From: Mucilaginibacter ginsenosidivorans
GTDB taxonomy: Bacteria > Bacteroidota > Bacteroidia > Sphingobacteriales > Sphingobacteriaceae
Direction of reading: 5' to 3'
Assembly (NCBI RefSeq): GCF_007971025.1
Contig: NZ_CP042436.1
Coordinates: forward strand, 4,092,001 to 4,156,000
Length of the DNA: 64,000 nt
The notes under the pieces were generated by a model. The model worked only from the letters and a program-made list of their open reading frames with translations, was not told the origin of the DNA and searched no databases. Both the position numbers and the translations under genes were made by a program. Positions 1-64,000 of the stretch are shown one piece after another. How positions within the stretch are numbered: the stretch's first letter is position 1; the number at the start of each line of letters is the position of its first letter.

Positions 1-568
1 TCTCGGGCAACACAAGAAATCTTGATAAGCTATCACGTATCTCGATAAGCGCATACCTCGACTTTTGTTTTTTTGTTAGCTTGACAAAGAAATAAACGCC
101 CCTGTCGCGCAATTCAGGAAATGGTTGGCCCTCGTCAAGCATAATGGGCACCAGTGTTGCCAATAGTCGCTCGCGGAAATAGCTTTTCACAAAAGCACCC
201 CTTGTTACGTTCAATTGCTTGTCGTTCAGGATAAATATTTTTTCCTCCGCAAGCTGCTTGATGATAATATTCTCATACAGGTTGTAAAACTTCCGCTCCT
301 GCTTTACAACAATGTTCTTGATCTGGCTGAGTACCTTCTTGGGATTGTAACCCAATATTTCTTTGGCTTTTTCATTCAGGTTGGATAGGCGGCTCAATGT
401 TGCAACCCGCACACGGTAGAACTCATCGAGGTTGGATGAAAAGATGGCCAGGAACCGTATACGGTCAATCAAAGGGACGGTCGGATCGGATGCCTCCTGC
501 AAAACCCTGTCATTAAAATATAACCAGCTTATTTCCCTGTTGATTAAAGGTATCTTTTTAACATCCAT
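1..568 (-). CDS. ppk1: Polyphosphate kinase 1, N-terminal part (cut by window edge)
   Basis: PPK1 reversibly polymerises the ATP gamma-phosphate into inorganic polyphosphate. Only the first ~189 codons are present; the gene runs off the left edge. The reverse-strand translation from the ATG at 568 carries the family's N-terminal signature: NREISWLYFNDRVLQEA at about residues 10-26 and SSNLDEFYRVRV at about 44-55, followed by the helical N domain. The catalytic histidines and ATP-binding C domains lie outside the window, so activity cannot be judged. It diverges from yajQ across a 150-bp AT-rich spacer. A PPK2-family gene sits at 46093-46971, so this genome has both polyphosphate kinase classes. 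Confidence 0.93.
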   Translation of the reverse strand, partial: MDVKKIPLINREISWLYFNDRVLQEASDPTVPLIDRIRFLAIFSSNLDEFYRVRVATLSRLSNLNEKAKEILGYNPKKVLSQIKNIVVKQERKFYNLYENIIIKQLAEEKIFILNDKQLNVTRGAFVKSYFRERLLATLVPIMLDEGQPFPELRDRGVYFFVKLTKKQKSRYALIEIRDSLSRFLVLPE

Positions 569-721
569 ATATTAGGGCCCAAAGCCATTAACTACAAAAC
601 TGCCTATTTATTTGTTAAGATAATATTAAGTAAACTTTAAATAGTAACTATTGTGCGCAATAAATTCATCTGACGGCCACAACGATTAATTTGTATGTTT
701 ACATCATAAAACCTCTGAAAT

Positions 722-1213
722 ATGCCAACATTTGATATTGTAAGCAAAATTGACGGCCAAACGCTCGACAACGCCATCAACACTGCCAAAAAGGAAATAT
801 TGAACCGCTACGATTTCTACGACTCCAAAAGCACCATCGAACTCGATAAAAAAACCAACCAGCTAACTATCGTCACCGAAAATGATATGCGCCTGAAAGC
901 CATTAAGGATTCTGTTATCAGCCGGATGGTGAAGCAAGGCCTCGATCCCTCATCGCTCGACGACGGCAAGGAGCAATACGCATCGGGCAACATGATACGT
1001 AAGGAAATTAAGATAAGGGAAGGTATCGACAAGCCTACCGCGTCAAAAATCGTCAAAAAAATAAAGGATAGCGGACTGAAGGTACAGGCCTCCATTATGG
1101 ACGACCAGGTGCGTGTGCAGGGAAAAAAGATAGACGACCTGCAGGCGGTTATAGCCCTATGCCGCAAAGAGGATTTTGGTCAGCCATTGCAGTATATTAA
1201 TATGAGAAACTAA
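722..1213 (+). CDS. yajQ: YajQ family nucleotide-binding protein
   Basis: Full-length (163 aa) member of the YajQ/DUF520 family, small two-domain ferredoxin-fold cytoplasmic proteins; some homologues bind cyclic-di-GMP and act with transcription factors. The start MPTFDIVSKID and the segments NRYDFYDSKSTIEL (about 28-41) and VQGKKIDDLQAVIALCR near the C-terminus are typical of the family. The ATG at 722 is the only plausible start and gives the usual family length. It diverges from ppk1 and is followed by the repeat array at 1289-1605. The physiological ligand here is unknown. Confidence 0.93.
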   Translation: MPTFDIVSKIDGQTLDNAINTAKKEILNRYDFYDSKSTIELDKKTNQLTIVTENDMRLKAIKDSVISRMVKQGLDPSSLDDGKEQYASGNMIRKEIKIREGIDKPTASKIVKKIKDSGLKVQASIMDDQVRVQGKKIDDLQAVIALCRKEDFGQPLQYINMRN

Positions 1214-1737
1214 ATACACAAAGCGCTCACGCCACAGTCATTTGCCCAGCATTAGGAAGACATAATACACTTATTATCAATTCAAAACAACCCTCTTTTC
1301 GCACCGCGACAAGGAGGGCGGCCGGGCAAAGCGATGACCGGGTGAGTATACTAAACAACACTATCCTATTCCAAAACCCGCTTTATGCGCAGCATAGAGA
1401 GGGTGGTCAAGCGAATCTATGACCGGGTGAGTCCACTGAACGATACTACCTCCTATTCCAAACCCTCCTTATGCGCAGCACAGAGAGGGTGGTCAAGCGA
1501 AGCGATGACCGGGTGAGTCAAATAGTCGCGCGCCTGTTCACAAAACAACCCTCTTTATCGCTTGCGATAGAGAGGGTGGTCAAGCGAAGCGATGACCGGG
1601 TGAGTCCACTGAACGTACAATCATAAAAGGACCGGAGCGGGCAAATACGACCCGTACTTAAAATAAAATATCTCACTTTCAACCACTCCCCTCTCAATTA
1701 TTCCTTATCTTAGTACCACCACTTAAAATCCGGAAAA
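1214..1737. other. Gene-free stretch holding a hairpin-repeat array
   Basis: This 524-bp gap between yajQ and the response regulator contains no credible ORF. Positions 1289-1605 hold four diverged copies of a palindromic repeat (listed separately). The last ~120 bp are AT-rich and must hold the promoter of the receiver gene; I cannot point to a convincing -33/-7 pair there. Confidence 0.7.
1289..1605. repeat. Four-copy REP-like palindromic repeat array
   Basis: Four copies of a 58-59 bp unit lie at 1289-1347, 1375-1432, 1461-1518 and 1547-1605. Each has a long hairpin (arms opening CCCTC and closing GAGGG) followed by a second short hairpin GGTCA-10 nt-TGACC and the constant tail GACCGGGTGAGT. 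Copies 2 and 4 are also followed by CCACTGAACG, and copies 2 and 3 are preceded by CCTATTCCAAA, so the spacers are partly repeated too. The inner stem changes in a compensated way: TCGC/GCGA in copy 1, ATGC/GCAT in copy 2, ATCGC/GCGAT in copy 4. Copy 1 is the most decayed. The structure resembles REP/BIME elements, but no transposase is nearby. Confidence 0.85.
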
Positions 1738-2091
1738 GTGAAAAGACTGTTTATTATTGAAGACGATGCTGATGTACGCGACATGCTGGTTTTCCTGTTC
1801 GAGAACAACGGGCACGAAGTGATCAAAGGCGACAAGGCTGTATCCGCTGAGGACCTGGATAAAATAAAGCCGCACGTAGTTATCATTGACTACAAATTGA
1901 ATGGCACTGCCGGGGCCGAAGTTTGTGCAAGACTGAAAGCCGACGAACTAACCAAAACTATCCCGGTTATCCTGTATTCATCTACCGAAGACATACCGGT
2001 AAAGGGTACTATGGCCGATGCTATTGCCGGCAAATCCCTTGGACTGGAAGACCTCGCCTATTTGGTTCACCGCCTCGCATTTCAGAATTAA
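1738..2091 (+). CDS. Single-domain response regulator (CheY-like receiver)
   Basis: A 117-aa receiver domain with no output domain, so it probably acts by protein-protein contact or as a phosphorelay intermediate. Acidic pocket E8-D9-D10, phospho-acceptor D51 in VVIIDYKL, the Ser/Thr switch at about 81-82 (LYSS) and Lys99 are visible. Lys99 is followed by Ser (GKSL) rather than the usual Pro. The start is GTG at 1738, directly before KRLFIIEDD; there is no alternative ATG before the acidic pocket. No kinase is adjacent, so it is an orphan receiver. It is convergent with the next gene with a 44-bp gap. Confidence 0.9.
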   Translation: MKRLFIIEDDADVRDMLVFLFENNGHEVIKGDKAVSAEDLDKIKPHVVIIDYKLNGTAGAEVCARLKADELTKTIPVILYSSTEDIPVKGTMADAIAGKSLGLEDLAYLVHRLAFQN

Positions 2092-2135
2092 CTATCAATC
2101 CGCCCCCGCTCTTGATTCTCGATTCGCCCATGTTA

Positions 2136-2585
2136 TCAGCTTGAATGGTCGTGTAATATTTTCCAGCCCTGTTTGGTCGACACCATTACCAGCGAATAGC
2201 GCCCCGAACGCTCGGGCAAATTATTGCCCTTCAGCGTGAACTTCCCCGTCAGCAGCGCATATTTTTTACCAAGCATGGTAACTTTAAACTCACTGTAGTA
2301 CAATTGCTGCTTTGGTTTTGCCCCTTCGAAATACTTTGTCGCGTACAATTTCTTTATGGTGCTCAAACCGGCAGGACCGGTCGGCATCATCATAGTGGAT
2401 GAATCAGTATACATCTTCATAAAACTGCCTAAGTCGCCCCGGTTCCAGTCATTTGCCGATTTGGTCATGGCCGCAATTATGGCAGCCTGTTTCGAGTCGG
2501 GGTCCTTCGTGGTTTGAGCGTTTGCACGTACGGCGCACATACAAATCCACGCAAACACGATTAAGGCTTTATGGGATATTTTCAT
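2136..2585 (-). CDS. Secreted NTF2-like (SnoaL/DUF4440-type) protein
   Basis: Small exported protein (about 149 aa from the ATG at 2585). It begins with a signal peptide, MKISHKALIVFAWICMCAV, ending near ANA-QTT. The mature part, with AAIIAAMTKSANDWNRGDLGSFMKMYTDSSTMM followed by beta-strand-rich sequence, fits the cystatin-like NTF2/DUF4440 fold. The longer upstream in-frame extension to 2639 is rejected because it would bury the signal peptide. Function is unknown; members of this fold often bind small molecules or oligomerise. A second member lies at 39802-40290. Confidence 0.75.
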   Translation of the reverse strand: MKISHKALIVFAWICMCAVRANAQTTKDPDSKQAAIIAAMTKSANDWNRGDLGSFMKMYTDSSTMMMPTGPAGLSTIKKLYATKYFEGAKPKQQLYYSEFKVTMLGKKYALLTGKFTLKGNNLPERSGRYSLVMVSTKQGWKILHDHSS

Positions 2586-2678
2586 AAGGAATGGAATTTT
2601 GGAACCAATATCAAAAAATAAAACCTGGCAATCAAGCATGCCCGGTTTTAGGTGATTTTGGCTGATATGTGAAGCTGA

Positions 2679-3695
2679 TCATTTTAATTCGTTCATAAAA
2701 AACTCTGATGCCAGGTCCCCAACCTGCTGATGTATGGCATGGCGGTCGACCGACGGATCATCCATAAAATACAAAGGCGCCTGCTTTTTAACCGGTTCGG
2801 CAGCTTCGCCCAGGAAAACATAGTGCCCGGCCTTACCTTTTACCAGCAGGTATTTGGATGCTGGCATCAGCTTATGATAATGCTCCGCGTTAGTTTTATA
2901 AGGGGCTATGCTGTCACTTTCCGCGCCCACGACATAAAGCGGGTTATTTACATCCCTGAACTGCGAAGGTTTTACAAATCCCTGCCCTATAGCCGGGCAT
3001 ATCGCGAAGAATGCCTTGATACGTTTGTCCTTTAACGATTTAGGGCTCTTTTTAAATGACTCATCTACCTCACCCGTCTTAAAAATGTCTTTCAGACCGG
3101 GAAATTCGGGGATATTGATCTCCTGCTGGCCGCCGGGTGTGTTGGTATAAGCCTTTATCGCATCAAAATCAAGCCTGCCGCCTGCCAGCGCAATAACCGT
3201 ATAGCCGCCGATAGAAAACCCTGCTGCGCCTATTTTGTCCTGGTCGATGTGAGGGCCGAACGCCCGATCATTCAGTAATCCGCTTAATACAAAGCTGATA
3301 TCGCGCGCCCTTTCCCAGGGGGTTACAAAATCGATCGCGATCTTATTATCATAGGTATTGCCCCAGTGGTCCACCGCTGCCACCATAAAACCATGATGGA
3401 CCAGGTTATCAGCCAGCCATTCAAGCGTAAGCCTTCCTCCGCCCGTTCCATGCGAGATCAGTATCAGCGGATGTTTCCCATTGCCGATAGCGCCATCTTT
3501 AACCGTCGCTTCGTTCAAAAAGGGTTTAAAATCCATACCGGGTTTAACAGCATCGGCAGTAGGGTACCATATTTCGGTTACTAATGGTCTTTTTCGTGTC
3601 GTGTCATTAAAGCGGATCGTCCTCTCACCAATGTTTTGAGCCAAAGCAAAAACCGGCAGCAGGAAGCTGATTATTATAAAAATTGATCGTTTCAT
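2679..3695 (-). CDS. Secreted alpha/beta hydrolase (PAF-acetylhydrolase/dienelactone-hydrolase-like)
   Basis: Predicted exported serine hydrolase (338 aa from the ATG at 3695, just before the signal peptide MKRSIFIIISFLLPVFALAQ). Alpha/beta hydrolase landmarks are the oxyanion segment HGTGGG (about 82-87), nucleophile elbow GFSIGG with Ser at about 161, a candidate acid in GAESDSIAP (Asp about 261) and catalytic His in GKAGHY (about 291). The closest recognised group is the platelet-activating-factor acetylhydrolase-like secreted hydrolases; the substrate is unknown. The Crp-like regulator gene lies immediately upstream on the same strand (52-bp gap to this start), so the two probably form an operon. 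Confidence 0.8.
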   Translation of the reverse strand: MKRSIFIIISFLLPVFALAQNIGERTIRFNDTTRKRPLVTEIWYPTADAVKPGMDFKPFLNEATVKDGAIGNGKHPLILISHGTGGGRLTLEWLADNLVHHGFMVAAVDHWGNTYDNKIAIDFVTPWERARDISFVLSGLLNDRAFGPHIDQDKIGAAGFSIGGYTVIALAGGRLDFDAIKAYTNTPGGQQEINIPEFPGLKDIFKTGEVDESFKKSPKSLKDKRIKAFFAICPAIGQGFVKPSQFRDVNNPLYVVGAESDSIAPYKTNAEHYHKLMPASKYLLVKGKAGHYVFLGEAAEPVKKQAPLYFMDDPSVDRHAIHQQVGDLASEFFMNELK

Positions 3696-3747
3696 ACAGC
3701 AAAGCACGGCATAAGAAATCGCCCTGGTATTGACAAATGTCAATAAA

Positions 3748-4317
3748 TCAAATTTTCGATTTCAACCTGCTCAGGGTTTCCTGCGAAATTCCCAAATAAT
3801 CGGCAATGATCTTTGAGGGCAGCCGCTGAATCAGTCCCGGCTCACTTTCCATCAGTTGGGTATAGCGCTCCTTCGCGTCCATAGTGATCAGGCTTTCGAT
3901 GCGTTTGATGGAAGCGATATAATCCCGTTCCAAATTTACACGGTATATTTTTTCCCATGCCGGCAATACATCGGGCAGCACCCTGAAATCCTGGTAACTT
4001 AAAAAGAGTATTTCCGATGCCTCAACAGCCTGGATGTAGGCCAGCGACGGTTCCTGCAAAATAAAACTCGGGAACGCGGTACCAAACCGCCCTTCGGGTA
4101 TAAGGAAACGGGTCGATTCCCTACCCTCTGTATCCATCAAATAAACGCGCAGGCACCCCTTGTTTACAAAATAAATGTAACGGGAAACGCCACCGGCCTC
4201 CAGCAATATTTCACCCCTTTTAGTATGCTTACACTTAAAACGGCTGCAAAAAACATCAAATTCGTCATCGTTCAGTTCGGTATTTTTTGCCAGGTAGCTT
4301 TTCAGTTGCTCGTACAT
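3748..4317 (-). CDS. Crp/Fnr-family transcriptional regulator
   Basis: Regulator of 189 aa from the ATG at 4317; an in-frame start at 4335 is possible but less typical. The N-terminal cyclic-nucleotide-binding-type beta-roll spans roughly residues 10-120, with KRGEILLEAGGVSRYIYFVNKGCLRVY as its first half. The C-terminus keeps a winged-helix recognition segment, LPSKIIADYLGISQETLSRL, and stops soon after, as in many Bacteroidota members of the group. The strict cAMP-contact residues are not obvious, so the ligand is unknown. It probably controls itself and the hydrolase downstream. Confidence 0.85.
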   Translation of the reverse strand: MYEQLKSYLAKNTELNDDEFDVFCSRFKCKHTKRGEILLEAGGVSRYIYFVNKGCLRVYLMDTEGRESTRFLIPEGRFGTAFPSFILQEPSLAYIQAVEASEILFLSYQDFRVLPDVLPAWEKIYRVNLERDYIASIKRIESLITMDAKERYTQLMESEPGLIQRLPSKIIADYLGISQETLSRLKSKI

Positions 4318-4385
4318 GCCTTTTATCTGTAACAAGCCTTTAAGGTAATTATTCTTTAAGCGAATAAAGAATCATCGGTGTCAAA

Positions 4386-6683
4386 TCAGGCATCAGGAAA
4401 TGTGACTTTGAAGGTTGTTCCCCTACCTGGTTCACTCTCCACATCTATCGAACCGCCTATACTTTCCACCTGCATTTTTACCATGAACAGGCCCATGCCT
4501 TTTCCTTCCACACTGGTATCAAAGCGCTTGTACAAACCGAAAAGATCTTTCATGTTGCGGGGGTCTATCCCTTTACCGTTATCTTTAAAGAATATCTCCA
4601 TACCGTCCTCATTTTTTCGGGTAAAGATGGTTATTACAGGGTCGGCGTCGGGCCGCCTGTATTTTATAGCATTCAGTATCAGGTTATAAAATATACTGTG
4701 CATATAGCTTTTTACCTTTACTATTTTATTTACCGCAGCAAAGTCGCATTTGATCATGGCATGCTGCCTGGTAATAAAATTATGCAGGCTCATTTTTATA
4801 TCGTCGACGAGGGCGCTAAAATAGATATCCTCCCGTCGTTCCCTTACGTCGTGCCGTACCTGTAAAATATGGTTCAGGTCCATGATCATACCGTCGAGCA
4901 CATCTATAGATGTGGCCAGTGAAGTTTTGATCTCCTGGTTCTCGATAATATTAAAGTCGAAACTGTTCAGCATATTTGACAACCCCTTAATATTGGCCAC
5001 AGGCGCCCGCAGGTTGTGCGAAACGATATAGGTAAATTGTTCAAGGTCCTTATTGCGTTGCACCAGGTCGGCAGTAATACGGTCACGCTCCAGGTCCGAT
5101 ATTTTCCGCCCGGTAATATCTTTAAAAGCCAGCATAAAGCCAATATGTTCGTTCTGTGCATCGCCGATGCCTACCCACCTCACCTCGTACCATTTTACTC
5201 CGCCATCCCTAAGATCGTAGCTGGTTTCATAGTTCACCATTTCGTTACTCGTTACCTTCTGTATAACCTCTTTCAGGTTGGGTATCTTGTTTTTGGGGAA
5301 ATAGCTGAAGGCATTTCTTCCTGTCTTCAATTTCTTGTTGAATTGCTCAAGGCATAACTCATTAGCTTTCGTGTTGAACGAAACTATTTTGTGCCCGGCA
5401 TCGCACAATACATAAGCGATGTCCGTATTCTCGAAAATGGTCTGCAAATTCGCTTTTGACTGCAGCACCAATTCCTCGGCCTGCTTCCTGTCGGTAATGT
5501 CGATATGTAGTATAACAGCACCTTTTTTTGTTTTATCGGTCAGCGGGGCGACAAGCAACTGGAACCACACTTTTTTGTGATCCGAATAATAGGAATACTC
5601 CATTGAAAATTCGTCCCTCTCGCCTTCAATTATCTCTTTTATCCCCCTGGCTATTTGCTTTTCCGACACCGGATCGACGCCCGTAGCTTTTTCGGAGATA
5701 GCCAAATAACTAAACCCGATGCCATGCCGTGGCACACCCAGGTTATTTGCAAGGGTAAACCTTATCCACGCGTCGTTTACCGCTACTATTTTTCCCGCTT
5801 CGTTCAGCAACACCACATTTGGCGGCATCGCATTTAAAATATCCGATTGCCTGTCGCTGGCGGCCTTCAGTTCCGCTATATTTTCCTGTATCTCGATCTG
5901 CGCAAGCATACGGCGGGTTACGTCCTGGTTAAAACCAATAATATACGCCGGTTCGCCCCTTTCATTAAGCTCAAACTCGAATTGGGAATGAAGAAAACGT
6001 ATGGTGCCATCTTTATTTATTATCCTGAAATCTACTTCCGCCGGCTGAGCGTTGCTTGTCGTATCCTTAAGCATTTTTTCAATTTCCCCCGAATCTTCCG
6101 GATGAATATTTTTTAAAAAATTTGCCAGCGTAGGCTCAACTTCGCCGTTTTCATAACCAAGCAAACGGTAGGTCCCTGCCGACCAGGTGGTGATGCTGGT
6201 GTCAAGGTCGACCCGCCATGTACCAAATTCAGCTAACGATTCTGCCTTGGTAAACAGGTTCTCGCTGGCAAATATCTTGTCCAGGTACATTTGCCGGTCG
6301 TGGTCCGACTGATATTTACCTATCGCATTCAGAATTGCATTGGGCAGGCGCTGCAGACGGTCCTTCAGCACGTAATCTGAGGCCCCTTCTTTCATTACAT
6401 TTACTGCAAATTCTTCGGATACGGTTGCTGTTATCAGAATAAACGGTATGTTCTTCTCTTGCTGTTTCAAGAGTTTCAGCGCCTCAAGGGAATTGAACGC
6501 CGGGAGAGAATGATCGGAAAGTATAACATCCGGGTCAAATTTCTCGAGTGCCTCAAGATATTCCGCTTTTGTATCTACTACACGCTTCTCAAATGCAATA
6601 CCCGACCTCCGTAGCGTCCTGTCAACTAATTCTGCGTCGCTTTCAATATCTTCTATATGCAATATTCTTAAACTCCGGGTCAT
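4386..6683 (-). CDS. Receiver-PAS-PAS-PAS sensor histidine kinase
   Basis: Soluble hybrid kinase of 765 aa. An N-terminal receiver domain (1-125; acidic E11-D12 and phospho-acceptor D57 in ILSDHSLP) is followed by three PAS/PAC regions at about 140-260, 278-400 and 410-530 (PAC endings IIGFNQDVT, ILHIDIT and MLAFKDIT). The dimerisation/phosphotransfer region has the H-box IVSHNLRAP with His556, and the ATPase domain has N-box NLILNAIKY (about 667-675), DNGKG (about 701-705) and GKGMGL (about 727-732). No membrane segment is seen. It is the last gene of a three-gene reverse-strand operon: membrane kinase, single receiver, this protein. The N-terminal receiver suggests a phosphorelay from the upstream kinase. 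Confidence 0.9.
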   Translation of the reverse strand: MTRSLRILHIEDIESDAELVDRTLRRSGIAFEKRVVDTKAEYLEALEKFDPDVILSDHSLPAFNSLEALKLLKQQEKNIPFILITATVSEEFAVNVMKEGASDYVLKDRLQRLPNAILNAIGKYQSDHDRQMYLDKIFASENLFTKAESLAEFGTWRVDLDTSITTWSAGTYRLLGYENGEVEPTLANFLKNIHPEDSGEIEKMLKDTTSNAQPAEVDFRIINKDGTIRFLHSQFEFELNERGEPAYIIGFNQDVTRRMLAQIEIQENIAELKAASDRQSDILNAMPPNVVLLNEAGKIVAVNDAWIRFTLANNLGVPRHGIGFSYLAISEKATGVDPVSEKQIARGIKEIIEGERDEFSMEYSYYSDHKKVWFQLLVAPLTDKTKKGAVILHIDITDRKQAEELVLQSKANLQTIFENTDIAYVLCDAGHKIVSFNTKANELCLEQFNKKLKTGRNAFSYFPKNKIPNLKEVIQKVTSNEMVNYETSYDLRDGGVKWYEVRWVGIGDAQNEHIGFMLAFKDITGRKISDLERDRITADLVQRNKDLEQFTYIVSHNLRAPVANIKGLSNMLNSFDFNIIENQEIKTSLATSIDVLDGMIMDLNHILQVRHDVRERREDIYFSALVDDIKMSLHNFITRQHAMIKCDFAAVNKIVKVKSYMHSIFYNLILNAIKYRRPDADPVITIFTRKNEDGMEIFFKDNGKGIDPRNMKDLFGLYKRFDTSVEGKGMGLFMVKMQVESIGGSIDVESEPGRGTTFKVTFPDA

Positions 6684-6704
6684 AATATAAATTTATTGCC
6701 AGCA

Positions 6705-7145
6705 TTAATCAGGAGACTGATTGGTTATAAGCCAGTAAAAACCAAGTTCAGACACCGCCTTGGCAAAGCCCTCAAAATCCACCGGTTTCACTACATAACT
6801 ATTTACACCAAGATCATAGCTGGTAATTATATCCTGTTCTTCCTTCGACGACGTCATGATCACTACCGGGATGGTGCGGGTATTTTCGTCGGCTTTTATT
6901 TGCCTCAGCACCTCTATGCCGTCAACTTTGGGCATCTTAATATCCAGCAGTATCACTTTGGGCTTATCATGCATACTGCGTTCTGAAAAGGTTCCTCTCG
7001 AAAAAACAAAATCCAGCGCCTCCGCGCCATCTTTTACATGTATCAGCCTGTTGGCCAGGTTTGCTTTCCGCAATGCGCGGATGGTCATTTCCGCATCGTG
7101 TGGGTTGTCTTCAACCAATAAAATTTCAACTCGGTTGTCATTCAT
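6705..7145 (-). CDS. Single-domain response regulator (Rcp1-like)
   Basis: Stand-alone receiver of 146 aa from the ATG at 7145. Start choice: the frame is open further upstream, but [15 protein letters not shown] is the canonical beginning and places the start 7 bp after the kinase stop codon. Acidic pair E12-D13, phospho-acceptor D68 in VILLDIKMP, switch Thr/Ser in IMTSS (about 98-100) and Lys120-Pro in VVKPVDF are all intact. The long loop between helix 2 and strand 3 is typical of the Rcp1 class that pairs with multi-sensor kinases. It lies between two kinase genes and is the likely shuttle between them. Confidence 0.92.
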
Positions 7146-7152
7146 ATAATCG

Positions 7153-8940
7153 TTATTTAGGTAAACTGAAATAAAATGTAGCTCCTTTATTTTCCTCCGC
7201 TTCGGCCCATACCTCTCCGCCATGCTTGTCGATCACCCTCTTCACCAGGGCAAGACCAACACCGGTGCCTTCAAATTCTTCCTGCGAATGCAATCGCTGA
7301 AAGACACCGAATAATTTGCCGGCGTAAGCCATATCGAAACCGACGCCATTATCCTTTATAAAGTAAACGACCCTGTTCCTCTCCTCCTGCGCGCCGATCT
7401 CGATTACCGGATTATCCTGCCTGGATGAATATTTTATAGCGTTGCCTATCAGGTTCATTAAAACTTGCTTTATAAGGGCCCGGTCGGCATTTGATGAAGG
7501 TAATGACCCTATCCCGATGCGATATTTTTCCCTGATTCCGTTCTCCAATAATTCTTCGATAACCGACTGGGCAAGCGGCTTCATATCAACGTTGCTGAAA
7601 GCAAGTTCTTTCTTACCCAGCCTCGAAAACGCAAGCAGTTCATCTATCAATTGCCCCATTGTTTTGGCGTTTTTGATAATGTTATCAACTATCCTAACCC
7701 CTTCAGCGTCCAGTTTATCTTCATAATCTTCCTTAAGCATGATCGAGTAGCCATTCACAGCACGCAGTGGCGTACGAAGGTCGTGCGACACCGAATACGA
7801 AAATGCCTCGAGCTCTTTATTTACATTCTGCAACTGTGCGGTACGCTCCGTCACCTTGCTTTCCAGGTCCTGGTGCATTTTGTACACCTTTGCTGTCATC
7901 ACATTGAAAGCATTCGCTAATTCACCAAGCTCATCTTTTCGGTAAATATCCACCGACGATGAATAATCGCCCTGTGCTATCGACGCAGCGGCCTTTGTAA
8001 GTTCATTAAGCGGACGTGTAATATTACGGCTCATTATCCATGCTGCTATAATGCCGATAAGCGTCAGCAATAGCCCCGAAACAATGATCAGGTTGGTAAA
8101 CCCTTTTACCCCCTCCAGGATGGCCGCTTGAGGAAATTCGACCACAGCTACCCAATGGGTGTTGGGCACCGTTTTTGCGCTGGCTATCATGTCAACTCCC
8201 TGTGGGTTCTTGTAGGCTATAATATCATTCATGTGCCCTGGTTTAAACGCCGGGTTCGGCAGTGGTTTAAGCAGGTTCGTCCACATGGAAGCATCCGAAT
8301 TTTCAATATACAATACAGCGCCTGTCCCCAGCAAATGGGTGAACTGCGATACCGCCTGCGGCGTAACCCTGAGCGCCTGCCAGCCGATGATATAGCCTTT
8401 TATATGATCCTTTTCGGCAATTGTCGCTACAACCGGGTAGTACATCGCTCCGCTGATATTATAAATTTTGCCTACAACAGCCAGGTTGGGCGGCACATTC
8501 ATAAATGATAATACTGCACGTATATCCGTCTTTACATCTATTTTGGACTTTTCAGAGCGCAATACCGGTTTTCCGCCGGAGTCGAGTAATTCCACCGATA
8601 CCCATGTTGTATCGCGGTGAAGCTTATCGAGTTCGGCAAGCGTTTCTTTGCGAAAGTCCTTACCGCCTGACTCAAGGCATTTATTAACCGACGATTGTTT
8701 GGCTGCGTTCTCCATCGAGGCTACCACTAGCTGGGCCGACTGCCCGAACATGGTGCTTATCTGGCTGCTAAGCGTTTCAATCCGTACTTTTCCTTCGGCC
8801 AGTGTCGCCTTCCGTAAGCTGTAATAGTTTGCCACGCCATAAAGCGTTATGGCCGAAAGCAGGAAGAAACATATCAACAACGGCACGCGTTGTTGTATTG
8901 ACAATCTGCCTGAAAAAAACCGGTTTTTCTGCATATTCAT
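7153..8940 (-). CDS. Membrane sensor histidine kinase (Cache-like sensor, HAMP)
   Basis: Sensor kinase of 595 aa. TM1 at about 20-42, a ~240-residue periplasmic sensor that looks like a double-Cache/PAS-like fold ([26 protein letters not shown]), TM2 at about 284-303, HAMP at about 304-356, then H-box [12 protein letters not shown] with His386. The ATPase domain shows [18 protein letters not shown] and GTGVGLALV. First gene of the operon that continues through the single receiver and the receiver-PAS kinase. The start could also be the Met two codons downstream. The ligand is unknown; Cache sensors usually bind small organic acids or amino acids. Confidence 0.9.
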
Positions 8941-9451
8941 AGTTTGATCTTATTGCCTTTAACGCCTGAAAACACGAACGATCCTTTGTTTTTATCAGCT
9001 TTGGTCAATAAGTAAAAGCGTGATTTAATACAGGGTTAACAAACTGCGATCAAGGTTTAAAAATTAATTCAGAGATAATAATGCCTCTGTCAGGGCTCAT
9101 TGATATTAATCATTAGTTTCATAATTAGGGCTTATAAACAAATATAATACATATTTTTAGTTAATAAGCACCGTTTTTTAACCCATTTTTTGTAAAAATA
9201 ATAGGATGATAATTACAACATCTCGTCTATGATATTATCAGCAATTCGGAATATGATCAGTATGCAGACCAATACTGACCTGGTATTTATATTTATTATG
9301 TAATATGATCGTGTGCCTATAGTCTATTGTTGCAGATAACGGCTTGTTTGGCTCTTCTAAAAAAAGCGAACAATTTTTTATTTATTTAAAATGTTTTCAC
9401 CTGCCAATCGTCTCTACCTTTAAAGGAGAAAATAAATTGATCACCGCAGTA
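8941..9451. other. AT-rich divergent promoter region
   Basis: About 510 bp between the divergent kinase operon and the sigma-factor gene, strongly AT-rich, without a convincing ORF. It should contain both promoters. The only symmetric site I see is TCAGTAT (9257-9263) with ATACTGA (9272-9278), 7-bp arms and an 8-bp spacer, a possible operator on the sigma-factor side. Nothing else stands out. Confidence 0.5.
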
Positions 9452-10009
9452 ATGCCCGAAGAAAAACAAAATCATATCATACAGGCTATCAGATCGTATG
9501 GTAAGGGCTTGCTGGGCTTTATCCGGAAACGTGTTAAAAACGATGCCGATGCTGAAGATATCCTGCAGGATGTATGGTACCAGTTAAGCTCCGTGGTAAA
9601 CGCCGAACCGATAGAGCAAACAGGCGCCTGGCTTTACCGCGTGGCAACCAACAAGATCATTGACAAGAACCGCAAGAAAACCGAAGAGCTGCTCGACCTG
9701 TCTCCGGGCGAAGATGGTGACGACGATGATGCCCCCGATTTCAGGGCCATCCTGCTTACCGAAGGCACCACGCCCGAGACCGAATATATACGCAACCTGT
9801 TTTGGGAGCAATTGTTTGTGGCCCTGGACGAGTTGCCCGAAGAGCAGCGGCAGGTGTTTATCTGGCAGGAACTGGACGATATCCCCTTTAATGAAATAGC
9901 CCAACGCACCGGCGAAAATGTACAGACGCTTGTCTCGAGAAAGCGCTATGCCGTGCTTCACCTGCGCAAAAGGCTAAAACAATTGTATTTAGAGATTACA
10001 GAATATTAA
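9452..10009 (+). CDS. ECF-type RNA polymerase sigma factor
   Basis: Sigma-70 family, ECF group, 185 aa from the ATG at 9452. The frame is open from 9344, but that would need a TTG start and adds a sequence unlike the family. Region 2 contains DADAEDILQDVWYQL and GAWLYRVATNKIIDKNRKK. An acidic linker (GEDGDDDDAPDF) follows. Region 4 has LDELPEEQRQVFIWQELDDIPFNEIAQRTGENVQTLVSRKRYAV, a helix-turn-helix that binds the -35 element. The next gene, 14 bp downstream, encodes a two-helix membrane protein and probably belongs to the same transcript. No classical FecR-type anti-sigma gene is present. Confidence 0.9.
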   Translation: MPEEKQNHIIQAIRSYGKGLLGFIRKRVKNDADAEDILQDVWYQLSSVVNAEPIEQTGAWLYRVATNKIIDKNRKKTEELLDLSPGEDGDDDDAPDFRAILLTEGTTPETEYIRNLFWEQLFVALDELPEEQRQVFIWQELDDIPFNEIAQRTGENVQTLVSRKRYAVLHLRKRLKQLYLEITEY

Positions 10010-10023
10010 AAAGTAAAAAAGAC

Positions 10024-10455
10024 ATGAGAGATACAGATTTTGGAGACCGTGCTTACAGGCATAAGGCCCATTTCAGAAAAAAAATAATTTTTATACCCTT
10101 CCTGGTAGCCGGCGGGCTGGCGCTTATCAGCTACATCGTAATGCTGCTTTGGAATGGTTTACTGCCCGAAGTTTTGCATACGGGCACCATCACATTCTGG
10201 CAAGCCATGGGCCTGTTCATACTTGCCAAAATACTTTTCGGCTTCGGTAAGGGCGGCGGCCGTGGGGGTGCGCCGTGGATGCGCCATAAAATGGAAAGAT
10301 GGCGGGATATGAGCCCCGAAGAACGTGACCGCCTGCGCGAACAAATGCGCTCACGCTGCAACAAATGGGGCAGGCACCGGGGTGATTTTGATTGGGACCA
10401 GCCTGCCGAAAGCGCGACCCCGGCTACAGAAGAGCCCATAAAACCCACTGAATAA
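10024..10455 (+). CDS. Small two-helix membrane protein, ECF partner candidate
   Basis: Not a recognised family. A 143-aa protein with a basic N-terminus (RAYRHKAHFRKK), TM1 at about 20-43, TM2 at about 58-75, then a Gly-rich segment (GKGGGRGG) and a charged, Arg-rich cytoplasmic tail (MSPEERDRLREQMRSRCNKW) ending in an acidic/Pro stretch. It sits 14 bp after the ECF sigma gene and before a hairpin terminator, so the two are very likely cotranscribed. Inference: it may tether or regulate the sigma factor, but it lacks an obvious zinc-binding anti-sigma motif. Confidence 0.65.
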   Translation: MRDTDFGDRAYRHKAHFRKKIIFIPFLVAGGLALISYIVMLLWNGLLPEVLHTGTITFWQAMGLFILAKILFGFGKGGGRGGAPWMRHKMERWRDMSPEERDRLREQMRSRCNKWGRHRGDFDWDQPAESATPATEEPIKPTE

Positions 10456-10463
10456 CAAAAAAA

Positions 10464-10501
10464 CTACCGGTCCTGTCCAATTTTTACGGGCCCGGTAGTT
10501 A
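10464..10501 (+). terminator. Hairpin terminator after the sigma-factor unit
   Basis: Arms AACTACCGG and CCGGTAGTT are perfectly complementary and enclose a T-rich loop; an A-run precedes the hairpin. It lies 9 bp after the stop of the two-helix membrane protein gene. The poor U-tract on the + strand makes it a modest rho-independent signal. Confidence 0.6.
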
Positions 10502-10517
10502 TTGGTTTATAAGATAT

Positions 10518-10739
10518 ATGGCAATGGAAATATTGATCTTTAAAACAAACGTTACAAGCAAAAGAAAAGTAAGTAAGGTAAAGCGCTTGCTAACTTCGGT
10601 AGATGCCATTAAACAATGGAATTTTGACCTGGAGGATTGCGATAAGGTATTGCGTATAGAAGCTAACGGCCTAAACACCGGCTATGTCGAATCCCTGTTG
10701 CATACAGCCGGGTTTCACTGCCAGGAAATGGATTATTAA
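10518..10739 (+). CDS. Small HMA-like protein without metal-binding cysteines
   Basis: A 73-aa protein. MEILIFKTNVTSKRKVSKVKRLLTS and the later VLRIEANGLNTGYVESLLHTAGF follow the beta-alpha-beta-beta-alpha-beta pattern of heavy-metal-associated (ferredoxin-fold) domains: IFKTNV where HMA proteins have the first strand, then a helix, and a final LHTAGF resembling the HMA ending. The CxxC metal motif is absent (the corresponding loop is TSKRK), so copper binding is unlikely. It could start at either of two Mets (10518 or 10524). It is separated from the sigma unit by a terminator-like hairpin. Role unknown. Confidence 0.65.
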   Translation: MAMEILIFKTNVTSKRKVSKVKRLLTSVDAIKQWNFDLEDCDKVLRIEANGLNTGYVESLLHTAGFHCQEMDY

Positions 10740-10741
10740 GG

Positions 10742-10816
10742 TCACGGGTAACGCTTCATGCTCATCAGGATGACCGTGGCGCATACTAATACTATGGCAA
10801 TAATGAATACTATCAT
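10742..10816 (-). CDS. Possible 24-residue single-pass membrane peptide
   Basis: A reverse-strand ATG at 10816 opens a 24-codon frame ending in TGA at 10742. Residues 2-18 are almost wholly hydrophobic (VFIIAIVLVCATVILM), followed by a positive tail MKRYP, the layout of small membrane subunits such as CydX or KdpF. It is downstream of blaR1 on the same strand, beyond the hairpin at 10869-10901. No ribosome-binding site is obvious, and chance cannot be excluded for so short a frame. Confidence 0.35.
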   Translation of the reverse strand: MIVFIIAIVLVCATVILMSMKRYP

Positions 10817-10868
10817 AACATCCTATGATTTAACAGATTATCGAAAAAATTATTGTGCACGGTATTCA

Positions 10869-10901
10869 AGACTTACGAAGTTTTAAAAACTCCGTAAGTC
10901 T
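10869..10901. terminator. Palindromic hairpin between convergent genes
   Basis: Arms AGACTTACG and CGTAAGTCT are perfectly paired and extend inward through AGTTTT/AAAACT after one mismatch. It lies just after the blaR1 stop and can serve as a bidirectional terminator (GTTTTAG follows on the + strand). A partial copy of the same sequence occurs at 37035-37058, so it is also a dispersed repeat. Confidence 0.65.
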
Positions 10902-10917
10902 GTTTTAGAAAGTAGGA

Positions 10918-13497
10918 TCAGTTGAATGCGTTCTTCAACTGGATATATTTGTTCAGGTCCTTCGAATTGAACCCTTTTGCTTTCATTTCTTTTATATACT
11001 CTGGGGTCACTCCCGTGGCCTTCATTGATGTGGCATCGTTAAGCGATATGTTGGTGAAGCCTATATCTTTAAAACCTTTGATAAAGGCCGGCGTAACGCC
11101 CAGGGCCTTAAGCGATGTAACGTCATTCAGCGATACATTGGTAAACCCGATGTCTTTAAAGCCTTTAATAAAACCGGGTGTAACACCCAACGATTTCAGT
11201 GAGGACAATTCATTGATCGGGATCTGTTTGTAACCCACGGCCTCGAAACTTTTAATAAATTCGGCGTTAACGTTCAAAGCTTTAAGCGACGATAGTTCGT
11301 TGATGGAAATGTTCTTATAGCCCATATCTTCAAAGCCTTTTATAAAATCCGGTTTAATGCCCAGCGCCTTCAGCGATGTCAGGTCATTAGGCGATAGATC
11401 TTTATAGCCTATATCATTAAAGCTCTTGATAAAATCGGCATTTACGCCCAGCGATTTGAAAGACATCAATTCATTGGCCGATATATTTTTATAACCCATA
11501 TCGTTAACACCTTTGATGTATTCAGGCGTAATACCTAACGATCTCAGCGAAACCAGTTCGTTTGCCGATATGTTTTTATAACCCAAAGCAGCAAGGCTTT
11601 TGGCATAATCCGAAGTGACACCCACCGCTTTCATGCTGGTCAGTTCATTTATCGGTACGTTGGTGTAGCCGGCTTCCTTGATATCCCGCACATAAGCCGA
11701 ATCGATGTTCATCGCTTTGAATGAAGTAATATCTTCGGCACGCGGCATTTCATTTTCGTTACCGTTCTTTGCAAATTTTGCGTTAGCTTTTTTCAGGCTT
11801 GCTATATACTTGCCGTCTATACCCAAAGCTTTAAAGCTCGTCAGCTGGTTAAAATCAACATCCTTATAGCCGGCTTCACGTATTTCGTGCACATATTCCT
11901 TATTGATGCCCAACGCTTTGGCCGACACCAGTTCGTTCGGGCTCATATGCATATAACCTTCCTGTTTCCAGAATTTTATGAAAGGCTCGTCTACTTTAAG
12001 CGCGCCCATGGATACCAGATCATTCTTACCAAGATGGGTGTACCCGTTAGCTTTCAGCATCGCCACGTAATCTCTTTTAATATTGATGATAAAAAATGCG
12101 AACTGGTCATTTTCCTCTATCCCGGTAATGCCTTCACTTTTCAGGTAATCAGTAAATCCCTTATCGGCCGTGAATTTGTAATGGCCATAACCGTCGTTAC
12201 CGTCAAACTTTCCATTGAAAAGTACCGTGCCGGCATCGCGTTTAAGCGTAAAATCACCTTTTGTGTCTTTTGGCAGGGACGAAAATTCACTCAGCAGGAA
12301 GCTGTCGCTGTTCGACCAGTTATGATCGTCATCATCGTTCCTGAATTCAATGCGCACCTTCTCGCCTTTTATGGTGGCAAACCAGGTACCCTGGCTCATA
12401 TCCCGCGATCCCCAGTTTTGGTGAAACGATTGATTACGGGAAACAGTGGCTTTGCTTTTGGTTTTTGCCTTGCCCTGGCTGAACGCTGTTTGGTTAAGCG
12501 CACAGGCCAGCCCTGCCATCAGCGGCAGCAGGATAAAATATTTCCACATCGTATGGATGTTCGATCTCTTGACGTTCATCATAACAATTCGTTTCTTTAA
12601 CAGTGATTGATTATAGTTGGTAGTAACGCTCAGCGCCAAATGTGGCACCGATACTTTTAATAAGCTCATCTGGTAGCTTTCCTTTTCAACCGGGTTGTGG
12701 CCAAGCACCGTTTCGTCGGTCAAAAACTCCAGGTTGTTTTCCAGTTCGCCCCGGTAAAGCCAGGCAAAAGGGTTAAACCACTGGAACACCAACACGAGTT
12801 CGGCTAACAAAATATCCGCGCTGTGGCCCTGCTGTATGTGCACCTTCTCATGCAATAGTATTTGGTTATAGGTATCCCAGTCGTATTTTTCGGGATTGAT
12901 AAAAATGTTGTTGCCAAACGAGCACGGCGCTTTATCACCGGTAACTTCAATTATCCGGAATTTACCATCCAGTATCACGGGGTTCGAATAGGCGCGGTAA
13001 AGCAGTACGATAACTTGCAGCAACAGGTTCAAGCCAAAGGCCCCCACCCCTGCCCAATAGATATAAAACAACCATTTGATAACGATGGGCCATACCGGTT
13101 TGGCCTGCTCAGCAATGATGGATTGGGGCTCGCCGGCCGCGGTAACCGTCGGCGCAGCCTGTACCTTTGCCGCCTCATGTTTTACAACAGGCTGTTTTTT
13201 TGCTTGTTGTTGCGCCTGCTTTTGGGCGGCCAATACCTGTTTTTGAACTTCAGCTTTTATAAGCACAGCCATTTCCGGTGTTTGCTGAACCTGTGCTTTT
13301 AAAGCGGCCCGCCCCGGTTCGCTCCTTAGCGTCCAGGCCTCGGGAATGGTAATAAGCGGCAGCGTGAACGAAAGCCCCAGGCATACAAGCAATATCACCC
13401 GGTTAAGTTTATAAAAGGTTTCGCGCTGTAAAAATATCTTGTAAAACAGCAGGCTTATCGATATAAGCAGCGCTACGTGCAATATATAAGGTATCAT
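10918..13497 (-). CDS. blaR1: BlaR1-type M56 metallopeptidase sensor with 29-residue repeats
   Basis: Membrane sensor-protease of 859 aa. Hydrophobic segments at about 5-22, 33-50, 137-167 and 319-335 frame a gluzincin site HEKVH (216-220), with ENNLEFLTDE (about 253-262) supplying the third ligand. A Gln/Ala/Lys-rich linker fills residues 65-112. After the last TM comes an extracytoplasmic part: a beta-rich segment (about 355-450), then twelve units of about 29 residues (494-850) with consensus L-S-LKALGV-T-x-EYIK-x5-GY-x-x-I-S-x-NE. In classical BlaR1 the C-terminus is a penicillin-binding domain; none is present here. Paired with blaI by an ATGA start-stop overlap (13494-13497). Family knowledge: on sensing, the protease leads to BlaI inactivation. 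Ligand unknown. Confidence 0.85.
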   Translation of the reverse strand: MIPYILHVALLISISLLFYKIFLQRETFYKLNRVILLVCLGLSFTLPLITIPEAWTLRSEPGRAALKAQVQQTPEMAVLIKAEVQKQVLAAQKQAQQQAKKQPVVKHEAAKVQAAPTVTAAGEPQSIIAEQAKPVWPIVIKWLFYIYWAGVGAFGLNLLLQVIVLLYRAYSNPVILDGKFRIIEVTGDKAPCSFGNNIFINPEKYDWDTYNQILLHEKVHIQQGHSADILLAELVLVFQWFNPFAWLYRGELENNLEFLTDETVLGHNPVEKESYQMSLLKVSVPHLALSVTTNYNQSLLKKRIVMMNVKRSNIHTMWKYFILLPLMAGLACALNQTAFSQGKAKTKSKATVSRNQSFHQNWGSRDMSQGTWFATIKGEKVRIEFRNDDDDHNWSNSDSFLLSEFSSLPKDTKGDFTLKRDAGTVLFNGKFDGNDGYGHYKFTADKGFTDYLKSEGITGIEENDQFAFFIINIKRDYVAMLKANGYTHLGKNDLVSMGALKVDEPFIKFWKQEGYMHMSPNELVSAKALGINKEYVHEIREAGYKDVDFNQLTSFKALGIDGKYIASLKKANAKFAKNGNENEMPRAEDITSFKAMNIDSAYVRDIKEAGYTNVPINELTSMKAVGVTSDYAKSLAALGYKNISANELVSLRSLGITPEYIKGVNDMGYKNISANELMSFKSLGVNADFIKSFNDIGYKDLSPNDLTSLKALGIKPDFIKGFEDMGYKNISINELSSLKALNVNAEFIKSFEAVGYKQIPINELSSLKSLGVTPGFIKGFKDIGFTNVSLNDVTSLKALGVTPAFIKGFKDIGFTNISLNDATSMKATGVTPEYIKEMKAKGFNSKDLNKYIQLKNAFN
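10948..12018 (-). repeat. Tandem 87-bp coding repeats inside blaR1
   Basis: The repeat array encodes twelve consecutive units, eleven of 29 residues and one (the third) expanded to 38 residues by an insert containing KNGNENEMPRAED. The C-terminal units are closest to each other: units 10 and 11 share most residues (GFIKGFKDIGFTNVSLND and AFIKGFKDIGFTNISLND), and their DNA is also similar, which points to recent duplication. N-terminal units are more diverged. Such DNA can vary in copy number by slippage or recombination. Confidence 0.85.
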
Positions 13498-13856
13498 TTC
13501 TTTGACGATTTAATGATGTCTAATATTTCGTTCAGTTCCGATTCTGATATTTTTTGTTCTTTGGCAAAAAAAGCCAGCATGCTTGGATACGAGTTATTGA
13601 AGTATTGGCTCACGATATCCTTCATGGCATGTTTCTGGTAATCGTCCCTGCTGATGACCGGGTAGTAACGAAAGATATTACCAAAGGCCTCATGCGCCAG
13701 GAAACCTTTCTCCTCCAATATTTTTACCATAGTGGCGACTGAGTTGTAATGTGGTTTCGGATCGGGCAGTTCGGGAATGATCTCTTTAATAAATGCCTTC
13801 TCCAGGCTCCAGAAAACCTGCATGATTTGTTCTTCTCTTTTAGCCAGCTTTTGCAT
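13494..13856 (-). CDS. blaI: BlaI/MecI/CopY-family transcriptional repressor
   Basis: A 120-aa winged-helix repressor. MQKLAKREEQIMQVFWSLEKAFIKEIIPELP begins the helix-turn-helix, and PHYNSVATMVKILEEKGFLAHEAFGNIFRYYPVISRDDY is the recognition helix and wing that define the family. The C-terminal dimerisation region MLAFFAKEQKISESELNEILDIIKS is the usual length. It precedes and overlaps blaR1 by 4 bp, the standard repressor-sensor arrangement. Two palindromes 25-37 bp upstream of its start are the probable operators, implying autoregulation. Confidence 0.93.
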   Translation of the reverse strand: MQKLAKREEQIMQVFWSLEKAFIKEIIPELPDPKPHYNSVATMVKILEEKGFLAHEAFGNIFRYYPVISRDDYQKHAMKDIVSQYFNNSYPSMLAFFAKEQKISESELNEILDIIKSSKK

Positions 13857-13880
13857 TTCTAATCAAATTTTAATCTAAAC

Positions 13881-13918
13881 TAATACTAATCAATTAGTAT
13901 TACAACTAATCGATTAGT
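13881..13918. promoter_or_regulatory. Paired BlaI-type operators
   Basis: Two related palindromes lie directly upstream of blaI: arms TAATACTAAT/ATTAGTATTA around CA (13881-13902), and the perfect 14-mer ACTAATCGATTAGT (13905-13918). Both share the core ACTAATnnATTAGT, and their centres are 20 bp apart, about two helical turns. Two dyads upstream of the operon are typical for BlaI/MecI repressors. The assignment to BlaI is by position and family habit. Confidence 0.75.
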
Positions 13919-14132
13919 ATTTTTTGTAATCAATTGACTATCAGCCTAAAATTTTTTAGCTTGGGTATATATCTTTTGCACAGCTACCTTATACCCGGCC
14001 TGGTTACAGGCCGGGCGGAACATTATGGATTAGACGCACGTAACATATTGAATGTGACGGTAGTCATAGGATACATTGGATGTAATTACTTAATTTAATC
14101 TTAAGGAAAATTTTACATTCAATTTATCTTGT

Positions 14133-14140
14133 TATTTTTG
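14133..14140 (+). promoter_or_regulatory. Candidate Bacteroidota -7 box for the PAP2 gene
   Basis: TATTTTTG matches the Bacteroidota -7 consensus TAnnTTTG exactly and lies 27 bp upstream of the GTG start at 14168. The expected -33 position holds ATTTTACA, only a weak match to TTTG, so this is tentative. Confidence 0.4.
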
Positions 14141-14167
14141 CACCCTGATTAATTTTTACAGACTAAA

Positions 14168-14800
14168 GTGGCCCGGACAATTGCGATAACATTAAGAAAT
14201 AACTGGAAACAGACCTGGAGTTCCTCGCTTCAGCGTACGCAGATCATTATCGGTTCTATACTGGTGATCGTCATATCCTGTATGATGCCTACGTTTTTCA
14301 ATCTTATCCAGAAAAGAACGGGCCCGGTTTTAAACGACTGGGTTTTAGCAGCTGTTCCGCCGCATAACGTTTCGTGGGCGATATTTACAGTTATCTGGGG
14401 TGTGGGCTTTTATTCGCTTTGGAGAGCAATAGAGAAACCAACGATCTACATCACTTACCTATGGACGTTTATATTCGTCACCATGCTGCGGGTATTGTCC
14501 ATCAGCCTGATACCGCTCGATCCGCCAAAAGGGTTGATCGTGTTAACTGATCCCCTTACAGGCGTTTTTTACGGCCAAAGTAATATTACAAAAGACTTGT
14601 TCTTTTCCGGACATACCTCTATCCTTTTCATGCTGGTACTTTGTTTGGAAAAAAAATCGGATAAAATACTGGCAGGTATTGCCACCTTTATTGTTGCCTG
14701 CCTGTTAATAGTGCAGCACGTGCACTACACTGTCGATATTATTGCAGCGCCGATTATTATATATCCTGTTTACAGATTTGTCAAATTTCTGCTTGGATAA
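14168..14800 (+). CDS. PAP2-family membrane protein, sphingomyelin-synthase-like
   Basis: Integral membrane protein of 210 aa with about six hydrophobic segments. It carries the SMS-type (PAP2_C) catalytic pattern: His149 in FFSGHTS and His186/Asp190 in QHVHYTVD, the H...HYTxD arrangement of sphingomyelin and inositol-phosphoceramide synthases. The phosphatase motif 1 of ordinary PAP2 enzymes is not apparent. Family knowledge: these enzymes transfer a phospho-head group between a phospholipid and ceramide or diacylglycerol. Many Sphingobacteria make sphingolipids, so a head-group transferase is plausible (inference). The start is GTG at 14168. The diiron oxygenase gene follows on the same strand after 183 bp. 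Confidence 0.78.
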   Translation: MARTIAITLRNNWKQTWSSSLQRTQIIIGSILVIVISCMMPTFFNLIQKRTGPVLNDWVLAAVPPHNVSWAIFTVIWGVGFYSLWRAIEKPTIYITYLWTFIFVTMLRVLSISLIPLDPPKGLIVLTDPLTGVFYGQSNITKDLFFSGHTSILFMLVLCLEKKSDKILAGIATFIVACLLIVQHVHYTVDIIAAPIIIYPVYRFVKFLLG

Positions 14801-14836
14801 GCGACCACAGCCAGTTTCTTAGCGTTAACATAAAAA

Positions 14837-14887
14837 AGGCCCCCGCCTGGCGGCGGGAGCCCGTCCCGATAACGTTATACTATCGGG
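14837..14887. repeat. Two adjacent GC-rich inverted repeats
   Basis: Between the PAP2 and AurF-like genes lie CCCCCGCC-TGGC-GGCGGG and, immediately after, CCCGATA with TATCGGG around ACGTTATAC. An A-run precedes the first. They could terminate or attenuate transcription from the PAP2 gene, but there is no U-tract on the + strand. Confidence 0.45.
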
Positions 14888-14983
14888 AACAACCTAAACC
14901 TTATCACGACTTATAAACGGAGTAAATCGTTACTTTAGTTTTGTGATATTGCGTTATGACTTTGGTATGATAAAACCACTGGT

Positions 14984-15862
14984 ATGCAAACAGAAGAGAT
15001 AGAGCGCCTGATAAAAATAAGCAGGGAACGCCCGTTGCTGCCCGAAAGTTATATCCCCTGGCAGCAGGAACCTCGGGCGGAAGACATCTTTTTGCCCGAA
15101 ATTCTTACCTCGCTCCACGGGTTAGATATCTACGACACGCTTACCCCTACGCAAAAGATAGAATTGGGCAGGCACGAACTGGTACAGGTGATAGCCTCCT
15201 ATGCCTGGGGCGAATGCCTTTTTTGCCTGTTCATGACGCGGTATATCCTCACCCTCCCTTTGGCCGACGTCCGGCACCGTTTTCTGCTACGCGAACTGAT
15301 CGAGGAGTTCCGCCACCAGGAAATGTTTGGGCAGGCTATTAACAAACTGGGCGGCGAACCTATTCCCCAATCGCGGCTGCATAAGTTTTTTGGCGAATTC
15401 AGTAACAAGTACCTGCCCGCCGATTATTTATTTATGGGCAGCATATCGGTTGAGTTGGTTACAGATGTTTACGGGAACTACGCACGTAAATCGCCCGGTG
15501 TTTACCCGGTAATACGCAAAATGTTCGACCTGCATAATATCGAGGAGGCGCGGCATATCCTTTTCACCAGGGCGCTCCTTAAAGAATATGCGGCAAAAGC
15601 AGGGTACATCAAGCGCACCCTGTATAGTTATGTCATCCTGTTCAATATCCTGTTCGTACGCACCATGTATGTGAAAAAAAAAATATTTGAACGCACCGGC
15701 ATCCAAAACCCCGATAGGGTTTATAAGATGGCGTCAAAGAATTTCAAACAGAAATTCGCTGAAACCTGCCTCGGTGATATTATTGAATTTGTAGATAGCT
15801 GGCGGGGTTTTAACCGTGCCACCCGCTGGGCCTGGCGCCGCATTTTAAAAGCAAAAGTTTAA
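14984..15862 (+). CDS. AurF-family diiron oxygenase
   Basis: A 292-aa ferritin-like diiron protein. All seven ligand positions of p-aminobenzoate N-oxygenase AurF have a counterpart: E77, E108 and H111 (EEFRH), E157, H184, E188 and H191 (LHNIEEARH). The spacings E157-H184 (27), H184-E188 (4) and E188-H191 (3) are the same as in AurF. Family members oxidise amines to hydroxylamine/nitro groups or hydroxylate organic substrates using O2. No biosynthetic cluster surrounds it, so the substrate is open. A hydrophobic segment at about 211-226 (YSYVILFNILFVRTMY) is unusual and may mean a membrane-associated substrate. Confidence 0.85.
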   Translation: MQTEEIERLIKISRERPLLPESYIPWQQEPRAEDIFLPEILTSLHGLDIYDTLTPTQKIELGRHELVQVIASYAWGECLFCLFMTRYILTLPLADVRHRFLLRELIEEFRHQEMFGQAINKLGGEPIPQSRLHKFFGEFSNKYLPADYLFMGSISVELVTDVYGNYARKSPGVYPVIRKMFDLHNIEEARHILFTRALLKEYAAKAGYIKRTLYSYVILFNILFVRTMYVKKKIFERTGIQNPDRVYKMASKNFKQKFAETCLGDIIEFVDSWRGFNRATRWAWRRILKAKV

Positions 15863-15901
15863 ACCGGCATCCAACAATAAAACAATCAGGCAATACAGCA
15901 A

Positions 15902-16216
15902 TTATTCCGATGCTTCCTCACCCTTCTCTCCCAGTTTCACAATATCGCCTTCTTTAAATAATATAGCCTTCAAAGTATCCCGCCATTTGGGTTTCTGGCG
16001 CAGCAGAAATTCCAGGTCCATGCCAAAATGTTTAAATTCTTCGTGCTGGGCGTTCTGCATAATGGCTTTGGCCTGCTTGTCTTTTTCTACGGATATACGT
16101 TGTTCATACCAGTTGATAGCCTCAGCTTCTTCAGTAAGCGAAACGATCATCCTGGCGAAAGTGCGTGTCTTGTCGGATAACTCCTCTGGTGGTTCGTGGT
16201 ATTGGTCAAATGACAT
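15902..16216 (-). CDS. Encapsulated-ferritin-like (EncFtn) protein
   Basis: A 104-aa protein from the ATG at 16216; the longer upstream frame is not family-like. It matches the two-helix EncFtn ferroxidase family: SLTEEAEAINWYEQR and NAQHEEFKHFGMDLEFLLR. The ferroxidase residues known in the Rhodospirillum protein (E32, E62, H65) correspond to E30, E60 and H63. Entry-site glutamates (E29, E32) and Trp36-Tyr37 are also kept, all with a constant offset of two. EncFtn normally oxidises iron inside an encapsulin nanocompartment. No encapsulin gene is adjacent, and the C-terminus (IVKLGEKGEEASE) has no clear LTVGSLRR-like targeting peptide. A lipoprotein gene lies 50 bp upstream on the same strand. 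Confidence 0.82.
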   Translation of the reverse strand: MSFDQYHEPPEELSDKTRTFARMIVSLTEEAEAINWYEQRISVEKDKQAKAIMQNAQHEEFKHFGMDLEFLLRQKPKWRDTLKAILFKEGDIVKLGEKGEEASE

Positions 16217-16266
16217 AATTCTTTCCTTTTGGATATAAAAAGAATTATTGCCGCGAATTGTTTTAG

Positions 16267-16827
16267 TCAGAATGAACAAGCCGAAGACGGCTTTATATCC
16301 TCCTTATCTGTAGCTAAGGACGCTTTGTCTTTCTTATAGGTGATTATCCAGATGCTGTCAAAATCCGTACCGGGCCAGGCAGGTGGATTTTTGATGCCAA
16401 GCGCTTTGGCTATCTTCGGTATATTATCATGTTCCCACACCACAATAACAACGCCGTTAAGCTTTGTTATTTCATTGGCCAGGTCCTTATGATCATCCAC
16501 CGCGTAAGTGCTGTTGATGGCGAGGTTATATTTTACCGCATAAGGCGTAATCAGTTGGAACATGCGCACCGGTTTGGTCTGGCTGCCCGATTTAATTGCC
16601 GGCACAAATATGGCCGATGCCGTGCCAAACTTGTCGTAAAGCACCTTAGGCAAAGCCAGCGAACGATTAAAGCCCGCACAATCAAGGTTATCGCCGTCCG
16701 CGGGTTTTTCGCCATGCCTGATAATAACCACTTTCAGGTCCTGGCTTTTTTTCTGGCATGCGCCAAAGGTGGCAAAGCAGCATGCTGTTGTCAGAAGGAA
16801 TAAAAGCCTGACGTAATTTTTCATCAT
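16267..16827 (-). CDS. Lipoprotein with histidine-phosphatase fold
   Basis: A 186-aa exported protein. The N-terminus LLFLLTTACCFATFGAC ends in a lipobox-like FGAC, so lipidation is likely. VVIIRHGEKP holds the RHG signature whose His is phosphorylated in the histidine phosphatase superfamily, and VVIVVWEHDNI supplies the second catalytic His late in the domain. The region between them is shorter than in phosphoglycerate mutases. Substrate unknown; envelope members can act on phosphate monoesters. It may be cotranscribed with the EncFtn-like gene, 50 bp downstream. The start could be either of two tandem Mets. Confidence 0.75.
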   Translation of the reverse strand: MMKNYVRLLFLLTTACCFATFGACQKKSQDLKVVIIRHGEKPADGDNLDCAGFNRSLALPKVLYDKFGTASAIFVPAIKSGSQTKPVRMFQLITPYAVKYNLAINSTYAVDDHKDLANEITKLNGVVIVVWEHDNIPKIAKALGIKNPPAWPGTDFDSIWIITYKKDKASLATDKEDIKPSSACSF

Positions 16828-16849
16828 TTCTTGCTATTGGACAATGAAT

Positions 16850-17332
16850 TTACTTGCCTTTCTTCTTCATGTCATCCAGGCGAGAAACATCAAACCAGTC
16901 TTTCTCTCTGTGTGTTAATATTTTCATTCGCCGAAGAAACTCATAATTAACAACGTTTAAAATTAGTCCGTCACCTAAGTCATGCTTTATCATTTCTTTT
17001 TCAGCTAAGTCGAAATTGATTGTGGGATGAACAATTGTTAAACAGTCTATAGAGTCGGGCATCTCTCCTATGGTACATTTGAAAAAAGACGTAAAATCTT
17101 CTTGTTTTATGACAGACACTTCTTCTTCTGTATATTTCAAATCAAGAAGAACGTTGTAAAAAGCATCCCGGTTGAAATTAGTTGGTGCCAGCCAAATATC
17201 AATATCGCTTGTATGGCGTTCAACTCCATGAAAATTTACGGCAACTCCTCCTATCAGCATATATCTTACCTTGTGCTTTTGCATATAGGTAAGAAATTCT
17301 ATGAAAAACTTATCCTCAATGTCAAACGCCAT
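16850..17332 (-). CDS. Nucleotidyltransferase-fold protein
   Basis: A 160-aa protein of the DNA-polymerase-beta-like nucleotidyltransferase superfamily. LIGGVAVNFHGVERHTSDIDIWL contains the GG and the DxD metal-binding pair (about D43 and D45); a third acidic residue is likely in PDSIDCLTI. Similar small proteins are the nucleotidyltransferase halves of MNT/AbiEii-type toxin-antitoxin systems or of uncharacterised DUF6036-like pairs. It overlaps the end of a 62-codon gene by 11 bp, which in turn overlaps bioB, so the three are translationally linked. Whether it is a toxin, antitoxin or modifying enzyme is unknown. Confidence 0.78.
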   Translation of the reverse strand: MAFDIEDKFFIEFLTYMQKHKVRYMLIGGVAVNFHGVERHTSDIDIWLAPTNFNRDAFYNVLLDLKYTEEEVSVIKQEDFTSFFKCTIGEMPDSIDCLTIVHPTINFDLAEKEMIKHDLGDGLILNVVNYEFLRRMKILTHREKDWFDVSRLDDMKKKGK

Positions 17333-17510
17333 CGTGTGTATGATAAATCTTAAATATTTTTGCCGGTAACTGCGGGCTTTTCCTGAAGTTTATTTTCTTT
17401 TTCAATTTAAAAAAATACCGTAATCTTTCTGAATAAGTAAGCATCGCAAAAAACTGCCTGCGCTCTTCTTCATCTTCTTCGAATGTGGTATTTATTTTAA
17501 TTCGCTTCAA
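17322..17510 (-). CDS. Small conserved-type partner of the nucleotidyltransferase
   Basis: About 62 aa, read from a TTG at 17510 that overlaps the last 14 bp of bioB. The sequence begins KRIKINTTFEEDEEERRQ, then FFAMLTYSERLRYFFKLKKK. The pattern of an acidic stretch followed by LxxxERL and a hydrophobic/basic helix is like the short proteins I associate with small nucleotidyltransferase genes in Bacteroidota (from memory, not searched). Its 3' end overlaps the nucleotidyltransferase start by 11 bp. The exact start is uncertain; ATT at 17501 and ATG at 17444 are alternatives. Confidence 0.6.
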   Translation of the reverse strand: MKRIKINTTFEEDEEERRQFFAMLTYSERLRYFFKLKKKINFRKSPQLPAKIFKIYHTHDGV

Positions 17511-18522
17511 TTTTTTCCAGGTTGATATATTCCTGCAAACTTTCCTGCTGACCCGGTTTGCCATTTTTAAAGGCAGCCCTTGGCTTCAATCCCAATAGTT
17601 CAAACATCGCCATATCGGTATCGAACGACGGGTTTGGCGTAGTCAGTAATTTATCGCCAGCAAATATCGAGTTTGCACCCGCCATAAAGCAAAGAGCCTG
17701 CTCTACGGTGGTCATTTCTGTCCGTCCTGCAGATAAGCGCACTACCGTTTTAGGCATAATTATCCGCGTTGTCGCTATCATGCGTACCATATCCCAAACA
17801 GCTACTTTCGCCTGGTCGGCCAGCGGAGTCCCTTTGATGGGTACCAAAGCATTGATAGGCACCGATTCCGGGTGTTTAGGCAGGTTCGAAAGCGTCTTCA
17901 GCATCGAAATTCTATCTTCAACCGTTTCACCCAGGCCAATAATGCCACCGCTGCAAACGGTTATTTTAGCCTTGCGTACATGCTCAAGCGTTTTCAGGCG
18001 CTCGTCGTAGGTCCGGGTGGTAATTATGCGTTTGTAGTCTTCTTCCGATGTATCCAGGTTATGATTATAGGCATACAGCCCGGCATCTGCTAAACGCTGC
18101 GCCTGCGATTCGGTAAGCATACCCAGCGTACAGCAAACCTCCATGTCCAGATCGTTCACGGCCTTTACCATGTCAATCACCTTATCAAAATCGCGGTTAT
18201 CGCGCACCTCGCGCCAGGCAGCACCCATACAAAGTCTTGATGCGCCGCCTGCTTTGGCTTTTTCAGCAGCAGCTATCACTTCGTCCTTAGGCATTATGGC
18301 GTGTACGTCCACCCCGGTGTTATAACGCGCCGCCTGCGGGCAGTAGGCGCAGTCTTCGGGGCAGCCGCCGGTTTTGATGGAGATAAGCGAGCTTATCTGC
18401 ACTTCAGAATAGTCCTTATTTTCGCGGTGAATGGTAGCGGCTTCATAGATCAGGTCTAAAAGCGGCTGATGATATATTGCTGATATTTCTTCTTTTGTCC
18501 AGTTGTTTCTAAGCTCTGCCAT
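17497..18522 (-). CDS. bioB: Biotin synthase
   Basis: Radical SAM enzyme (341 aa) that inserts sulfur into dethiobiotin. The cluster-binding motif CPEDCAYCPQ is at about residues 53-62 after the leader ISSLISIKTGG. Other conserved parts are RLCMGAAWREVRDN, CCTLGML, YNHNLDTSEEDY, GGIIGLGET and VRLSAGR, the last carrying ligands of the [2Fe-2S] site. It is separated from bioF-bioD (55554-57291) by 37 kb. The small protein and nucleotidyltransferase genes overlap its 3' end and each other. Confidence 0.97.
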   Translation of the reverse strand: MAELRNNWTKEEISAIYHQPLLDLIYEAATIHRENKDYSEVQISSLISIKTGGCPEDCAYCPQAARYNTGVDVHAIMPKDEVIAAAEKAKAGGASRLCMGAAWREVRDNRDFDKVIDMVKAVNDLDMEVCCTLGMLTESQAQRLADAGLYAYNHNLDTSEEDYKRIITTRTYDERLKTLEHVRKAKITVCSGGIIGLGETVEDRISMLKTLSNLPKHPESVPINALVPIKGTPLADQAKVAVWDMVRMIATTRIIMPKTVVRLSAGRTEMTTVEQALCFMAGANSIFAGDKLLTTPNPSFDTDMAMFELLGLKPRAAFKNGKPGQQESLQEYINLEKIEAN

Positions 18523-18541
18523 AGGTTTCGTTTTCGACGGT

Positions 18542-18549
18542 CAAATTTA
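18542..18549 (-). promoter_or_regulatory. Candidate -7 box for bioB
   Basis: Read on the reverse strand, TAAATTTG matches the TAnnTTTG consensus and ends 20 bp before the bioB ATG. The -33 element is not clear, so this remains tentative. Confidence 0.35.
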
Positions 18550-18569
18550 TAATAAAGCTTTATAATAGC

Positions 18570-19928
18570 TTAATGATGCGGTAATAAAAACTGCGTAGCC
18601 AGCCAAAGCGGTAATAAAAACCCTGCGCAGTCGGTAAAAGTGGTGATAATGATAGACGATGCCACAGCCGGGTCAATACCTACCCGCTTCAAAACCAGCG
18701 GTATAGTGGCCCCTGTTAACCCGGCAATGATCAGGTTACCCGTCATCGCCAAAAACAAAACGAGGCCCAGTTTCAAATTGGCATCATAGATCATAGCAAT
18801 AAAAAATACGATCAATCCATTTGCCGCGCCGTTTATCAGGCCAACTAAAAACTCTTTGAGCACAGTATTATACGCCTGGCGGTCGGTAAGGTCGCTTAGC
18901 GAGATACGCCGCACGGTAACCGCAAGTGCCTGTGTGGCGGCATTGCCTCCCATGCCGGCAATAATGGTCATATAAGCCGAAATAATGGCAATGCGTTCTA
19001 TCGTGGTATCAAAATGCCTGATAATTGAAGCAGCAAGGTAGGCCGTGCCCAAATTGATGATGAGCCAGGGCAGGCGGCTTTTTACAGCAGCTTTCCAGTT
19101 ACCGCTCAGTTCTTCGTCCTCAGACACACCGGATATTTTTAATATATCCTCGGTGCTCTCTTCCTCCATTACGTCAATAATATCATCCACCGTAATCCGC
19201 CCCAGCAGTTTCATGTGGTCGTCTACAACGGGTATCGCCGTCAGGTTGTACTGCGAAATAAGTTTGGCTACCTCCTCCTGGTCCAGGTCGGCTTTAACAT
19301 ATACAAAATCTTTGATCACCAGGTTCTCTATCCAGGTATTGGCATGGGCCTTGATGATAGATTTGATGGATAATATACCTTTCAGTACGTCAAACTCGTC
19401 GACAGCATAAATAGTATTGAACTCTTCCATCTCCTCCGACTGCCGGATGATCTCGTCCAGCGCGTCTTTCTTATCAAGATAAATGTTCACCTTGATCACC
19501 TGCGAGTTCATCAGGCCGCCGGCAGTATCTTCAGCGTAGCCTAAAAGCGCGCGGATGTTCGAAGCGTCTTCCTCGTCCAGGTCCTCGAGTATCTCTTTTT
19601 GCTCATGTTCTTCTAATTGCGATATGATATCCGTCGCATCGTCGTAGTCGAGTTCCTCGATGATCTCCGACCGTTTTTCAGGGTGCAGGCTGATAAGCAG
19701 TTCGCCGGGGTCCTGCTCCTCGTTCATCTCGGATATTACTTCCGATGCCTCTTCGGTTGGCAGTATGTTGATGATCTTTTCCCTTGCCTCAAGCGGGAGC
19801 TGTTCAAAAAGTATGGCGATCTCCGACGCATGATACTCGGCCAGAACCTTCTCTAACTCAGCATCATCGCCACCAAGCGCGGTTTTAATGCGCTCAAGGT
19901 CTTCCTTATTGATCTCGAACGATTCCAT
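18570..19928 (-). CDS. mgtE: Magnesium transporter MgtE
   Basis: Mg2+ channel/transporter of 452 aa. The N-terminal superhelical MgtE_N domain (about 20-135; repeated LxxLxxEDAxxI-type units such as LDEEDASNIRALLGYAEDTAGGLM) is followed by tandem CBS domains (about 140-260). Five hydrophobic segments from about 290 onward include ISAYMTIIAGMGGNAATQALAVTVRR, part of the pore. In homologues the N and CBS domains sense cytosolic Mg2+ and close the pore. CorA is encoded at 30087-31214, giving two uptake routes. Confidence 0.95.
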   Translation of the reverse strand: MESFEINKEDLERIKTALGGDDAELEKVLAEYHASEIAILFEQLPLEAREKIINILPTEEASEVISEMNEEQDPGELLISLHPEKRSEIIEELDYDDATDIISQLEEHEQKEILEDLDEEDASNIRALLGYAEDTAGGLMNSQVIKVNIYLDKKDALDEIIRQSEEMEEFNTIYAVDEFDVLKGILSIKSIIKAHANTWIENLVIKDFVYVKADLDQEEVAKLISQYNLTAIPVVDDHMKLLGRITVDDIIDVMEEESTEDILKISGVSEDEELSGNWKAAVKSRLPWLIINLGTAYLAASIIRHFDTTIERIAIISAYMTIIAGMGGNAATQALAVTVRRISLSDLTDRQAYNTVLKEFLVGLINGAANGLIVFFIAMIYDANLKLGLVLFLAMTGNLIIAGLTGATIPLVLKRVGIDPAVASSIIITTFTDCAGFLLPLWLATQFLLPHH

Positions 19929-20014
19929 ACCCGACTAAAATACATAAATATGCCGCAATAGCTGTGAAAAAATGAACAAAATCGAAGTCCGTAGCGAAGA
20001 CTTGCCAAAGAAAA

Positions 20015-20629
20015 TCAAACCGTATAATCAAACCTGACTTTAACTGAAGAAAGCTTTTGCAACCGCCCCAGCACGTGGTTCACCTGCATTTTTCGGATAG
20101 ACAGTTTGATCTCGCAATTATTGTCAAACTGCTGGTGCAGTACCTCAAGATTATCTTCCTTGATCAGCTTCATCACATCGTTCATCTGCCGGTAATCAAA
20201 TGACAAAGTGTAAACATCATTCATTGTTTTTTCAATCGCTCTACATTCGTTCAAAGCCAATTCTGTAGCCGTACGATAGGCATTGATCAAACCAGGAACA
20301 CCGAGCAAAGTGCCGCCAAAATAGCGTACCACTATAACAGCAACATTCGTCAAATTTCGCGACAGCAGAGTATTTAATATTGGCCTTCCGGCTGTGCCCG
20401 AGGGTTCACCGTCATCGTTCAGGCGGAAAACCGACCTGTCGGTGCTCCAGCGCAGTGCCCAACAATGATGATTGGCTTTTGGGTGTTCGTGTTTAAGATT
20501 CGCGACGATTGCTTTTATGTCCTGGTCGGAGTTTAACGGGTAAGCGTAACCTAAAAATTTACTGCCCCTGTCACGAAAAATGGCTTCGCCGGGCCTGTCA
20601 ATAGTGAAATAAGTATCGTCAAAAAGCAT
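20015..20629 (-). CDS. yigZ: YigZ/IMPACT family protein
   Basis: A 204-aa protein with the IMPACT N-terminal signature: RGSKFLGYAYPL, HPKANHHCWALRW, NDDGEPSGTAGRPIL and VVRYFGGTLLGVPGLINAYRTA. A C-terminal ferredoxin-like domain (DUF1949-type) completes the family architecture. Function is not established in bacteria; eukaryotic IMPACT interferes with GCN1/GCN2. It is the last gene of a unit with ribD and a DMT transporter, its ATG overlapping the transporter stop (TGATG at 20627-20631). Confidence 0.9.
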   Translation of the reverse strand: MLFDDTYFTIDRPGEAIFRDRGSKFLGYAYPLNSDQDIKAIVANLKHEHPKANHHCWALRWSTDRSVFRLNDDGEPSGTAGRPILNTLLSRNLTNVAVIVVRYFGGTLLGVPGLINAYRTATELALNECRAIEKTMNDVYTLSFDYRQMNDVMKLIKEDNLEVLHQQFDNNCEIKLSIRKMQVNHVLGRLQKLSSVKVRFDYTV

Positions 20630-21519
20630 CAGGAAATAAAAGCAATGAGCCGGTGGATAGAATCGGGAAAGGAATTGATCAGTATAGCTATGATACCGAG
20701 CGCAATCCCCACCAAATTGATCAAACTCAGTTTTTCCCTAAAAATCAGGAGTCCTACCAAAGCGCCTGCTATGATAACCCCTATATCCATCGATGAAAAC
20801 ACATAGGATGGCCGGTCGGCCAAAACGCGGTGCGCTTTTATAAAAAACAGGATATTGCCAAAATTAGCTATTCCCAATATCCACCCTATCAAAATATGCG
20901 GCCACGAGAAGCGCATTTTTTTATTGGCGATCAGATACACCATGCCGATAACCGATACCGCAAACGCCACTATAAAAACATAAAACAGCGATGTGGTAAA
21001 TGGCACTTCTTTGATCTTGGCTACCTGCTTCAGCAAGACGTCGATAATGCCCATACCGAGGAATATAACGGCAAGGTATATCCACGAATAGGACGAACGC
21101 CGCCTTACGGCACGTTTTTGTTTCCACGGCACCAGGCATATCAGCGCGGCGAAGCCTATAGAAATGGCAACTACTTTAACCGTATCCAATTTTTCGCCGA
21201 ATATCAGGAACGATGCGATAACCGGGATAAATAACGACAAGCGCTGCGCCACATCCGTACGAACAATTCCCGTGAGTTTGATGGATGAAGCGATGACCAG
21301 GAAAAGAACCGGGAGCAGTATACCCAGTCCGGCATAAATAGCAAATGGCGCTTGCTGAAAGGGTATCGTATGCGGTTTAAAAAACAGCCAGGTAAGCAGT
21401 ATTGCCGCGGAGTAATTCCAGGTGATGGCCTGGTAAACATCGATCTGGTACCGTTTGGCAAGTTTTAGCATCACCGAAACTGTAACACTGAAGCAAATAC
21501 TCAGGAATATATAAAACAT
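20629..21519 (-). CDS. EamA/DMT-superfamily transporter
   Basis: A 296-aa polytopic membrane protein with about ten hydrophobic helices in two repeated halves, as in drug/metabolite transporters. MFYIFLSICFSVTVSVMLKL begins helix 1 and LLIFREKLSLINLVGIALGIIAIL is the typical end of the second EamA unit; SFLIFGEKLDTVKVVAISIGFAAL is the matching end of the first. It overlaps ribD by one base (TAATG) and yigZ by one base (TGATG), so it is translated with them. The substrate is unknown; a riboflavin precursor or flavin is possible from context only. Confidence 0.88.
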   Translation of the reverse strand: MFYIFLSICFSVTVSVMLKLAKRYQIDVYQAITWNYSAAILLTWLFFKPHTIPFQQAPFAIYAGLGILLPVLFLVIASSIKLTGIVRTDVAQRLSLFIPVIASFLIFGEKLDTVKVVAISIGFAALICLVPWKQKRAVRRRSSYSWIYLAVIFLGMGIIDVLLKQVAKIKEVPFTTSLFYVFIVAFAVSVIGMVYLIANKKMRFSWPHILIGWILGIANFGNILFFIKAHRVLADRPSYVFSSMDIGVIIAGALVGLLIFREKLSLINLVGIALGIIAILINSFPDSIHRLIAFIS

Positions 21520-22574
21520 TAGTGCTTAGGTTTATTGTATATCGTTTGCAACCTGTCGTTTCCTATTAATGACTCCTCAGCCCCCTCTCCTGTTACACTT
21601 GGCGCTTTGATTCCCTTTCTTAATACAGTTTTGCCGGTAAATACTCTTGCCTCGTCCCACAAGCCGGCTCCGATGAAACTATTCAGCGTATGAGCTCCTC
21701 CTTCGATAATAACAGACTGAATATCCTGCAAATACAACTGGAACAAAATATACTGTGGCACAAAACGTTCAAAGTCTTCCAGTGCAATATACTTAATTTT
21801 ACCGTCGATGTCCGTTTTCACTTCGTTGAATACCAGTGTCTCTACGCTTTGGTCGTAAATATTTAAAGAAGCGTCAAGTTCCAGCCTGCGGTCAATCACC
21901 ACTCTTTTAGGCGATTTCCCCGGCCACAGGCGAGTGTTCAGTTGTGGGTTATCTATGGCTGCTGTATTTTTTCCTACTAATATTGCATCCTCTTCGCTGC
22001 GCCACTGATGCACCAGCCTTTGCGATTCTTCACCGGTTATCCAAAACTGGCTCTTGTCTGCCGGAGCGAAAAAGCCATCCGTAGTCTGCGCCCATTTAAG
22101 TACAATATAAGGGCGCTTCTGTTGTACCCTGGTGAAAAAACGCCTGTTTAACCAATTACATTCGGCTTCCAGCACACCTGTGATAACTTCAATACCTGCC
22201 TGCTGAAGCTTCTCGATTCCTTTTCCATCCACCTGGTCAAACGGGTCGCGGCACCCGACAATCACTTTTGGGATGCGCTGCTTAATAATCAGGTCGGCAC
22301 AGGGCGGTGTTTTGCCATAGTGTGCGCAAGGTTCAAGCGAAACGTAGATGGTGCTGCTTCTTAATAATTCTTCCGCATTATCATACTTTGACAACACCGA
22401 ATTCACTGCATTTACTTCAGCATGGGCCTGTCCGTATTGCCGGTGGTAACCTTCTCCAATTATCTTTTCCTCATGAACTATTACCGCCCCCACCATAGGG
22501 TTCGGGCTAACGCTACCTATACCCAAAGCGGCAAGCTCCAAGCAGCGCTGCATGTATGTTTCGTGGAAGGACAT
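21519..22574 (-). CDS. ribD: Bifunctional riboflavin deaminase/reductase RibD
   Basis: Riboflavin pathway enzyme (351 aa) that deaminates and then reduces the pyrimidine intermediate. The N-terminal deaminase (1-145) has the zinc ligands in HAEVNA and PCAHYGKTPPCADLI. The C-terminal reductase (about 150-351) shows RPYIVLKWAQTTDGFFA, ITGEESQRLVHQWRSEEDAILVGKNTA and VIIEGGAHTLNSFI. First gene of the ribD-DMT-yigZ unit and divergent from prmC. No FMN riboswitch was recognised in its short upstream region. Confidence 0.95.
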   Translation of the reverse strand: MSFHETYMQRCLELAALGIGSVSPNPMVGAVIVHEEKIIGEGYHRQYGQAHAEVNAVNSVLSKYDNAEELLRSSTIYVSLEPCAHYGKTPPCADLIIKQRIPKVIVGCRDPFDQVDGKGIEKLQQAGIEVITGVLEAECNWLNRRFFTRVQQKRPYIVLKWAQTTDGFFAPADKSQFWITGEESQRLVHQWRSEEDAILVGKNTAAIDNPQLNTRLWPGKSPKRVVIDRRLELDASLNIYDQSVETLVFNEVKTDIDGKIKYIALEDFERFVPQYILFQLYLQDIQSVIIEGGAHTLNSFIGAGLWDEARVFTGKTVLRKGIKAPSVTGEGAEESLIGNDRLQTIYNKPKH

Positions 22575-22642
22575 AGGGCAAATATAGTGTTTGTGATTGC
22601 ACTGATTACCGGAAATGATTACACCGATCTATGATTTCTACT

Positions 22643-22682
22643 ACACAATAATTTTGTTAATTCATTAATTCTGTAAATTCTG
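22643..22682. repeat. Possible dispersed AT-rich intergenic element
   Basis: The ribD-prmC divergent gap contains TACACAATAATTTTGTTAATTC, here noted in parts, running into ATTAATTCTGTAAATTCTGA. Short near-repeats of ATTCTG and TTAATT occur within it, and I recall very similar strings from other Bacteroidota intergenic regions. No second copy is visible in this window, so repeat status is tentative. Confidence 0.25.
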
Positions 22683-22705
22683 ATTCAGATATGTTAATTT
22701 GTTGG

Positions 22706-23566
22706 ATGAAAACCATTAAAGCTGTTTCAACAATATTCCGTGGAAAATTAGCTCATCTTTATGATCTGAAAGAGATCGACTCAATCTGCATGTTGGTTTT
22801 AACTGAGGTGGCGGGCACTACGCACGCAAGAATTAAGGCTTTTCCTGAATTAGAATTGTCCTGGAAGCAAATCGAATCTTTAAAAAATATACTTGATCAA
22901 TTAGTTATCGGCAAACCAATTCAGTATATTTTGGGACAGACAGAATTTTATGGGCTTACTTTCAAAGTAAATCCATCCGTCCTTATACCGCGACCGGAGA
23001 CGGAGGAATTAGTTTATTGGACCATTTCATTGATAAAAGAAACGAAACTGGCCGGGGGCAACATTTTGGATATCGGAACTGGATCGGGTTGTATTGCCAT
23101 CAGCCTGAAAAAAAACTTACCCGAATTTTCCGTTTCCGCAATTGATATTTCATCTGATGCTTTAAAAACCGCCGGTGAAAATGCCGAATTAAATAATACA
23201 GAAGTCAACTTCATCTTAGGTGACATTTTAAATCCGAAATTGAACATTCAAAATTCGAAATTTGAAATCATTGTCTCCAACCCCCCTTACGTCACTCTTG
23301 ATGACAAAAAGCAAATGCACACGAATGTAACCGATTTTGAACCCCACACTGCCCTGTTCGTTCCGGAAAACGACCCCTTAATTTTCTACAAAGCCATAAC
23401 CGATTTTGCCTCAAAAAACCTTAAACCCGGTGGCTTATTGTTCTTCGAGATCAATGAAAGTTATGGTGAACAGACAGTTGAACTATTAAATAGTAAACGA
23501 TTCATAAACATCGAGTTAAGAAAAGACATGGGTGGGCGGGATAGGATGATTAAAGCAGTCAGGTAG
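22706..23566 (+). CDS. prmC: Release factor glutamine methyltransferase PrmC
   Basis: Methylates the GGQ glutamine of release factors; 286 aa from the ATG at 22706 (five in-frame codons upstream are unlikely to be used). The N-terminal helical domain includes QYILGQTEFYG and VNPSVLIPRPETEELV. The SAM-binding motif ILDIGTGSGCIAISL and catalytic IVSNPPYV are intact. Codon usage is noticeably more AT-rich than in its neighbours, particularly around 23180-23270. Lies between divergent ribD and convergent xerD. Confidence 0.95.
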   Translation: MKTIKAVSTIFRGKLAHLYDLKEIDSICMLVLTEVAGTTHARIKAFPELELSWKQIESLKNILDQLVIGKPIQYILGQTEFYGLTFKVNPSVLIPRPETEELVYWTISLIKETKLAGGNILDIGTGSGCIAISLKKNLPEFSVSAIDISSDALKTAGENAELNNTEVNFILGDILNPKLNIQNSKFEIIVSNPPYVTLDDKKQMHTNVTDFEPHTALFVPENDPLIFYKAITDFASKNLKPGGLLFFEINESYGEQTVELLNSKRFINIELRKDMGGRDRMIKAVR

Positions 23567-23601
23567 CATCCCTCTGCCAACTGCCTACTCCAAACTGCAA
23601 A

Positions 23602-24495
23602 CTAACTTCTCGGATGATAAGAACCTATCACCTCCTTCAAATACTCCCTGTCCAAATGCGTATATATCTCGGTGGTCGTAATACTTTCATGCCCCAGCAT
23701 TTCCTGTACCGCACGCAGGTCGGCGCCGCCTTCAACCAGGTGGGTTGCAAATGAATGCCGCAGCGTATGCGGACTGATGATCTTCTTGATCCCGGCTGCT
23801 TCCGCCAATTGTTTGATCAGCATAAACACATAAACCCTGCTCAGGCGTGATCCCCTCCGATTCAGGAATACCATATCCTCCTCTCCTTTTTTAATAGGGA
23901 TATGTACCCGAACCTGTTCTATCCATATTTTCAAAGCCGTTATCGCTTCCCCTCCAATAGGCACCAGGCGTTCCTTACTGCCTTTGCCAAGCACCTTCAC
24001 AAATTCTATATCGAGGTACAGGTTGGATAACTTTAGTTCCGTCAACTCCGATACCCGCAAACCGCAGCTGTACAACACCTCGATAATGGCTTTATTACGC
24101 GGTCCCTCGGGTTTGGACAGGTCAATAACGCTAAGCAATTTCTCAATATCCGGGTAACTTAATGTAACCGGCAGTTTCCGTTGTTTTTTGGGTGATTCGA
24201 GCAGTTCCGCAGGATCGTTTTTGATCAGGTCCTCGATTAGGAGATATTTATAAAAAGACTTAACACCGGATAGCACCCTGGCTTGCGACGATGGTAACAT
24301 CCCGAGTTCGTTCACCCAGGTAATGAATTGCCGCAGGTTTGAAAGTGCTATTGTTTCAGGTTTCAGATTCTCTGTTTCAGCAAATTGCCGTAGCTTCTCG
24401 ATATCCCGGCTGTAAGCTTCGATAGAATTCTCTGAAAGCCCCTTCTCCAGCTTAAGGTAAGCCTGAAATCCTTTTATCGCCGATCTCCAGTCCAA
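23602..24495 (-). CDS. xerD: Tyrosine recombinase XerD-type
   Basis: Site-specific recombinase of 297 aa for chromosome dimer resolution. The N-terminal SAM-like core-binding domain (1-100) begins FQAYLKLEKGLSENSIEAYSRDI. The catalytic domain has Arg in YSCGLRVSELTEL (about 148), a Lys in the VLGKGSKERLVP hairpin, HTLRHSFATHL (HxxR, about 244-247), His in MLGHESITTTEIYTH and nucleophile Tyr in the same segment (about 279). All six catalytic positions are present. A single chromosomal copy beside aroQ and prmC indicates a housekeeping enzyme, not an integrase of a mobile element. Confidence 0.94.
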   Translation of the reverse strand: MDWRSAIKGFQAYLKLEKGLSENSIEAYSRDIEKLRQFAETENLKPETIALSNLRQFITWVNELGMLPSSQARVLSGVKSFYKYLLIEDLIKNDPAELLESPKKQRKLPVTLSYPDIEKLLSVIDLSKPEGPRNKAIIEVLYSCGLRVSELTELKLSNLYLDIEFVKVLGKGSKERLVPIGGEAITALKIWIEQVRVHIPIKKGEEDMVFLNRRGSRLSRVYVFMLIKQLAEAAGIKKIISPHTLRHSFATHLVEGGADLRAVQEMLGHESITTTEIYTHLDREYLKEVIGSYHPRS

Positions 24496-24535
24496 TTGAT
24501 TTTGCTTTTAATGTTTTATGGTTAAGTTTGAGGTA

Positions 24536-24955
24536 ATGAATATACAAATTATCAACGGCCCCAACCTGAACCTGCTCGGCGTTCGCGAGAAATCCATCTA
24601 TGGCGACAGCAGCTTCGAAAGCTACCTTCAGGATCTACGCAAACGTTACGCAAACATCACCATAAATTATTATCAAAGTAACGTCGAGGGCGAAATTATT
24701 AACAAGTTGCACGAGGTTGGCTTTACCGTCGACGGCATAGTGATAAATGCCGGAGCTTATACCCATACTTCTGTTGCTATTGGCGATGCCATTGCTGGCA
24801 TCAAAGCACCGGTTATCGAGGTGCACATCTCGAACGTTTACAAACGCGAGGAATTCAGGCATAAATCTTTACTGGCGGCAAACTGCAAAGGCGTTATTGC
24901 CGGCTTTGGTCTCGACTCCTACCGTTTGGCTATTGAAAATTTGGTAAACGGATAA
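24536..24955 (+). CDS. aroQ: Type II 3-dehydroquinate dehydratase
   Basis: Shikimate pathway enzyme (139 aa) converting 3-dehydroquinate to 3-dehydroshikimate. The start at 24536 gives the canonical beginning MNIQIINGPNLNLLG; the ORF is open six codons earlier but without family support. The active-site loop is VREKSIYG with Arg and Tyr, and INAGAYTHTSVAIGDAI, EVHISN and a RHKS segment complete the conserved set, with catalytic His in VHISN. Divergent from xerD with a 40-bp gap. Confidence 0.96.
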   Translation: MNIQIINGPNLNLLGVREKSIYGDSSFESYLQDLRKRYANITINYYQSNVEGEIINKLHEVGFTVDGIVINAGAYTHTSVAIGDAIAGIKAPVIEVHISNVYKREEFRHKSLLAANCKGVIAGFGLDSYRLAIENLVNG

Positions 24956-25000
24956 TTTTATTTTGTAAATTGTTTTACACTATCCCTCAAGAAAATTTAT

Positions 25001-27418
25001 ATGTGCCGGGCATTAAAAATTAGCGCATTACTACTTCTTACCTTCTTGTTTTTCGGCAACAGCTTTGCCCAAACCCACGAAAAAACAAAAAAACCACTTA
25101 CAGCGCGGGAAAGTGAAAGAAAAGCGATCCGTTCGCGCGATTCGGTTTTGCAGGCACTGAGCCGGAGCGACACCTCTATCAACAGTTTACTACAGCATCT
25201 GGAGCAATACCACACCACCTTTAACCAAATGCGGAATAACCTCGCCGAAGGTTTGGATACCACAGATGTCAGCGAACAATTGCCCGGGATAACAAGGAGA
25301 CTTGGACGAATAAGAAACCTTATCAACACCAAAAAGTCGAGCACGCTGCGCTACCTGTTCGTGATGCGGGACAACCTGGATCATATACAGGACCAGCTCA
25401 AAGGCTGGCAATCGGACATGGACGATATCAGCACCAAGCTGGTACAAAACCAGCACGATATCATTCAGTTTTCAAAGGACACCTCTCTCAATAACGTACC
25501 TGAAGACAACGAATTACGCAGCGCTTATTTTGAACAGGGTATTGCCGTAAGGGCGGTTTGGCACCAGGTGGATTCGATCAATCGTACCGACCTATACAAG
25601 TTAAACCTGCTGCAAAATAAAATTGCCACGGCTTTTACCAACGCACTGGACGAGGACGACCTGATAGATGCCAAGATCAGGAAATTCGCCATACGATCGA
25701 TGTCGGGCGAGTTCAACTGGATAGGCGCAAAAAATGACGTAAAATACAGCCGCATAGATTCTGCGTTGCGAAGTACTATAAGACTCAACACCATACAGGC
25801 CAATTATTTTTTTAAGAACGAAACCGGCACCCACGCCATAGCCTTAGGTTTCCTGGCACTTGTTTTACTCTGGATATTGTTTAATCGTTACAAAACGGTC
25901 AAACATCTCGAACACCAGGAACTCGTTTCAGATCACGCGCGCATTGTATACCGCAGGCCGATCGTTTCGGCATTACTTATACCCACTGCCATAGCTCCGT
26001 ACTTTTATGACCACCCTCCTGTATTTTTCCTCGAATGTTGTTTCATCGTTACTATTATCCTAGTGCTTATCCTGGTAAAGAATAATTTTCCACTTTCGCT
26101 GTTCAGCTTCCTGTTCAAACTATTCTGGGTGACGACAGTCTATTGCCTCAGCAACTTGCTGGTGCAGATCACAGGCGAAGACAGGTATGTTGTGCTGCTG
26201 TTAAGCATCGTCTCGATAACTTTTGCGGCGTTGTTCTACAACCGTATAAAGAAAGAACCACAAGAACATCTCAGCTATACCAAACTGATCCTGAAGATAT
26301 TCGTTTTGATGCACCTGGTATCAATCGTCCTCAATGTTACAGGCAGGTTTAGCCTGGCAAAAATTGTGGGCATTACAGCGGTGTTCAACCTGTGGCTTAC
26401 CGTGGCACTTTATTTTATTATCAGGATCATTATTCAAACTATGTTTCTACAGCTTCATACCCGTAAAGCCGAAAGCAGCTTTATCAGTATGATCGACTAC
26501 AATACGCTGCAAAAAAAATTCAGGAATGTGCTAACCACTTTGGCATCCCTGCTTTGGATATTCTTCCTGTTGCAAAATTTGAACATAGACGACTGGGTGC
26601 ACGATTATTTAACCGATACATTGAACGAGTCGCGCAATATAGGCGGCGCCTCTTTCACATTCGGAGGTTTTGTCATTTTCTTTTTAGTGATTTGGCTGTC
26701 GTCGCTGCTGTCGCGTGTCATCAGTTATTTTTACGACCTGTCCTCGCAGCATACTAACGATATTTCGGTACTAAAGAAAAAGAACCGCGCGTCTACCTTA
26801 CTTATCCGTATCGGCGTGTTTACTGTTGGTTTTTTGCTGGCGGTTGGGGCGTCGGGCTTTCCCCTCGATAAACTCACCATCATTTTCAGCGCCTTTGGCG
26901 TAGGTATTGGCTTTGGTTTGCAGAATGTAACCAATAACCTCGTTTCGGGTATGATACTGGCCTTTGAAAAACCGATACAAATAGGCGATGTGATAGAAGT
27001 TGGCGGGCGGCAGGGTACGATGAAAGAAATCGGCATCCGTTCGAGCAGGCTCGAGACAGGTGATGGCGCCGAGGTTATCATACCCAATGGCGACCTGATC
27101 TCGCAAAATGTTGTTAATTGGACGCTTAGTAACGCCAGCCGGCAAGTCGAGCTGGTAGTGCATACCGCTTATGGGTCCGATATAGAAAAAGTGACATCGC
27201 TGTTGCAGGAAATAATGGCTAAACGTGATGACATTATGGATAATCCGGGGCCATCCGTTTTCCTCCTGAATGTTTCTGACGACGCAGTCGATTTCCGGGT
27301 ACTTTTCTGGGCAGCTGATATCAGCCACTATTCCGAATTGCGCAGCCGCGTGCTGGCGGATATTTACGCCGAATTTGCAAAAGCGGGCATCGCAATACCT
27401 AAAAAGAAGAAAGAGTAA
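25001..27418 (+). CDS. Large MscS-family mechanosensitive channel
   Basis: An 805-aa channel. A signal peptide (MCRALKISALLLLTFLFFGNSFAQ) precedes a ~260-residue periplasmic, helical region, followed by about eleven TM segments from residue 280 on. The MscS pore and beta domain lie near 610-720: TIIFSAFGVGIGFGLQNVTNNLVSGMILAFEKPIQIGDVIEVGG, with EVIIPNGDLISQNVVNW following. A C-terminal alpha-beta vestibule ends the protein. The layout resembles the MscK/MscM-type large channels. It is convergent with the glycosyltransferase gene with only 3 bp between stop codons, so no terminator fits between them. Confidence 0.92.
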   Translation: MCRALKISALLLLTFLFFGNSFAQTHEKTKKPLTARESERKAIRSRDSVLQALSRSDTSINSLLQHLEQYHTTFNQMRNNLAEGLDTTDVSEQLPGITRRLGRIRNLINTKKSSTLRYLFVMRDNLDHIQDQLKGWQSDMDDISTKLVQNQHDIIQFSKDTSLNNVPEDNELRSAYFEQGIAVRAVWHQVDSINRTDLYKLNLLQNKIATAFTNALDEDDLIDAKIRKFAIRSMSGEFNWIGAKNDVKYSRIDSALRSTIRLNTIQANYFFKNETGTHAIALGFLALVLLWILFNRYKTVKHLEHQELVSDHARIVYRRPIVSALLIPTAIAPYFYDHPPVFFLECCFIVTIILVLILVKNNFPLSLFSFLFKLFWVTTVYCLSNLLVQITGEDRYVVLLLSIVSITFAALFYNRIKKEPQEHLSYTKLILKIFVLMHLVSIVLNVTGRFSLAKIVGITAVFNLWLTVALYFIIRIIIQTMFLQLHTRKAESSFISMIDYNTLQKKFRNVLTTLASLLWIFFLLQNLNIDDWVHDYLTDTLNESRNIGGASFTFGGFVIFFLVIWLSSLLSRVISYFYDLSSQHTNDISVLKKKNRASTLLIRIGVFTVGFLLAVGASGFPLDKLTIIFSAFGVGIGFGLQNVTNNLVSGMILAFEKPIQIGDVIEVGGRQGTMKEIGIRSSRLETGDGAEVIIPNGDLISQNVVNWTLSNASRQVELVVHTAYGSDIEKVTSLLQEIMAKRDDIMDNPGPSVFLLNVSDDAVDFRVLFWAADISHYSELRSRVLADIYAEFAKAGIAIPKKKKE

Positions 27419-27421
27419 ACC

Positions 27422-28456
27422 CTAATAGAATTTTTTGGGGTCGAGTGACGAAAAGGTGTGCTTTTTCTTCATAAAAAAGTCCCACACAATGCTGCTGCGA
27501 TACATGCCCTTAAGGGCACGCAGGTTACTTCGTCTATTCCGCTTTGGCCCGCCACCTTTAAATAGCTGTAACACAAAATTCTGGTGTGCCCGGCTCACCG
27601 CCCATGCATCGCGACGCTTCCCTTCATTCAGAAAACGCACGATGGCCAACAGATCCATCCAAAAACGGATAAATATGATCAGCATCCCACGCCAAAAGGA
27701 AAGATTGTTTCGCAACAGTAACAGGTTGTTCCTGAAATTCAGAAATGTCTTAAAAGGGTTCTCAGTGTTTAACGTCCCACCGCCAACGTGGTAAACTTCC
27801 GATTCGGCGCAATACACCACTTTGTAGCCCATATTTTTGAGTCGCCAGCATAGGTCAATCTCTTCCATGTGCGCAAAAAAGCGGTCGTCAAACCCGCCTG
27901 CTTCCACCCAGTATTTCTTTTTCACAAACATAGCTGCTCCCGACGCCCAAAAAATCTCGCCCGACTGCTGATATTGGCCCTTATCCTGTTCTATCTCATA
28001 AAACATGCGCCCGCGGCAAAACGGGTAGCCATAAACATCAATAAATCCGCCAGCGGCGCCGGCATGTTCAAAATGATCTTTATCGGCAAATGCTTTTATC
28101 TTTGGGGCAGCGGCGGCTATCAACGGATCACTTTCCATTAACGATATCACCGGCTCTATCCAGCCGGGATGCACCTCGACATCCGAATTAAGCAGGATGA
28201 AGTAATCAGCATCAACTTTTTCCAGCACCCTGTTATATCCGCCGGTAAAGCCGTAATTCTGATCGTTTTTAATTATCCTGATAGTTGGATAGTTTTGTGT
28301 TAAGAACTCAATTGAACCATCGGTAGAGCCATTATCACCGACTACGATATCCAGGTTTGGCCAGATGGATGTAAGCACCGAAGGCAAAAAATCGCGGAGA
28401 TATTTTACCCCGTTCCAGTTTAATATAACGATGGCAACTTTCGGTGTATTTGTCAT
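27422..28456 (-). CDS. Family 2 glycosyltransferase
   Basis: GT-A fold glycosyltransferase (344 aa). VAIVILNWNGVKYLRDFLPSV is the classical opening, DNGSTDGSIEFL and LLNSDVEVHPGW (DxD-like metal site) lie in the first 100 residues, and SGAAMFVKKKYWVEAGGFDDRFFAHMEEIDLCWRL carries the acceptor-side and catalytic-base ED motif. An amphipathic/hydrophobic patch around 250-270 suggests membrane association. Rhamnosyl- or galactosyltransferase-like members act in LPS or exopolysaccharide synthesis; the acyltransferase upstream supports an envelope role. Substrate unknown. Confidence 0.9.
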   Translation of the reverse strand: MTNTPKVAIVILNWNGVKYLRDFLPSVLTSIWPNLDIVVGDNGSTDGSIEFLTQNYPTIRIIKNDQNYGFTGGYNRVLEKVDADYFILLNSDVEVHPGWIEPVISLMESDPLIAAAAPKIKAFADKDHFEHAGAAGGFIDVYGYPFCRGRMFYEIEQDKGQYQQSGEIFWASGAAMFVKKKYWVEAGGFDDRFFAHMEEIDLCWRLKNMGYKVVYCAESEVYHVGGGTLNTENPFKTFLNFRNNLLLLRNNLSFWRGMLIIFIRFWMDLLAIVRFLNEGKRRDAWAVSRAHQNFVLQLFKGGGPKRNRRSNLRALKGMYRSSIVWDFFMKKKHTFSSLDPKKFY

Positions 28457-28533
28457 TAATCTGTGTCGGACGGTCAGGGCCCCGGATTTCCGTGCAATAA
28501 TATGCTTTTAATCGGAAATATATGGGCTAAACA

Positions 28534-29433
28534 TCAATCAAAGAATACAGGTTTGGCTATGTCTTCAGGTTTGATCTTCCACCTGCGGTGCGACCAGAGC
28601 CAGTACTCCGGCTTCTCCCTGATGAGTGATTCGAGGTAGTTTACCTGGATTTTGGTGATCTCGTAAGGTTTGGTTTCCTTCGGATTTTCAACCAGCGGCA
28701 CCAACGTATAGGTGTAGTAACCTCTCTTAACCAGGTCGATCCGGTAAAAAACAATGGCACAGTCCCTTATACCGCTAAGCTTTTCCACACCCAGAAATAC
28801 AGCTGTCGGCTGGTTCAAAAAAGTAGTGAAGTATACCGCCTCGCTGCGGGCGGGCGTTTGATCGGCGGCTAAAACGGTGAAAGTAAGTTCGTTCTTATAT
28901 TCGATCATTTTGCGCAGCGTCTGTTTCATGGATATCATGATCGTACCGAAGCGCGAACGCGTGCGGTTGATAAAATTGGTAAAAACTTCGCTCGACTGTG
29001 GTTTATAAACCACCATTTTAACTTTATCGGTAAGGAAACCGAAGTTAAGGCAGGCAAGCTCCCAGTTGCCGTAGTGGCCGGCCGCTGCCAAAATGCTTTT
29101 CCCCTGGGCAAAGTAGTGCTCCATTATTTCGGGGTTGGTACATACCATACGGCGGCGAACCTGTTTTTCGGACATGCTGGTGGATTTGATGGTCTCCAGT
29201 GTCAGGTCGGCCATGTATTTGAAGTATTTTTTTTCAATAACTGCGCGTTCCTCTTCAGACTTTTCGGGAAATGAATTACGAAGATTATCCTGCACAACTT
29301 TTCGGCGATAGCCTGTCACGTAATACAATATCACAAAGACCAGGTCGGATATAAGGTACAAAAACCAGAAGGGCAACAACGAAAGCAGGTAGAAAAAGAA
29401 GACACCTATATACGAAAGGCCTTTTTTTATCAT
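28534..29433 (-). CDS. LpxL/HtrB-type lipid A acyltransferase
   Basis: A 299-aa membrane-associated acyltransferase. The N-terminal TM (about 5-40, YIGVFFFYLLSLLPFWFLYL) is followed by VQDNLRNSFPEKSEEE. The catalytic motif is GHYGNWEL, an HX4E box, and ADQTPARSEAVYFTTFLNQPTAV is the second conserved block. Family knowledge: transfers a secondary acyl chain to the lipid A precursor. In Bacteroidota this family also includes lipid acyltransferases of other substrates. It is upstream of the glycosyltransferase on the same strand (77-bp gap). Confidence 0.9.
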   Translation of the reverse strand: MIKKGLSYIGVFFFYLLSLLPFWFLYLISDLVFVILYYVTGYRRKVVQDNLRNSFPEKSEEERAVIEKKYFKYMADLTLETIKSTSMSEKQVRRRMVCTNPEIMEHYFAQGKSILAAAGHYGNWELACLNFGFLTDKVKMVVYKPQSSEVFTNFINRTRSRFGTIMISMKQTLRKMIEYKNELTFTVLAADQTPARSEAVYFTTFLNQPTAVFLGVEKLSGIRDCAIVFYRIDLVKRGYYTYTLVPLVENPKETKPYEITKIQVNYLESLIREKPEYWLWSHRRWKIKPEDIAKPVFFD

Positions 29434-29469
29434 TATTTTATCCGAATTTTGAGCACAAACATAGAATAT

Positions 29470-30081
29470 ATGATTGAAAAAGGCGCTGTTCTGCCGCTAT
29501 TTTATCTGCCGCCTGTTGAATATTTCAGTGAGCTGACGATTTATGATCCCGAATTCCTGGTTGAAAAATATGAGCATTTCCCGAAACAAACCTATCGTAA
29601 CCGGGCCAACATTTATTCACCCGACGGTATGCTTACTTTGGTGGTGCCTGTGGTAAAAGGTTCCAAGGTGCATACCGCAGTAAAAGATGTACAAATAAGC
29701 TATGATTTCCGCTGGCAGCGCCTGCACTGGATGAGCCTCCAAAACTGCTATCGCCGCTCGGCCTATTTTGAATATTATGAAGATGAATTCGCTATATTTT
29801 ATGAAGTGAAGGAAAAGTTCCTGTTTGATATGAACGAAAAGTTGCTGCGTCTGTTGCTTAACCTGCTAAAAATAAAGGCCGAACTTAAATTCACCCAAAC
29901 GTACGAGCCGCAGTACCTGCATTTAAAAGATCTGCGGGACGCTTTCAGCCCGAAAAAAACATCCGCGTACCCTGCGAAACCCTATTACCAGCTTTTTGAG
30001 GAACGGCACGGCTTTATGAAAAACCTCAGTATCGTCGACCTGTTATTTAACCAGGGGCCACAATCTGTTAATTACCTTTAG
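29470..30081 (+). CDS. WbqC-family protein
   Basis: About 203 aa. VLPLFYLPPVEYFSEL, YRNRANIYSPDGMLTLVVPV, and SYDFRWQRLHWMSLQNCYRRSAYFEYYEDEF are the blocks of the WbqC-like family (often LPS O-antigen or glycan clusters; biochemical role poorly known). The ATG at 29470 is preferred; a TTG at 29449 in the same frame would add seven residues. Divergent from the acyltransferase gene with a short spacer, and followed 5 bp later by corA. Confidence 0.88.
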   Translation: MIEKGAVLPLFYLPPVEYFSELTIYDPEFLVEKYEHFPKQTYRNRANIYSPDGMLTLVVPVVKGSKVHTAVKDVQISYDFRWQRLHWMSLQNCYRRSAYFEYYEDEFAIFYEVKEKFLFDMNEKLLRLLLNLLKIKAELKFTQTYEPQYLHLKDLRDAFSPKKTSAYPAKPYYQLFEERHGFMKNLSIVDLLFNQGPQSVNYL

Positions 30082-30086
30082 AAAAA

Positions 30087-31214
30087 ATGAGCAAACCGTT
30101 AAAAAGGATACGTTATAAAAAACGCGACCGCAGAATTGAAGTAGGCGCCAGTCCGGGTTCTATTAATATTTCCGAAGATGCCCTAAAGCCGGTTATTATG
30201 GTTTACAGCTATAATGACAAAGAACTTATCAAATCGGAAGGTAAGACGGTTGATATTATCCTGAAGCAGTTTAAAAAATGTACAGACCACGCCCATTGGA
30301 TACAGGTAAAGGGATTGGGCGATAAAAAGCTGATGGAGGAGATCGGGTCGCATTTGAATATCAATCCCCTTGTGCTCGAGGATATCGTCAATACCCACCA
30401 GCGGCCAAAGTTCGACGAATATGATGATTATGTATTCAGCACCAGCCGCATCATCCATTTTAACAAGGAAAACGAATTGGTGAATTGCCAATTCTCATCA
30501 TTGATCAAAAGGAATATCATCATCAGCTTTGAGGAGACACATGACGAATATTTTGAAGCGGTAAAAGCCCGGCTCGAGGCAGGCAAAGGAGCCATCCGTA
30601 CCGCCGGACCGGGATATATGTGCTATGCGCTTACCGATACCATACTGGATAATTACTTCGTTTTGCTGGCGAAAATAGGCGACATGCTGGACGATACCGA
30701 GGACCACCTGTATAGCAGTCCGGATAAAAGCGTGATGTACAATGCCCAGGCATTAAAACGCATACTAATAACGGTAAGGCGCGCCAGCTGGCCCGAGCGC
30801 GACAAAATAAACGAAATGCTGCGCACGGAAAACCCGCTGGTATCTCCCGAAGTAAAAATATACCTGCGCGATGCGTACGACCACTGTATACAGATAATGG
30901 ACCTGGTGGAAAGCTACAAGGAAATAACTTCCAGCATTATCGACCTGTACCTATCCATGGTAAGCAACCGGATGAACGAGATCATGAAGGTGCTAACCAT
31001 CATATCGGTCATCTTTATCCCCTTAACCTTTATTGCCGGCATATACGGCATGAACTTCGCACGGGTCGACCCGGTCACCAATAAAGTAATGCCGGATAAC
31101 CTTCCCGAATTATATTCGCCGCATGGCTACTATTATGCCCTGCTTGGCATGTTTATCATAGCCGTGATACAGATCATCGTATTCTGGAAAAAAGGATGGT
31201 TTAGTAAATTGTAG
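30087..31214 (+). CDS. corA: CorA magnesium/cobalt transporter
   Basis: A 375-aa CorA-type channel. A long cytosolic alpha/beta and helical funnel (about 1-310) contains WIQVKGLGDKKLMEEIG and HQRPKFDEYDDYVF. Two C-terminal TM helices hold the signature GIYGMNF (YGMNF) between them, and a positive tail FWKKGWFSKL follows. Closely spaced after wbqC (5 bp), so cotranscription is likely. Mg2+ is the usual substrate; Co2+ or Zn2+ are alternatives. Confidence 0.96.
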   Translation: MSKPLKRIRYKKRDRRIEVGASPGSINISEDALKPVIMVYSYNDKELIKSEGKTVDIILKQFKKCTDHAHWIQVKGLGDKKLMEEIGSHLNINPLVLEDIVNTHQRPKFDEYDDYVFSTSRIIHFNKENELVNCQFSSLIKRNIIISFEETHDEYFEAVKARLEAGKGAIRTAGPGYMCYALTDTILDNYFVLLAKIGDMLDDTEDHLYSSPDKSVMYNAQALKRILITVRRASWPERDKINEMLRTENPLVSPEVKIYLRDAYDHCIQIMDLVESYKEITSSIIDLYLSMVSNRMNEIMKVLTIISVIFIPLTFIAGIYGMNFARVDPVTNKVMPDNLPELYSPHGYYYALLGMFIIAVIQIIVFWKKGWFSKL

Positions 31215-31230
31215 CTGATCAAATTAATAA

Positions 31231-31299
31231 GTTGGATCAAGTTGAATGAGTCAGGCACCGGTGTATATTAACCTGATCAACCACTTAACTTAATCCAAC
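31231..31299. terminator. Imperfect inverted repeat between convergent corA and msrA
   Basis: GTTGGATCAAGTTGAATG (31231-31248) pairs with CACTTAACTTAATCCAAC (31282-31299) with about three mismatches. Situated between converging stop codons, it probably ends transcription in both directions or is a repeat remnant; no clear U-tract is present. Confidence 0.45.
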
Positions 31300-31306
31300 C
31301 AGTCAA

Positions 31307-31954
31307 CTACTTTTGAAACTCCGGTTTCAGCTCGGCTTTCATAGCTTTCTGGAATTTTTCAACCTTAGGTACCGATACCGATTGAATATAACCGCTTTCA
31401 GGGTGCAGGCGGTAATAACCCTGGTGATACTTCTCGGCGGGATAAAAGGCTTTGAACGGAACAACCTGTGTTACTATAGGATCGCCATAATGCTTGGTTG
31501 CGTCTATTTTTTTGATCTCGTCCAGCAGAATAGCTTTTTCTTCGGGTGTACGGTAAAATGCAATGGAGCGGTAGTCGGTGCCCCTGTCGGGTCCCTGGTA
31601 ATTAAGTTCTGTCGGATTGTGCGCAAAGAAGAACGCATGGGCCAATGTCGCAAAGCTGATCACTTTGGGGTCGTAATATATCTGCACAACTTCGGCATGG
31701 CCGGTCTCCTGTGTGCCAACCTCTTCGTAACTGGGGCGTACTTTTGTTCCGCCAGCATAGCCGGAAACCACTTTATCGACACCTTTCAATTCGGACATGG
31801 CCTCGCTCATGCTCCAGAAACAGCCACCGCCAAAAGTAGCAACCTGCTCGCCCGGTTTCTGCTGGGGCAGCGACGCGTAGTCGCTTGAGTTCTGTCCGTT
31901 AACGCAGCCGGCAAATAAAAATACAGAGGCTGCAAATAAAATAATTCGTTTCAT
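31307..31954 (-). CDS. msrA: Exported peptide-methionine (S)-S-oxide reductase
   Basis: MsrA reduces methionine-S-sulfoxide in proteins. 215 aa from the ATG at 31954. The leader MKRIILFAASVFLFAGC has a lipobox-like FAGC, so it is probably an outer-envelope lipoprotein. The catalytic core GGCFWSMSEAM contains the nucleophilic Cys, followed by VVSGYAGG, GTQETGHAEVV and GPDRGTDYRSIAFY. The exported MsrB at 53366-53830 would treat the R-isomer in the same compartment. Confidence 0.95.
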   Translation of the reverse strand: MKRIILFAASVFLFAGCVNGQNSSDYASLPQQKPGEQVATFGGGCFWSMSEAMSELKGVDKVVSGYAGGTKVRPSYEEVGTQETGHAEVVQIYYDPKVISFATLAHAFFFAHNPTELNYQGPDRGTDYRSIAFYRTPEEKAILLDEIKKIDATKHYGDPIVTQVVPFKAFYPAEKYHQGYYRLHPESGYIQSVSVPKVEKFQKAMKAELKPEFQK

Positions 31955-32079
31955 ATTCAATTGAGTTTTATAACCTGATATACGCCGGCAGCCATCACAC
32001 GGATGGTCATCGGCAGGTAATCGTTTTCGTGTTAGTCGAAACGGGCCGTAATACCTTACAACTCATTTAAAGCAGGCAG

Positions 32080-32313
32080 TTACCTTAATGTTTGCTTTAC
32101 CATAGCCAGTATTTTTGCCAGGCCGTTTATTTTTATTTCGTAGGTTGTCGATAGCAGCATCCCCAGTTTCCCTGCCGGAAAGCCCTTATTTTTAAGCCAT
32201 TCCAGATAATAAACCGGCAGGTCGCATATCAGTGTGCCTTTGTATTTCCCAAAGGGCATCGCCGTTTTTACAACATCTATCAATACCTGGCGGTCGGGGG
32301 TTATGTTCTCCAA
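32080..32313 (-). CDS. DUF3820 family protein
   Basis: A 77-aa protein with the family signature AMPFGKYKGTLICDLPVYYLEWLKNKGFPAGKLGMLL. The fold is a small alpha/beta domain sometimes described as a putative quorum-sensing-regulated factor; no enzymatic function is established. Near-full-length for the family. Divergent from the small gene at 32404. Confidence 0.85.
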   Translation of the reverse strand: MENITPDRQVLIDVVKTAMPFGKYKGTLICDLPVYYLEWLKNKGFPAGKLGMLLSTTYEIKINGLAKILAMVKQTLR

Positions 32314-32403
32314 GCCGTAAAATTATTAATTATGACCGGTATCATATCTAAATAATTACAAAACAGATAATTTCGCATAGTGTTATAAAATAAATCTAAA
32401 GCC

Positions 32404-32646
32404 ATGGAAGAACAATTTGAAGCATTTTTGACGGGATCGGACAACTTAGTCGACGGCATAGTAACACCAATACACTATGCGCAATACGGAAGGGCATACG
32501 AATTTAAATCTATCGATGGAACGCTGCACCTGGTTATCAGCAGGGACAAAAGGGGCAAATGGGTAAGGGTTGACGGAACTGAACCTTATTTTTCGGGCTG
32601 GGTAGATGAACTGGCCGAACAGGTGGCCAAAGCCAAACAATTATAA
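32404..32646 (+). CDS. Small conserved hypothetical protein
   Basis: Unrecognised 80-aa protein. It is acidic at the start (MEEQFEAFLTGSD), then beta-strand-rich (YGRAYEFKSIDGTLHLVISRDKRGKWVRVDG), and ends in a short helix. No signal peptide or membrane segment. The gene ends 4 bp before the aldo-keto reductase start, which suggests cotranscription. Function unknown. Confidence 0.7.
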   Translation: MEEQFEAFLTGSDNLVDGIVTPIHYAQYGRAYEFKSIDGTLHLVISRDKRGKWVRVDGTEPYFSGWVDELAEQVAKAKQL

Positions 32647-32650
32647 ATAT

Positions 32651-33601
32651 ATGGAAAAACGCGAACTGGGCAGATCGGGCATAAAGGTTCATCCTTTTTG
32701 TTTCGGCGGGAATGTATTTGGCTGGACCGCTGATGAGAAAACATCTTTTGAATTGCTTGACGAACTGGTTGATACCGGTTTTGATTTTATCGATACCGCC
32801 GATGTTTACTCAGCTTGGGCTCCCGGTAATAAAGGGGGCGAGTCGGAAACGATCATTGGCAACTGGCTGAAAAGATCGGGCAAGCGGGATAAAATGATCA
32901 TTGCTACCAAGGTCGGCAAACCCATGGGGCCGGGCAAAAAAGGGCTTTCCAAAACTTATATCACCCGGGCAGTTGAAGACTCGTTAAAACGGCTGCAGAC
33001 CGATTATATCGACCTGTATCAATCCCATGACGATGATAAAGAAACTCCGTTGGCAGAAACACTTGATACTTTTACCAACCTCATAACACAAGGTAAAGTG
33101 CGGGCCGTAGGCGCATCTAACTACAGCGGTGCACGGCTGGCTGAAGCTGTAGAAGTAAGCAGGGCAAATGGATTGGCCCAATATCAAACCCTGCAGCCCG
33201 AATATAACCTGTACAGCCGCGAGGGATACGAAAAAGACCTTGAGCCTGTCTGTGTAAAAAATAACATCGGGGTAATTACCTACTATTCCCTGGCAAGCGG
33301 CTTTCTTACCTGCAAATACCGTTCCGGGGCCGATCTGGCTAAAAGCCAGCGTGGGGGCGGCATTAAAAAATTTATGAACGAACGCGGGATGCGTATTCTT
33401 GATGCTTTGGATAAAGTTGCCGGGGAATATAACTCCACTCCTGCTGCCATCGCATTAGCGTGGCTTATTAAGAGGCCCGGCGTTGTTGCCCCCATCGCCA
33501 GCGCCACCAGCATTGAACAGCTTAAGCAAATAACCGCAGCCGTTACAACCGGCCTGAGCGATGATGCGATAAAACTGCTGGATACTGCCAGTTGTTATTA
33601 A
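32651..33601 (+). CDS. Aldo/keto reductase
   Basis: NADPH-dependent (beta/alpha)8-barrel oxidoreductase of 316 aa; start at 32651 chosen for the canonical beginning MEKRELGRSGIKVHPF. Active-site residues are Asp in DFIDTADVYSAW (with Tyr four residues on), Lys in IIATKVGK and His in YQSHDDDKETP. VRAVGASNYSG and IASATSIEQLKQI (cofactor-binding end) complete the fold. Related to the YajO/YhdN-type subgroup with an unusually long sugar-like substrate loop; the true substrate is unknown. Confidence 0.92.
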   Translation: MEKRELGRSGIKVHPFCFGGNVFGWTADEKTSFELLDELVDTGFDFIDTADVYSAWAPGNKGGESETIIGNWLKRSGKRDKMIIATKVGKPMGPGKKGLSKTYITRAVEDSLKRLQTDYIDLYQSHDDDKETPLAETLDTFTNLITQGKVRAVGASNYSGARLAEAVEVSRANGLAQYQTLQPEYNLYSREGYEKDLEPVCVKNNIGVITYYSLASGFLTCKYRSGADLAKSQRGGGIKKFMNERGMRILDALDKVAGEYNSTPAAIALAWLIKRPGVVAPIASATSIEQLKQITAAVTTGLSDDAIKLLDTASCY

Positions 33602-33608
33602 GAACAAA

Positions 33609-33633
33609 AGCCGCCTGCTTACGCAGGGCGGCT
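33609..33633. terminator. Bidirectional hairpin terminator
   Basis: AGCCGCCTGC and GCAGGGCGGCT pair with one bulged base around a TTAC loop, with A-residues on one side and CCTTCATTTA on the other. It lies between the converging aldo-keto reductase and secreted-protein genes. Confidence 0.6.
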
Positions 33634-33663
33634 CCTTCATTTATATATATTTGGGGAAATTGC

Positions 33664-34320
33664 TTAGAATCTGCCGGGGCGGTGTTCATCGCGGCCATGT
33701 CCATAGTTACTGCGACTGTTGTTTTGAGCAAAATGCTCACCGCGTCCGTTATCACGTCCATGGTTGTCGAAACGATCGTGGTTGTCAAAATGGTTACGGT
33801 TATCGAACCTGCGGTCCTCAAAACCACGGTCATTGAACCTCCTGGCATTTACGCTATTATTATAGTGATAAGCGTCGCCGTATCCGCGGCCGTATACCCG
33901 TTCGTTCCACCTGCCGTTAAAGGCCACGCCGTTATAATGGTTCCTGTAATATTCGGCATGCAGGTATGGGCGTGGTGCGCGAACCTCGTACCTGCGGGCA
34001 TATCTCCAGTCAAAATCGCGGTACGCACCTGGCAAATATGCTGCGGTTACCCAGCGGCCACCATCGTTATAATAGTAACATTCGTCGTTTACACTATAAT
34101 AGGCATCCACATCAGGCAGGTAATAATAATCCTCATCGCCGTCATAATCCACCGGTTCGCTGTAAATAACCGGTTCCCGGTGTGCAACTACAACCCTGTC
34201 CTGAACATATACCGGCCTTGGGCTAAAATTGATACCGACATGTAACCTAACCTGTGCACTCGCAGCATTATAAAATAAACCGCTTAATGCTATTGCTGAT
34301 AATATTGCTAACTTTTTCAT
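33664..34320 (-). CDS. Secreted Tyr/Arg/Asn-rich protein of unknown function
   Basis: A 218-aa protein with a clear signal peptide (MKKLAILSAIALSGLFYNAASA). The middle is Tyr-rich (DGDEDYYYLPDVDAYYSV, then YYYNDGG). The C-terminal ~70 residues are low-complexity: RRFDNRNHFDNHDRFDNHGR, with repeated RFDN/HFDN units and His/Asp/Asn pairs that could bind metals or polyanions. No catalytic motif seen. Homologous-looking secreted proteins are common and uncharacterised in this group of bacteria. Confidence 0.75.
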   Translation of the reverse strand: MKKLAILSAIALSGLFYNAASAQVRLHVGINFSPRPVYVQDRVVVAHREPVIYSEPVDYDGDEDYYYLPDVDAYYSVNDECYYYNDGGRWVTAAYLPGAYRDFDWRYARRYEVRAPRPYLHAEYYRNHYNGVAFNGRWNERVYGRGYGDAYHYNNSVNARRFNDRGFEDRRFDNRNHFDNHDRFDNHGRDNGRGEHFAQNNSRSNYGHGRDEHRPGRF

Positions 34321-34647
34321 AATATTAAAATTTATACAGTTAGGACTATACCCAATTGAAAAGGTTTAATATTTCATTATAATACTTCTACAGCATAGCT
34401 ATAAGTAAAATATAATTCTTAATAATATATTTTTATCAGAATTTAATTTTTATCAAGATGAATTTTGAATGAAAAAATCTTATCTGTAACAGGTAATATT
34501 GCAGACCCCTTAATTGAGAAAAATAAAACCATGGGCACCCTGCAATGGTCTTAATAAACTGAGCGTCGTGTCATTGTATTGATACAAAGTCCATTTCCTT
34601 AATTGTTAAATAATCAGCTAAATTTGATATTGAATAAGTACACCATT
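34321..34647. other. AT-rich gene-free region
   Basis: About 327 bp between divergent genes, with no believable ORF. It holds the palindrome TTGTATTGATACAA (34574-34587), a likely regulator site 61 bp before the dehydrogenase-like gene, and an inverted pair ATTGCAG...CTGCAAT (34498-34545). The rest is featureless AT-rich sequence. Confidence 0.55.
34574..34587. promoter_or_regulatory. Perfect-arm palindrome upstream of the propeller gene
   Basis: TTGTAT and ATACAA arms are separated by TG. A symmetric 14-bp site just upstream of 34648 suggests a dimeric repressor or activator; the regulator is not identified. Confidence 0.4.
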
Positions 34648-35940
34648 ATGAAAAGAAGAACACTGGGAACCATCCTGCTGCCCGTGCTGGCCGTCGCCGG
34701 GCTGATATCCATCGTCGCCCTTAAGAACGACATCAAAAAACATAACAACTTTAATACACCAGAGGCCGATAACGCCGGGTTAACGGTGCCCGCCGGCTTC
34801 AGTGCGGCAATCATTGCTGATAACCTTGGCGGTGTAAGGCATATTGCCGTTACGCCGCAAAACGAGATATATGCCAAACTTCGCGGACTCGAAAAAGGCA
34901 AGGGCATATTATTACTGCATCAAAACGGCGACAAGGCCGATGTAAAAATGGCATTCGGTAATTTTGCCGGCACCGGTATTGCGGTTAAAAGCGGTTACCT
35001 GTACGCATCGTCAGACGAGGAAGTGTTCCGCTTTAAGCTGAATGCCCAAAATGAGGTAATAGACCCAAACAAACCCGAAAAGATAGTGACCGGCCTCCTA
35101 AGCCGCGGCGAACACGAAGCCAAGGCTATTACTTTGGATAACGCCGGGCATCTTTATGTGAATATCGGTGCGTACTCCAATGCATGCCAGGTAAAGGACC
35201 GGACAAAGGGGTCGCCGGGTCAAAAAGGTTGCCCTATCCTCGATTCCGCAGGCGGTATATGGCAATTCAGCGCAAGCAAAGCCAACCAGCACTATGGCGA
35301 CGGTATCCGCTACGCCACCGGTTTAAGAAACGTGGTTGGCCTGGATTGGAACACCCAGGATAACCAGTTATTTGTAATGCAGCATGGACGCGATCAGTTA
35401 CACGACCTTTTTCCGCAGTATTTTACTGTAAAACAATCTGCCGAACTGCCGGCCGAATGTATGTATGCCTTGAAAAAGGGTGATAACGCCGGCTGGCCCT
35501 ACATGTATTACGACTGGCAAACCCATAAAAAAATGCTGATGCCCGAATACGGTGGCGACGGCAAAAAATTGGGCGGGCAAAACGCTATTAACCCCGCAGC
35601 AGCATACCCCGGCCATCTTGCACCGAACGGTCTTTTATTTTATACCGGCAAACAGTTCCCGGCAAAATACAGGAATGGCGCTTTCATAGCCTTCCATGGC
35701 TCGTGGAACCGCGCACCCGAACCGCAGGAAGGTTATTATGTAGTGTTCCAGCCGTTTGCCAATGGCAGGCCTTCGGGCAAGTACGAAGTTTTTGCTGATG
35801 GATTTGCCGGATCTGCACAACAAAAAGCAAGCGGCAGCGCTATACACCGCCCCTGTGGCCTGGCACAAGGTCCTGACGGCTCTTTGTATATCAGCGATGA
35901 CAATAAAGGAACGATCTATAAGATCACCTATAAGAAATAA
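34648..35940 (+). CDS. Sorbosone/glucose-dehydrogenase-like beta-propeller protein
   Basis: A 430-aa exported six-bladed propeller. Start at 34648 (MKRRTLGTILLPVLAVAGL) matches a signal anchor; the ORF is open earlier but without signal. Features of the PQQ-dependent sugar dehydrogenase / L-sorbosone dehydrogenase family are VPAGFSAAIIADNLGGVRHIAV, YATGLRNVVGLDWN, MQHGRD, PAECMYALKKGDNAGWPYMYYDW, APNGLLFYTG and FIAFHGSWNR. Whether it binds PQQ cannot be judged from sequence. Cys pair in SNACQVK and QKGCP may form a disulfide. Substrate unknown; usual roles are periplasmic sugar oxidation. Confidence 0.85.
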   Translation: MKRRTLGTILLPVLAVAGLISIVALKNDIKKHNNFNTPEADNAGLTVPAGFSAAIIADNLGGVRHIAVTPQNEIYAKLRGLEKGKGILLLHQNGDKADVKMAFGNFAGTGIAVKSGYLYASSDEEVFRFKLNAQNEVIDPNKPEKIVTGLLSRGEHEAKAITLDNAGHLYVNIGAYSNACQVKDRTKGSPGQKGCPILDSAGGIWQFSASKANQHYGDGIRYATGLRNVVGLDWNTQDNQLFVMQHGRDQLHDLFPQYFTVKQSAELPAECMYALKKGDNAGWPYMYYDWQTHKKMLMPEYGGDGKKLGGQNAINPAAAYPGHLAPNGLLFYTGKQFPAKYRNGAFIAFHGSWNRAPEPQEGYYVVFQPFANGRPSGKYEVFADGFAGSAQQKASGSAIHRPCGLAQGPDGSLYISDDNKGTIYKITYKK

Positions 35941-35961
35941 CACTAAGATCAGCTCATAACC

Positions 35962-35990
35962 AAAAGGCCCCGATGATCCGGGGCCTTTTT
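35962..35990. terminator. Bidirectional rho-independent terminator
   Basis: AAAAGGCCCCG - ATGAT - CCGGGGCCTTTTT: a perfect GC-rich stem with a U-tract on the + strand and an A-tract (U-tract on the other strand) opposite. It serves both the propeller gene and the converging TPR gene. Confidence 0.85.
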
Positions 35991-36510
35991 AGTTGGATAG
36001 CTCGTAGTTGAATTTAAACGATCGGCTTTTCTTGGCCTTTACCCTTAAAATGCACTCTTCTGCTGTATCCTTTTCATATTTGCTAAGCGCCTGGAGGTAC
36101 GCTTCATGATAGCTGTTAATAGCAGCATCCCAATCCTTTTGCTTTTCAGCATGCAGACCGGCGAGATAATGGATATAAGCCACATCGACACCGGCGACAG
36201 TCAGCGCTTTTTCCTTTACCAATTGTACCTGTCTTCCCATACCGAGAAATACCAGCAAATGCAGGTAGTCAGCATAAACATCCGGAAATGAAGGCTCCAG
36301 TTCGGCACAGGTTTTAAAGTGGTAGCCCGCCGCCTGGTAATCCTTTACTTCGTAGTAGTACAACTTACCCAACTGGTAATGAGCGCGGGCGTACAATGGT
36401 TCCGCAGCTACAATTTCATTAAGCAACTGCAATGCCCTTGGGTTTTGCCCATAGCTCAGCTCATCAACAGCCTGCAAATATTTTTCTTCTATAGTCAAAT
36501 AAATGTCCAT
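35989..36510 (-). CDS. Tetratricopeptide-repeat protein
   Basis: A 173-aa cytoplasmic protein made of about three to four TPR-like helix pairs (QNPRALQLLNEIVAAEPLYARAHYQLGKLYYYEVKDYQAAGYHFKTCAELEPSFPDVYADYLHLL, then DWDAAINSYHEAYLQAL). No signal peptide or catalytic domain. TPR proteins act as protein-binding scaffolds; partner unknown. Its stop codon lies within the terminator hairpin region. Confidence 0.8.
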   Translation of the reverse strand: MDIYLTIEEKYLQAVDELSYGQNPRALQLLNEIVAAEPLYARAHYQLGKLYYYEVKDYQAAGYHFKTCAELEPSFPDVYADYLHLLVFLGMGRQVQLVKEKALTVAGVDVAYIHYLAGLHAEKQKDWDAAINSYHEAYLQALSKYEKDTAEECILRVKAKKSRSFKFNYELSN

Positions 36511-36741
36511 AACAATAATTCAAACACCCATTAAAGGGCCCGATAAAACAATAAATAATTTTTGATAGATACAGCGTTGGCGCTATACCGGGAAGCGAAA
36601 GGATGCCGACAATGCACGGCCCTTCCGCTGCGCGCCCGTGGGCCGCATTAGGTTATTTTGGCGGAAGTGTTTAAGACGTAGCATTTTAATATCTTTTTAC
36701 AAAGATATTAAATCTGTTTTATTTTTAAAACAAGGTTGATT

Positions 36742-37017
36742 TTATAAGGCATCCGGCAGCGCACTTTCATCCGCGTCGCGCTCTGCATCCTCCCTGCTTT
36801 CGATGAGGTAATTATCCATCAGTTCGTCTTCGGTAACCAGGATATTGAAATCATCGAACCGGGCACCATCCTGGTAAGGGTAAACGGTGTAGCCTTTTTT
36901 CTCAGGGTCGTAATTACCGACCTCAAAAAGTTCTTCCTGATCCTTTTCTTTAATAACGGCGCCTTCAACCAGTTGGTAGGCGTCGAGTATAGGTTGAAAA
37001 TTATTTTTCATAAGCAT
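36742..37017 (-). CDS. Small acidic hypothetical protein
   Basis: Unrecognised protein of 89-91 aa (Met at 37017 or 37011). Strongly acidic, especially the C-terminal RADESALPDAL region and TEDELMDNYLIESREDAERDADE. Middle portion NYDPEKKGYTVYPYQDGARFDDFNILV may be a small beta domain. No signal peptide. It sits upstream of the ABC operon with its own gap. Confidence 0.6.
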   Translation of the reverse strand: MLMKNNFQPILDAYQLVEGAVIKEKDQEELFEVGNYDPEKKGYTVYPYQDGARFDDFNILVTEDELMDNYLIESREDAERDADESALPDAL

Positions 37018-37034
37018 ATAACAATCAGGAGTTG

Positions 37035-37058
37035 CAAAGTTTTAAAACTTCGTAAATC
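37035..37058. repeat. Partial copy of the AGTTTTAAAACT palindrome
   Basis: AAGTTTTAAAACTTCGTAAA closely resembles the core and right arm of the hairpin at 10869-10901 (AGTTTTAAAAACTCCGTAAG). The left arm is degenerate here. Found in a 50-bp gap between the acidic-protein gene and the ABC ATPase gene. Confidence 0.55.
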
Positions 37059-37071
37059 TTGTACAACAGTT

Positions 37072-37821
37072 TTACCCGAACCAGTCAAACAGGTCGCTTT
37101 GCTTTAAAGCAGATTTATCGGCGCCTTTCAGGTCGTTTAATATCTCTCCCTCTCCCATTTGGATTATGCGGTTGCCATAATTGAAAGCGTCTTTCAGGTT
37201 GTGGGTTACCAGGATGGCGGTCAGCTTAAAGTCCGCGATCAGCCTATCGGCAGTTTTCATCACAATATCTGCGGATCGCGGGTCGAGCGCTGCGGTAGGT
37301 TCGTCGAGCAGGAGTATTTTGCAGGTATCCATTACGCTCATCAGCAAAGTAAGCGCCTGCCTCTGTCCACCGGATAAAGTACCCATCAATTGTTCGGTCT
37401 TGTTTTCAAGCCCCATACCCAGCGTACTTATTTTATCCTTTACCTGTTTTTTGAACTTATCGCTGATACCGATAGATAATCCTTTCGGCTTAGTGCGGAT
37501 AGCCGCCAGCCGGAAATTATCCAAAATGCTAAGATCAGGAGCAGTGCCGCTCAGTGGATTCTGAAATACGCGGGCTATCCATTCGCTGCGGCGATAATCG
37601 GCCAATTTGGTCACATCATTACCTTCGATATGGATAGTGCCCGAACTGGGCAGCACACTGCCGGCAACCAAATTAAGCAGCGTTGTCTTGCCCGACCCAT
37701 TGGAGCCAACGATCACCAGGAACTCCTGTTCCCCGATTTTCAGGTCGACCCCACGCACGGCATCTACCTGGTTGGCTTTGCCCCTGTTATAGGTTTTATG
37801 AACTTTCCTGATATCGATCAT
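37072..37821 (-). CDS. ABC transporter ATP-binding protein
   Basis: A 249-aa ATPase. Walker A GSNGSGKTTLL (about 39-49), Q-loop near RVFQNPLSG, ABC signature LSGGQRQALTL (about 147-157) and Walker B ILLLDEPTAALD (about 168-179), then H-loop LVTHNL. In the same operon as the permease (ATGA overlap at 37818-37821) and a lipoprotein binding protein. Together they resemble the tryptophan/amino-acid-type importers with an ABC_sub_bind binding protein (TrpXYZ-like); substrate inferred only. Confidence 0.93.
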   Translation of the reverse strand: MIDIRKVHKTYNRGKANQVDAVRGVDLKIGEQEFLVIVGSNGSGKTTLLNLVAGSVLPSSGTIHIEGNDVTKLADYRRSEWIARVFQNPLSGTAPDLSILDNFRLAAIRTKPKGLSIGISDKFKKQVKDKISTLGMGLENKTEQLMGTLSGGQRQALTLLMSVMDTCKILLLDEPTAALDPRSADIVMKTADRLIADFKLTAILVTHNLKDAFNYGNRIIQMGEGEILNDLKGADKSALKQSDLFDWFG

Positions 37822-38687
37822 GCTGAACTTTTGAAGGATAAACGCGGCAGGCTGACGATGAGCAGCACAAATACAGCGGTTACCAGTTTGAGTAAAATTG
37901 GGTCGACACCGATACTAAGCGTGATGGCCAAAACACACTGAAAGATAACAGCACCTGACAGAACCAGCAACAAACTGAACCACACAGACGTGATACCAAG
38001 CCAATTGATAAAAGATTCCGCTATAATGACCGAACCAAGGCCCACGATAACAATACCGATGCCCATGTTAATATCTGCAAAACCCTGGAACTGCGTGATC
38101 AGGAAACCGCTTAGTGCAGTCAAAGCATTGGCAAGTGCCAGGCCTGTGATCTTCATCCGGTCGGTATTTACCCCTAAGGCGCGCACCATCGATTCGCTGT
38201 TGCCGGTCGCCCTCATGGCAATGCCGAAATCGGTTTTTAACAGGTAACCTATAAGTACGGTGATAACGGCAACAAACGCAACCAGGGTCCAAAAAACATT
38301 ATGATTGAAATCTGCTGAGATATTGATGAACGAAAATATCGATGCAGTGCCAATCAGCGGGATGTTGGACCGCCCCATCAAGGTGAGATTGACCGAGTAC
38401 AACGCTGTCATGACAAGGATGCCCGCCAGCAAAGCATTTATCTTCAACTTGGTGTGAATGAGTCCTGTCAGGGCGCCGGCCAGGGCGCCGGCTGCAACTA
38501 CCACCGGCAATACCACAAACACCGGTTGATGCAATACGAGCAATTTAGCTGTTATGGCGCCGCCTAATGTGTAACTCCCATCCGTGGTGATATCCGGGAT
38601 ATTAAATATCTTCATAGAGATATAGATACCCAGCGCTATCGCCGAAAGGCAAAGTCCCTGTAATAAAGCGGTGAGGTAGAAATCCAT
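37818..38687 (-). CDS. ABC transporter permease
   Basis: A 289-aa polytopic permease with about eight TM segments. LVVLPVVVAAGALAGALTGLIHTKLKINALLAGILVMTALYSVNL and FGIAMRATGNSESMVRALGVN match the branched-chain-amino-acid-type (LivH/LivM-like) permeases, whose EAA-like loop holds MRATGNSE. Overlaps the binding protein start and the ATPase start, giving a tight operon. No second permease is present, so a homodimer is likely. Confidence 0.9.
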   Translation of the reverse strand: MDFYLTALLQGLCLSAIALGIYISMKIFNIPDITTDGSYTLGGAITAKLLVLHQPVFVVLPVVVAAGALAGALTGLIHTKLKINALLAGILVMTALYSVNLTLMGRSNIPLIGTASIFSFINISADFNHNVFWTLVAFVAVITVLIGYLLKTDFGIAMRATGNSESMVRALGVNTDRMKITGLALANALTALSGFLITQFQGFADINMGIGIVIVGLGSVIIAESFINWLGITSVWFSLLLVLSGAVIFQCVLAITLSIGVDPILLKLVTAVFVLLIVSLPRLSFKSSA

Positions 38688-39655
38688 TATTTAACAGCTT
38701 CGAAATTAAGCGGAACGGTGATATTATACTTTTTTGCCGCTTCGGGATTATAAACGCGCTTGCGCACTTTTACCATTTCCCATTTCAATCCATCGGTTTT
38801 GTGCATTTTCAAAAATTGAGCGGCCTGTTCGCCTGCCTGGTAGCCCCACTGATAAATATCCGCTCCAAATGCGGCGACAGCGCCACGCTTTACCAAACCG
38901 GCCTCGCTAGTGAAGATGGGTACATTGGCCTGGTTACAGCTTTTCAATATGGTTTCGAACGAAGCAAATACAGTATTATCCGGATTCGCAAAAAAAGCGT
39001 CGATATTTTTGCCGAGTAACGATTTGGTCACCAGCTGCGCATCGGCCGATGAGTTAAGCGGAAGCGCAATCAAAGTAACATTTGCCTTATCCGCCAGCGA
39101 TTTGATGCGGTTCATCGCATCTGCCGACTGAGGTTCCGATTGATTATAGATCATACCGATAACCAGCTTACTACCCTTCGGTTTTAAAAGTTTGGGAATG
39201 ATATTGAACGATGTATCGATGTAAGCCAGTTCCTCCACCGCGCCGAACAGGTTTGCTGGCGCCTCACCGGTTGAGCTTACCACGTTCATCCTTTCCGGCG
39301 TGGGCGAAACCATGGCGAAAATTGGAATGGTCTTGGTTTTTTGCAGGGCCGAAACCGTTGATAAGGTAGTGCACGTACCCATCAGGTCCACTTTCTCCGA
39401 TACAAATTGGTTGACGATCTGGGTAAGCGTCGGAATATCGCCCTGGGCGTTGCGGTATTCTATTTTTACAGTATGCTGATCCTCGCTGAAACCACTCTTT
39501 TTTAGAGCATCCGTAAACCCGGTACGTGCCTGCGATATCGTGGCGTCCTCAAAGGCGTCCACAAATCCCACAACGGGTACATCGCTTTTTTTCGAATTAC
39601 AAGATAAAACAAGGCCGAGTATAAAAACTAAGGGCAGGTATTTCAAGATCTTCAT
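38687..39655 (-). CDS. ABC transporter substrate-binding lipoprotein
   Basis: A 322-aa periplasmic binding protein of the PF04392 ABC_sub_bind type. The leader MKILKYLPLVFILGLVLSC ends in a lipobox (LVLSC), giving a lipid-anchored protein. FTDALKKSGFSEDQHTVKIEYRNAQGDIPTLTQIVNQFVSEKVDLM and IFAMVSPTPERM show the two-lobe fold. In Gram-positive homologues this family binds tryptophan or tyrosine. First gene of the three-gene importer operon. No upstream T-box or leader was recognised. Confidence 0.85.
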   Translation of the reverse strand: MKILKYLPLVFILGLVLSCNSKKSDVPVVGFVDAFEDATISQARTGFTDALKKSGFSEDQHTVKIEYRNAQGDIPTLTQIVNQFVSEKVDLMGTCTTLSTVSALQKTKTIPIFAMVSPTPERMNVVSSTGEAPANLFGAVEELAYIDTSFNIIPKLLKPKGSKLVIGMIYNQSEPQSADAMNRIKSLADKANVTLIALPLNSSADAQLVTKSLLGKNIDAFFANPDNTVFASFETILKSCNQANVPIFTSEAGLVKRGAVAAFGADIYQWGYQAGEQAAQFLKMHKTDGLKWEMVKVRKRVYNPEAAKKYNITVPLNFEAVK

Positions 39656-39760
39656 CAGGCTAAATTAACTATTGACGTGCAAAGGTGAAAGGATAAAGGT
39701 AAAAGGTATTCTGGCGCCATTAAAAGATCGCAAAATTTACAGCCCGCTGATAAACAAAAA

Positions 39761-39780
39761 AGGCCGCCCTAAGGCAGCCT
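39761..39780. terminator. Hairpin between the importer operon and the NTF2-like gene
   Basis: AGGC-c-GCC and GGC-a-GCCT pair around CTAA, with AAAAA before and a T-rich tract (TATATTTTTT) after. On the reverse strand it follows the NTF2-like gene and acts as its terminator. Confidence 0.65.
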
Positions 39781-39801
39781 GTATATTTTTTGCAAGGAAC
39801 G

Positions 39802-40290
39802 TCACATTCCCCCGCCGCCCTGGGCATATTGCAGCATCATAGCTATTTTACCATCCCTGTTGAATCCCCACACTTCCTGTATGCTAACCTTAACAGCCTT
39901 TCCGTTGGCATCGGTATATTGTTCTTCTCCCCACACGCAAACCACGTTTTCATTATGATCCACGCTTTTTAAACTAACAAAGGCGTCTATCGTAACTTTC
40001 ATATCCTTAAGCGAACCCCTGAAGGCCTTGACACCTGCCAGGTTTTCCGCCTTTCCTTTTACCGTACGGCCGTCAGCAAGCGTCATGGATACCGTGTCGG
40101 CAAACCATTCCAAATGGTTATCCAGTGTATTGTTTTCGTAGTCCTTCCAAAGCGTTAACACCTTGTTCGAGTAAGATGCATCGGCAATTTTAAAATTGGA
40201 TGAATAAGCCGCTTTGTACGGTGCGGTTTGCGCATGGCTTACCTCAATACCGAGAAAAGCCAGTAAAGCAATCAAGATCAGTTTTTTCAT
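39802..40290 (-). CDS. Secreted NTF2-like (SnoaL-type) protein
   Basis: A 162-aa exported protein with signal peptide MKKLILIALLAFLGIEVSHAQ. The mature region (LTLWKDYENNTLDNHLEWFADTVSMTLADGRTVKGK, then IQEVWGFNRDGKIAMMLQYAQ) matches the SnoaL/NTF2 cone fold with a Trp/Asp-containing pocket. Ends in a Gly/Met tail (GGGGM). Substrate or binding partner unknown; resembles the protein at 2136-2585. Confidence 0.78.
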   Translation of the reverse strand: MKKLILIALLAFLGIEVSHAQTAPYKAAYSSNFKIADASYSNKVLTLWKDYENNTLDNHLEWFADTVSMTLADGRTVKGKAENLAGVKAFRGSLKDMKVTIDAFVSLKSVDHNENVVCVWGEEQYTDANGKAVKVSIQEVWGFNRDGKIAMMLQYAQGGGGM

Positions 40291-40467
40291 TTCAGTAAGT
40301 TTTTGGGTTTACAACAGTTTTGTTACATTAAATATATGTTATAAATACTTAATAATCAAATTTTTAAATCATCTATTATATAAAACCCAGGCAAATAGGC
40401 TCCCATTACGCCGATACCGCGTTTTTAAAAATACAGGTCATTCATATTTTATTTACTTTAGCCCGTA

Positions 40468-41613
40468 ATGATATCTGTTAATTCAAAATTACCGCAGGCA
40501 GGCACTACTATTTTCACTGTGATGTCGGCACTGGCCAATGAAGTTGGGGCTATCAACCTGTCGCAGGGGTTCCCTGATTATGACACATCGCCCGAACTGA
40601 TAGAGCTGGTGAACCAGGCCATGAAAAGCGGATTCAACCAATACGCACCTATGGCCGGCTATATGCCGCTGCGCGAGGAACTCAGCCGTAAAACCGAAAA
40701 ACTTTATGGTGCATATTACAATCCCGATACCGAAATAACCATTACTGCAGGCGGCACCCAGGCCTTATATACTGCCATCGCTACCGTAATTAACCCGAAC
40801 GACGAGGTCATCATCTTTGAGCCTGCTTTCGATTGCTATGCTCCGGCTATTAAAGTTGCGGGGGGTATTGTGAAGGCCCTGGAACTGGAGCCGCCAGACT
40901 ACCGGATCCGGTGGGATATGGTAAAAAGACTGGTGAACAGCCGCACCAAAATGATCATCCTCAACTCGCCGCATAACCCGACGGCGACAATTCTTCATCA
41001 GGAAGATATCGACGCACTTACTGCGATAGTTAAAAACCGGGATATTTTTATCCTGAGCGACGAGGTATACGAACATCTGATCTACGATGGCGAGGCTCAC
41101 CATAGTATGGCCCAATACCCCGAATTGAGGGAACGCAGTTTTGTAATCGCATCTTTCGGCAAGCCGTTTCACGCTACCGGCTGGAAAGTGGGTTATTGCA
41201 TGGCTCCTGCGGTTTTAATGAGCGAATTCCGCAAGATACACCAGTTCCTTGTTTTTGCCGTTAACGCGCCTATGCAGGCCGGCATTGCCGAATATTTAAA
41301 AAATGAAAGTCATTACCTGGAACTTCCGGGCTTTTTTCAGCAAAAACGCGACTATTTCCGGAAAGGCCTGGAAAGCACCCGGTTCGAACTATTGCCATGT
41401 GCCGGATCATACTTTCAATCGGTTAAATATGAACGCATTACTGACGAAAAAGATGCCGACTTTGCCATGCGGCTTGTTAAAGATTTCGGTGTGGCAGTTA
41501 TACCGGTTTCGGCCTTTTACGGCCGTGGCACCGACCATCATGTTTTGAGATTTTGTTTTGCGAAAAGGCAAGAAACTTTAGATAATGCCGTTGAAAGATT
41601 GATAAAAGTGTAA
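40468..41613 (+). CDS. ybdL: Methionine aminotransferase (YbdL/KAT type)
   Basis: PLP-dependent class I aminotransferase (381 aa). LPQAGTTIFTVMSALANEVGAINLSQGFPDYD is the family N-terminus; TAGGTQALYTAIATVI, NSPHNPTATIL, LSDEVYEHLIYD and the Schiff-base Lys in SFGKPFHATGWKVGY are intact. Family knowledge: prefers methionine, glutamine or aromatic amino acids with 2-oxo acids, closing the methionine salvage pathway. The omega-amidase gene follows 44 bp downstream, the pairing known to draw glutamine transamination forward. Confidence 0.9.
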   Translation: MISVNSKLPQAGTTIFTVMSALANEVGAINLSQGFPDYDTSPELIELVNQAMKSGFNQYAPMAGYMPLREELSRKTEKLYGAYYNPDTEITITAGGTQALYTAIATVINPNDEVIIFEPAFDCYAPAIKVAGGIVKALELEPPDYRIRWDMVKRLVNSRTKMIILNSPHNPTATILHQEDIDALTAIVKNRDIFILSDEVYEHLIYDGEAHHSMAQYPELRERSFVIASFGKPFHATGWKVGYCMAPAVLMSEFRKIHQFLVFAVNAPMQAGIAEYLKNESHYLELPGFFQQKRDYFRKGLESTRFELLPCAGSYFQSVKYERITDEKDADFAMRLVKDFGVAVIPVSAFYGRGTDHHVLRFCFAKRQETLDNAVERLIKV

Positions 41614-41657
41614 CTTTGAGTATTGTTTTTTTAACCATAAGTAAACCCTAATAGCGT

Positions 41658-42440
41658 ATGGAAAACCTTAAGGTCAGCCTTTTCCAGGGATATTTGTTTT
41701 GGGAAAATATCGATAAAAATCTGCAAAATATTGGTTTGAGGCTGAACGGCGGTATTCGCGAAAAGACGGACCTGATCATCCTGCCCGAGATGTTCAGCAC
41801 GGGTTTTACTATGAATGCTGCTCCGCTGGCCGAGCCGATGAACGGCAAAACCATGCACTGGATGCATAAAATAGCCAAACAGTTTGACTGTGTGGTTACC
41901 GGCAGCATTATTATTACCGAGGGTGGCAAATGCTATAACCGCCTGATATGGATGACCTCCGACGGCACCTATAATTATTACGACAAGCGCCACCTGTTTA
42001 CTTTGGCAAAAGAACATCAAACCTATACCGCCGGCAAAAAGAAGCTGATAGTTGAGTTGAAGGGCTGGAGAATTTGCCCGGTCATTTGCTACGATCTGCG
42101 TTTCCCGGTTTGGCTGCGCAATGTTAATGCCGTTTATGATCTGCTCATCGTAGTGGCCAATTGGCCCGAGCGGCGGGCGCTGCACTGGCGCACCCTGATA
42201 CCAGCCCGCGCCGTGGAGAACCAGGCATACGTTATTGGCCTGAACCGTGTAGGGCACGACGGTAACGAAATATACCATTCAGGCGACTCGACCTGCATTA
42301 GTCCCAACGGTAACGTGGTTTACTACAAACGCGACGAAGAAGACGTCTATACATTTACCATTATGGCCGATGAGGTTGAAAAAACACGCCGCACCCTCCC
42401 CTTCCTGAAGGATGCCGACACTTTTCATATCGACGATTGA
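41658..42440 (+). CDS. yafV: Omega-amidase, nitrilase superfamily
   Basis: A 260-aa C-N hydrolase. The triad is Glu44 in ILPEMFSTGF, Lys in YYDKRHLFTLA and Cys in PVICYDLRFPVWLRN. The active-site Cys-neighbouring LRFP and NRVGHDGNEIYHSGDS are hallmarks of the YafV/Nit2 omega-amidase subgroup, which hydrolyses alpha-ketoglutaramate and related omega-amides. The pair with the aminotransferase fits glutamine-dependent transamination in methionine salvage. Confidence 0.9.
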   Translation: MENLKVSLFQGYLFWENIDKNLQNIGLRLNGGIREKTDLIILPEMFSTGFTMNAAPLAEPMNGKTMHWMHKIAKQFDCVVTGSIIITEGGKCYNRLIWMTSDGTYNYYDKRHLFTLAKEHQTYTAGKKKLIVELKGWRICPVICYDLRFPVWLRNVNAVYDLLIVVANWPERRALHWRTLIPARAVENQAYVIGLNRVGHDGNEIYHSGDSTCISPNGNVVYYKRDEEDVYTFTIMADEVEKTRRTLPFLKDADTFHIDD

Positions 42441-42533
42441 GCCAAATTTCACGGCAACGGCATTTTTACTTATTTTTAGCGCATTATCTGTATTAATTTG
42501 CGCTGCTAAAAATTAACTATTCCATCTTCGCTA

Positions 42534-45500
42534 ATGAGAATTTCAAATCGCGCCCTGCTCCTCTTGTTTCCTGTTCTGTGTTCATCTGCCGTTGTTTCTG
42601 CCCAAAAAAAGAAGCTTAACGATTATACCAAATTGGTAAACCCTTTTATTGGCACCGGGGGGCATGGCCATACCTATCCGGGTGCGGTTGTTCCTTTCGG
42701 TATGGTACAGTTAAGTCCCGATACCCGCCTTACCGGCTGGGACGGCTGTTCCGGTTACTATTTTACCGATACAGTTGTTTATGGCTTTTCGCATACACAT
42801 TTAAGTGGCACCGGCATAGCCGATTATTGCGACGTTTTGTTTATGCCAACCACCGGCGAGCCGCAATTTAAGAACACCGACTACATGTCGGGTTTTAGCA
42901 AAAAAAATGAAAGCGCTTCGCCGGGGTATTATAAGACCAGGTTAGACAAGTACAATATAGGTGTCGAACTTACTGCCACTAAACGCGTGGGTGTACATCG
43001 CTACGATTATCCCCGCACTTCGCAGGCAAATATCATTATCGACCTGCAGCACCGTGACGAGGTACTGGATTCGTGGATAGAAGTGGTGAACGATCACGAG
43101 ATCAGGGGGCTTCGCCGCTCGAGATCATGGGCTAAGGACCAGTACGTTTACTTTTATGCCAAATTCTCGAAATCTTTTAAAACCTACGGTATGGCACTTA
43201 ACGATCAGTTGCAGCCGGGCCAGAGCAAAGTACAGGGTAAAAATGTGAAGATGTATATCCAGTTCGATAACCCCGGCGATGTGGTATCAAAAGTAGGCAT
43301 CTCGTCTGTAAGCGCCGAAGGGGCCTTAAAAAACCTGGATGCCGAAGTACCAGACTTCGATTTTAAAAAAATAGAAAAACAAGCGAAGGCCGACTGGAAC
43401 AACGAACTAAACAAGATACAAGTTGAAGGTGGCGCGCCGCCGGTATCGTCACAGGCGCGCAGCCCACAAGGCCCTCCCGGGTACGACCGTCCGCAGCAAA
43501 AAAATCAAGCTAAAGCAGTTGACCAAAGCAAAGTCAAACAAACCATATTCTATACCGCGCTATATCATTGCATGTCGGCGCCCAATATTTATAGCGATGT
43601 TGACGGACAGTACCGCGGTCTCGATCAAAAGATACACAAAGCCGACGGCTTTGATTATTATACCGTCTTTTCTTTGTGGGATACTTTCAGGGCGGAGGAT
43701 CCTTTGTTTACGATCATCGACAAAAAACGCACGCTCGATTTCATCAAAAGTTTCCTGGCAATGTACGAACAGGGTGGGCTGTTGCCGATATGGCCGCTGG
43801 GGTCCGACGAGACTTATTGTATGGTGGGCAACCATTCAATCCCTGTCATTGTCGACGCCTATGCAAAGGGCATTCGTGGTTTTGACGCCGAAGAGGCCTT
43901 TACCGCAATGAAGGCCGCCGTGAACCGCGACCAGTTCGGGTTGGATAGCTACCGTAAGCATGGCGCCGTGTTAGCTGACGACGAGCACGAATCGGTATCT
44001 AAAACACTGGATTATGCCTACGACGACTGGTGCATTGCTCAAATGGCAAAAATGCTGAATAAACCACAGGATTATGCCGTGTTCATCAAACGGGCTCAAT
44101 ACTGGAAGAACATCATTAACGATCAGAATGGTTTTGCGCAGGCCCGGGTAAATGGCGGCTGGTATATGCCTTTCGAACCTACCGAGATCAATAATAATTA
44201 TACCGAAGGCAATGGATGGCAGTATTCATTCCTGGTACCGCAGGATGTTGATGGCTTGATAAAACGCATGGGGGGCCGCGATAAATTTGAAGAGAAACTG
44301 GATGAATTGTTTACCACAGATGCAAAATTAAGCGGCAAAGACCAGCCCGACGTTTCAGGTTTGATCGGCCAGTATGCACACGGTAACGAACCCAGCCATC
44401 ACATTGCGTACCTGTATAATTTCACCAATTCGCCCTATAAAACGCAATCCTATATCAACAGGATATTGAAAGATAAATATAGCGTCCTGCCCGACGGTTT
44501 GTCCGGTAACGAGGATTGCGGGCAAATGTCGGCCTGGTATGTGATGAGTTCGCTGGGGCTATATACGATTGAACCAGGTCAAACACAATACCAAGTGGGC
44601 CTGCCGCAGTTTGATAAGGCCACTATCTACCTCGAAAACGGAAAGAAATTCACTATAACAAATTCGGGTACCGGGGTAAGTTTTCAAAACATCTACCTGC
44701 AGGGAATGACGTTGAATAACAACCCTTATAATAAACTTTACGTGGAAGATAAGGATATACAAAGTGGCGGCACGTGGGATGTATATACCGGGCGCCTTGC
44801 CAATAAGCTTTTCCTGCAAGACCTGGTAAAACCCTCCTCGTCCATCACCGACAGCCTCATCGTATCGAACCCCTATTTTTCTAACTCGTCGCCAAGCTTC
44901 AAAAAGCCTTTCGACCTGGATATCAAATCGGCTGATGCGGATGCTAAGATTTATTACACACTTGATGGGTCAGTGCCTACTGCTAGTTCGACCCCTTACA
45001 GCAAACCGATAAATATATCGGCCAACACTACGGTGAAAGCCATTGCAATTAAAAATGGGAAGCCCAGCTTCGTGGATGAAGGAACGTTTGTCAAAATACG
45101 CGACGACATCAAGTTAAAGCTGCTTACCAAATACCTGCCCAACTACGCTGCTGAAGGCGATGAAAGCCTTATCAATGGCCTGCACGGGACGGCAAACTGG
45201 CGTACGGGCCACTGGCAGGGATACCAGGGCACCGATCTGGAGGCTGTAATAGACATGGGCCAGGTGAAACCGGTTAAAAAGGTCAGCCTCGGCACGCTGC
45301 AGGATAGCCGTTCGTGGATCGTATTTCCTAAACAGGTAGAATACTATACCTCAGATGATGGGGTCAATTATAAACTGGCTGCGACGGTAAATACTAAAGT
45401 TGATATTAAGGACCTGAACGTGCAAACGCAAACCTTTACCGCAAACCTTGATCTGAATGCCAGGTACATCAAAGTAATAGCCACACAGTATGGTCCCCTG

Positions 45501-45566
45501 CCCGACTGGCATGAAGGTAAGGGCCAGCCTTCCTATATTTTTGTGGATGAAATAACCATCGAATAG
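42534..45566 (+). CDS. GH92 alpha-mannosidase with C-terminal carbohydrate-binding modules
   Basis: Exported 1010-aa exo-alpha-mannosidase. After a signal peptide (RISNRALLLLFPVLCSSAVVSAQ) the GH92 catalytic domain begins LVNPFIGTGGHGHTYPGAVVPFGMVQLSPDTR and runs to about 770, with YTVFSLWDTFRAEDPL, YAHGNEPSHHIAYLYNF and GLSGNEDCGQMSAWYVMSSLGLY holding the catalytic acidic residues and Ca2+ site. A Pro/Gln/Lys-rich insert (about 299-330, around SPQGPPGYDRPQQKNQ) interrupts it. C-terminal: a chitobiase-like module (about 785-850, TLDGSVPTASSTPYSKPINI) and a discoidin-like F5/8 domain (about 860-1010). No SusCD pair is nearby. Confidence 0.92.
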   Translation: MRISNRALLLLFPVLCSSAVVSAQKKKLNDYTKLVNPFIGTGGHGHTYPGAVVPFGMVQLSPDTRLTGWDGCSGYYFTDTVVYGFSHTHLSGTGIADYCDVLFMPTTGEPQFKNTDYMSGFSKKNESASPGYYKTRLDKYNIGVELTATKRVGVHRYDYPRTSQANIIIDLQHRDEVLDSWIEVVNDHEIRGLRRSRSWAKDQYVYFYAKFSKSFKTYGMALNDQLQPGQSKVQGKNVKMYIQFDNPGDVVSKVGISSVSAEGALKNLDAEVPDFDFKKIEKQAKADWNNELNKIQVEGGAPPVSSQARSPQGPPGYDRPQQKNQAKAVDQSKVKQTIFYTALYHCMSAPNIYSDVDGQYRGLDQKIHKADGFDYYTVFSLWDTFRAEDPLFTIIDKKRTLDFIKSFLAMYEQGGLLPIWPLGSDETYCMVGNHSIPVIVDAYAKGIRGFDAEEAFTAMKAAVNRDQFGLDSYRKHGAVLADDEHESVSKTLDYAYDDWCIAQMAKMLNKPQDYAVFIKRAQYWKNIINDQNGFAQARVNGGWYMPFEPTEINNNYTEGNGWQYSFLVPQDVDGLIKRMGGRDKFEEKLDELFTTDAKLSGKDQPDVSGLIGQYAHGNEPSHHIAYLYNFTNSPYKTQSYINRILKDKYSVLPDGLSGNEDCGQMSAWYVMSSLGLYTIEPGQTQYQVGLPQFDKATIYLENGKKFTITNSGTGVSFQNIYLQGMTLNNNPYNKLYVEDKDIQSGGTWDVYTGRLANKLFLQDLVKPSSSITDSLIVSNPYFSNSSPSFKKPFDLDIKSADADAKIYYTLDGSVPTASSTPYSKPINISANTTVKAIAIKNGKPSFVDEGTFVKIRDDIKLKLLTKYLPNYAAEGDESLINGLHGTANWRTGHWQGYQGTDLEAVIDMGQVKPVKKVSLGTLQDSRSWIVFPKQVEYYTSDDGVNYKLAATVNTKVDIKDLNVQTQTFTANLDLNARYIKVIATQYGPLPDWHEGKGQPSYIFVDEITIE

Positions 45567-45636
45567 GACTTGTATAAGTGGGATAATTAGCTATATTTAT
45601 TCATTTAATTGAACAACCTAAATAACTAATTATCAG

Positions 45637-46017
45637 ATGGAACCAAATAACAACATTTCGACACCGGATGATGGAAAAACCGTGGGCATCATCAGTTACT
45701 TAACCATTGTGGGATGGCTTATTGCCTATTTTGCCATGCACAATGAAAAAAAGACAGAGCAGGGAAGCTACCAGCTAAGGCAAACCCTCCTTTTCTACAT
45801 TGTTTCAATAGGATTTTTTGTGATCTGGCGGGTAGTTATTGTTGCACTGCTTTTTACGTCACTAACTATGCTGGCGCTTGCCGGAACAATTATCTGGATC
45901 GTTGATATCGGGTTTTTTGTTCTCTGGCTTTTAGGATTCATAGGTGCCGTTAACGGGCAAAAGAAACCCATACCGCTAATCGGCGATATGGCGCAAACCA
46001 TGTTCCCCGGAATTTGA
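45637..46017 (+). CDS. DUF4870 small membrane protein
   Basis: A 126-aa protein with three TM segments (about 20-37, 53-74, 78-104): GIISYLTIVGWLIAYFAMHNEKKTEQGSYQLRQTLLFYIVSIGF is typical of the DUF4870/Tic20-like family. The N-terminal ~15 residues are polar. Function unknown; relatives are general membrane proteins in many Bacteroidota. Ends ahead of a strong hairpin terminator. Confidence 0.85.
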   Translation: MEPNNNISTPDDGKTVGIISYLTIVGWLIAYFAMHNEKKTEQGSYQLRQTLLFYIVSIGFFVIWRVVIVALLFTSLTMLALAGTIIWIVDIGFFVLWLLGFIGAVNGQKKPIPLIGDMAQTMFPGI

Positions 46018-46067
46018 TCCTACCATTTTAATTCCCGGCAATTTTGCGAAACAATACTGATCTATTT

Positions 46068-46103
46068 GAATAGAGGTGCAATTATGCTACCTCTATTCTT
46101 TTT
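46068..46103 (+). terminator. Rho-independent terminator overlapping the ppk2 3' end
   Basis: Arms GAATAGAGGT (46068-46077) and ACCTCTATTC (46089-46098) are perfectly paired around an 11-nt loop and followed by TTTTTCC. It terminates the DUF4870 gene on the + strand. The right arm overlaps the last codons and stop of ppk2 on the other strand. Confidence 0.8.
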
Positions 46104-46971
46104 CCAGCTTTTGCTTCATCGACTGTAATTTTTTCAGTTCCTCGCCGGGCAGAACGGGATATTTCAATTTCAGGTTTGTCAAAATATCCAGTATTGTGGT
46201 TGATATGGCTATGCGTGTAAACCATTTTTTATCCGCAGGAATAACGTACCAGGGATTTTCGGGGGTGGCGGTTTCTCTTATTGCGGTTTCATAAGCATCC
46301 ATATATTGATCCCAGTATTTTCGCTCCTCCACGTCTGCCGCGGAAAACTTCCAGTTCTTGGCCGGGTCCTCAATCCGTTCGAGGAACCGTTTCTTTTGCT
46401 CTGCTTTCGAAACGTGCAAAAAGAACTTGATGATGATTGTCCCGTTGCGATGCAGGTGTTTTTCAAAATCGCGGATGCTCTCATACCGTTGTTTCCAAAA
46501 ATCCTTACCCATCTTTTCTAAGCCATTGGTTTCCGGCAGGCTCTCTTTCACCAGCAGTTCGGGATGTACCCTGGTAACCAGGACATTTTCGTAATGCGAC
46601 CGGTTAAATATTCCTATTCTGCCGCGTTCGGGTAAAGCAATATAATGCCGCCATAAAAAATCATGATCATATTCCGCAACACTCGGCTGTTTAAAGCTGT
46701 AAACCTGGCAGCCCTGCGGGTTAAGGCCCGACATGGTGTGTTTAATAGCGCTATCCTTACCAGCGGCGTCCATTGCCTGGAAAATGATCAGTAAAGCATA
46801 GCGGTTTGATGCATACAATTCCGTCTCAACTTCGGCCGTCTGCTTTATCAGGTCGCCGAGTATTATTTCTGCATCCTCCTTTTTATAATCCGACGCATAA
46901 GCGGTATCAAAGGCGCGCAGCGAGAATTTCTTATCACCGGTGATCCTGAACCGGTCAGTAAGATTTTTCAT
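46093..46971 (-). CDS. ppk2: Polyphosphate kinase 2 family protein
   Basis: A 292-aa PPK2-fold phosphotransferase that uses polyphosphate to phosphorylate nucleotides. Walker A is IIFQAMDAAGKDSAIKHTMSG (about 65-85), the lid and acceptor segment is GRIGIFNRSHYENVLVTRVHPE with the conserved Asn-Arg-Ser-His, and Walker B-like acidic residues follow in RYESIRDFEKHLHRNGTIIIKFFLHVSKAEQKKRFLER. The single-domain length fits class I/III. Together with ppk1 at the left edge, the genome can both make and spend polyphosphate. Nucleotide preference (AMP or ADP) is not deducible here. Confidence 0.9.
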   Translation of the reverse strand: MKNLTDRFRITGDKKFSLRAFDTAYASDYKKEDAEIILGDLIKQTAEVETELYASNRYALLIIFQAMDAAGKDSAIKHTMSGLNPQGCQVYSFKQPSVAEYDHDFLWRHYIALPERGRIGIFNRSHYENVLVTRVHPELLVKESLPETNGLEKMGKDFWKQRYESIRDFEKHLHRNGTIIIKFFLHVSKAEQKKRFLERIEDPAKNWKFSAADVEERKYWDQYMDAYETAIRETATPENPWYVIPADKKWFTRIAISTTILDILTNLKLKYPVLPGEELKKLQSMKQKLEKE

Positions 46972-47026
46972 AAAAAAAGCTTTAGGCTAAGTTAACTTAA
47001 AATTTAATGCATAATGTTCCGTTACT

Positions 47027-47034
47027 TATATTTG
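47027..47034 (+). promoter_or_regulatory. Candidate -7 box for the penicillin-binding protein gene
   Basis: TATATTTG fits TAnnTTTG exactly, 46 bp before the ATG at 47080. No good -33 TTTG at 19 bp spacing, so the assignment is tentative. Confidence 0.4.
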
Positions 47035-47079
47035 CCGTCCGTGCTATGATTTAGCGGCTTAAATTCACATCTTTACCAA

Positions 47080-49410
47080 ATGTTCCGGGAAATAAAAAAC
47101 AGGTTTCTTCGCTATACTGTTATCTTAATCTATTCCATAATCATCTTTTTCTGCGCTATCGAACTAAATTTTCTTTGGCTGTTTGGCTATTCGCCAACGA
47201 TGGACGACATTAAAAACCCAACCATGTCGGTCGTTTCCGAGGTCTATTATTCCGACGGAAAGCTCATCGGCAGGTATTATAAGGAAAACCGCTCCCCGGT
47301 AGAGTTCAATAAAATATCCCCCGATCTGATACATGCCCTGGTGGCCACAGAAGACGTGCGCTTTTATAACCACAGCGGTGTCGACTTCTACGGATTTTTA
47401 ACCAGTATGCTGTCCACCGCCAAAGGCGACAGGCGCGGCGGAAGTACAATTACCCAGCAACTGGCCAAAAACCTTTTCGAAACGCGCAAGAAGAAATCAC
47501 AGGGGGTTATAAAACACGTACCGTTTATCCGAACGCTTGTTTTTAAATGTAAAGAATGGCTTACAGCGCTGGAGATAGAGCATGTTTATACCAAGCAGCA
47601 GATACTCACGCTTTATTTTAACACCGTCCCCTTTGGTAATAATTCATTCGGTATCAAGGCAGCATCGTTAAAGTATTTCGACAAAAGCCCCGATTCGATT
47701 TCCCAGAGCCAGTCGGCAATGCTGATAGGTATGTTAAAAGCCACCTCCACTTACAACCCTATCCGTAATCCTGAAAGAAGCACAGAGCGCCGCAACATTG
47801 TGCTGGCGCAGATGCAGAAATATGGGTATATCACAAAGGCTCAATACGAAGATGACATTAAACAGCCCCTGAATCTCGATCTGAGTTATGTCGAAGATGA
47901 ATCGGCCGGCGATTCCTATTTGCGCGAAGCTGTCGAAAAATGGCTCGATAAATGGTGTAAAGATAAAGGCTACAACCTGTACGAGGATGGCCTGAAAATA
48001 TACACCACTATCGATTCGCGCCTGCAGCAATACGCGGAAGAAGCGGTTGCCGAAAAAATGAAAATGCTGCAAAAACGGTTTTATAATCTATGGGGAAATA
48101 AAGTTCCCTGGCGCGATCTGAGCGGCAATATTATCACCGATTTTATTTTGAAGAACGAACAGCGTTTGCCCATCTATAAATTACTCGATAAAAAATATCA
48201 CGGTGACACTACGCAGATACAGGAGTATTTTGAGAAGAAAAAGAAGATGAGGATATTTTCGTGGAATGGCGACAGGGATACGCTGTTCTCAACCGTCGAC
48301 TCTATAAAATACTATGCCAAAATACTCAATACAGGCATGATGACCATTGAACCTTCATCGGGTAAAATAAAGGTTTGGGTTGGCGGTATCGATCACCGCT
48401 TCTTCAATTACGACCACGTAAACCAGTCCAAACGCCAGGCAGGTTCTACTTTTAAACCATTTGCCTATGTAACCGCGCTCGACAATGGTTTTACACCCTG
48501 CGATAAATTCACCGATCGTCCCGTATCCATCAAATTCATGGACAATGGAAAGCCCGACGTATGGGAGCCGCAAAATGCCGATTTTCATTTTAGTTACATG
48601 GATATGTCGCTTCGCTGGGCGATGGGAAAATCCGTTAACTCGATAACTGCGCAGGTTACAGAAAAAGTCGGGTGGGATAAGGTGGTGGATTACGCTCATA
48701 AATGTGGTATCGAGAGTCCTTTGAAATCTGTGCCTTCGGTTTCATTGGGAACAAATGATGTATCGGTTTACGAGATGGTGAGAGCGTACAGCACTTTCCT
48801 GAATAAAGGCGAGCGCATCGACCCTATCCTGGTTAGCAAAATTGTCGACCAGGACGGGGAGGTTGTTGCAGAATTTACGTCGAAAAAAGAAAGGGTATTG
48901 AGCGAGGAAACCGCGTGGCTGATGCTTTACATGTTCAGGGGCGGCATGGATGAGCCCGGAGGTACTTCACAGGCTTTATGGGAATACCCGGGATTATGGA
49001 AAAAGAATAACAACCAGATCGGCGGCAAAACCGGCACCTCGTCCAAATATGTCGATGGCTGGTACATGGGTATTACCAAAGACCTTGTGACCGGGGTTTG
49101 GGTGGGATGTGACGACCGCAGTGTCCATTTCACGAGTTCGGAAACCGGGGAAGGTTCGCACACGGCGCTGCCAATTTTTGGCCGGTTTATGGAGAAGGTT
49201 TATGCCGATCCGAAATCGGGTTATACCCCCGGTCCTTTCCCAAAACCCTGGGTTAAGATCACCAAACAGTATGATTGCCCGTCGCCTCATATCGAAACAG
49301 ATACGTTGACCGCTGACAGCCTGGATATGCCGTTGGATACTTTACAAACTCCCCAGGTAAAAGAGGAAGACCCGGAAAACAAAAAACCGCCCGAGCAGCA
49401 AAACCGGTAG
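47080..49410 (+). CDS. Penicillin-binding protein 1A (bifunctional)
   Basis: Peptidoglycan synthase of 776 aa. An N-terminal TM anchor (about 11-35) is followed by the GT51 glycosyltransferase: catalytic Glu91 in VATEDVRFYNHSGVDFYG, and GGSTITQQLAKNLF. The transpeptidase domain (about 430-700) has the SxxK motif in AGSTFKPFAY, SxN in GKSVNSITAQ and KTGT in GGKTGTSSKYVDGWYMG. A Pro-rich tail follows. Targets of beta-lactams, acting at the inner membrane. It stands alone; the next gene is 117 bp further on. Confidence 0.94.
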   Translation: MFREIKNRFLRYTVILIYSIIIFFCAIELNFLWLFGYSPTMDDIKNPTMSVVSEVYYSDGKLIGRYYKENRSPVEFNKISPDLIHALVATEDVRFYNHSGVDFYGFLTSMLSTAKGDRRGGSTITQQLAKNLFETRKKKSQGVIKHVPFIRTLVFKCKEWLTALEIEHVYTKQQILTLYFNTVPFGNNSFGIKAASLKYFDKSPDSISQSQSAMLIGMLKATSTYNPIRNPERSTERRNIVLAQMQKYGYITKAQYEDDIKQPLNLDLSYVEDESAGDSYLREAVEKWLDKWCKDKGYNLYEDGLKIYTTIDSRLQQYAEEAVAEKMKMLQKRFYNLWGNKVPWRDLSGNIITDFILKNEQRLPIYKLLDKKYHGDTTQIQEYFEKKKKMRIFSWNGDRDTLFSTVDSIKYYAKILNTGMMTIEPSSGKIKVWVGGIDHRFFNYDHVNQSKRQAGSTFKPFAYVTALDNGFTPCDKFTDRPVSIKFMDNGKPDVWEPQNADFHFSYMDMSLRWAMGKSVNSITAQVTEKVGWDKVVDYAHKCGIESPLKSVPSVSLGTNDVSVYEMVRAYSTFLNKGERIDPILVSKIVDQDGEVVAEFTSKKERVLSEETAWLMLYMFRGGMDEPGGTSQALWEYPGLWKKNNNQIGGKTGTSSKYVDGWYMGITKDLVTGVWVGCDDRSVHFTSSETGEGSHTALPIFGRFMEKVYADPKSGYTPGPFPKPWVKITKQYDCPSPHIETDTLTADSLDMPLDTLQTPQVKEEDPENKKPPEQQNR

Positions 49411-49527
49411 CCGGCAAGGTCTTTTAATTGTTAAATTTGGGCCGCAAATAATAATTTCCCGGTTTGAACTGTTATATTACGACGGTAAATCCCGAATTCA
49501 AATTTAGTCCGCACCTGTTGTCTGATC

Positions 49528-52500
49528 ATGAATAAACTTTACGCAAACCTACTGTTGAACAAGCGATATTTTATCATTCTATGCTGCTTCGCCGGCTCAC
49601 TGCTTTTTAGTTTTAATGCGAATGCACAGTATTTCGGTCAGAATAAAGTGCGTTACAAAAACCTCAAGTTCAAAGTTTATCATACACCGCATTTTGATAT
49701 TTACTACTATATAAAGAACGACAGCCTGATCAAACGGTTTGCGCAGGAAAGTGAGCTTTGGTACACCATACATCAGCAGGTGTTCAGGGACACTTTCAGG
49801 AAAGCAAACCCGATCATTCTTTATGCCGATCATCCCGATTTCCAGCAGACAACCGCTATCGACGGCGACATCGGCGTAGGTACCGGCGGTGTTACCGAGG
49901 GTTTAAAAAACCGAGTGGTGATGCCCATAATGGAAACCAACCAAACTACCCGGCACGTTATCGGGCACGAATTGGTGCACGCTTTCCAATATCATGCTTT
50001 GCTCGGCCACGATTCATCGAACTATGAAAACCTGGCAAACCTGCCGTTGTGGATGATTGAAGGTATGGCCGAATATCTTTCCCTTGGAAAAAAGGACGCC
50101 TTTACCGCCATGTGGATGCGCGATGCCTATCTCAATAAAAATATACCCACCATCCGCGACCTGACAGAAACCAATAAATACTTCCCTTACCGTTATGGCG
50201 AGGCTTTCTGGTCGTTCATAGGCTCAACTTATGGTGATACGGTAATCGTTCCGTTCTTTAAAAACACGGCCCGTTTTGGCCTTGAGTATGGTATACGGCG
50301 AACATTTGGCTACGACGATAAAACGCTTTCGAACCTCTGGAAAAACTCCATCGAGACGACATATAAGCCTTTCTTAAAGGACACAACGCAAAAACCCGTT
50401 GGCAAGCTTATCATCGACAATAAAAACTCGGGCGAACTGAACGTGGCCCCGGCTATCAGTCCGGACAGTAAATATTTGGCGTTTTTGTCGGAAAAGGACC
50501 TCTTCACCATCGATCTTTATTTAGCCGACGCACAAACGGGGCGCGTTATTCGGCGGCTGACCAGTAAAGTTTCCAACACGCGTATAGACGAATTCAACTT
50601 TATAGAATCGGCTGGCGCCTGGTCGCCCGACAGCAGGAAATTCGCGTTCAGTATTTTTAGCCACGGGCGCAACCGCCTGCTGGTGGTAAGTGTGCCGGAT
50701 GGACGTGTGCTGGATGATATTTCTATGGGCAAAGCTGAACAATTTAGTAACGTAACATGGTCGCCTGACGGAAGCAACGTCGTTTTCCAGGCTTTAGCTG
50801 ATGGCCAGGGCGACCTGTATATGTACAATTTTGGTACAAAAAAAGTAACTCAGCTAACCAATGATAAATATTCGGATTACCAGCCCTCCTATTCGCACGA
50901 TGGAAAAAAAATAATATTTACCAGCGATCGTACCACCTATGATAAATCGCTGTCACAAACTATCACTTTCAACCTGGCCGAGCTTGATCTTGCAACCGGC
51001 AAGGTAACCGACATTAAAGTATTTGATGGCGCCAATAATCTCGACCCGCAATATTCGGCCGATGATAAGCAGGTTTATTTCTTGTCCAACAGGGATGGCT
51101 TCCGCAATATGTACCGTTACACGCTTGCCGATGGCAAGGTTGAGCAAATGACCGACCTGTTTACCGGCATTTGTGGCATCACAGAATATTCGCCGGCCCT
51201 TAGCATCTCAAACAGCGACGATATTGTTTATTCGTATTATAACAAACAAAAATATTTCCTTTATAATGCAAAAGCCTCGGAGTTTACACCGAAGGTTGTA
51301 AATGGCGAATCGACAAATTTCGACGCCGCGATGCTTCCGCCAACACGCTCGGTTGGTGTCGATCTGATCAACTCCAACCTGAATAATTTTCTTGCCTATA
51401 AGAAACTACCGGCCGACTCCATCAAATCGATGCCGTACCGGCCGCAATTCAAGCTTGATTATTTGGCCAGCAGCGGTGTAGGTGCCTCGATCAGCCAGTT
51501 CGGTGCCGGTATTTCAAGTGGCGTGCAGGGCGTTTTCAGCGATATTTTGGGCCGCAACCTCATTTATGCAGGGCTTGATGTTAACGGTCAGGTGTACGAC
51601 TTTGGCGGGCAGTTTATCTATATCAATCAGCAAGGTCGCTGGAACTGGGGTGGCGGTATATCGCATATCCCCTATCAATTTGCCAATTATAGTATAATTT
51701 CAACTAATTACCAGGTTAACAGCAGCACCTCGGTGCCCGCGATACAGGAGCGTTATGATATTATCCGGATTTTTGCGGACCAGGCAAATATCTTTACTTC
51801 CTACCCGTTTTCAAAACTGGCCCGCATCGAATTTGGCACCGGGCTGTCGCATTACTATTACCGGGTAGACCGGTATAACAGTTTTTACCAGGTCGACAAC
51901 GGCGGCAATATTACCGGCTACCTTGGTAGTGATCATCAGCACGTCGCCAATTCTGATTACAATGCCGATCCATCAAACGGCGCGCAGCTGATACCGTTCA
52001 CTATTTATAATGTCAGCACTGCGCTTATCGGCGATAACTCCTATTTTGGAGTGGCCTCGCCTTTGAACGGTTTCCGTTACCGTTTGCAGGCCGAATACGA
52101 CTTCGGTACGTTCCATTTCTTCGCCCCCACTATCGATCTTCGTAAATACATACGCGTTGCACCGGTAACATTGGCAGGAAGACTTTATGGCTATGGGCGT
52201 TTTGGCGGCGAAGACGGGTTATATCCGCTTTATCTTGGCTATCCGTTTTACATTCGCGGGTACGAGGCACAAACCTTCTACAATGGCAGCAATAAAACGC
52301 CGACCAATAACTTTACCATTGATAACCTTTCGGGCGATCGGATAGCTTTGGCTAATTTTGAAGTAAGGCTGCCGTTCACCGGCCCTGAAAAGCTTTCAGC
52401 TATTAAATCGAAATTCTTTTTCAGCGAATTGAACTTTTTTGCTGATGCGGGCTTAGCCTGGAGCGCCGGTGACAAGATCGAATTTAAAACCAACCCGACC

Positions 52501-52734
52501 CACTTGCGTGATGTGCCTGTGCTTGACCGAAACGGCAGTCCCGTTTTGGACAATACAACCGGCCAACCGTTAACCAGCCCGGTTTACTCGAAAGTACCTT
52601 CTTTAAGCTTTGGCGTTTCGTTAAGGGTCAACCTGTTCGGTTACTTTATACTCGAACCCTACCTGGCCTACCCGATCAATCGTACTGATATCAGCAAACC
52701 GGTATTCGGCTTAGGATTTACACCGGGATGGTAG
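49528..52734 (+). CDS. Outer-membrane protein: metalloprotease, TolB-like propeller and beta-barrel
   Basis: A 1068-aa predicted outer-membrane protein. A signal peptide (about 1-33) precedes a gluzincin-like domain with zinc motif HELVH (147-151) in RHVIGHELVHAFQYH and EGMAEY (about 178-183) as the third-ligand region. From about 300 there are repeated TolB/PD40-type blades (SPDSKYLAFLSEKD, SPDSRKFAFSIF, SPDGSNVVFQAL, SHDGKKIIFTSDR, SADDKQVYFLSNRDG), then from about 650 a beta-strand-rich barrel ending KPVFGLGFTPGW, with a terminal aromatic as in BamA-recognised barrels. The combination is known in Bacteroidota but uncharacterised. Role unknown; cotranscribed with fasciclin gene 4 bp downstream. 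Confidence 0.8.
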   Translation: MNKLYANLLLNKRYFIILCCFAGSLLFSFNANAQYFGQNKVRYKNLKFKVYHTPHFDIYYYIKNDSLIKRFAQESELWYTIHQQVFRDTFRKANPIILYADHPDFQQTTAIDGDIGVGTGGVTEGLKNRVVMPIMETNQTTRHVIGHELVHAFQYHALLGHDSSNYENLANLPLWMIEGMAEYLSLGKKDAFTAMWMRDAYLNKNIPTIRDLTETNKYFPYRYGEAFWSFIGSTYGDTVIVPFFKNTARFGLEYGIRRTFGYDDKTLSNLWKNSIETTYKPFLKDTTQKPVGKLIIDNKNSGELNVAPAISPDSKYLAFLSEKDLFTIDLYLADAQTGRVIRRLTSKVSNTRIDEFNFIESAGAWSPDSRKFAFSIFSHGRNRLLVVSVPDGRVLDDISMGKAEQFSNVTWSPDGSNVVFQALADGQGDLYMYNFGTKKVTQLTNDKYSDYQPSYSHDGKKIIFTSDRTTYDKSLSQTITFNLAELDLATGKVTDIKVFDGANNLDPQYSADDKQVYFLSNRDGFRNMYRYTLADGKVEQMTDLFTGICGITEYSPALSISNSDDIVYSYYNKQKYFLYNAKASEFTPKVVNGESTNFDAAMLPPTRSVGVDLINSNLNNFLAYKKLPADSIKSMPYRPQFKLDYLASSGVGASISQFGAGISSGVQGVFSDILGRNLIYAGLDVNGQVYDFGGQFIYINQQGRWNWGGGISHIPYQFANYSIISTNYQVNSSTSVPAIQERYDIIRIFADQANIFTSYPFSKLARIEFGTGLSHYYYRVDRYNSFYQVDNGGNITGYLGSDHQHVANSDYNADPSNGAQLIPFTIYNVSTALIGDNSYFGVASPLNGFRYRLQAEYDFGTFHFFAPTIDLRKYIRVAPVTLAGRLYGYGRFGGEDGLYPLYLGYPFYIRGYEAQTFYNGSNKTPTNNFTIDNLSGDRIALANFEVRLPFTGPEKLSAIKSKFFFSELNFFADAGLAWSAGDKIEFKTNPTHLRDVPVLDRNGSPVLDNTTGQPLTSPVYSKVPSLSFGVSLRVNLFGYFILEPYLAYPINRTDISKPVFGLGFTPGW

Positions 52735-52738
52735 TAAT

Positions 52739-53317
52739 ATGAAAAGTTTATCGATCATTATAGCGTTGCTTGTTAACACAGCTTTTGTTATGGCACAAAA
52801 GCCTGATTCGGCAGGTGTGCCCGTAAAGACAAAAACGGTTGATGGCACGGTAGTGACGTCGGCAAATAATTTGGTCGCTAATATTGCGCTTTCATCAGAA
52901 CTAACAACATTGTCAAATGCGATCAATGTATCGGGCCTGGCCGATACCTTAAGTTCAGGTACGATCACCTTTTTTGCACCTGTAAACAAAGCCTTTGAAA
53001 AATTGGCGCCGGGTTTCATTGATACGCTGACGCAGCCTGCGCATAAGGCGGAATTAATTGCGCTGGTAAAAAATCATGCCCTATCGGGAAGGTTCACATC
53101 AAAAGATTTTGAACGTCAAATAAAGGCGGGAAATGGGCAAACCGGCTTTACCACTTTATCCGGTGGCGTCATAACTGCCCGGATAAACGAAAACCGGAAT
53201 ATTGTACTGACCGATGAGAACGGCAACCAAAGCATTGTGACACGGCTTGACATTGATCAAAGTAACGGGATGCTTTTTATAGTAACCGCTGTATTGCTTC
53301 CCAAAGCGAAAGAATAA
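52739..53317 (+). CDS. Exported fasciclin (FAS1) domain protein
   Basis: A 192-aa secreted protein. Signal peptide MKSLSIIIALLVNTAFVMAQ; FAS1 domain about 40-190, with TLSSGTITFFAPVNKAFEKLAPGFID (H1-like) and LVKNHALSGRFTSKDFE (H2-like). FAS1 domains mediate adhesion or ligand binding. Begins 4 bp after the large outer-membrane protein stop, which suggests a shared transcript and possibly a functional pairing at the cell surface. Confidence 0.9.
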   Translation: MKSLSIIIALLVNTAFVMAQKPDSAGVPVKTKTVDGTVVTSANNLVANIALSSELTTLSNAINVSGLADTLSSGTITFFAPVNKAFEKLAPGFIDTLTQPAHKAELIALVKNHALSGRFTSKDFERQIKAGNGQTGFTTLSGGVITARINENRNIVLTDENGNQSIVTRLDIDQSNGMLFIVTAVLLPKAKE

Positions 53318-53365
53318 GACAAATCCATGGCAAACCGTTGCCGCCCCGCCTCCGTAATTTGTAGT

Positions 53366-53830
53366 ATGAAAAGGATAGTATTATTAATTACTGTTTGCTG
53401 CACCATGATGATAGCAGGTGCACAACATAGCAGCGCACAGTCAAAGAAAAGATCAGCTGCGGAATGGAAAAAAGTATTAACCCCTGATCAGTATGAAATA
53501 CTGGTCGAAAAAGGAACAGAACCCGCCTATAACAACGCTTATTGGAACAACCACGAAAAAGGCGTTTATGTAAGTGCCGCTACGGGCGATGTTTTATTTA
53601 CTTCGGACGATAAGTACGATAGCCATACCGGCTGGCCAAGCTTTGTAAAACCGGTTGCCCCCTCAAAGATCGAGATCGTGAAAGATACAAGCTACGGCAT
53701 GGTGCGTGACGAAGTTGTTGAACGCAGCACCGGTTTGCACCTGGGCCATGTGTTTGACGACGGTCCGGCAGATCGTGGCGGTAAACGTTATTGCATGAAT
53801 TCAGGTGCGCTGAAATTCATTAAAAAGTAA
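53366..53830 (+). CDS. msrB: Exported peptide-methionine (R)-S-oxide reductase
   Basis: MsrB reduces methionine-R-sulfoxide. 154 aa from the ATG at 53366, which begins a signal peptide (MKRIVLLITVCCTMMIAGAQ); the frame is open upstream without a signal. YDSHTGWPSF, LGHVFDDGP and catalytic Cys in GGKRYCMNSGALKF are intact. The usual zinc CxxC pairs are missing: YVSAATGDVLF replaces YxCxxCxxxLF, so it is a zinc-free type. Together with exported MsrA it serves envelope repair. Confidence 0.93.
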   Translation: MKRIVLLITVCCTMMIAGAQHSSAQSKKRSAAEWKKVLTPDQYEILVEKGTEPAYNNAYWNNHEKGVYVSAATGDVLFTSDDKYDSHTGWPSFVKPVAPSKIEIVKDTSYGMVRDEVVERSTGLHLGHVFDDGPADRGGKRYCMNSGALKFIKK

Positions 53831-54179
53831 CAAGCTTACGCGCTGCACTGATCGATGGCCTTAACATTGGTCGGGTACGGGCGCCGCTGTTCTCATAGTT
53901 CAATCCAATGGTCAGATCTACCCAGTCCGGGTTTACAGATCTGATCATTTTTTCCTTCTGCGGGCGGGTGAACGTGCTCACAAACTTAAAGCGGTCCATC
54001 GCCAGGTCTTCATTACTGATCTCTTCAAAATATACTAACCTGTTTAACTGCTGCGCGCTGTCGAAAAATAAAGTAGGCATCTGGTGGTAGAATTGCAGGG
54101 TCTTTAACAGGTCTGAGCACAATCCAACGTGCAAATTATTCCGGTTTCTGTCAGTTATGATATAGATAAAACGTTTCAT
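53820..54179 (-). CDS. GIY-YIG-like protein with degenerate active site
   Basis: A 119-aa protein resembling short UPF0213-type GIY-YIG proteins: FIYIITDRNRNNLHVGLCSDLLKTLQFYH, LNRLVYFEEISNEDLAMDRFKFVSTFTRPQKEKMI and RSVNPDWVDLT. The key residues are altered: IYI instead of GIY, HVG instead of YIG, Lys instead of the catalytic Arg, and Asp instead of the metal-binding Glu (AMDRFK). Nuclease activity is therefore doubtful. It is divergent from the LexA-like gene and its 3' end overlaps msrB by 11 bp. Confidence 0.78.
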   Translation of the reverse strand: MKRFIYIITDRNRNNLHVGLCSDLLKTLQFYHQMPTLFFDSAQQLNRLVYFEEISNEDLAMDRFKFVSTFTRPQKEKMIRSVNPDWVDLTIGLNYENSGARTRPMLRPSISAARKLVTF

Positions 54180-54263
54180 TTTAAATAAAAATTTGCTGGT
54201 TAAAAAACATTTACTAACTTTATGAGCATAAAATTACTAATAATTTTAGCAATTCCAAATTTT
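54180..54263. promoter_or_regulatory. Divergent control region of the LexA-like and GIY-YIG-like genes
   Basis: The 84-bp spacer is AT-rich and contains repeated ACTAA-type units: TTTACTAACTT (about 54211) and AATTACTAATAATTTTAG (about 54233-54250). Such near-repeats are candidate operators for the XRE repressor acting on both genes. Not verifiable by sequence alone. Confidence 0.4.
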
Positions 54264-55040
54264 ATGTCAATTATTTCATCAAATATTAAATTCCTGCGGA
54301 AACGAAAAGGCCTTACACAACAGCAATTTGCTGACCAGATAGGCATCAAAAGATCATTGGTTGGCGCTTACGAAGAAGAGCGCGCCGAGCCGAAATACGA
54401 ATTGCTAAAAAATATAGCATCATTTTTCGAGATCACCGTGGATGATTTTATCAATGAGACCATAAACGATAAATGGGCGCCCAAGCCGAAAGGCGATCCG
54501 GCCAACCTCCGCATCCTCACCATTTCGGTTGACAAGGATGAGAATGAGAATATCGAGATGGTGCCTTTAAAGGCCAGCGCGGGTTACCTTAATGGTTATG
54601 CCGACCCGGAATATGTGGCGCAGCTGCCGAAGTTTTACCTGCCTATGTTTAAGAACGGCACCTTCCGTGCGTTCGAGATCAAAGGCGACTCGATGTTGCC
54701 CCTGCCATCGGGCTCCATTATAATAGGTGAATACCTGGAGAACTGGGGCGACCTGAAATCGGGTGATACTTATGTTGTCGTATCCAAAAGTGATGGTGTG
54801 GTATATAAACGCGTAACCGGTAAATTTAAGGAGCAGAAAAAATTAAAATTAGTATCCGATAACCCCGTTTACGAACCTTACGAGATCAGTGGCGAGGATA
54901 TCCTGGAGATATGGAAAGCCAAAGGTTACATATCGACCCAGTTACCCGAGCCTGCGCCCGAACCAACCATGGAAAGCCTGACAGCCATGATGGCGCAGAT
55001 GCAGCGTTCCATATCCAAACTGGGGCAAGGCAACAATTAA
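54264..55040 (+). CDS. LexA-like XRE-S24 transcriptional regulator
   Basis: A 258-aa repressor; start at 54264 gives MSIISSNIKFLRKRKGLTQQQFADQIGIKRSLVGAYEEER, an XRE helix-turn-helix at about 5-60. The C-terminal S24 domain (about 125-215) keeps the catalytic dyad: Ser143 in KGDSMLPLPSG and Lys182 in VVYKRVTG. A candidate self-cleavage site is Ala106-Gly107 in KASAGYLNGY. Domain order and dyad match phage-CI/LexA-type repressors that cleave with RecA. The C-terminal tail (about 225-258) is Pro/Met/Gln-rich and extends beyond the fold. Divergent from the GIY-YIG-like gene. Confidence 0.88.
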   Translation: MSIISSNIKFLRKRKGLTQQQFADQIGIKRSLVGAYEEERAEPKYELLKNIASFFEITVDDFINETINDKWAPKPKGDPANLRILTISVDKDENENIEMVPLKASAGYLNGYADPEYVAQLPKFYLPMFKNGTFRAFEIKGDSMLPLPSGSIIIGEYLENWGDLKSGDTYVVVSKSDGVVYKRVTGKFKEQKKLKLVSDNPVYEPYEISGEDILEIWKAKGYISTQLPEPAPEPTMESLTAMMAQMQRSISKLGQGNN

Positions 55041-55110
55041 GTTACATGGGTGCGATTAAACTAATAGGATTTAACTTTATCAAAAGATCAAAAAACATCT
55101 AAAATTGAAA

Positions 55111-55479
55111 ATGATGAAGAAATTTCTGTTAGTATGCTGTATCCTTCTTGGTATATCAGCAGTTAGCCGTGCACAAGGTGGCGGCGGAAGAATGAGCCCC
55201 GAGGACAGGGCAAAAAATTTGCAGACCCAGTTGAAGTTAAATGACGATCAGACAGCCAAAATAACAGCTATTTACAAGGCGCAGGCCGTAAAAAGGGATA
55301 GCATAAGGACGGCGGCTAATGGCGACAGGGATGCAATGAGGTCGGCAATGATGCCTTTGATGAAAGAAACAAACGACAAAGTTAAGGCTATTCTGACACC
55401 AGAACAGCAAACTGCCTACCAAAAAATGATGGACGAAATGCGTGCCCGCATGCAGGGTGGCGGTGGTGGCGGCAATTAA
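55111..55479 (+). CDS. Small secreted Spy/LTxxQ-like protein
   Basis: About 122 aa; the ATG at 55111 (or 55114) starts a signal peptide MMKKFLLVCCILLGISAV. The rest is helical and charged: MSPEDRAKNLQTQLKLNDDQTAKITAIYKAQ, with LTPEQQTAYQKMMDEMRARMQ carrying LTxxQ-like spacing, then a Gly-rich tail. Resembles the Spy/CpxP periplasmic chaperone group or the metal-resistance-like helical proteins (DUF4890). Probable stress-related periplasmic chaperone. Confidence 0.72.
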   Translation: MMKKFLLVCCILLGISAVSRAQGGGGRMSPEDRAKNLQTQLKLNDDQTAKITAIYKAQAVKRDSIRTAANGDRDAMRSAMMPLMKETNDKVKAILTPEQQTAYQKMMDEMRARMQGGGGGGN

Positions 55480-55506
55480 GCCAGCCTTAAAAATTGACAT
55501 TAAAAG

Positions 55507-55537
55507 AAAGCGGCTCTGCGCCGCTTTTTCTATTTTA
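55507..55537 (+). terminator. Rho-independent terminator
   Basis: AAAGCGGC and GCCGCTTT pair around TCTGC, followed by TTTCTATTTT. Ends the Spy-like gene transcript; it lies 17 bp before bioF. Confidence 0.8.
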
Positions 55538-55553
55538 GCAGAAATTTCATCCA

Positions 55554-56684
55554 TTGAACCCTGCCGAAAAATTTATTAAGGATAAACTCGATGCAAGGCG
55601 CCTTGACGGCTCCTACCGCATACTTAAGCCGGAAAATGACCTGGTCGACTTTTGCTCCAATGATTACCTGGGCTTCGCCCGTTCTGCCGCACTTAAAGAG
55701 TTGATCGCTAATGAGCTGCGCGAGAATGATATTAAATCTATCGGTTCAACAGGATCAAGGCTGATCTCAGGAAACTCATCGTACATCGAAAACCAGGAAA
55801 AAGAGATCGCTGCGTTTCATAACTCGGAGTCGGGGTTGATCTATAACTCGGGTTATGATGCCAATGTAGGTTTATTTTCGTCCCTGCCTCAAAAAGGCGA
55901 TACTATTATTATGGATGAGTTGGCGCATGCTTCTATCATCGATGGAGCAAGGTTAAGTTTTGCAAACCGTTATAGTTTCCGGCATAATGACCTTGCGAGC
56001 CTTGAAGAAAAATTGAAGCACGCCAAAGGAAATTGCTATGTCGTTGTCGAAAGCGTGTATTCCATGGATGGTGACACACCGCCGCTAAAGGACATTTCAA
56101 AACTGGTTGAACAATATAACGCCCAACTGATTGTGGATGAGGCGCATGCGGTAGGTTTATACAAAAGGGGGTTGATCTGCGAGCTTGGGCTGGAAGACAA
56201 AGTTTTTGCCAGGGTTATTACTTTTGGGAAAGCTTTGGGCTGCCATGGGGCAATTGTATTAGGCGGTAATTTACTCCGCGAGTACCTGATCAATTTTTCG
56301 CGGTCGTTTATTTACACAACAGCGGCGTCATTTCACCAGTTTGCAGCGATAAAAATGGCTTATAAGCATTTGGCCAATGCCGATAATACAATCGAACAGT
56401 TAAACAGTAATATCCGTCTGTTAAAAAAATCACTGACCGCCGGTCTGAAACTTCAGTTGATACAAAGCGACAGCGCCGTACAATGCCTGATAGCTGGCAA
56501 CAATAAAAAGGCAAAAGCATTGGCGGCTACGTTACAGGCCGCGGGGCTCGATGTTCGCCCAATATTGAGCCCCACGGTACCAAAAGGTTCGGAAAGGCTG
56601 CGCATTTGCCTGCACGCTTTCAATACACCAGGCGAGATAACAATTTTGGCTGAAACACTTAATAAATATAACGATGCCGGATAA
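55554..56684 (+). CDS. bioF: 8-amino-7-oxononanoate synthase
   Basis: PLP enzyme (376 aa) condensing pimeloyl-thioester with alanine in biotin synthesis. DFCSNDYLGFARS, GSTGSRLISGNSSYIENQEKEIAAFH, DELAHASIIDGARLS, VVESVYSMDGDTPPL, IVDEAHAVGLY and the PLP-lysine segment ITFGKALGCHGA are all present. The only in-frame start is TTG at 55554, since no ATG precedes NPAEKF. Directly followed by bioD (11-bp overlap). Confidence 0.95.
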   Translation: MNPAEKFIKDKLDARRLDGSYRILKPENDLVDFCSNDYLGFARSAALKELIANELRENDIKSIGSTGSRLISGNSSYIENQEKEIAAFHNSESGLIYNSGYDANVGLFSSLPQKGDTIIMDELAHASIIDGARLSFANRYSFRHNDLASLEEKLKHAKGNCYVVVESVYSMDGDTPPLKDISKLVEQYNAQLIVDEAHAVGLYKRGLICELGLEDKVFARVITFGKALGCHGAIVLGGNLLREYLINFSRSFIYTTAASFHQFAAIKMAYKHLANADNTIEQLNSNIRLLKKSLTAGLKLQLIQSDSAVQCLIAGNNKKAKALAATLQAAGLDVRPILSPTVPKGSERLRICLHAFNTPGEITILAETLNKYNDAG

Positions 56685-57291
56685 GCAACATTTTTTTGTA
56701 ACTGGAATAGGTACCGAGATCGGCAAAACCGTTGTATCCGCCGCGCTTGTAGAAAAATTGAGGACCGATTACTGGAAACCTGTCCAGTCCGGCGACCTGG
56801 ATAACAGCGATTCGCTCAAGGTAAAAAGTCTTATTTCGAATGCCGTCACAAAGATATTTCCCGAAACATACCGGTTGACGCAACCCTTTTCGCCGCATAA
56901 ATCGGCTGATCTCGACGGTATCATCATCGATCCGGGGAAATTTATTCTTCCCAAAACGGATAATGCGCTGATAGTGGAGGGCGCCGGTGGTTTAATGGTG
57001 CCGCTGAACAACCGTTTCCTAATGATCGACCTGATCAAACAGTTGGATTTAGAAGTGATCCTTGTTTCAAAAAATTATTTGGGCAGCATCAACCATACCC
57101 TGCTTTCGATCAATGCTTTAAAACAATATGGCATCACGGTGAAAGGCCTCATCTTTAATGGCCCGGAGGACTATTACTCACAAGACTATATCCTGCAATA
57201 TACCGGCATCAAATTATTGGGGCACATTCCGGATTACCCGTTGATCGATAAACAAACAATAATTGATGCCGGTACACACATCAACCTTTAA
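56674..57291 (+). CDS. bioD: Dethiobiotin synthetase
   Basis: ATP-dependent carboxylase-ring-closing enzyme (205 aa) producing dethiobiotin. P-loop FVTGIGTEIGKTVVSAALVEKL, KPVQSGDLDNSDS, and VEGAGGLMVPLNNRFLMIDLI are diagnostic. Overlaps bioF by 11 bp. bioA and bioC are not in the window, and bioB is 37 kb away. Confidence 0.95.
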   Translation: MPDKQHFFVTGIGTEIGKTVVSAALVEKLRTDYWKPVQSGDLDNSDSLKVKSLISNAVTKIFPETYRLTQPFSPHKSADLDGIIIDPGKFILPKTDNALIVEGAGGLMVPLNNRFLMIDLIKQLDLEVILVSKNYLGSINHTLLSINALKQYGITVKGLIFNGPEDYYSQDYILQYTGIKLLGHIPDYPLIDKQTIIDAGTHINL

Positions 57292-57327
57292 TTAGCGTCC
57301 CTTTTTGATTGTCACCGGCTAAAAGGC

Positions 57328-57474
57328 GGCTCCGATGGAGCCTTCAATTATTATTGGATGATTTTCTATAAACAGGTAGCTCCTATGGAGCAAAATAGTT
57401 TAATGCGGTAATAGTTCCGTAGGAACATCCTGTTTGTAGAAAATAAAATGGATTGATAAGGCTCCATCGGAGCC
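57328..57474. repeat. Nested palindromic (MITE/BIME-like) element
   Basis: The outer arms GGCTCCGATGGAGCC (57328-57342) and GGCTCCATCGGAGCC (57460-57474) are exact reverse complements. Inside, ATTTTCTATAAACAGG (57361-57376) mirrors CCTGTTTGTAGAAAAT (57429-57444) with one mismatch. Two more hairpin motifs, GCTCCTATGGAGC (57379-57391) and GTTCCGTAGGAAC (57414-57426), occupy the centre. Each small motif is itself palindromic, so four nearly identical hairpins sit in mirrored order within 147 bp. No transposase gene. Consistent with a non-autonomous mobile repeat. Confidence 0.8.
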
Positions 57475-57553
57475 TCCTATTGATGTAACAAATCAAATTT
57501 TGCCAAATAAAGAATTTGCGCCACCTTCGTGTATTCGATTATTTAACCACTTC

Positions 57554-57608
57554 ATGAAACCACCAGGAGCAGCGCTTAAAAAACACAACACCGCTCCTGG
57601 TAGCTTCA
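57554..57608 (+). repeat. Long hairpin in the likely 5' leader of the dehydrogenase gene
   Basis: ACCAGGAGC (57562-57570) pairs with GCTCCTGGT (57593-57601); pairing continues outward through TGAAAC/GCTTCA with small interruptions (57554 to 57608). The loop is A-rich. It ends 22 bp before the ATG at 57631, so it could be a leader structure controlling translation or simply a repeat. Confidence 0.5.
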
Positions 57609-57630
57609 TCACCATTGAAAAATAATTTCT

Positions 57631-58524
57631 ATGATGAAACATATAACAGTAATTGGCTCTGGCACAATGGGTAACGGCATAGCGCACACCTTTGCTCAAT
57701 ATGGATTTAACGTATCATTGGTCGACATCAGTGAAGATGCGTTAAAAAAAGCTGTGCAGACCATCAGTAATAATCTTGATCGCCAGGTAAACAAAGGCAC
57801 TATTGATGAAACTGTAAAATCGGCTACCCTTGCCAACATTACCACTTATACCGATCTTGAAACCGGCGCCGCTGATGCTGACCTGGTTGTTGAGGCTGCT
57901 ACCGAAAACCGGGATATCAAGCTAAAGCTTTTTAAGGATCTGAGCGCCATTTGTAAGCCAGAAGCTATATTGGCATCCAATACTTCATCCATATCTATCA
58001 CCCAAATAGCGGCGGTTACCAAAGACCCATCACGGGTTATCGGCATGCATTTTATGAACCCTGTTCCGGTAATGAAACTGGTGGAGGTGATACGCGGGTA
58101 TGCGACAAGCGATGAAGTGACCAACACCATAATGAACCTATCCCGCCAATTGGGAAAGGACCCTGTTGAAGTGAATGATTACCCCGGCTTTGTAGCCAAT
58201 CGCATCCTGATGCCGATGATCAATGAGGCAGTTTACACACTTTTTGAAGGCGTTGCCGGCGTACAGGAAATAGATACCGTGATGAAATTGGGAATGGCCC
58301 ACCCCATGGGGCCGCTGCAACTGGCCGATTTTATAGGCCTGGATGTTTGCCTGGCTATTCTGCGGGTACTTTATGACGGTTTCGGCAATCAGAAATATGC
58401 GGCTTGTCCGCTACTGGTAAACATGGTTACAGCCGGGCATTTGGGTGTAAAATCAGGCCGGGGCTTCTATAAATATACCCCCGGAAGCAAGGATTTGGTG
58501 GTCGCCGACAAGTTCAGGCGTTAA
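57631..58524 (+). CDS. 3-hydroxyacyl-CoA (3-hydroxybutyryl-CoA) dehydrogenase
   Basis: NAD-dependent enzyme of 297 aa (start at either of two tandem Mets). Rossmann motif ITVIGSGTMGNGIAHTFAQYGFNVSLVD, catalytic region ASNTSSISITQIA with His in GMHFMNPVPVMKLVEVIRG, and C-terminal VNDYPGFVANRILMPMINEAVYTLFEGV and MGPLQLADFIGLDVCLAILRVLYDGFG. Converts 3-hydroxyacyl-CoA to acetoacetyl-CoA-type products. Stands alone; no thiolase or crotonase nearby. Confidence 0.93.
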   Translation: MMKHITVIGSGTMGNGIAHTFAQYGFNVSLVDISEDALKKAVQTISNNLDRQVNKGTIDETVKSATLANITTYTDLETGAADADLVVEAATENRDIKLKLFKDLSAICKPEAILASNTSSISITQIAAVTKDPSRVIGMHFMNPVPVMKLVEVIRGYATSDEVTNTIMNLSRQLGKDPVEVNDYPGFVANRILMPMINEAVYTLFEGVAGVQEIDTVMKLGMAHPMGPLQLADFIGLDVCLAILRVLYDGFGNQKYAACPLLVNMVTAGHLGVKSGRGFYKYTPGSKDLVVADKFRR

Positions 58525-58587
58525 TAAATTTTAAACTTTTCATGTGCTCATTTGTCAAAGTTCTAATACTTATAAAAACATATTCAA

Positions 58588-58884
58588 ATGAAAACACTAT
58601 CAAAATTCGGGGTGCTGGCAGTATTGGGCGGCTCCCTGTTCCTGTCGGCATGCGCAGGTGAATATTATGTATCCGATCAGCCGGCGGATGTTGTTTACGA
58701 AAGACCGGCGCCTCCGTATGACGGCGCTGTATGGATAGAAGGCGATTGGGTTTGGAGTGGCGGAAGGTACGTACATCAACATGGCTATTGGGTTAGGCCG
58801 CGCGCGGGCCGCACCTATGTCTACGGCCGCTGGGAACACAACAATCGTGGCTACAGGTGGCACCGCGGACATTGGCACAGGTAA
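58588..58884 (+). CDS. Small lipoprotein with Trp-rich repeats
   Basis: A 98-aa exported protein. The leader MKTLSKFGVLAVLGGSLFLSAC ends in a lipobox (LSAC). The mature part repeats W-x-G-x-W-type units: VWIEGDWVWSGGRYV, GYWVRPRAGR and YGRWEHNNRGYRWHRGHWHR, as in the YXWXGXW repeat family. Possible role in envelope, unknown. Precedes a long perfect inverted repeat. Confidence 0.75.
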   Translation: MKTLSKFGVLAVLGGSLFLSACAGEYYVSDQPADVVYERPAPPYDGAVWIEGDWVWSGGRYVHQHGYWVRPRAGRTYVYGRWEHNNRGYRWHRGHWHR

Positions 58885-58890
58885 GCGTCT

Positions 58891-58942
58891 AATGTGCGGA
58901 TATGCAGATTTTAAATTCAAAGCATCTGCATATCCGCACATT
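58891..58942. terminator. 19-bp perfect inverted repeat between convergent genes
   Basis: AATGTGCGGATATGCAGAT (58891-58909) and ATCTGCATATCCGCACATT (58924-58942) are exact reverse complements around a 14-nt AT-rich loop, between the Trp-rich lipoprotein gene and argS. Lacks a strong U-tract but should fold very stably. Confidence 0.7.
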
Positions 58943-58952
58943 TGTACATTAA

Positions 58953-60716
58953 TTACATCCTCTCGGGTACTTCGATACCCAATAATCCCATTCCTTTTTT
59001 TATCACATTGGCCGATGCCGATGAAAGCTGCAGCCGGAATTGCCTGGTCGGCTCATCATCCGCCTGCAATATCGATCGTTCGTGATAAAACTTATTGAAG
59101 GCCTTGGCCACTTCGTAAACATAATTGGCGATAACAGCGGGTGTGTAGCCCCTGGCAGCTGTTTCTATAATTTCAGGGAACTGGCCAAGTATAAGTATTA
59201 ACTCTCTTTCTTCCGCGAACAATGGCGCAGCCGATTTTGCCGGGCTGATTGCCCCTGCCCTGCTTAAAACCGATCTTATCCGGGCATGTGTATATTGTAT
59301 GAATGGCCCGGTATGTCCCTGGAAATCGACAGATTCATTCGGGTCGAACAAAAGGCGTTTTTTGGGGTCAACTTTCAGCAGGAAATATTTTAGTGCTCCC
59401 ATACCAATTGTATGGTACAACTCTTCTTTTTCGGCTTCGCCAAATCCTTCTACTTTGCCTAACGCTTCGGTTTGATCTTTGGCGGTTGTTTCCATCTCGC
59501 TGATCAGGTCATCAGCGTCGACGACCGTTCCCTCGCGCGATTTCATTTTACCCGATGGCAGGTCGACCATACCGTAAGACAAATGATACAATCCCTTTGC
59601 CCAGGTTTTGCCTAACTTTTCGAGTATCAGGAACAATACTTTAAAATGGTAATCCTGCTCGTTACCCACTACATAAATAGATTCGTCCATGCCGAAATCA
59701 TCGTATTTAAGCTGGGCGGTACCCAGGTCCTGCGTCATATAAACCGATGTGCCGTCCGAACGTAGTAAGAGTTTCTGATCAAGTCCGTCGGCAGTCAGGT
59801 CAATCCAGACTGAACCGTCTTCCTTTTTAAAGAACACCTCCTTCGCAAGTCCTTCATCCACAATATCTTTTCCTAATAAATAGGTATTGGATTCGTAGTA
59901 AAATTTATCAAACTCGACGCCGAGCCGTTTGTAAGTTTCGCCAAACCCGGCATACACCCAGCCGTTCATGGTTTTCCACAGGCTGATGACGTCCTTGTCA
60001 CCCGCTTCCCACTTTTGAAGCATTTGTTGCGCTTCCTTTATTATCGGGGCGTTCTTTTTAGCCTCTTCTTCGGTTTGACCGGCAGCTTTTAGCTCGTCAA
60101 TCTGTTTTTTATACTCCTTGTCGAACAATACATAGTATTTGCCTACCAAATGGTCGCCCTTTAACCCGGAAGATTCCGGCGTTTCGCCGTCACCGAACTC
60201 TTGCCAGGCCAGCATGGATTTGCAAATATGGATACCCCGGTCGTTAACCAGGTTTGTTTTGATCACATCATACCCCGCCGCCTCCAAAATTTTTGCGACT
60301 GAATATCCCAGCAAATTATTACGCACGTGGCCCAAATGCAGGGGTTTATTGGTATTGGGCGATGAATATTCCACCATTACTTTTTTGCCGTTGGGTTCAA
60401 ACCTGGCAAAATCATCGGGCAGTATTTCCGTATAGAATTTATTTAGCCAGAAAGAATCGGCCAAAGAAATATTCAGAAAGCCTTTGATAACGTTGAATGC
60501 CGATATTTCAGAAACCTCGCTTTTCAGGAACTCACCTATTTCAATGCCGGTTTGCTCGGGCGATTTGCGCGATAATTTGGTAAATGGGAACGTAACTAAG
60601 GTAACCTGCCCCTCAAATTCTTTCCGGGTTTCCTGCAAGTTGATATCGGCGGGGTTTACGTCGGTTTGATAGAGTGTTTTAACAGCTTTAACAACGGCTT
60701 CGGTAATAAAATTCAT
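58953..60716 (-). CDS. argS: Arginyl-tRNA synthetase
   Basis: Class I aminoacyl-tRNA synthetase, 587 aa. The HIGH-like motif HLGH is in SSPNTNKPLHLGHVRNNLLG, and the KMSK counterpart is the degenerate MKSREGT typical of ArgRS. The N-terminal tRNA-recognition domain and the C-terminal DALR anticodon domain (YVYEVAKAFNKFYHERSILQ) are recognisable. Essential gene. Diverges from the arginine-deiminase-family gene. Confidence 0.97.
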   Translation of the reverse strand: MNFITEAVVKAVKTLYQTDVNPADINLQETRKEFEGQVTLVTFPFTKLSRKSPEQTGIEIGEFLKSEVSEISAFNVIKGFLNISLADSFWLNKFYTEILPDDFARFEPNGKKVMVEYSSPNTNKPLHLGHVRNNLLGYSVAKILEAAGYDVIKTNLVNDRGIHICKSMLAWQEFGDGETPESSGLKGDHLVGKYYVLFDKEYKKQIDELKAAGQTEEEAKKNAPIIKEAQQMLQKWEAGDKDVISLWKTMNGWVYAGFGETYKRLGVEFDKFYYESNTYLLGKDIVDEGLAKEVFFKKEDGSVWIDLTADGLDQKLLLRSDGTSVYMTQDLGTAQLKYDDFGMDESIYVVGNEQDYHFKVLFLILEKLGKTWAKGLYHLSYGMVDLPSGKMKSREGTVVDADDLISEMETTAKDQTEALGKVEGFGEAEKEELYHTIGMGALKYFLLKVDPKKRLLFDPNESVDFQGHTGPFIQYTHARIRSVLSRAGAISPAKSAAPLFAEERELILILGQFPEIIETAARGYTPAVIANYVYEVAKAFNKFYHERSILQADDEPTRQFRLQLSSASANVIKKGMGLLGIEVPERM

Positions 60717-60738
60717 CGCGCAAAATTAGGTAATAGAA

Positions 60739-60840
60739 TCAAGAGACAAGAACCAAGATTCAAGAAAGAAAAAAATATAAGCTCTATCGCGTTTAAACCC
60801 CGATTGCACCGATCGTGGCTCTTGTTTCTTGGCTCTTGAC
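60739..60840. repeat. Imperfect inverted repeat upstream of the arginine module
   Basis: TCAAGAGACAAGAACCAAGA (60739-60758) is nearly the reverse complement of TCTTGTTTCTTGGCTCTTGA (60820-60839), with two mismatches. The arms enclose about 60 bp and fill the divergent argS/arginine-deiminase spacer. Arms of CAAGA-type units look like a dispersed Bacteroidota repeat (from memory). Confidence 0.5.
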
Positions 60841-60877
60841 ACTAAATAAGGTAGCTTTGTTCCCGATTATAACCTTT

Positions 60878-62326
60878 ATGACCAAAAGCAAAAACGAATT
60901 CAAGATCGATGTAACATCCGAGATAGGCGACCTGCGTTGCCTGCTTATCCATAGCCCCGACAGCGGCCTTGGGAAAGTTGTACCTTCCAAGGCCCAGGAT
61001 TGGCTGTTCGAGGATATTGTGCACCTGGATACCATGCGCCGCAACGAATATGATTACTATGTGAAACTGTTGATGTATTTCCTTGATCCGGATAAGATAA
61101 AAGGCAAATTAGCACAGATCGATTCGAAGGAAAACGACCGCTCTTTTTTTAAGCCCGACAATGCAAATTTTCACGCTTCAGATAAAGTGGTCGAGATACA
61201 GTCGCTGCTTGCCGATATTTTAAAGGAGGATGATATCCGTAAAAAGCTGGTAGCATCGGTATGTGCCATTGAGGCCTGCACCTACAGGTTACAGCTAAAA
61301 CTGATCAACACCGAGCCGGTCGAACTGGCAAAAATATTTATATCGGGCTCCCTGGGGAACGACGAAATGATCTTTGCCCCTATTCCTAACCTGATATTCT
61401 CGCGCGACATCGGTATCGCTATCAACAATTATATGCTGCTGAACAAGCCGGCAAAAAAGGCCCGTTCGCGCGAAACTTTGCTTGCCCGGTATATCTTCTT
61501 CAACCATCCGTTATTTGCGAATTTCCGTGATAACATCCTTGAGATACCCGAAACGGTACACCACTTCCTTCGCCCCGGCGAGGACCAGGACGAGAAAACC
61601 ACGCTGGAAGGCGGCGACGTAATGATGGTAAGTCCAAATCATGTGATCATCGGCTGCAGCGAGCGAACATCCTTTAGCGGCGCCAACGAGGCAATGAAGC
61701 TGTTGTTCCAAAATGATGTGGTAAAGAAAGTAACCATTGTCAAAATACCGCACAAACGTGACTATATGCACATCGATACCATTTTCACCCAGGTAAAGCG
61801 TAACGTTTGGGTAATGCTGGGTTCGCTTTCCGCACTGGAGGGCGAAGAGCCGGAAGCTGATGTAGTGAAATGGTTCGCCGAAAAGAAATCGAAAGATAAA
61901 ACCGAAATAGCTCAGTTTGAAAAAGGCAAGACCAAGCCAAAAGTATTTAAAACACTCGAGAGCCTTTTGAGCGACATCAGCGAAAACGACCTGCAAAGCG
62001 GCAAGAAAACGAAGTTCATTTATTCGGGCAATGATAAATTCCCGTTTGATGCACGGGAACAATGGACCGATTCGTGTAACCTGCTGGCTTTGAAAGAAGG
62101 CGTGGTTTTAGGGTACGACCGTAACGATAAAACGGTGGACGCATTTAAGAAGAAGGGCTTTGAAGCCATAAAGGTTACCGACCTGCTGCAAAAATTTGAA
62201 GCCGGGGAACTTGAACCGAAAGATATGAAGGACACACTGATACTGATGCCATCGGCAGAGTTGTCGAGGGCACGCGGTGGCTTTCATTGTATGAGCATGC
62301 CGCTTTTGCGGGATAAGGTATTGTAA
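60878..62326 (+). CDS. Arginine deiminase-family hydrolase
   Basis: A 482-aa amidinotransferase/deiminase-fold enzyme from the ATG at 60878. Landmarks: EIGDLRCLLIHSP (substrate-binding start), TTLEGGDVMMVSPNHVIIGCSERTS (EGGD), HKRDYMHIDTIFTQV (catalytic His with Asp) and ARGGFHCMSMPLLR with the nucleophilic Cys near the C-terminus. An insert of about 60 residues rich in Lys/Glu (about 335-400) makes it longer than typical arginine deiminases (about 410). It may convert arginine to citrulline or act on a related guanidine. First of three arginine-type genes. Confidence 0.85.
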   Translation: MTKSKNEFKIDVTSEIGDLRCLLIHSPDSGLGKVVPSKAQDWLFEDIVHLDTMRRNEYDYYVKLLMYFLDPDKIKGKLAQIDSKENDRSFFKPDNANFHASDKVVEIQSLLADILKEDDIRKKLVASVCAIEACTYRLQLKLINTEPVELAKIFISGSLGNDEMIFAPIPNLIFSRDIGIAINNYMLLNKPAKKARSRETLLARYIFFNHPLFANFRDNILEIPETVHHFLRPGEDQDEKTTLEGGDVMMVSPNHVIIGCSERTSFSGANEAMKLLFQNDVVKKVTIVKIPHKRDYMHIDTIFTQVKRNVWVMLGSLSALEGEEPEADVVKWFAEKKSKDKTEIAQFEKGKTKPKVFKTLESLLSDISENDLQSGKKTKFIYSGNDKFPFDAREQWTDSCNLLALKEGVVLGYDRNDKTVDAFKKKGFEAIKVTDLLQKFEAGELEPKDMKDTLILMPSAELSRARGGFHCMSMPLLRDKVL

Positions 62327-62338
62327 GCAAATAGTTTA

Positions 62339-62392
62339 TGGTCGATGGTTCATAGTGAAACACCATCGGCCATGAACCATTATCTATCAACT
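62339..62392. repeat. Short inverted repeats just before ctlX
   Basis: ATGGTTCATAG and CCATGAACCAT (with related CTATGAAC at the end) form overlapping hairpins over 62339-62392, ending at the proposed ctlX start. They could end the upstream transcript or mask the ctlX start; alternatively this is a decayed repeat. Confidence 0.4.
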
Positions 62393-63316
62393 ATGAACAT
62401 CAAACAAACCACTTCGACCATATTGATGATCCGCCCGGTAAATTTTGGGTTTAACGAACAGACCGCGGGCAGTAATGCTTTTCAGAACAGGAATGCAGAG
62501 CAAGAGCAGGTACAGGCCAGGGCGCTTAAAGAATTTGACAACATAGTAAGCGTACTATGCGAAAATGGCGTGGATGTGATCGTGGTTGACGATACCAGCG
62601 AGCCGCATACGCCGGATTCAATTTTCCCTAATAACTGGGTATCGTTCCATGGCGATGGAAACGTGTTCCTATACCCGATGATGGCCGAGAACCGCCGGCT
62701 GGAGCGCCGCGAGGATATTATTATGCGCCTTGAGGACAGGTTCAACGTAAAGCATGTGGTCGACCTGAGCCGTTTTGAGCACGAACATAAATTTCTGGAG
62801 GGCACCGGCAGCATGGTGCTCGACCGCGAAAATAAGATAGCCTATGCCTGCCTTTCGCCACGGACAGACAAAGAAGTGTTGGATGTATTTTGTAAAGAAA
62901 GCGGGTTCAAACCGGTTCTTTTTCATGCCGTCGACGAAAACGCCATGGATATTTATCATACCAATGTGCTGATGTGTGTCGGCTCAGGCTTCGTTGTTAT
63001 ATGCCTGGAAAGTATAAAGGACAACGGGGAAAAAGAACAACTTCTCAATTCGTTCAAAAAAACCAAAAAACAGGTGATCGATATCTCATTTGATCAGATG
63101 AACCACTTCGCCGGTAATATGCTCGAGGTTGAAAACAAATTAGGTGAAAGTCTTGTCGTGATGTCGAAAAGCGCCTGGAATTCGCTGAATTACGACCAAA
63201 AAGCCATATTAAGCTCGTTCAGTAAACCTGTTTATGCCGACATAAACACTATCGAAAGCAATGGCGGCGGCAGTGCCCGCTGCATGATGGCAGAGGTGCA
63301 TTTACCCCCAAATTAA
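62393..63316 (+). CDS. ctlX: Citrulline/arginine-type hydrolase CtlX
   Basis: A 307-aa penten-fold enzyme of the CtlX family (arginine deiminase-related). Start at 62393 chosen: the open frame reaches 62345, but the upstream part lies in the repeat. Motifs: ILMIRPVNFGFNEQTAGSNAFQ, DSIFPNNWVSFHGDG, EGTGSMVLDRENKIAYACLSPR, IYHTNVLMCVG, NHFAGNMLEV and catalytic Cys in GGGSARCMMAEVHLP. Family knowledge: hydrolysis in citrulline/arginine utilisation. Sits between the deiminase-family gene and speA. Confidence 0.9.
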   Translation: MNIKQTTSTILMIRPVNFGFNEQTAGSNAFQNRNAEQEQVQARALKEFDNIVSVLCENGVDVIVVDDTSEPHTPDSIFPNNWVSFHGDGNVFLYPMMAENRRLERREDIIMRLEDRFNVKHVVDLSRFEHEHKFLEGTGSMVLDRENKIAYACLSPRTDKEVLDVFCKESGFKPVLFHAVDENAMDIYHTNVLMCVGSGFVVICLESIKDNGEKEQLLNSFKKTKKQVIDISFDQMNHFAGNMLEVENKLGESLVVMSKSAWNSLNYDQKAILSSFSKPVYADINTIESNGGGSARCMMAEVHLPPN

Positions 63317-63458
63317 TGGCATATATTTCACTATCCGTAGTGGCTTTCCGGCAACTTTTATATCCCCACAAACAAATTACATTACAACGATAAAAAATGT
63401 ATCATTGCGTGCCGATATTTTCCATTAAAAAATTACATTTTTGCCAAAATTTTAAAGA

Positions 63459-64000
63459 ATGCAGAGTTACCAGGAATTTCTCGATCTGAGCGTTGGTTTC
63501 CCACAGGAAGGATTCGAGATCATTGATGATGAATTATATTTCAACGATCTCAATTTGATGGAAATGATCGAAACGTACGGTACGCCGCTGCGTTTTACTT
63601 ACCTGCCTATGGTCTCTAAAAAGATACAGCAGGCGAAATTGCTTTTTCAGCAGGCCATAGTCAAAAACAATTACCGGGGCAGCTACAAATATTGCTATTG
63701 TACCAAAAGCTCGCATTTTAAGCATATAGTCGAAGAAGCATTAAAAAACGATATTCACCTCGAAACATCTTCGGCTTTCGATATGCCGATGATAGATGCG
63801 CTGGAAAAAAAAGGTGCGCTGAAAAAGGACATGACCGTGATATGCAACGGTTTTAAAACTTTTCAGTACAAAACCTACATTATCGACATGTTGCATGATG
63901 GTTTCAAAAACATCATCCCGGTATTGGATAATAAAGAGGAGTTCAACATCTACGATGACGAGGTTGAAATGGATACTCCCTGCAACCTGGGGATACGCAT
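63459..64000 (+). CDS. speA: Arginine decarboxylase, N-terminal part (cut by window edge)
   Basis: PLP-dependent decarboxylase of the alanine-racemase-fold class. Starts MQSYQEFLDLSVGFPQEGFEI at 63459 and runs off the right edge after about 180 codons. MIETYGTPLRFTYLPMV, YCYCTKSSHFKHIVEEALKND (PLP-Lys region), LETSSAFDMPMIDAL and VICNGFKTFQYK are of the Bacteroidota arginine-decarboxylase type that produces agmatine for polyamine synthesis. Specificity for arginine over ornithine or diaminopimelate rests on resemblance and on the neighbours. Confidence 0.85.
   Translation, partial: MQSYQEFLDLSVGFPQEGFEIIDDELYFNDLNLMEMIETYGTPLRFTYLPMVSKKIQQAKLLFQQAIVKNNYRGSYKYCYCTKSSHFKHIVEEALKNDIHLETSSAFDMPMIDALEKKGALKKDMTVICNGFKTFQYKTYIIDMLHDGFKNIIPVLDNKEEFNIYDDEVEMDTPCNLGIR

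Follow-up and report, generated by a model that had tools for sequence, protein, structure and literature searches.

A putative BlaI/BlaR1-type induction system in Mucilaginibacter in which a beta domain and a 29-residue repeat array stand in place of the penicillin-binding sensor

BlaR1 is known as a sensor of beta-lactams, and its sensor domain resembles the class D beta-lactamases. On induction, BlaR1/MecR1 receptors, which have four TM helices with both ends outside, cleave themselves as well as BlaI. Genomes also carry M56 genes outside this beta-lactam role. The signatures of Staphylococcus aureus BlaR1, according to an excerpt of PMC9834060, are HEXXH, EXXXD, a Tyr that is conserved almost strictly and an Arg contributed by a swapped helix; the same excerpt describes a BlaR1 homologue of Mycobacterium tuberculosis that has the M56 domain without a penicillin sensor. 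In the cognate repressors BlaI and MecI, the cleavage site is at N101-F102 (PMC3305447, excerpt).

Here, we describe a receptor of this kind in the window, that is, the whole stretch of 64,000 nucleotides from Mucilaginibacter ginsenosidivorans that was analyzed (Table 1). The earlier note on this DNA correctly identified an M56-type open reading frame, which begins with ATG; the end it gave, 10948, drops the last ten codons. Peptidase_M56 matches residues 199 to 306 (1.7e-13; 50.9 bits, with a cut-off of 31), a region that contains the HEKVH motif already noticed (H216EKVH220) together with E257FLTD261 (the ExxxD motif), Y275 and R303. Residues H216, E217, H220, E257, D261, Y275 and R303 are invariant in all 20 aligned M56 sequences. 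TM-like stretches, placed by hydropathy only, cover residues 1 to 24, 28 to 55, 138 to 176 and 316 to 339, with a weaker one at 229 to 247. The closest full-length orthologue found is 67 to 70% identical. The same genome has eight M56 matches in all. No transpeptidase-type (penicillin-binding) Pfam model matched any part of the 859-residue protein (E values up to 10, HMMER filters on), and the NCBIfam model blaR1_generic scored 18.7 bits, against a cut-off of 400, on the peptidase part only. Since the peptidase and the gene pair have the features of BlaR1 and the penicillin-binding sensor is missing, we do not classify the protein as a BlaR1 beta-lactam receptor.

Table 1. Positions, strands and supporting evidence for the features discussed; coordinates are those of the window unless a locus is named.
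Feature	Position	Strand	Basis
M56/BlaR1-type peptidase receptor, whole gene, 859 aa	10918..13497	-	ORF; PF05569; 19 orthologues 43-70% identical
Membrane and peptidase part, about residues 1-339	12481..13497	-	PF05569, alignment, hydropathy; motif roles from PMC9834060 (excerpt)
Beta domain, residues 365-456 (six strands, then helix), also in secI and secII	12130..12405	-	Model, alignment
Array (residues 457-859), about 13 hairpins of two helices, 29 aa each	10921..12129	-	Motif, repeat HMM, AlphaFold2
blaI-like repressor, 120 aa, overlapping the M56 gene by 4 nt	13494..13856	-	Penicillinase_R (PF03965) 1.5e-32; MecI 1sd6 2.9e-10
Operator half 1, ACTAATCAATTAGT	13885..13898	.	Exact match to site
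Operator half 2, ACTAATCGATTAGT, 20 bp from half 1	13905..13918	.	Exact match to site
Gene for a 210-aa PAP2_C-type membrane protein, beyond the operator and divergent from blaI	14168..14800	+	PF14360 1.2e-8
secI, own genome	L073 9738-11126	-	Frame with beta domain and array
secII, own genome	L073 8537-9682	-	Frame with beta domain and array
FtsX_B divergent from blaI	L040=G033, L041=G023, L042=G119, L124=G096, L136=G005, L126=G068, L137=G112, L138=G118		

The receptor gene overlaps a gene for a BlaI-like repressor, whose residues F96-F97 line up with N101-F102, where BlaI and MecI are cleaved. The cleavage-site pattern L-x-(F/Y)-F-A-K is kept in all 34 BlaI sequences, and a blaI frame was found in 33 of 34 related loci, the exception (L054) being a short contig. 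The gene pair, the conserved catalytic and cleavage-site residues and the architecture of the ectodomain can be read from the sequence; the first three indicate proteolytic induction of the BlaR1 type, and BlaI and the M56 protein almost certainly form an induction pair. The suggestion that a new extracellular sensor replaces the penicillin-binding domain is supported by the lack of a transpeptidase model match, the retained M56 residues and the adjacent blaI.

The putative sensor has two parts. Between the last TM stretch and the array lies a beta domain of about 80 to 90 residues (core at about residues 365 to 445), with ten invariant columns across 40 sequences. Downstream of it, the 29-residue periodicity is clear: the self-identity at lag 29 over residues 460 to 859 is 0.41, compared to a mean of 0.069 and a maximum of 0.116 in 2,000 shuffles. 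From residue 494 onward, ten units fit a strict motif; continuing in the same register brings the count to twelve (starts at 494 to 822), and 13 are found by a repeat HMM. Between the third and fourth motif units, the spacing is 38 residues rather than 29; neither this break nor the beta domain is mentioned in the earlier note. Of the twelve near-identical units proposed there, the periodicity stands, with 12 to 13 units, and the near-identity does not, since the units are 21 to 83% identical in amino acids. Nor is it confirmed that the most alike copies are gathered at the C terminus: units 10 and 11 are the most similar pair in the protein (83%), yet are only 70% identical in DNA, where units 8 and 11 form the best pair (75%), and the last unit has diverged, with a best match of 52% in amino acids. 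A recent expansion is not supported when the best pair of units is only 75% identical in nucleotides.

No Pfam or NCBIfam model, including those of known BlaR1 sensors, scored above its cut-off on the beta domain or the array, and the ectodomain had no match among plasmid records. Two UBA domains fell below the Pfam cut-offs on the receptor (UBA_NBR1_C, 22.6 bits versus 27; UBA_3, 15.5 versus 20.4). Short matches to PHROGs families of unknown function (best, 5.7e-7) and to PADLOC models (best, 1e-6), with no single stretch passing, were judged to be chance repeat matches, and Rfam found nothing over window positions 8900 to 16000. Searched by sequence with phmmer, the PDB yielded the designed nanocage O43_129 (8v2d; 5.9e-12) and two weak matches (E values of 0.069 and 1.2). 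The cage has LG-helix-turn-helix repeats like those of the array; however, it is man-made, and although it was alone below 1e-3 in a Foldseek search with the ectodomain, its TM-score was 0.16 to 0.23.

AlphaFold2 predicted a confident solenoid (mean pLDDT, 89.6; pTM, 0.64; 23 input sequences) in which six strands are followed by 13 helical hairpins and a last helix, and the low-confidence break at model residues 214 to 217 corresponds to the 38-residue unit spacing. The beta domain modeled alone (pLDDT, 76) had no Foldseek match below 1e-3. Its VIA-align rows were weak, among them the FI domain of RpfR (6dgn; Z, 7.5; rmsd, 3.2 over 73 residues) and circularly permuted avidin/streptavidin (Z, 5.6 to 5.8); given such rows and this pLDDT, no function was drawn from either likeness.

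The 34 related loci come mostly from Mucilaginibacter, Pedobacter, Arcticibacter and the Chitinophagaceae. A conserved array length would have spoken against the earlier note, but the length varies: the M56-fused ectodomain ranges from 348 to 597 residues among these loci, a comparison between species, with one genome per species in the collection. The M56 protein of L047 is truncated and was not counted. The repeat HMM, which was built from ten units and misses degenerate ones, finds 5 to 16 units in full-length proteins, which is too few where an array is degenerate. When compared with three orthologues, the early units, from the second onward, tend to pair with their positional counterparts, and the final unit pairs with the final unit of two of the three. 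In a sample of the phylum, 46 of 296 genomes match the ectodomain profile at 1e-10, and M56-fused arrays were found in seven families (f1, f26, f27, f57, f61, f64 and f67); the opened loci of f43 hold short repeat-matching proteins only, with no M56 in frame. Among the titles and abstract openings listed in searches of an open-access library, none concerned a repeat-array M56 receptor.

Two further genes encode secreted-looking paralogues of the ectodomain, designated secI and secII. Both begin with a signal-peptide-like stretch, as read by eye, and combine the beta domain found in the receptor with an array that is shorter, and in secI a long Val/Asn-rich stretch precedes the beta domain. In the genome of the window, they lie at about G000:C1:3118.5-3121.1 kb, some 1 Mb from the receptor. 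Elsewhere, the M56 gene is followed by secII only (L040 and L041) or by both (L042, L044, L045 and L046), and the M56-array gene of the distant families f61 and f64 likewise has a gene for a secreted-looking array protein directly 3' of it. Neither gene was seen in the covered stretch of many loci, L039, L043, L048 to L053 and L055 to L068 among them. In a beta-domain tree of 47 rows, centered on the Sphingobacteriaceae with distant families left out, secII forms one clade (100/100) and secI another (94/92), the latter placed among the M56 ectodomains with weak support (84/83).

Upstream of blaI, the palindrome ACTAATnnATTAGT occurs twice, 20 bp apart, as a candidate operator. With up to two mismatches, this double site was found in 31 of 34 blaI upstream regions (33 loci and the window, from related species and therefore not independent) and in none of 680 base-shuffled regions; it was absent upstream of blaI in L065, L068 and L072. 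In the genome of the window, the double site occurs at two places only, about 1 Mb apart: before blaI and before the secI-secII operon, where it lies about 50 bp ahead of the secI start, with one half exact and one mismatch in its partner. The exact single site occurs four times, as both blaI halves, one secI half and a lone site at 5116473. One-mismatch single sites (19, versus 31 in the reversed control) were not used. Among 100 genomes of the genus, the ectodomain is present in 38, the double site in 41 and both in 35 (Fisher P, 2.6e-17, for related genomes whose overlap represents mostly one locus, the blaI promoter itself); L040 to L046 are apparently G033, G023, G119, G008, G082, G014 and G078, so these counts are not independent of those for the related loci. 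The reversed pattern matched in 2 of the 100. The site occurs without an array match in six genomes. Two of these, G005 and G063, contain fragments of the system; in the other four, the sites have two mismatches (L131 to L133 and L105), and three of these sites are close to outer-membrane genes. G115 carries its site (L134) away from the blaI-M56 locus (L148), which has none.

A secI frame stands directly behind the site, away from blaI, in the genome of the window and in L127 (G089), L129 (G074) and L130 (G063), where it is a 93-residue fragment; there is no blaI within the 3.7 to 6.1 kb around site and secI in the latter three. The secreted paralogues can be read from the DNA, and so can the common operator-like site at unlinked loci, the latter in few cases, four genomes in all, three of them represented by short contigs or stretches. 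These secI frames are the independent support for a BlaI regulon, to which secI and secII very probably belong. A second promoter-like motif, GTAAC(C/T)TTT-N13-GTATTTAA, precedes both secI and FtsX_A in G068 and G106. With one mismatch, GTAACnTTT-N13-GTATTTAA is near background in the 100 genomes; six of its ten exact sites there are in secI/FtsX clusters.

Permeases of the MacB/FtsX type are further candidate outputs. A gene for a MacB_PCD+FtsX permease, FtsX_B, is divergent from blaI in eight genomes (identified by Pfam in L124, L126 and L138 and by BLAST in the rest), at a distance of about 1.5 kb in L137. FtsX_A stands behind its own site in L124, L125 and L128, and L127 has the order site, secI, FtsX_A. 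Other loci tell against so simple a regulon. FtsX_B is not beside blaI in the genome of the window (L074), in L043, L045, L046, L051, L064, L139 and L140, or in the non-Mucilaginibacter loci of the related set, and since the genome of the window has no third double site, no FtsX gene lies behind one there. In G072 and G106, secI-secII adjoin FtsX_B-FtsX_A with no double site, and G106 has no M56-array match. The joint occurrence of array proteins and FtsX permeases even without the site supports a functional link between them and implies that the site is not their sole control. Membership of FtsX genes in the regulon of some relatives is putative, and we consider it probable. In the genome of the window and in its nearest relatives (L039, L043, L047 and L069), the divergent place taken elsewhere by FtsX_B is occupied by a PAP2_C-type gene (the copies of the relatives are 66 to 78% identical to that in the window), which is possibly another output of the system.

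The best explanation overall, toward which we lean with modest confidence, is an induction system of the BlaI/BlaR1 type in which the sensor has been replaced and the secreted paralogues are the co-regulated output. From the features above, we infer the following course for BlaI binding to the site, repression and cleavage, and for ligand binding, sequestration and ligand class. At rest, BlaI would occupy the double operator and repress its own operon and the secI-secII operon and, in some relatives, MacB/FtsX-type permease genes. Outside the inner membrane, the beta domain and the solenoid would bind an extracytoplasmic ligand, most likely a compound or peptide that acts on the envelope; a signal would then cross the membrane, the cytoplasmic M56 zinc site would cut BlaI at Phe96-Phe97, and the regulon would be derepressed. 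Through a domain of the same kind, the secI and secII proteins would then bind this ligand too and either sequester it or deliver it to the FtsX permeases; its capture would also shut off the sensor, in the way that beta-lactamase acts in the bla system. A common ligand is the simplest reason for the likeness between the sensor and the putatively regulated secreted proteins, and we consider the chances even that one ligand is common to both and sequestered. An envelope-active ligand is the best guess because the permeases are among the candidate outputs; that it might be an antimicrobial peptide or the like is a tentative suggestion.

The long solenoid, of variable length and with a geometry tolerant of changes in copy number, could instead be a mechanical or structural scaffold for adhesion or for cell-surface or envelope contact, through which the M56 part would respond to tension or damage of the envelope and not to a soluble ligand, and the Val/Asn-rich stretch of secI would suit such a role. 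We regard this as unlikely, since the strongly conserved beta domain is common to secreted, untethered forms, whose N termini are plain and signal-peptide-like. The idea of an adhesion array raised in the earlier note has likewise found no support, and the common operator argues for sensing. Less likely still, the array could bind beta-lactams or peptidoglycan fragments without a transpeptidase fold and so be a cell-wall-drug sensor after all. The BlaI/M56 ancestry is consistent with this view, and peptidoglycan fragments are also involved in induction in Bacillus licheniformis (PMC3305447, excerpt). In addition, the FtsX cluster of G082 contains a gene of the Beta-lactamase family (L128 5259-6371; PF00144, 1.9e-49), which adjoins an operator site. 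However, PF00144 also covers other serine hydrolases, this gene points toward the site and so is not directly behind it, it has no relative in 16 other loci of the system, and the receptor itself has no transpeptidase match. Finally, TAL effectors head the VIA-align rows of the ectodomain (4hpz; Z, 8.5; rmsd, 21.3 over 365 residues) and mTERF is among them (3n7q; Z, 6.2; rmsd, 11.2 over 244 residues), but it is highly improbable that the solenoid binds nucleic acid such as extracellular DNA as those solenoids do, given the very large rmsd, Z scores within the tool's "common arrangement" range, and a net charge of -1 (pI 6.6) for the ectodomain and of -2 to -14 for nine secII proteins.

For an induction system with a replaced sensor, the candidate regulon can be read from the DNA: a very specific double site connects the receptor with secreted proteins paralogous to its ectodomain and, in certain relatives, with permeases as well, suggesting that the detector and the response of a putative alarm have one ligand-binding module in common. 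The secI and secII proteins are candidates for purification as soluble ligand-binding proteins, and the double site could serve as a reporter promoter, so that the cue of the sensor in this soil genus becomes the subject of direct experiment. It can be envisioned, although we think it doubtful, that the whole is a receptor-decoy immunity circuit, in which a protease receptor senses an envelope-active peptide or polymer through a length-variable solenoid and secreted copies of its ectodomain trap the ligand and deliver it to MacB/FtsX permeases. If so, the pairs of M56-array and secreted-array genes in several Bacteroidota families would be an unnamed, widespread class of non-beta-lactam BlaR1 systems.

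Among solenoids, the array as modeled appears to resemble those of TAL effectors and mTERF, in which units of about 30 residues, each with two short helices, stack into a superhelix; it differs from them in lacking any match to their family profiles in Pfam (E values up to 10, HMMER filters on), in its predicted extracytoplasmic location and in its near-neutral to acidic charge. We read the likeness of the modeled array as one of general helical-hairpin solenoid shape, not of kinship. The M. tuberculosis BlaR1 homologue has no equivalent sensor, unlike the receptor described here with its new ectodomain. The closest comparison is with BlaR1/MecR1 and BlaI/MecI of staphylococci and B. licheniformis, with which this system has in common a repressor-receptor gene pair, the M56 gluzincin motifs, a predicted multi-TM N-terminal part, a predicted extracytoplasmic C-terminal sensor, a Phe at the cleavage site of the repressor, operator repeats upstream of the blaI operon and a sensor domain related to a secreted protein that is, in this case putatively, regulated. 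It differs in that the sensor is a beta domain with a helical solenoid, the site consists of pairs of ACTAATnnATTAGT spaced by 20 bp, and the candidate outputs are secreted solenoids and FtsX permeases rather than a beta-lactamase or PBP2a. Most likely, the M56-array receptor works like BlaR1; what is new is the variation in array length, the secreted paralogues, the double palindrome and, in some relatives, the same site before MacB/FtsX permeases.

A double palindrome similar to the operator (ACTAATTAATTAGT), with two mismatches, lies ahead of a gene pair in three genomes that lack the repeat array (L131, L132, and L133 in G035, G071, and G093, respectively). The L131 copy of the gene pair behind this palindrome has a Porph_ging match, and carboxypeptidase-regulatory-like domains were found below the cut-off; these data suggest that the double palindrome is another operator of the same class. 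In the genome of M. ginsenosidivorans itself, a single ACTAATTAATTAGT site without a partner is present at position 8473 of locus L123 (G000:C1:5116473), flanked by two outer-membrane beta-barrel genes (PF14905) that come after another M56 gene. This lone site, which is upstream of the second beta-barrel gene, may be a member of a paralogous BlaI regulon.

A different motif, GTAACnTTT-N13-GTATTTAA, is promoter-like and common to secI, which encodes a secreted paralogue of the receptor ectodomain, and the permease gene FtsX_A. Both exact sites in genome G106 fall in the secI/FtsX_A cluster, and the motif is possibly an ECF sigma promoter.

Features of the window and of related loci
Feature	Location	Context
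ECF-type sigma factor gene and small protein gene	window 9344-10009 and 10024-10455	converging on M56 gene
PAP2_C-type gene	window 14168-14800	divergent from blaI across operator
DUF5916+CBM9-like gene	L058 7301-9742; also 12 other loci	downstream of M56-array gene
GTAACnTTT-N13-GTATTTAA motif	L145 7597, 10591; L144 9531; L126 2557, 8472; L042 7603	
Beta-lactamase-family gene (PF00144, 1.9e-49)	L128 5259-6371 (G082)	within FtsX permease cluster
Another BlaI-M56 pair; receptor with DUF4097 and HEAT repeats	L186 1421-4969 (G336)	

Both the window and the loci most closely related to it (L039, L043, L047, and L069) have the PAP2_C-type gene at the spot held by an FtsX permease in other species; at L128, the PF00144 gene adjoins an operator site and is transcribed toward it. 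Frames resembling the sigma factor and small protein genes were observed at L039, L040, L041, and L043. The loci with the DUF5916+CBM9-like gene, for which Pfam was run on the L058 copy only, are from Pedobacter and Arcticibacter.

Short proteins carrying a few copies of the 29-residue array repeat are encoded at L163, L164, L166-L170, and L172-L181; their open frames span 173-299 residues, all end in ISNQ, and nearly all come from a single distant family (f43). The L186 receptor carries a solenoid sensor different from the 29-residue repeat array.
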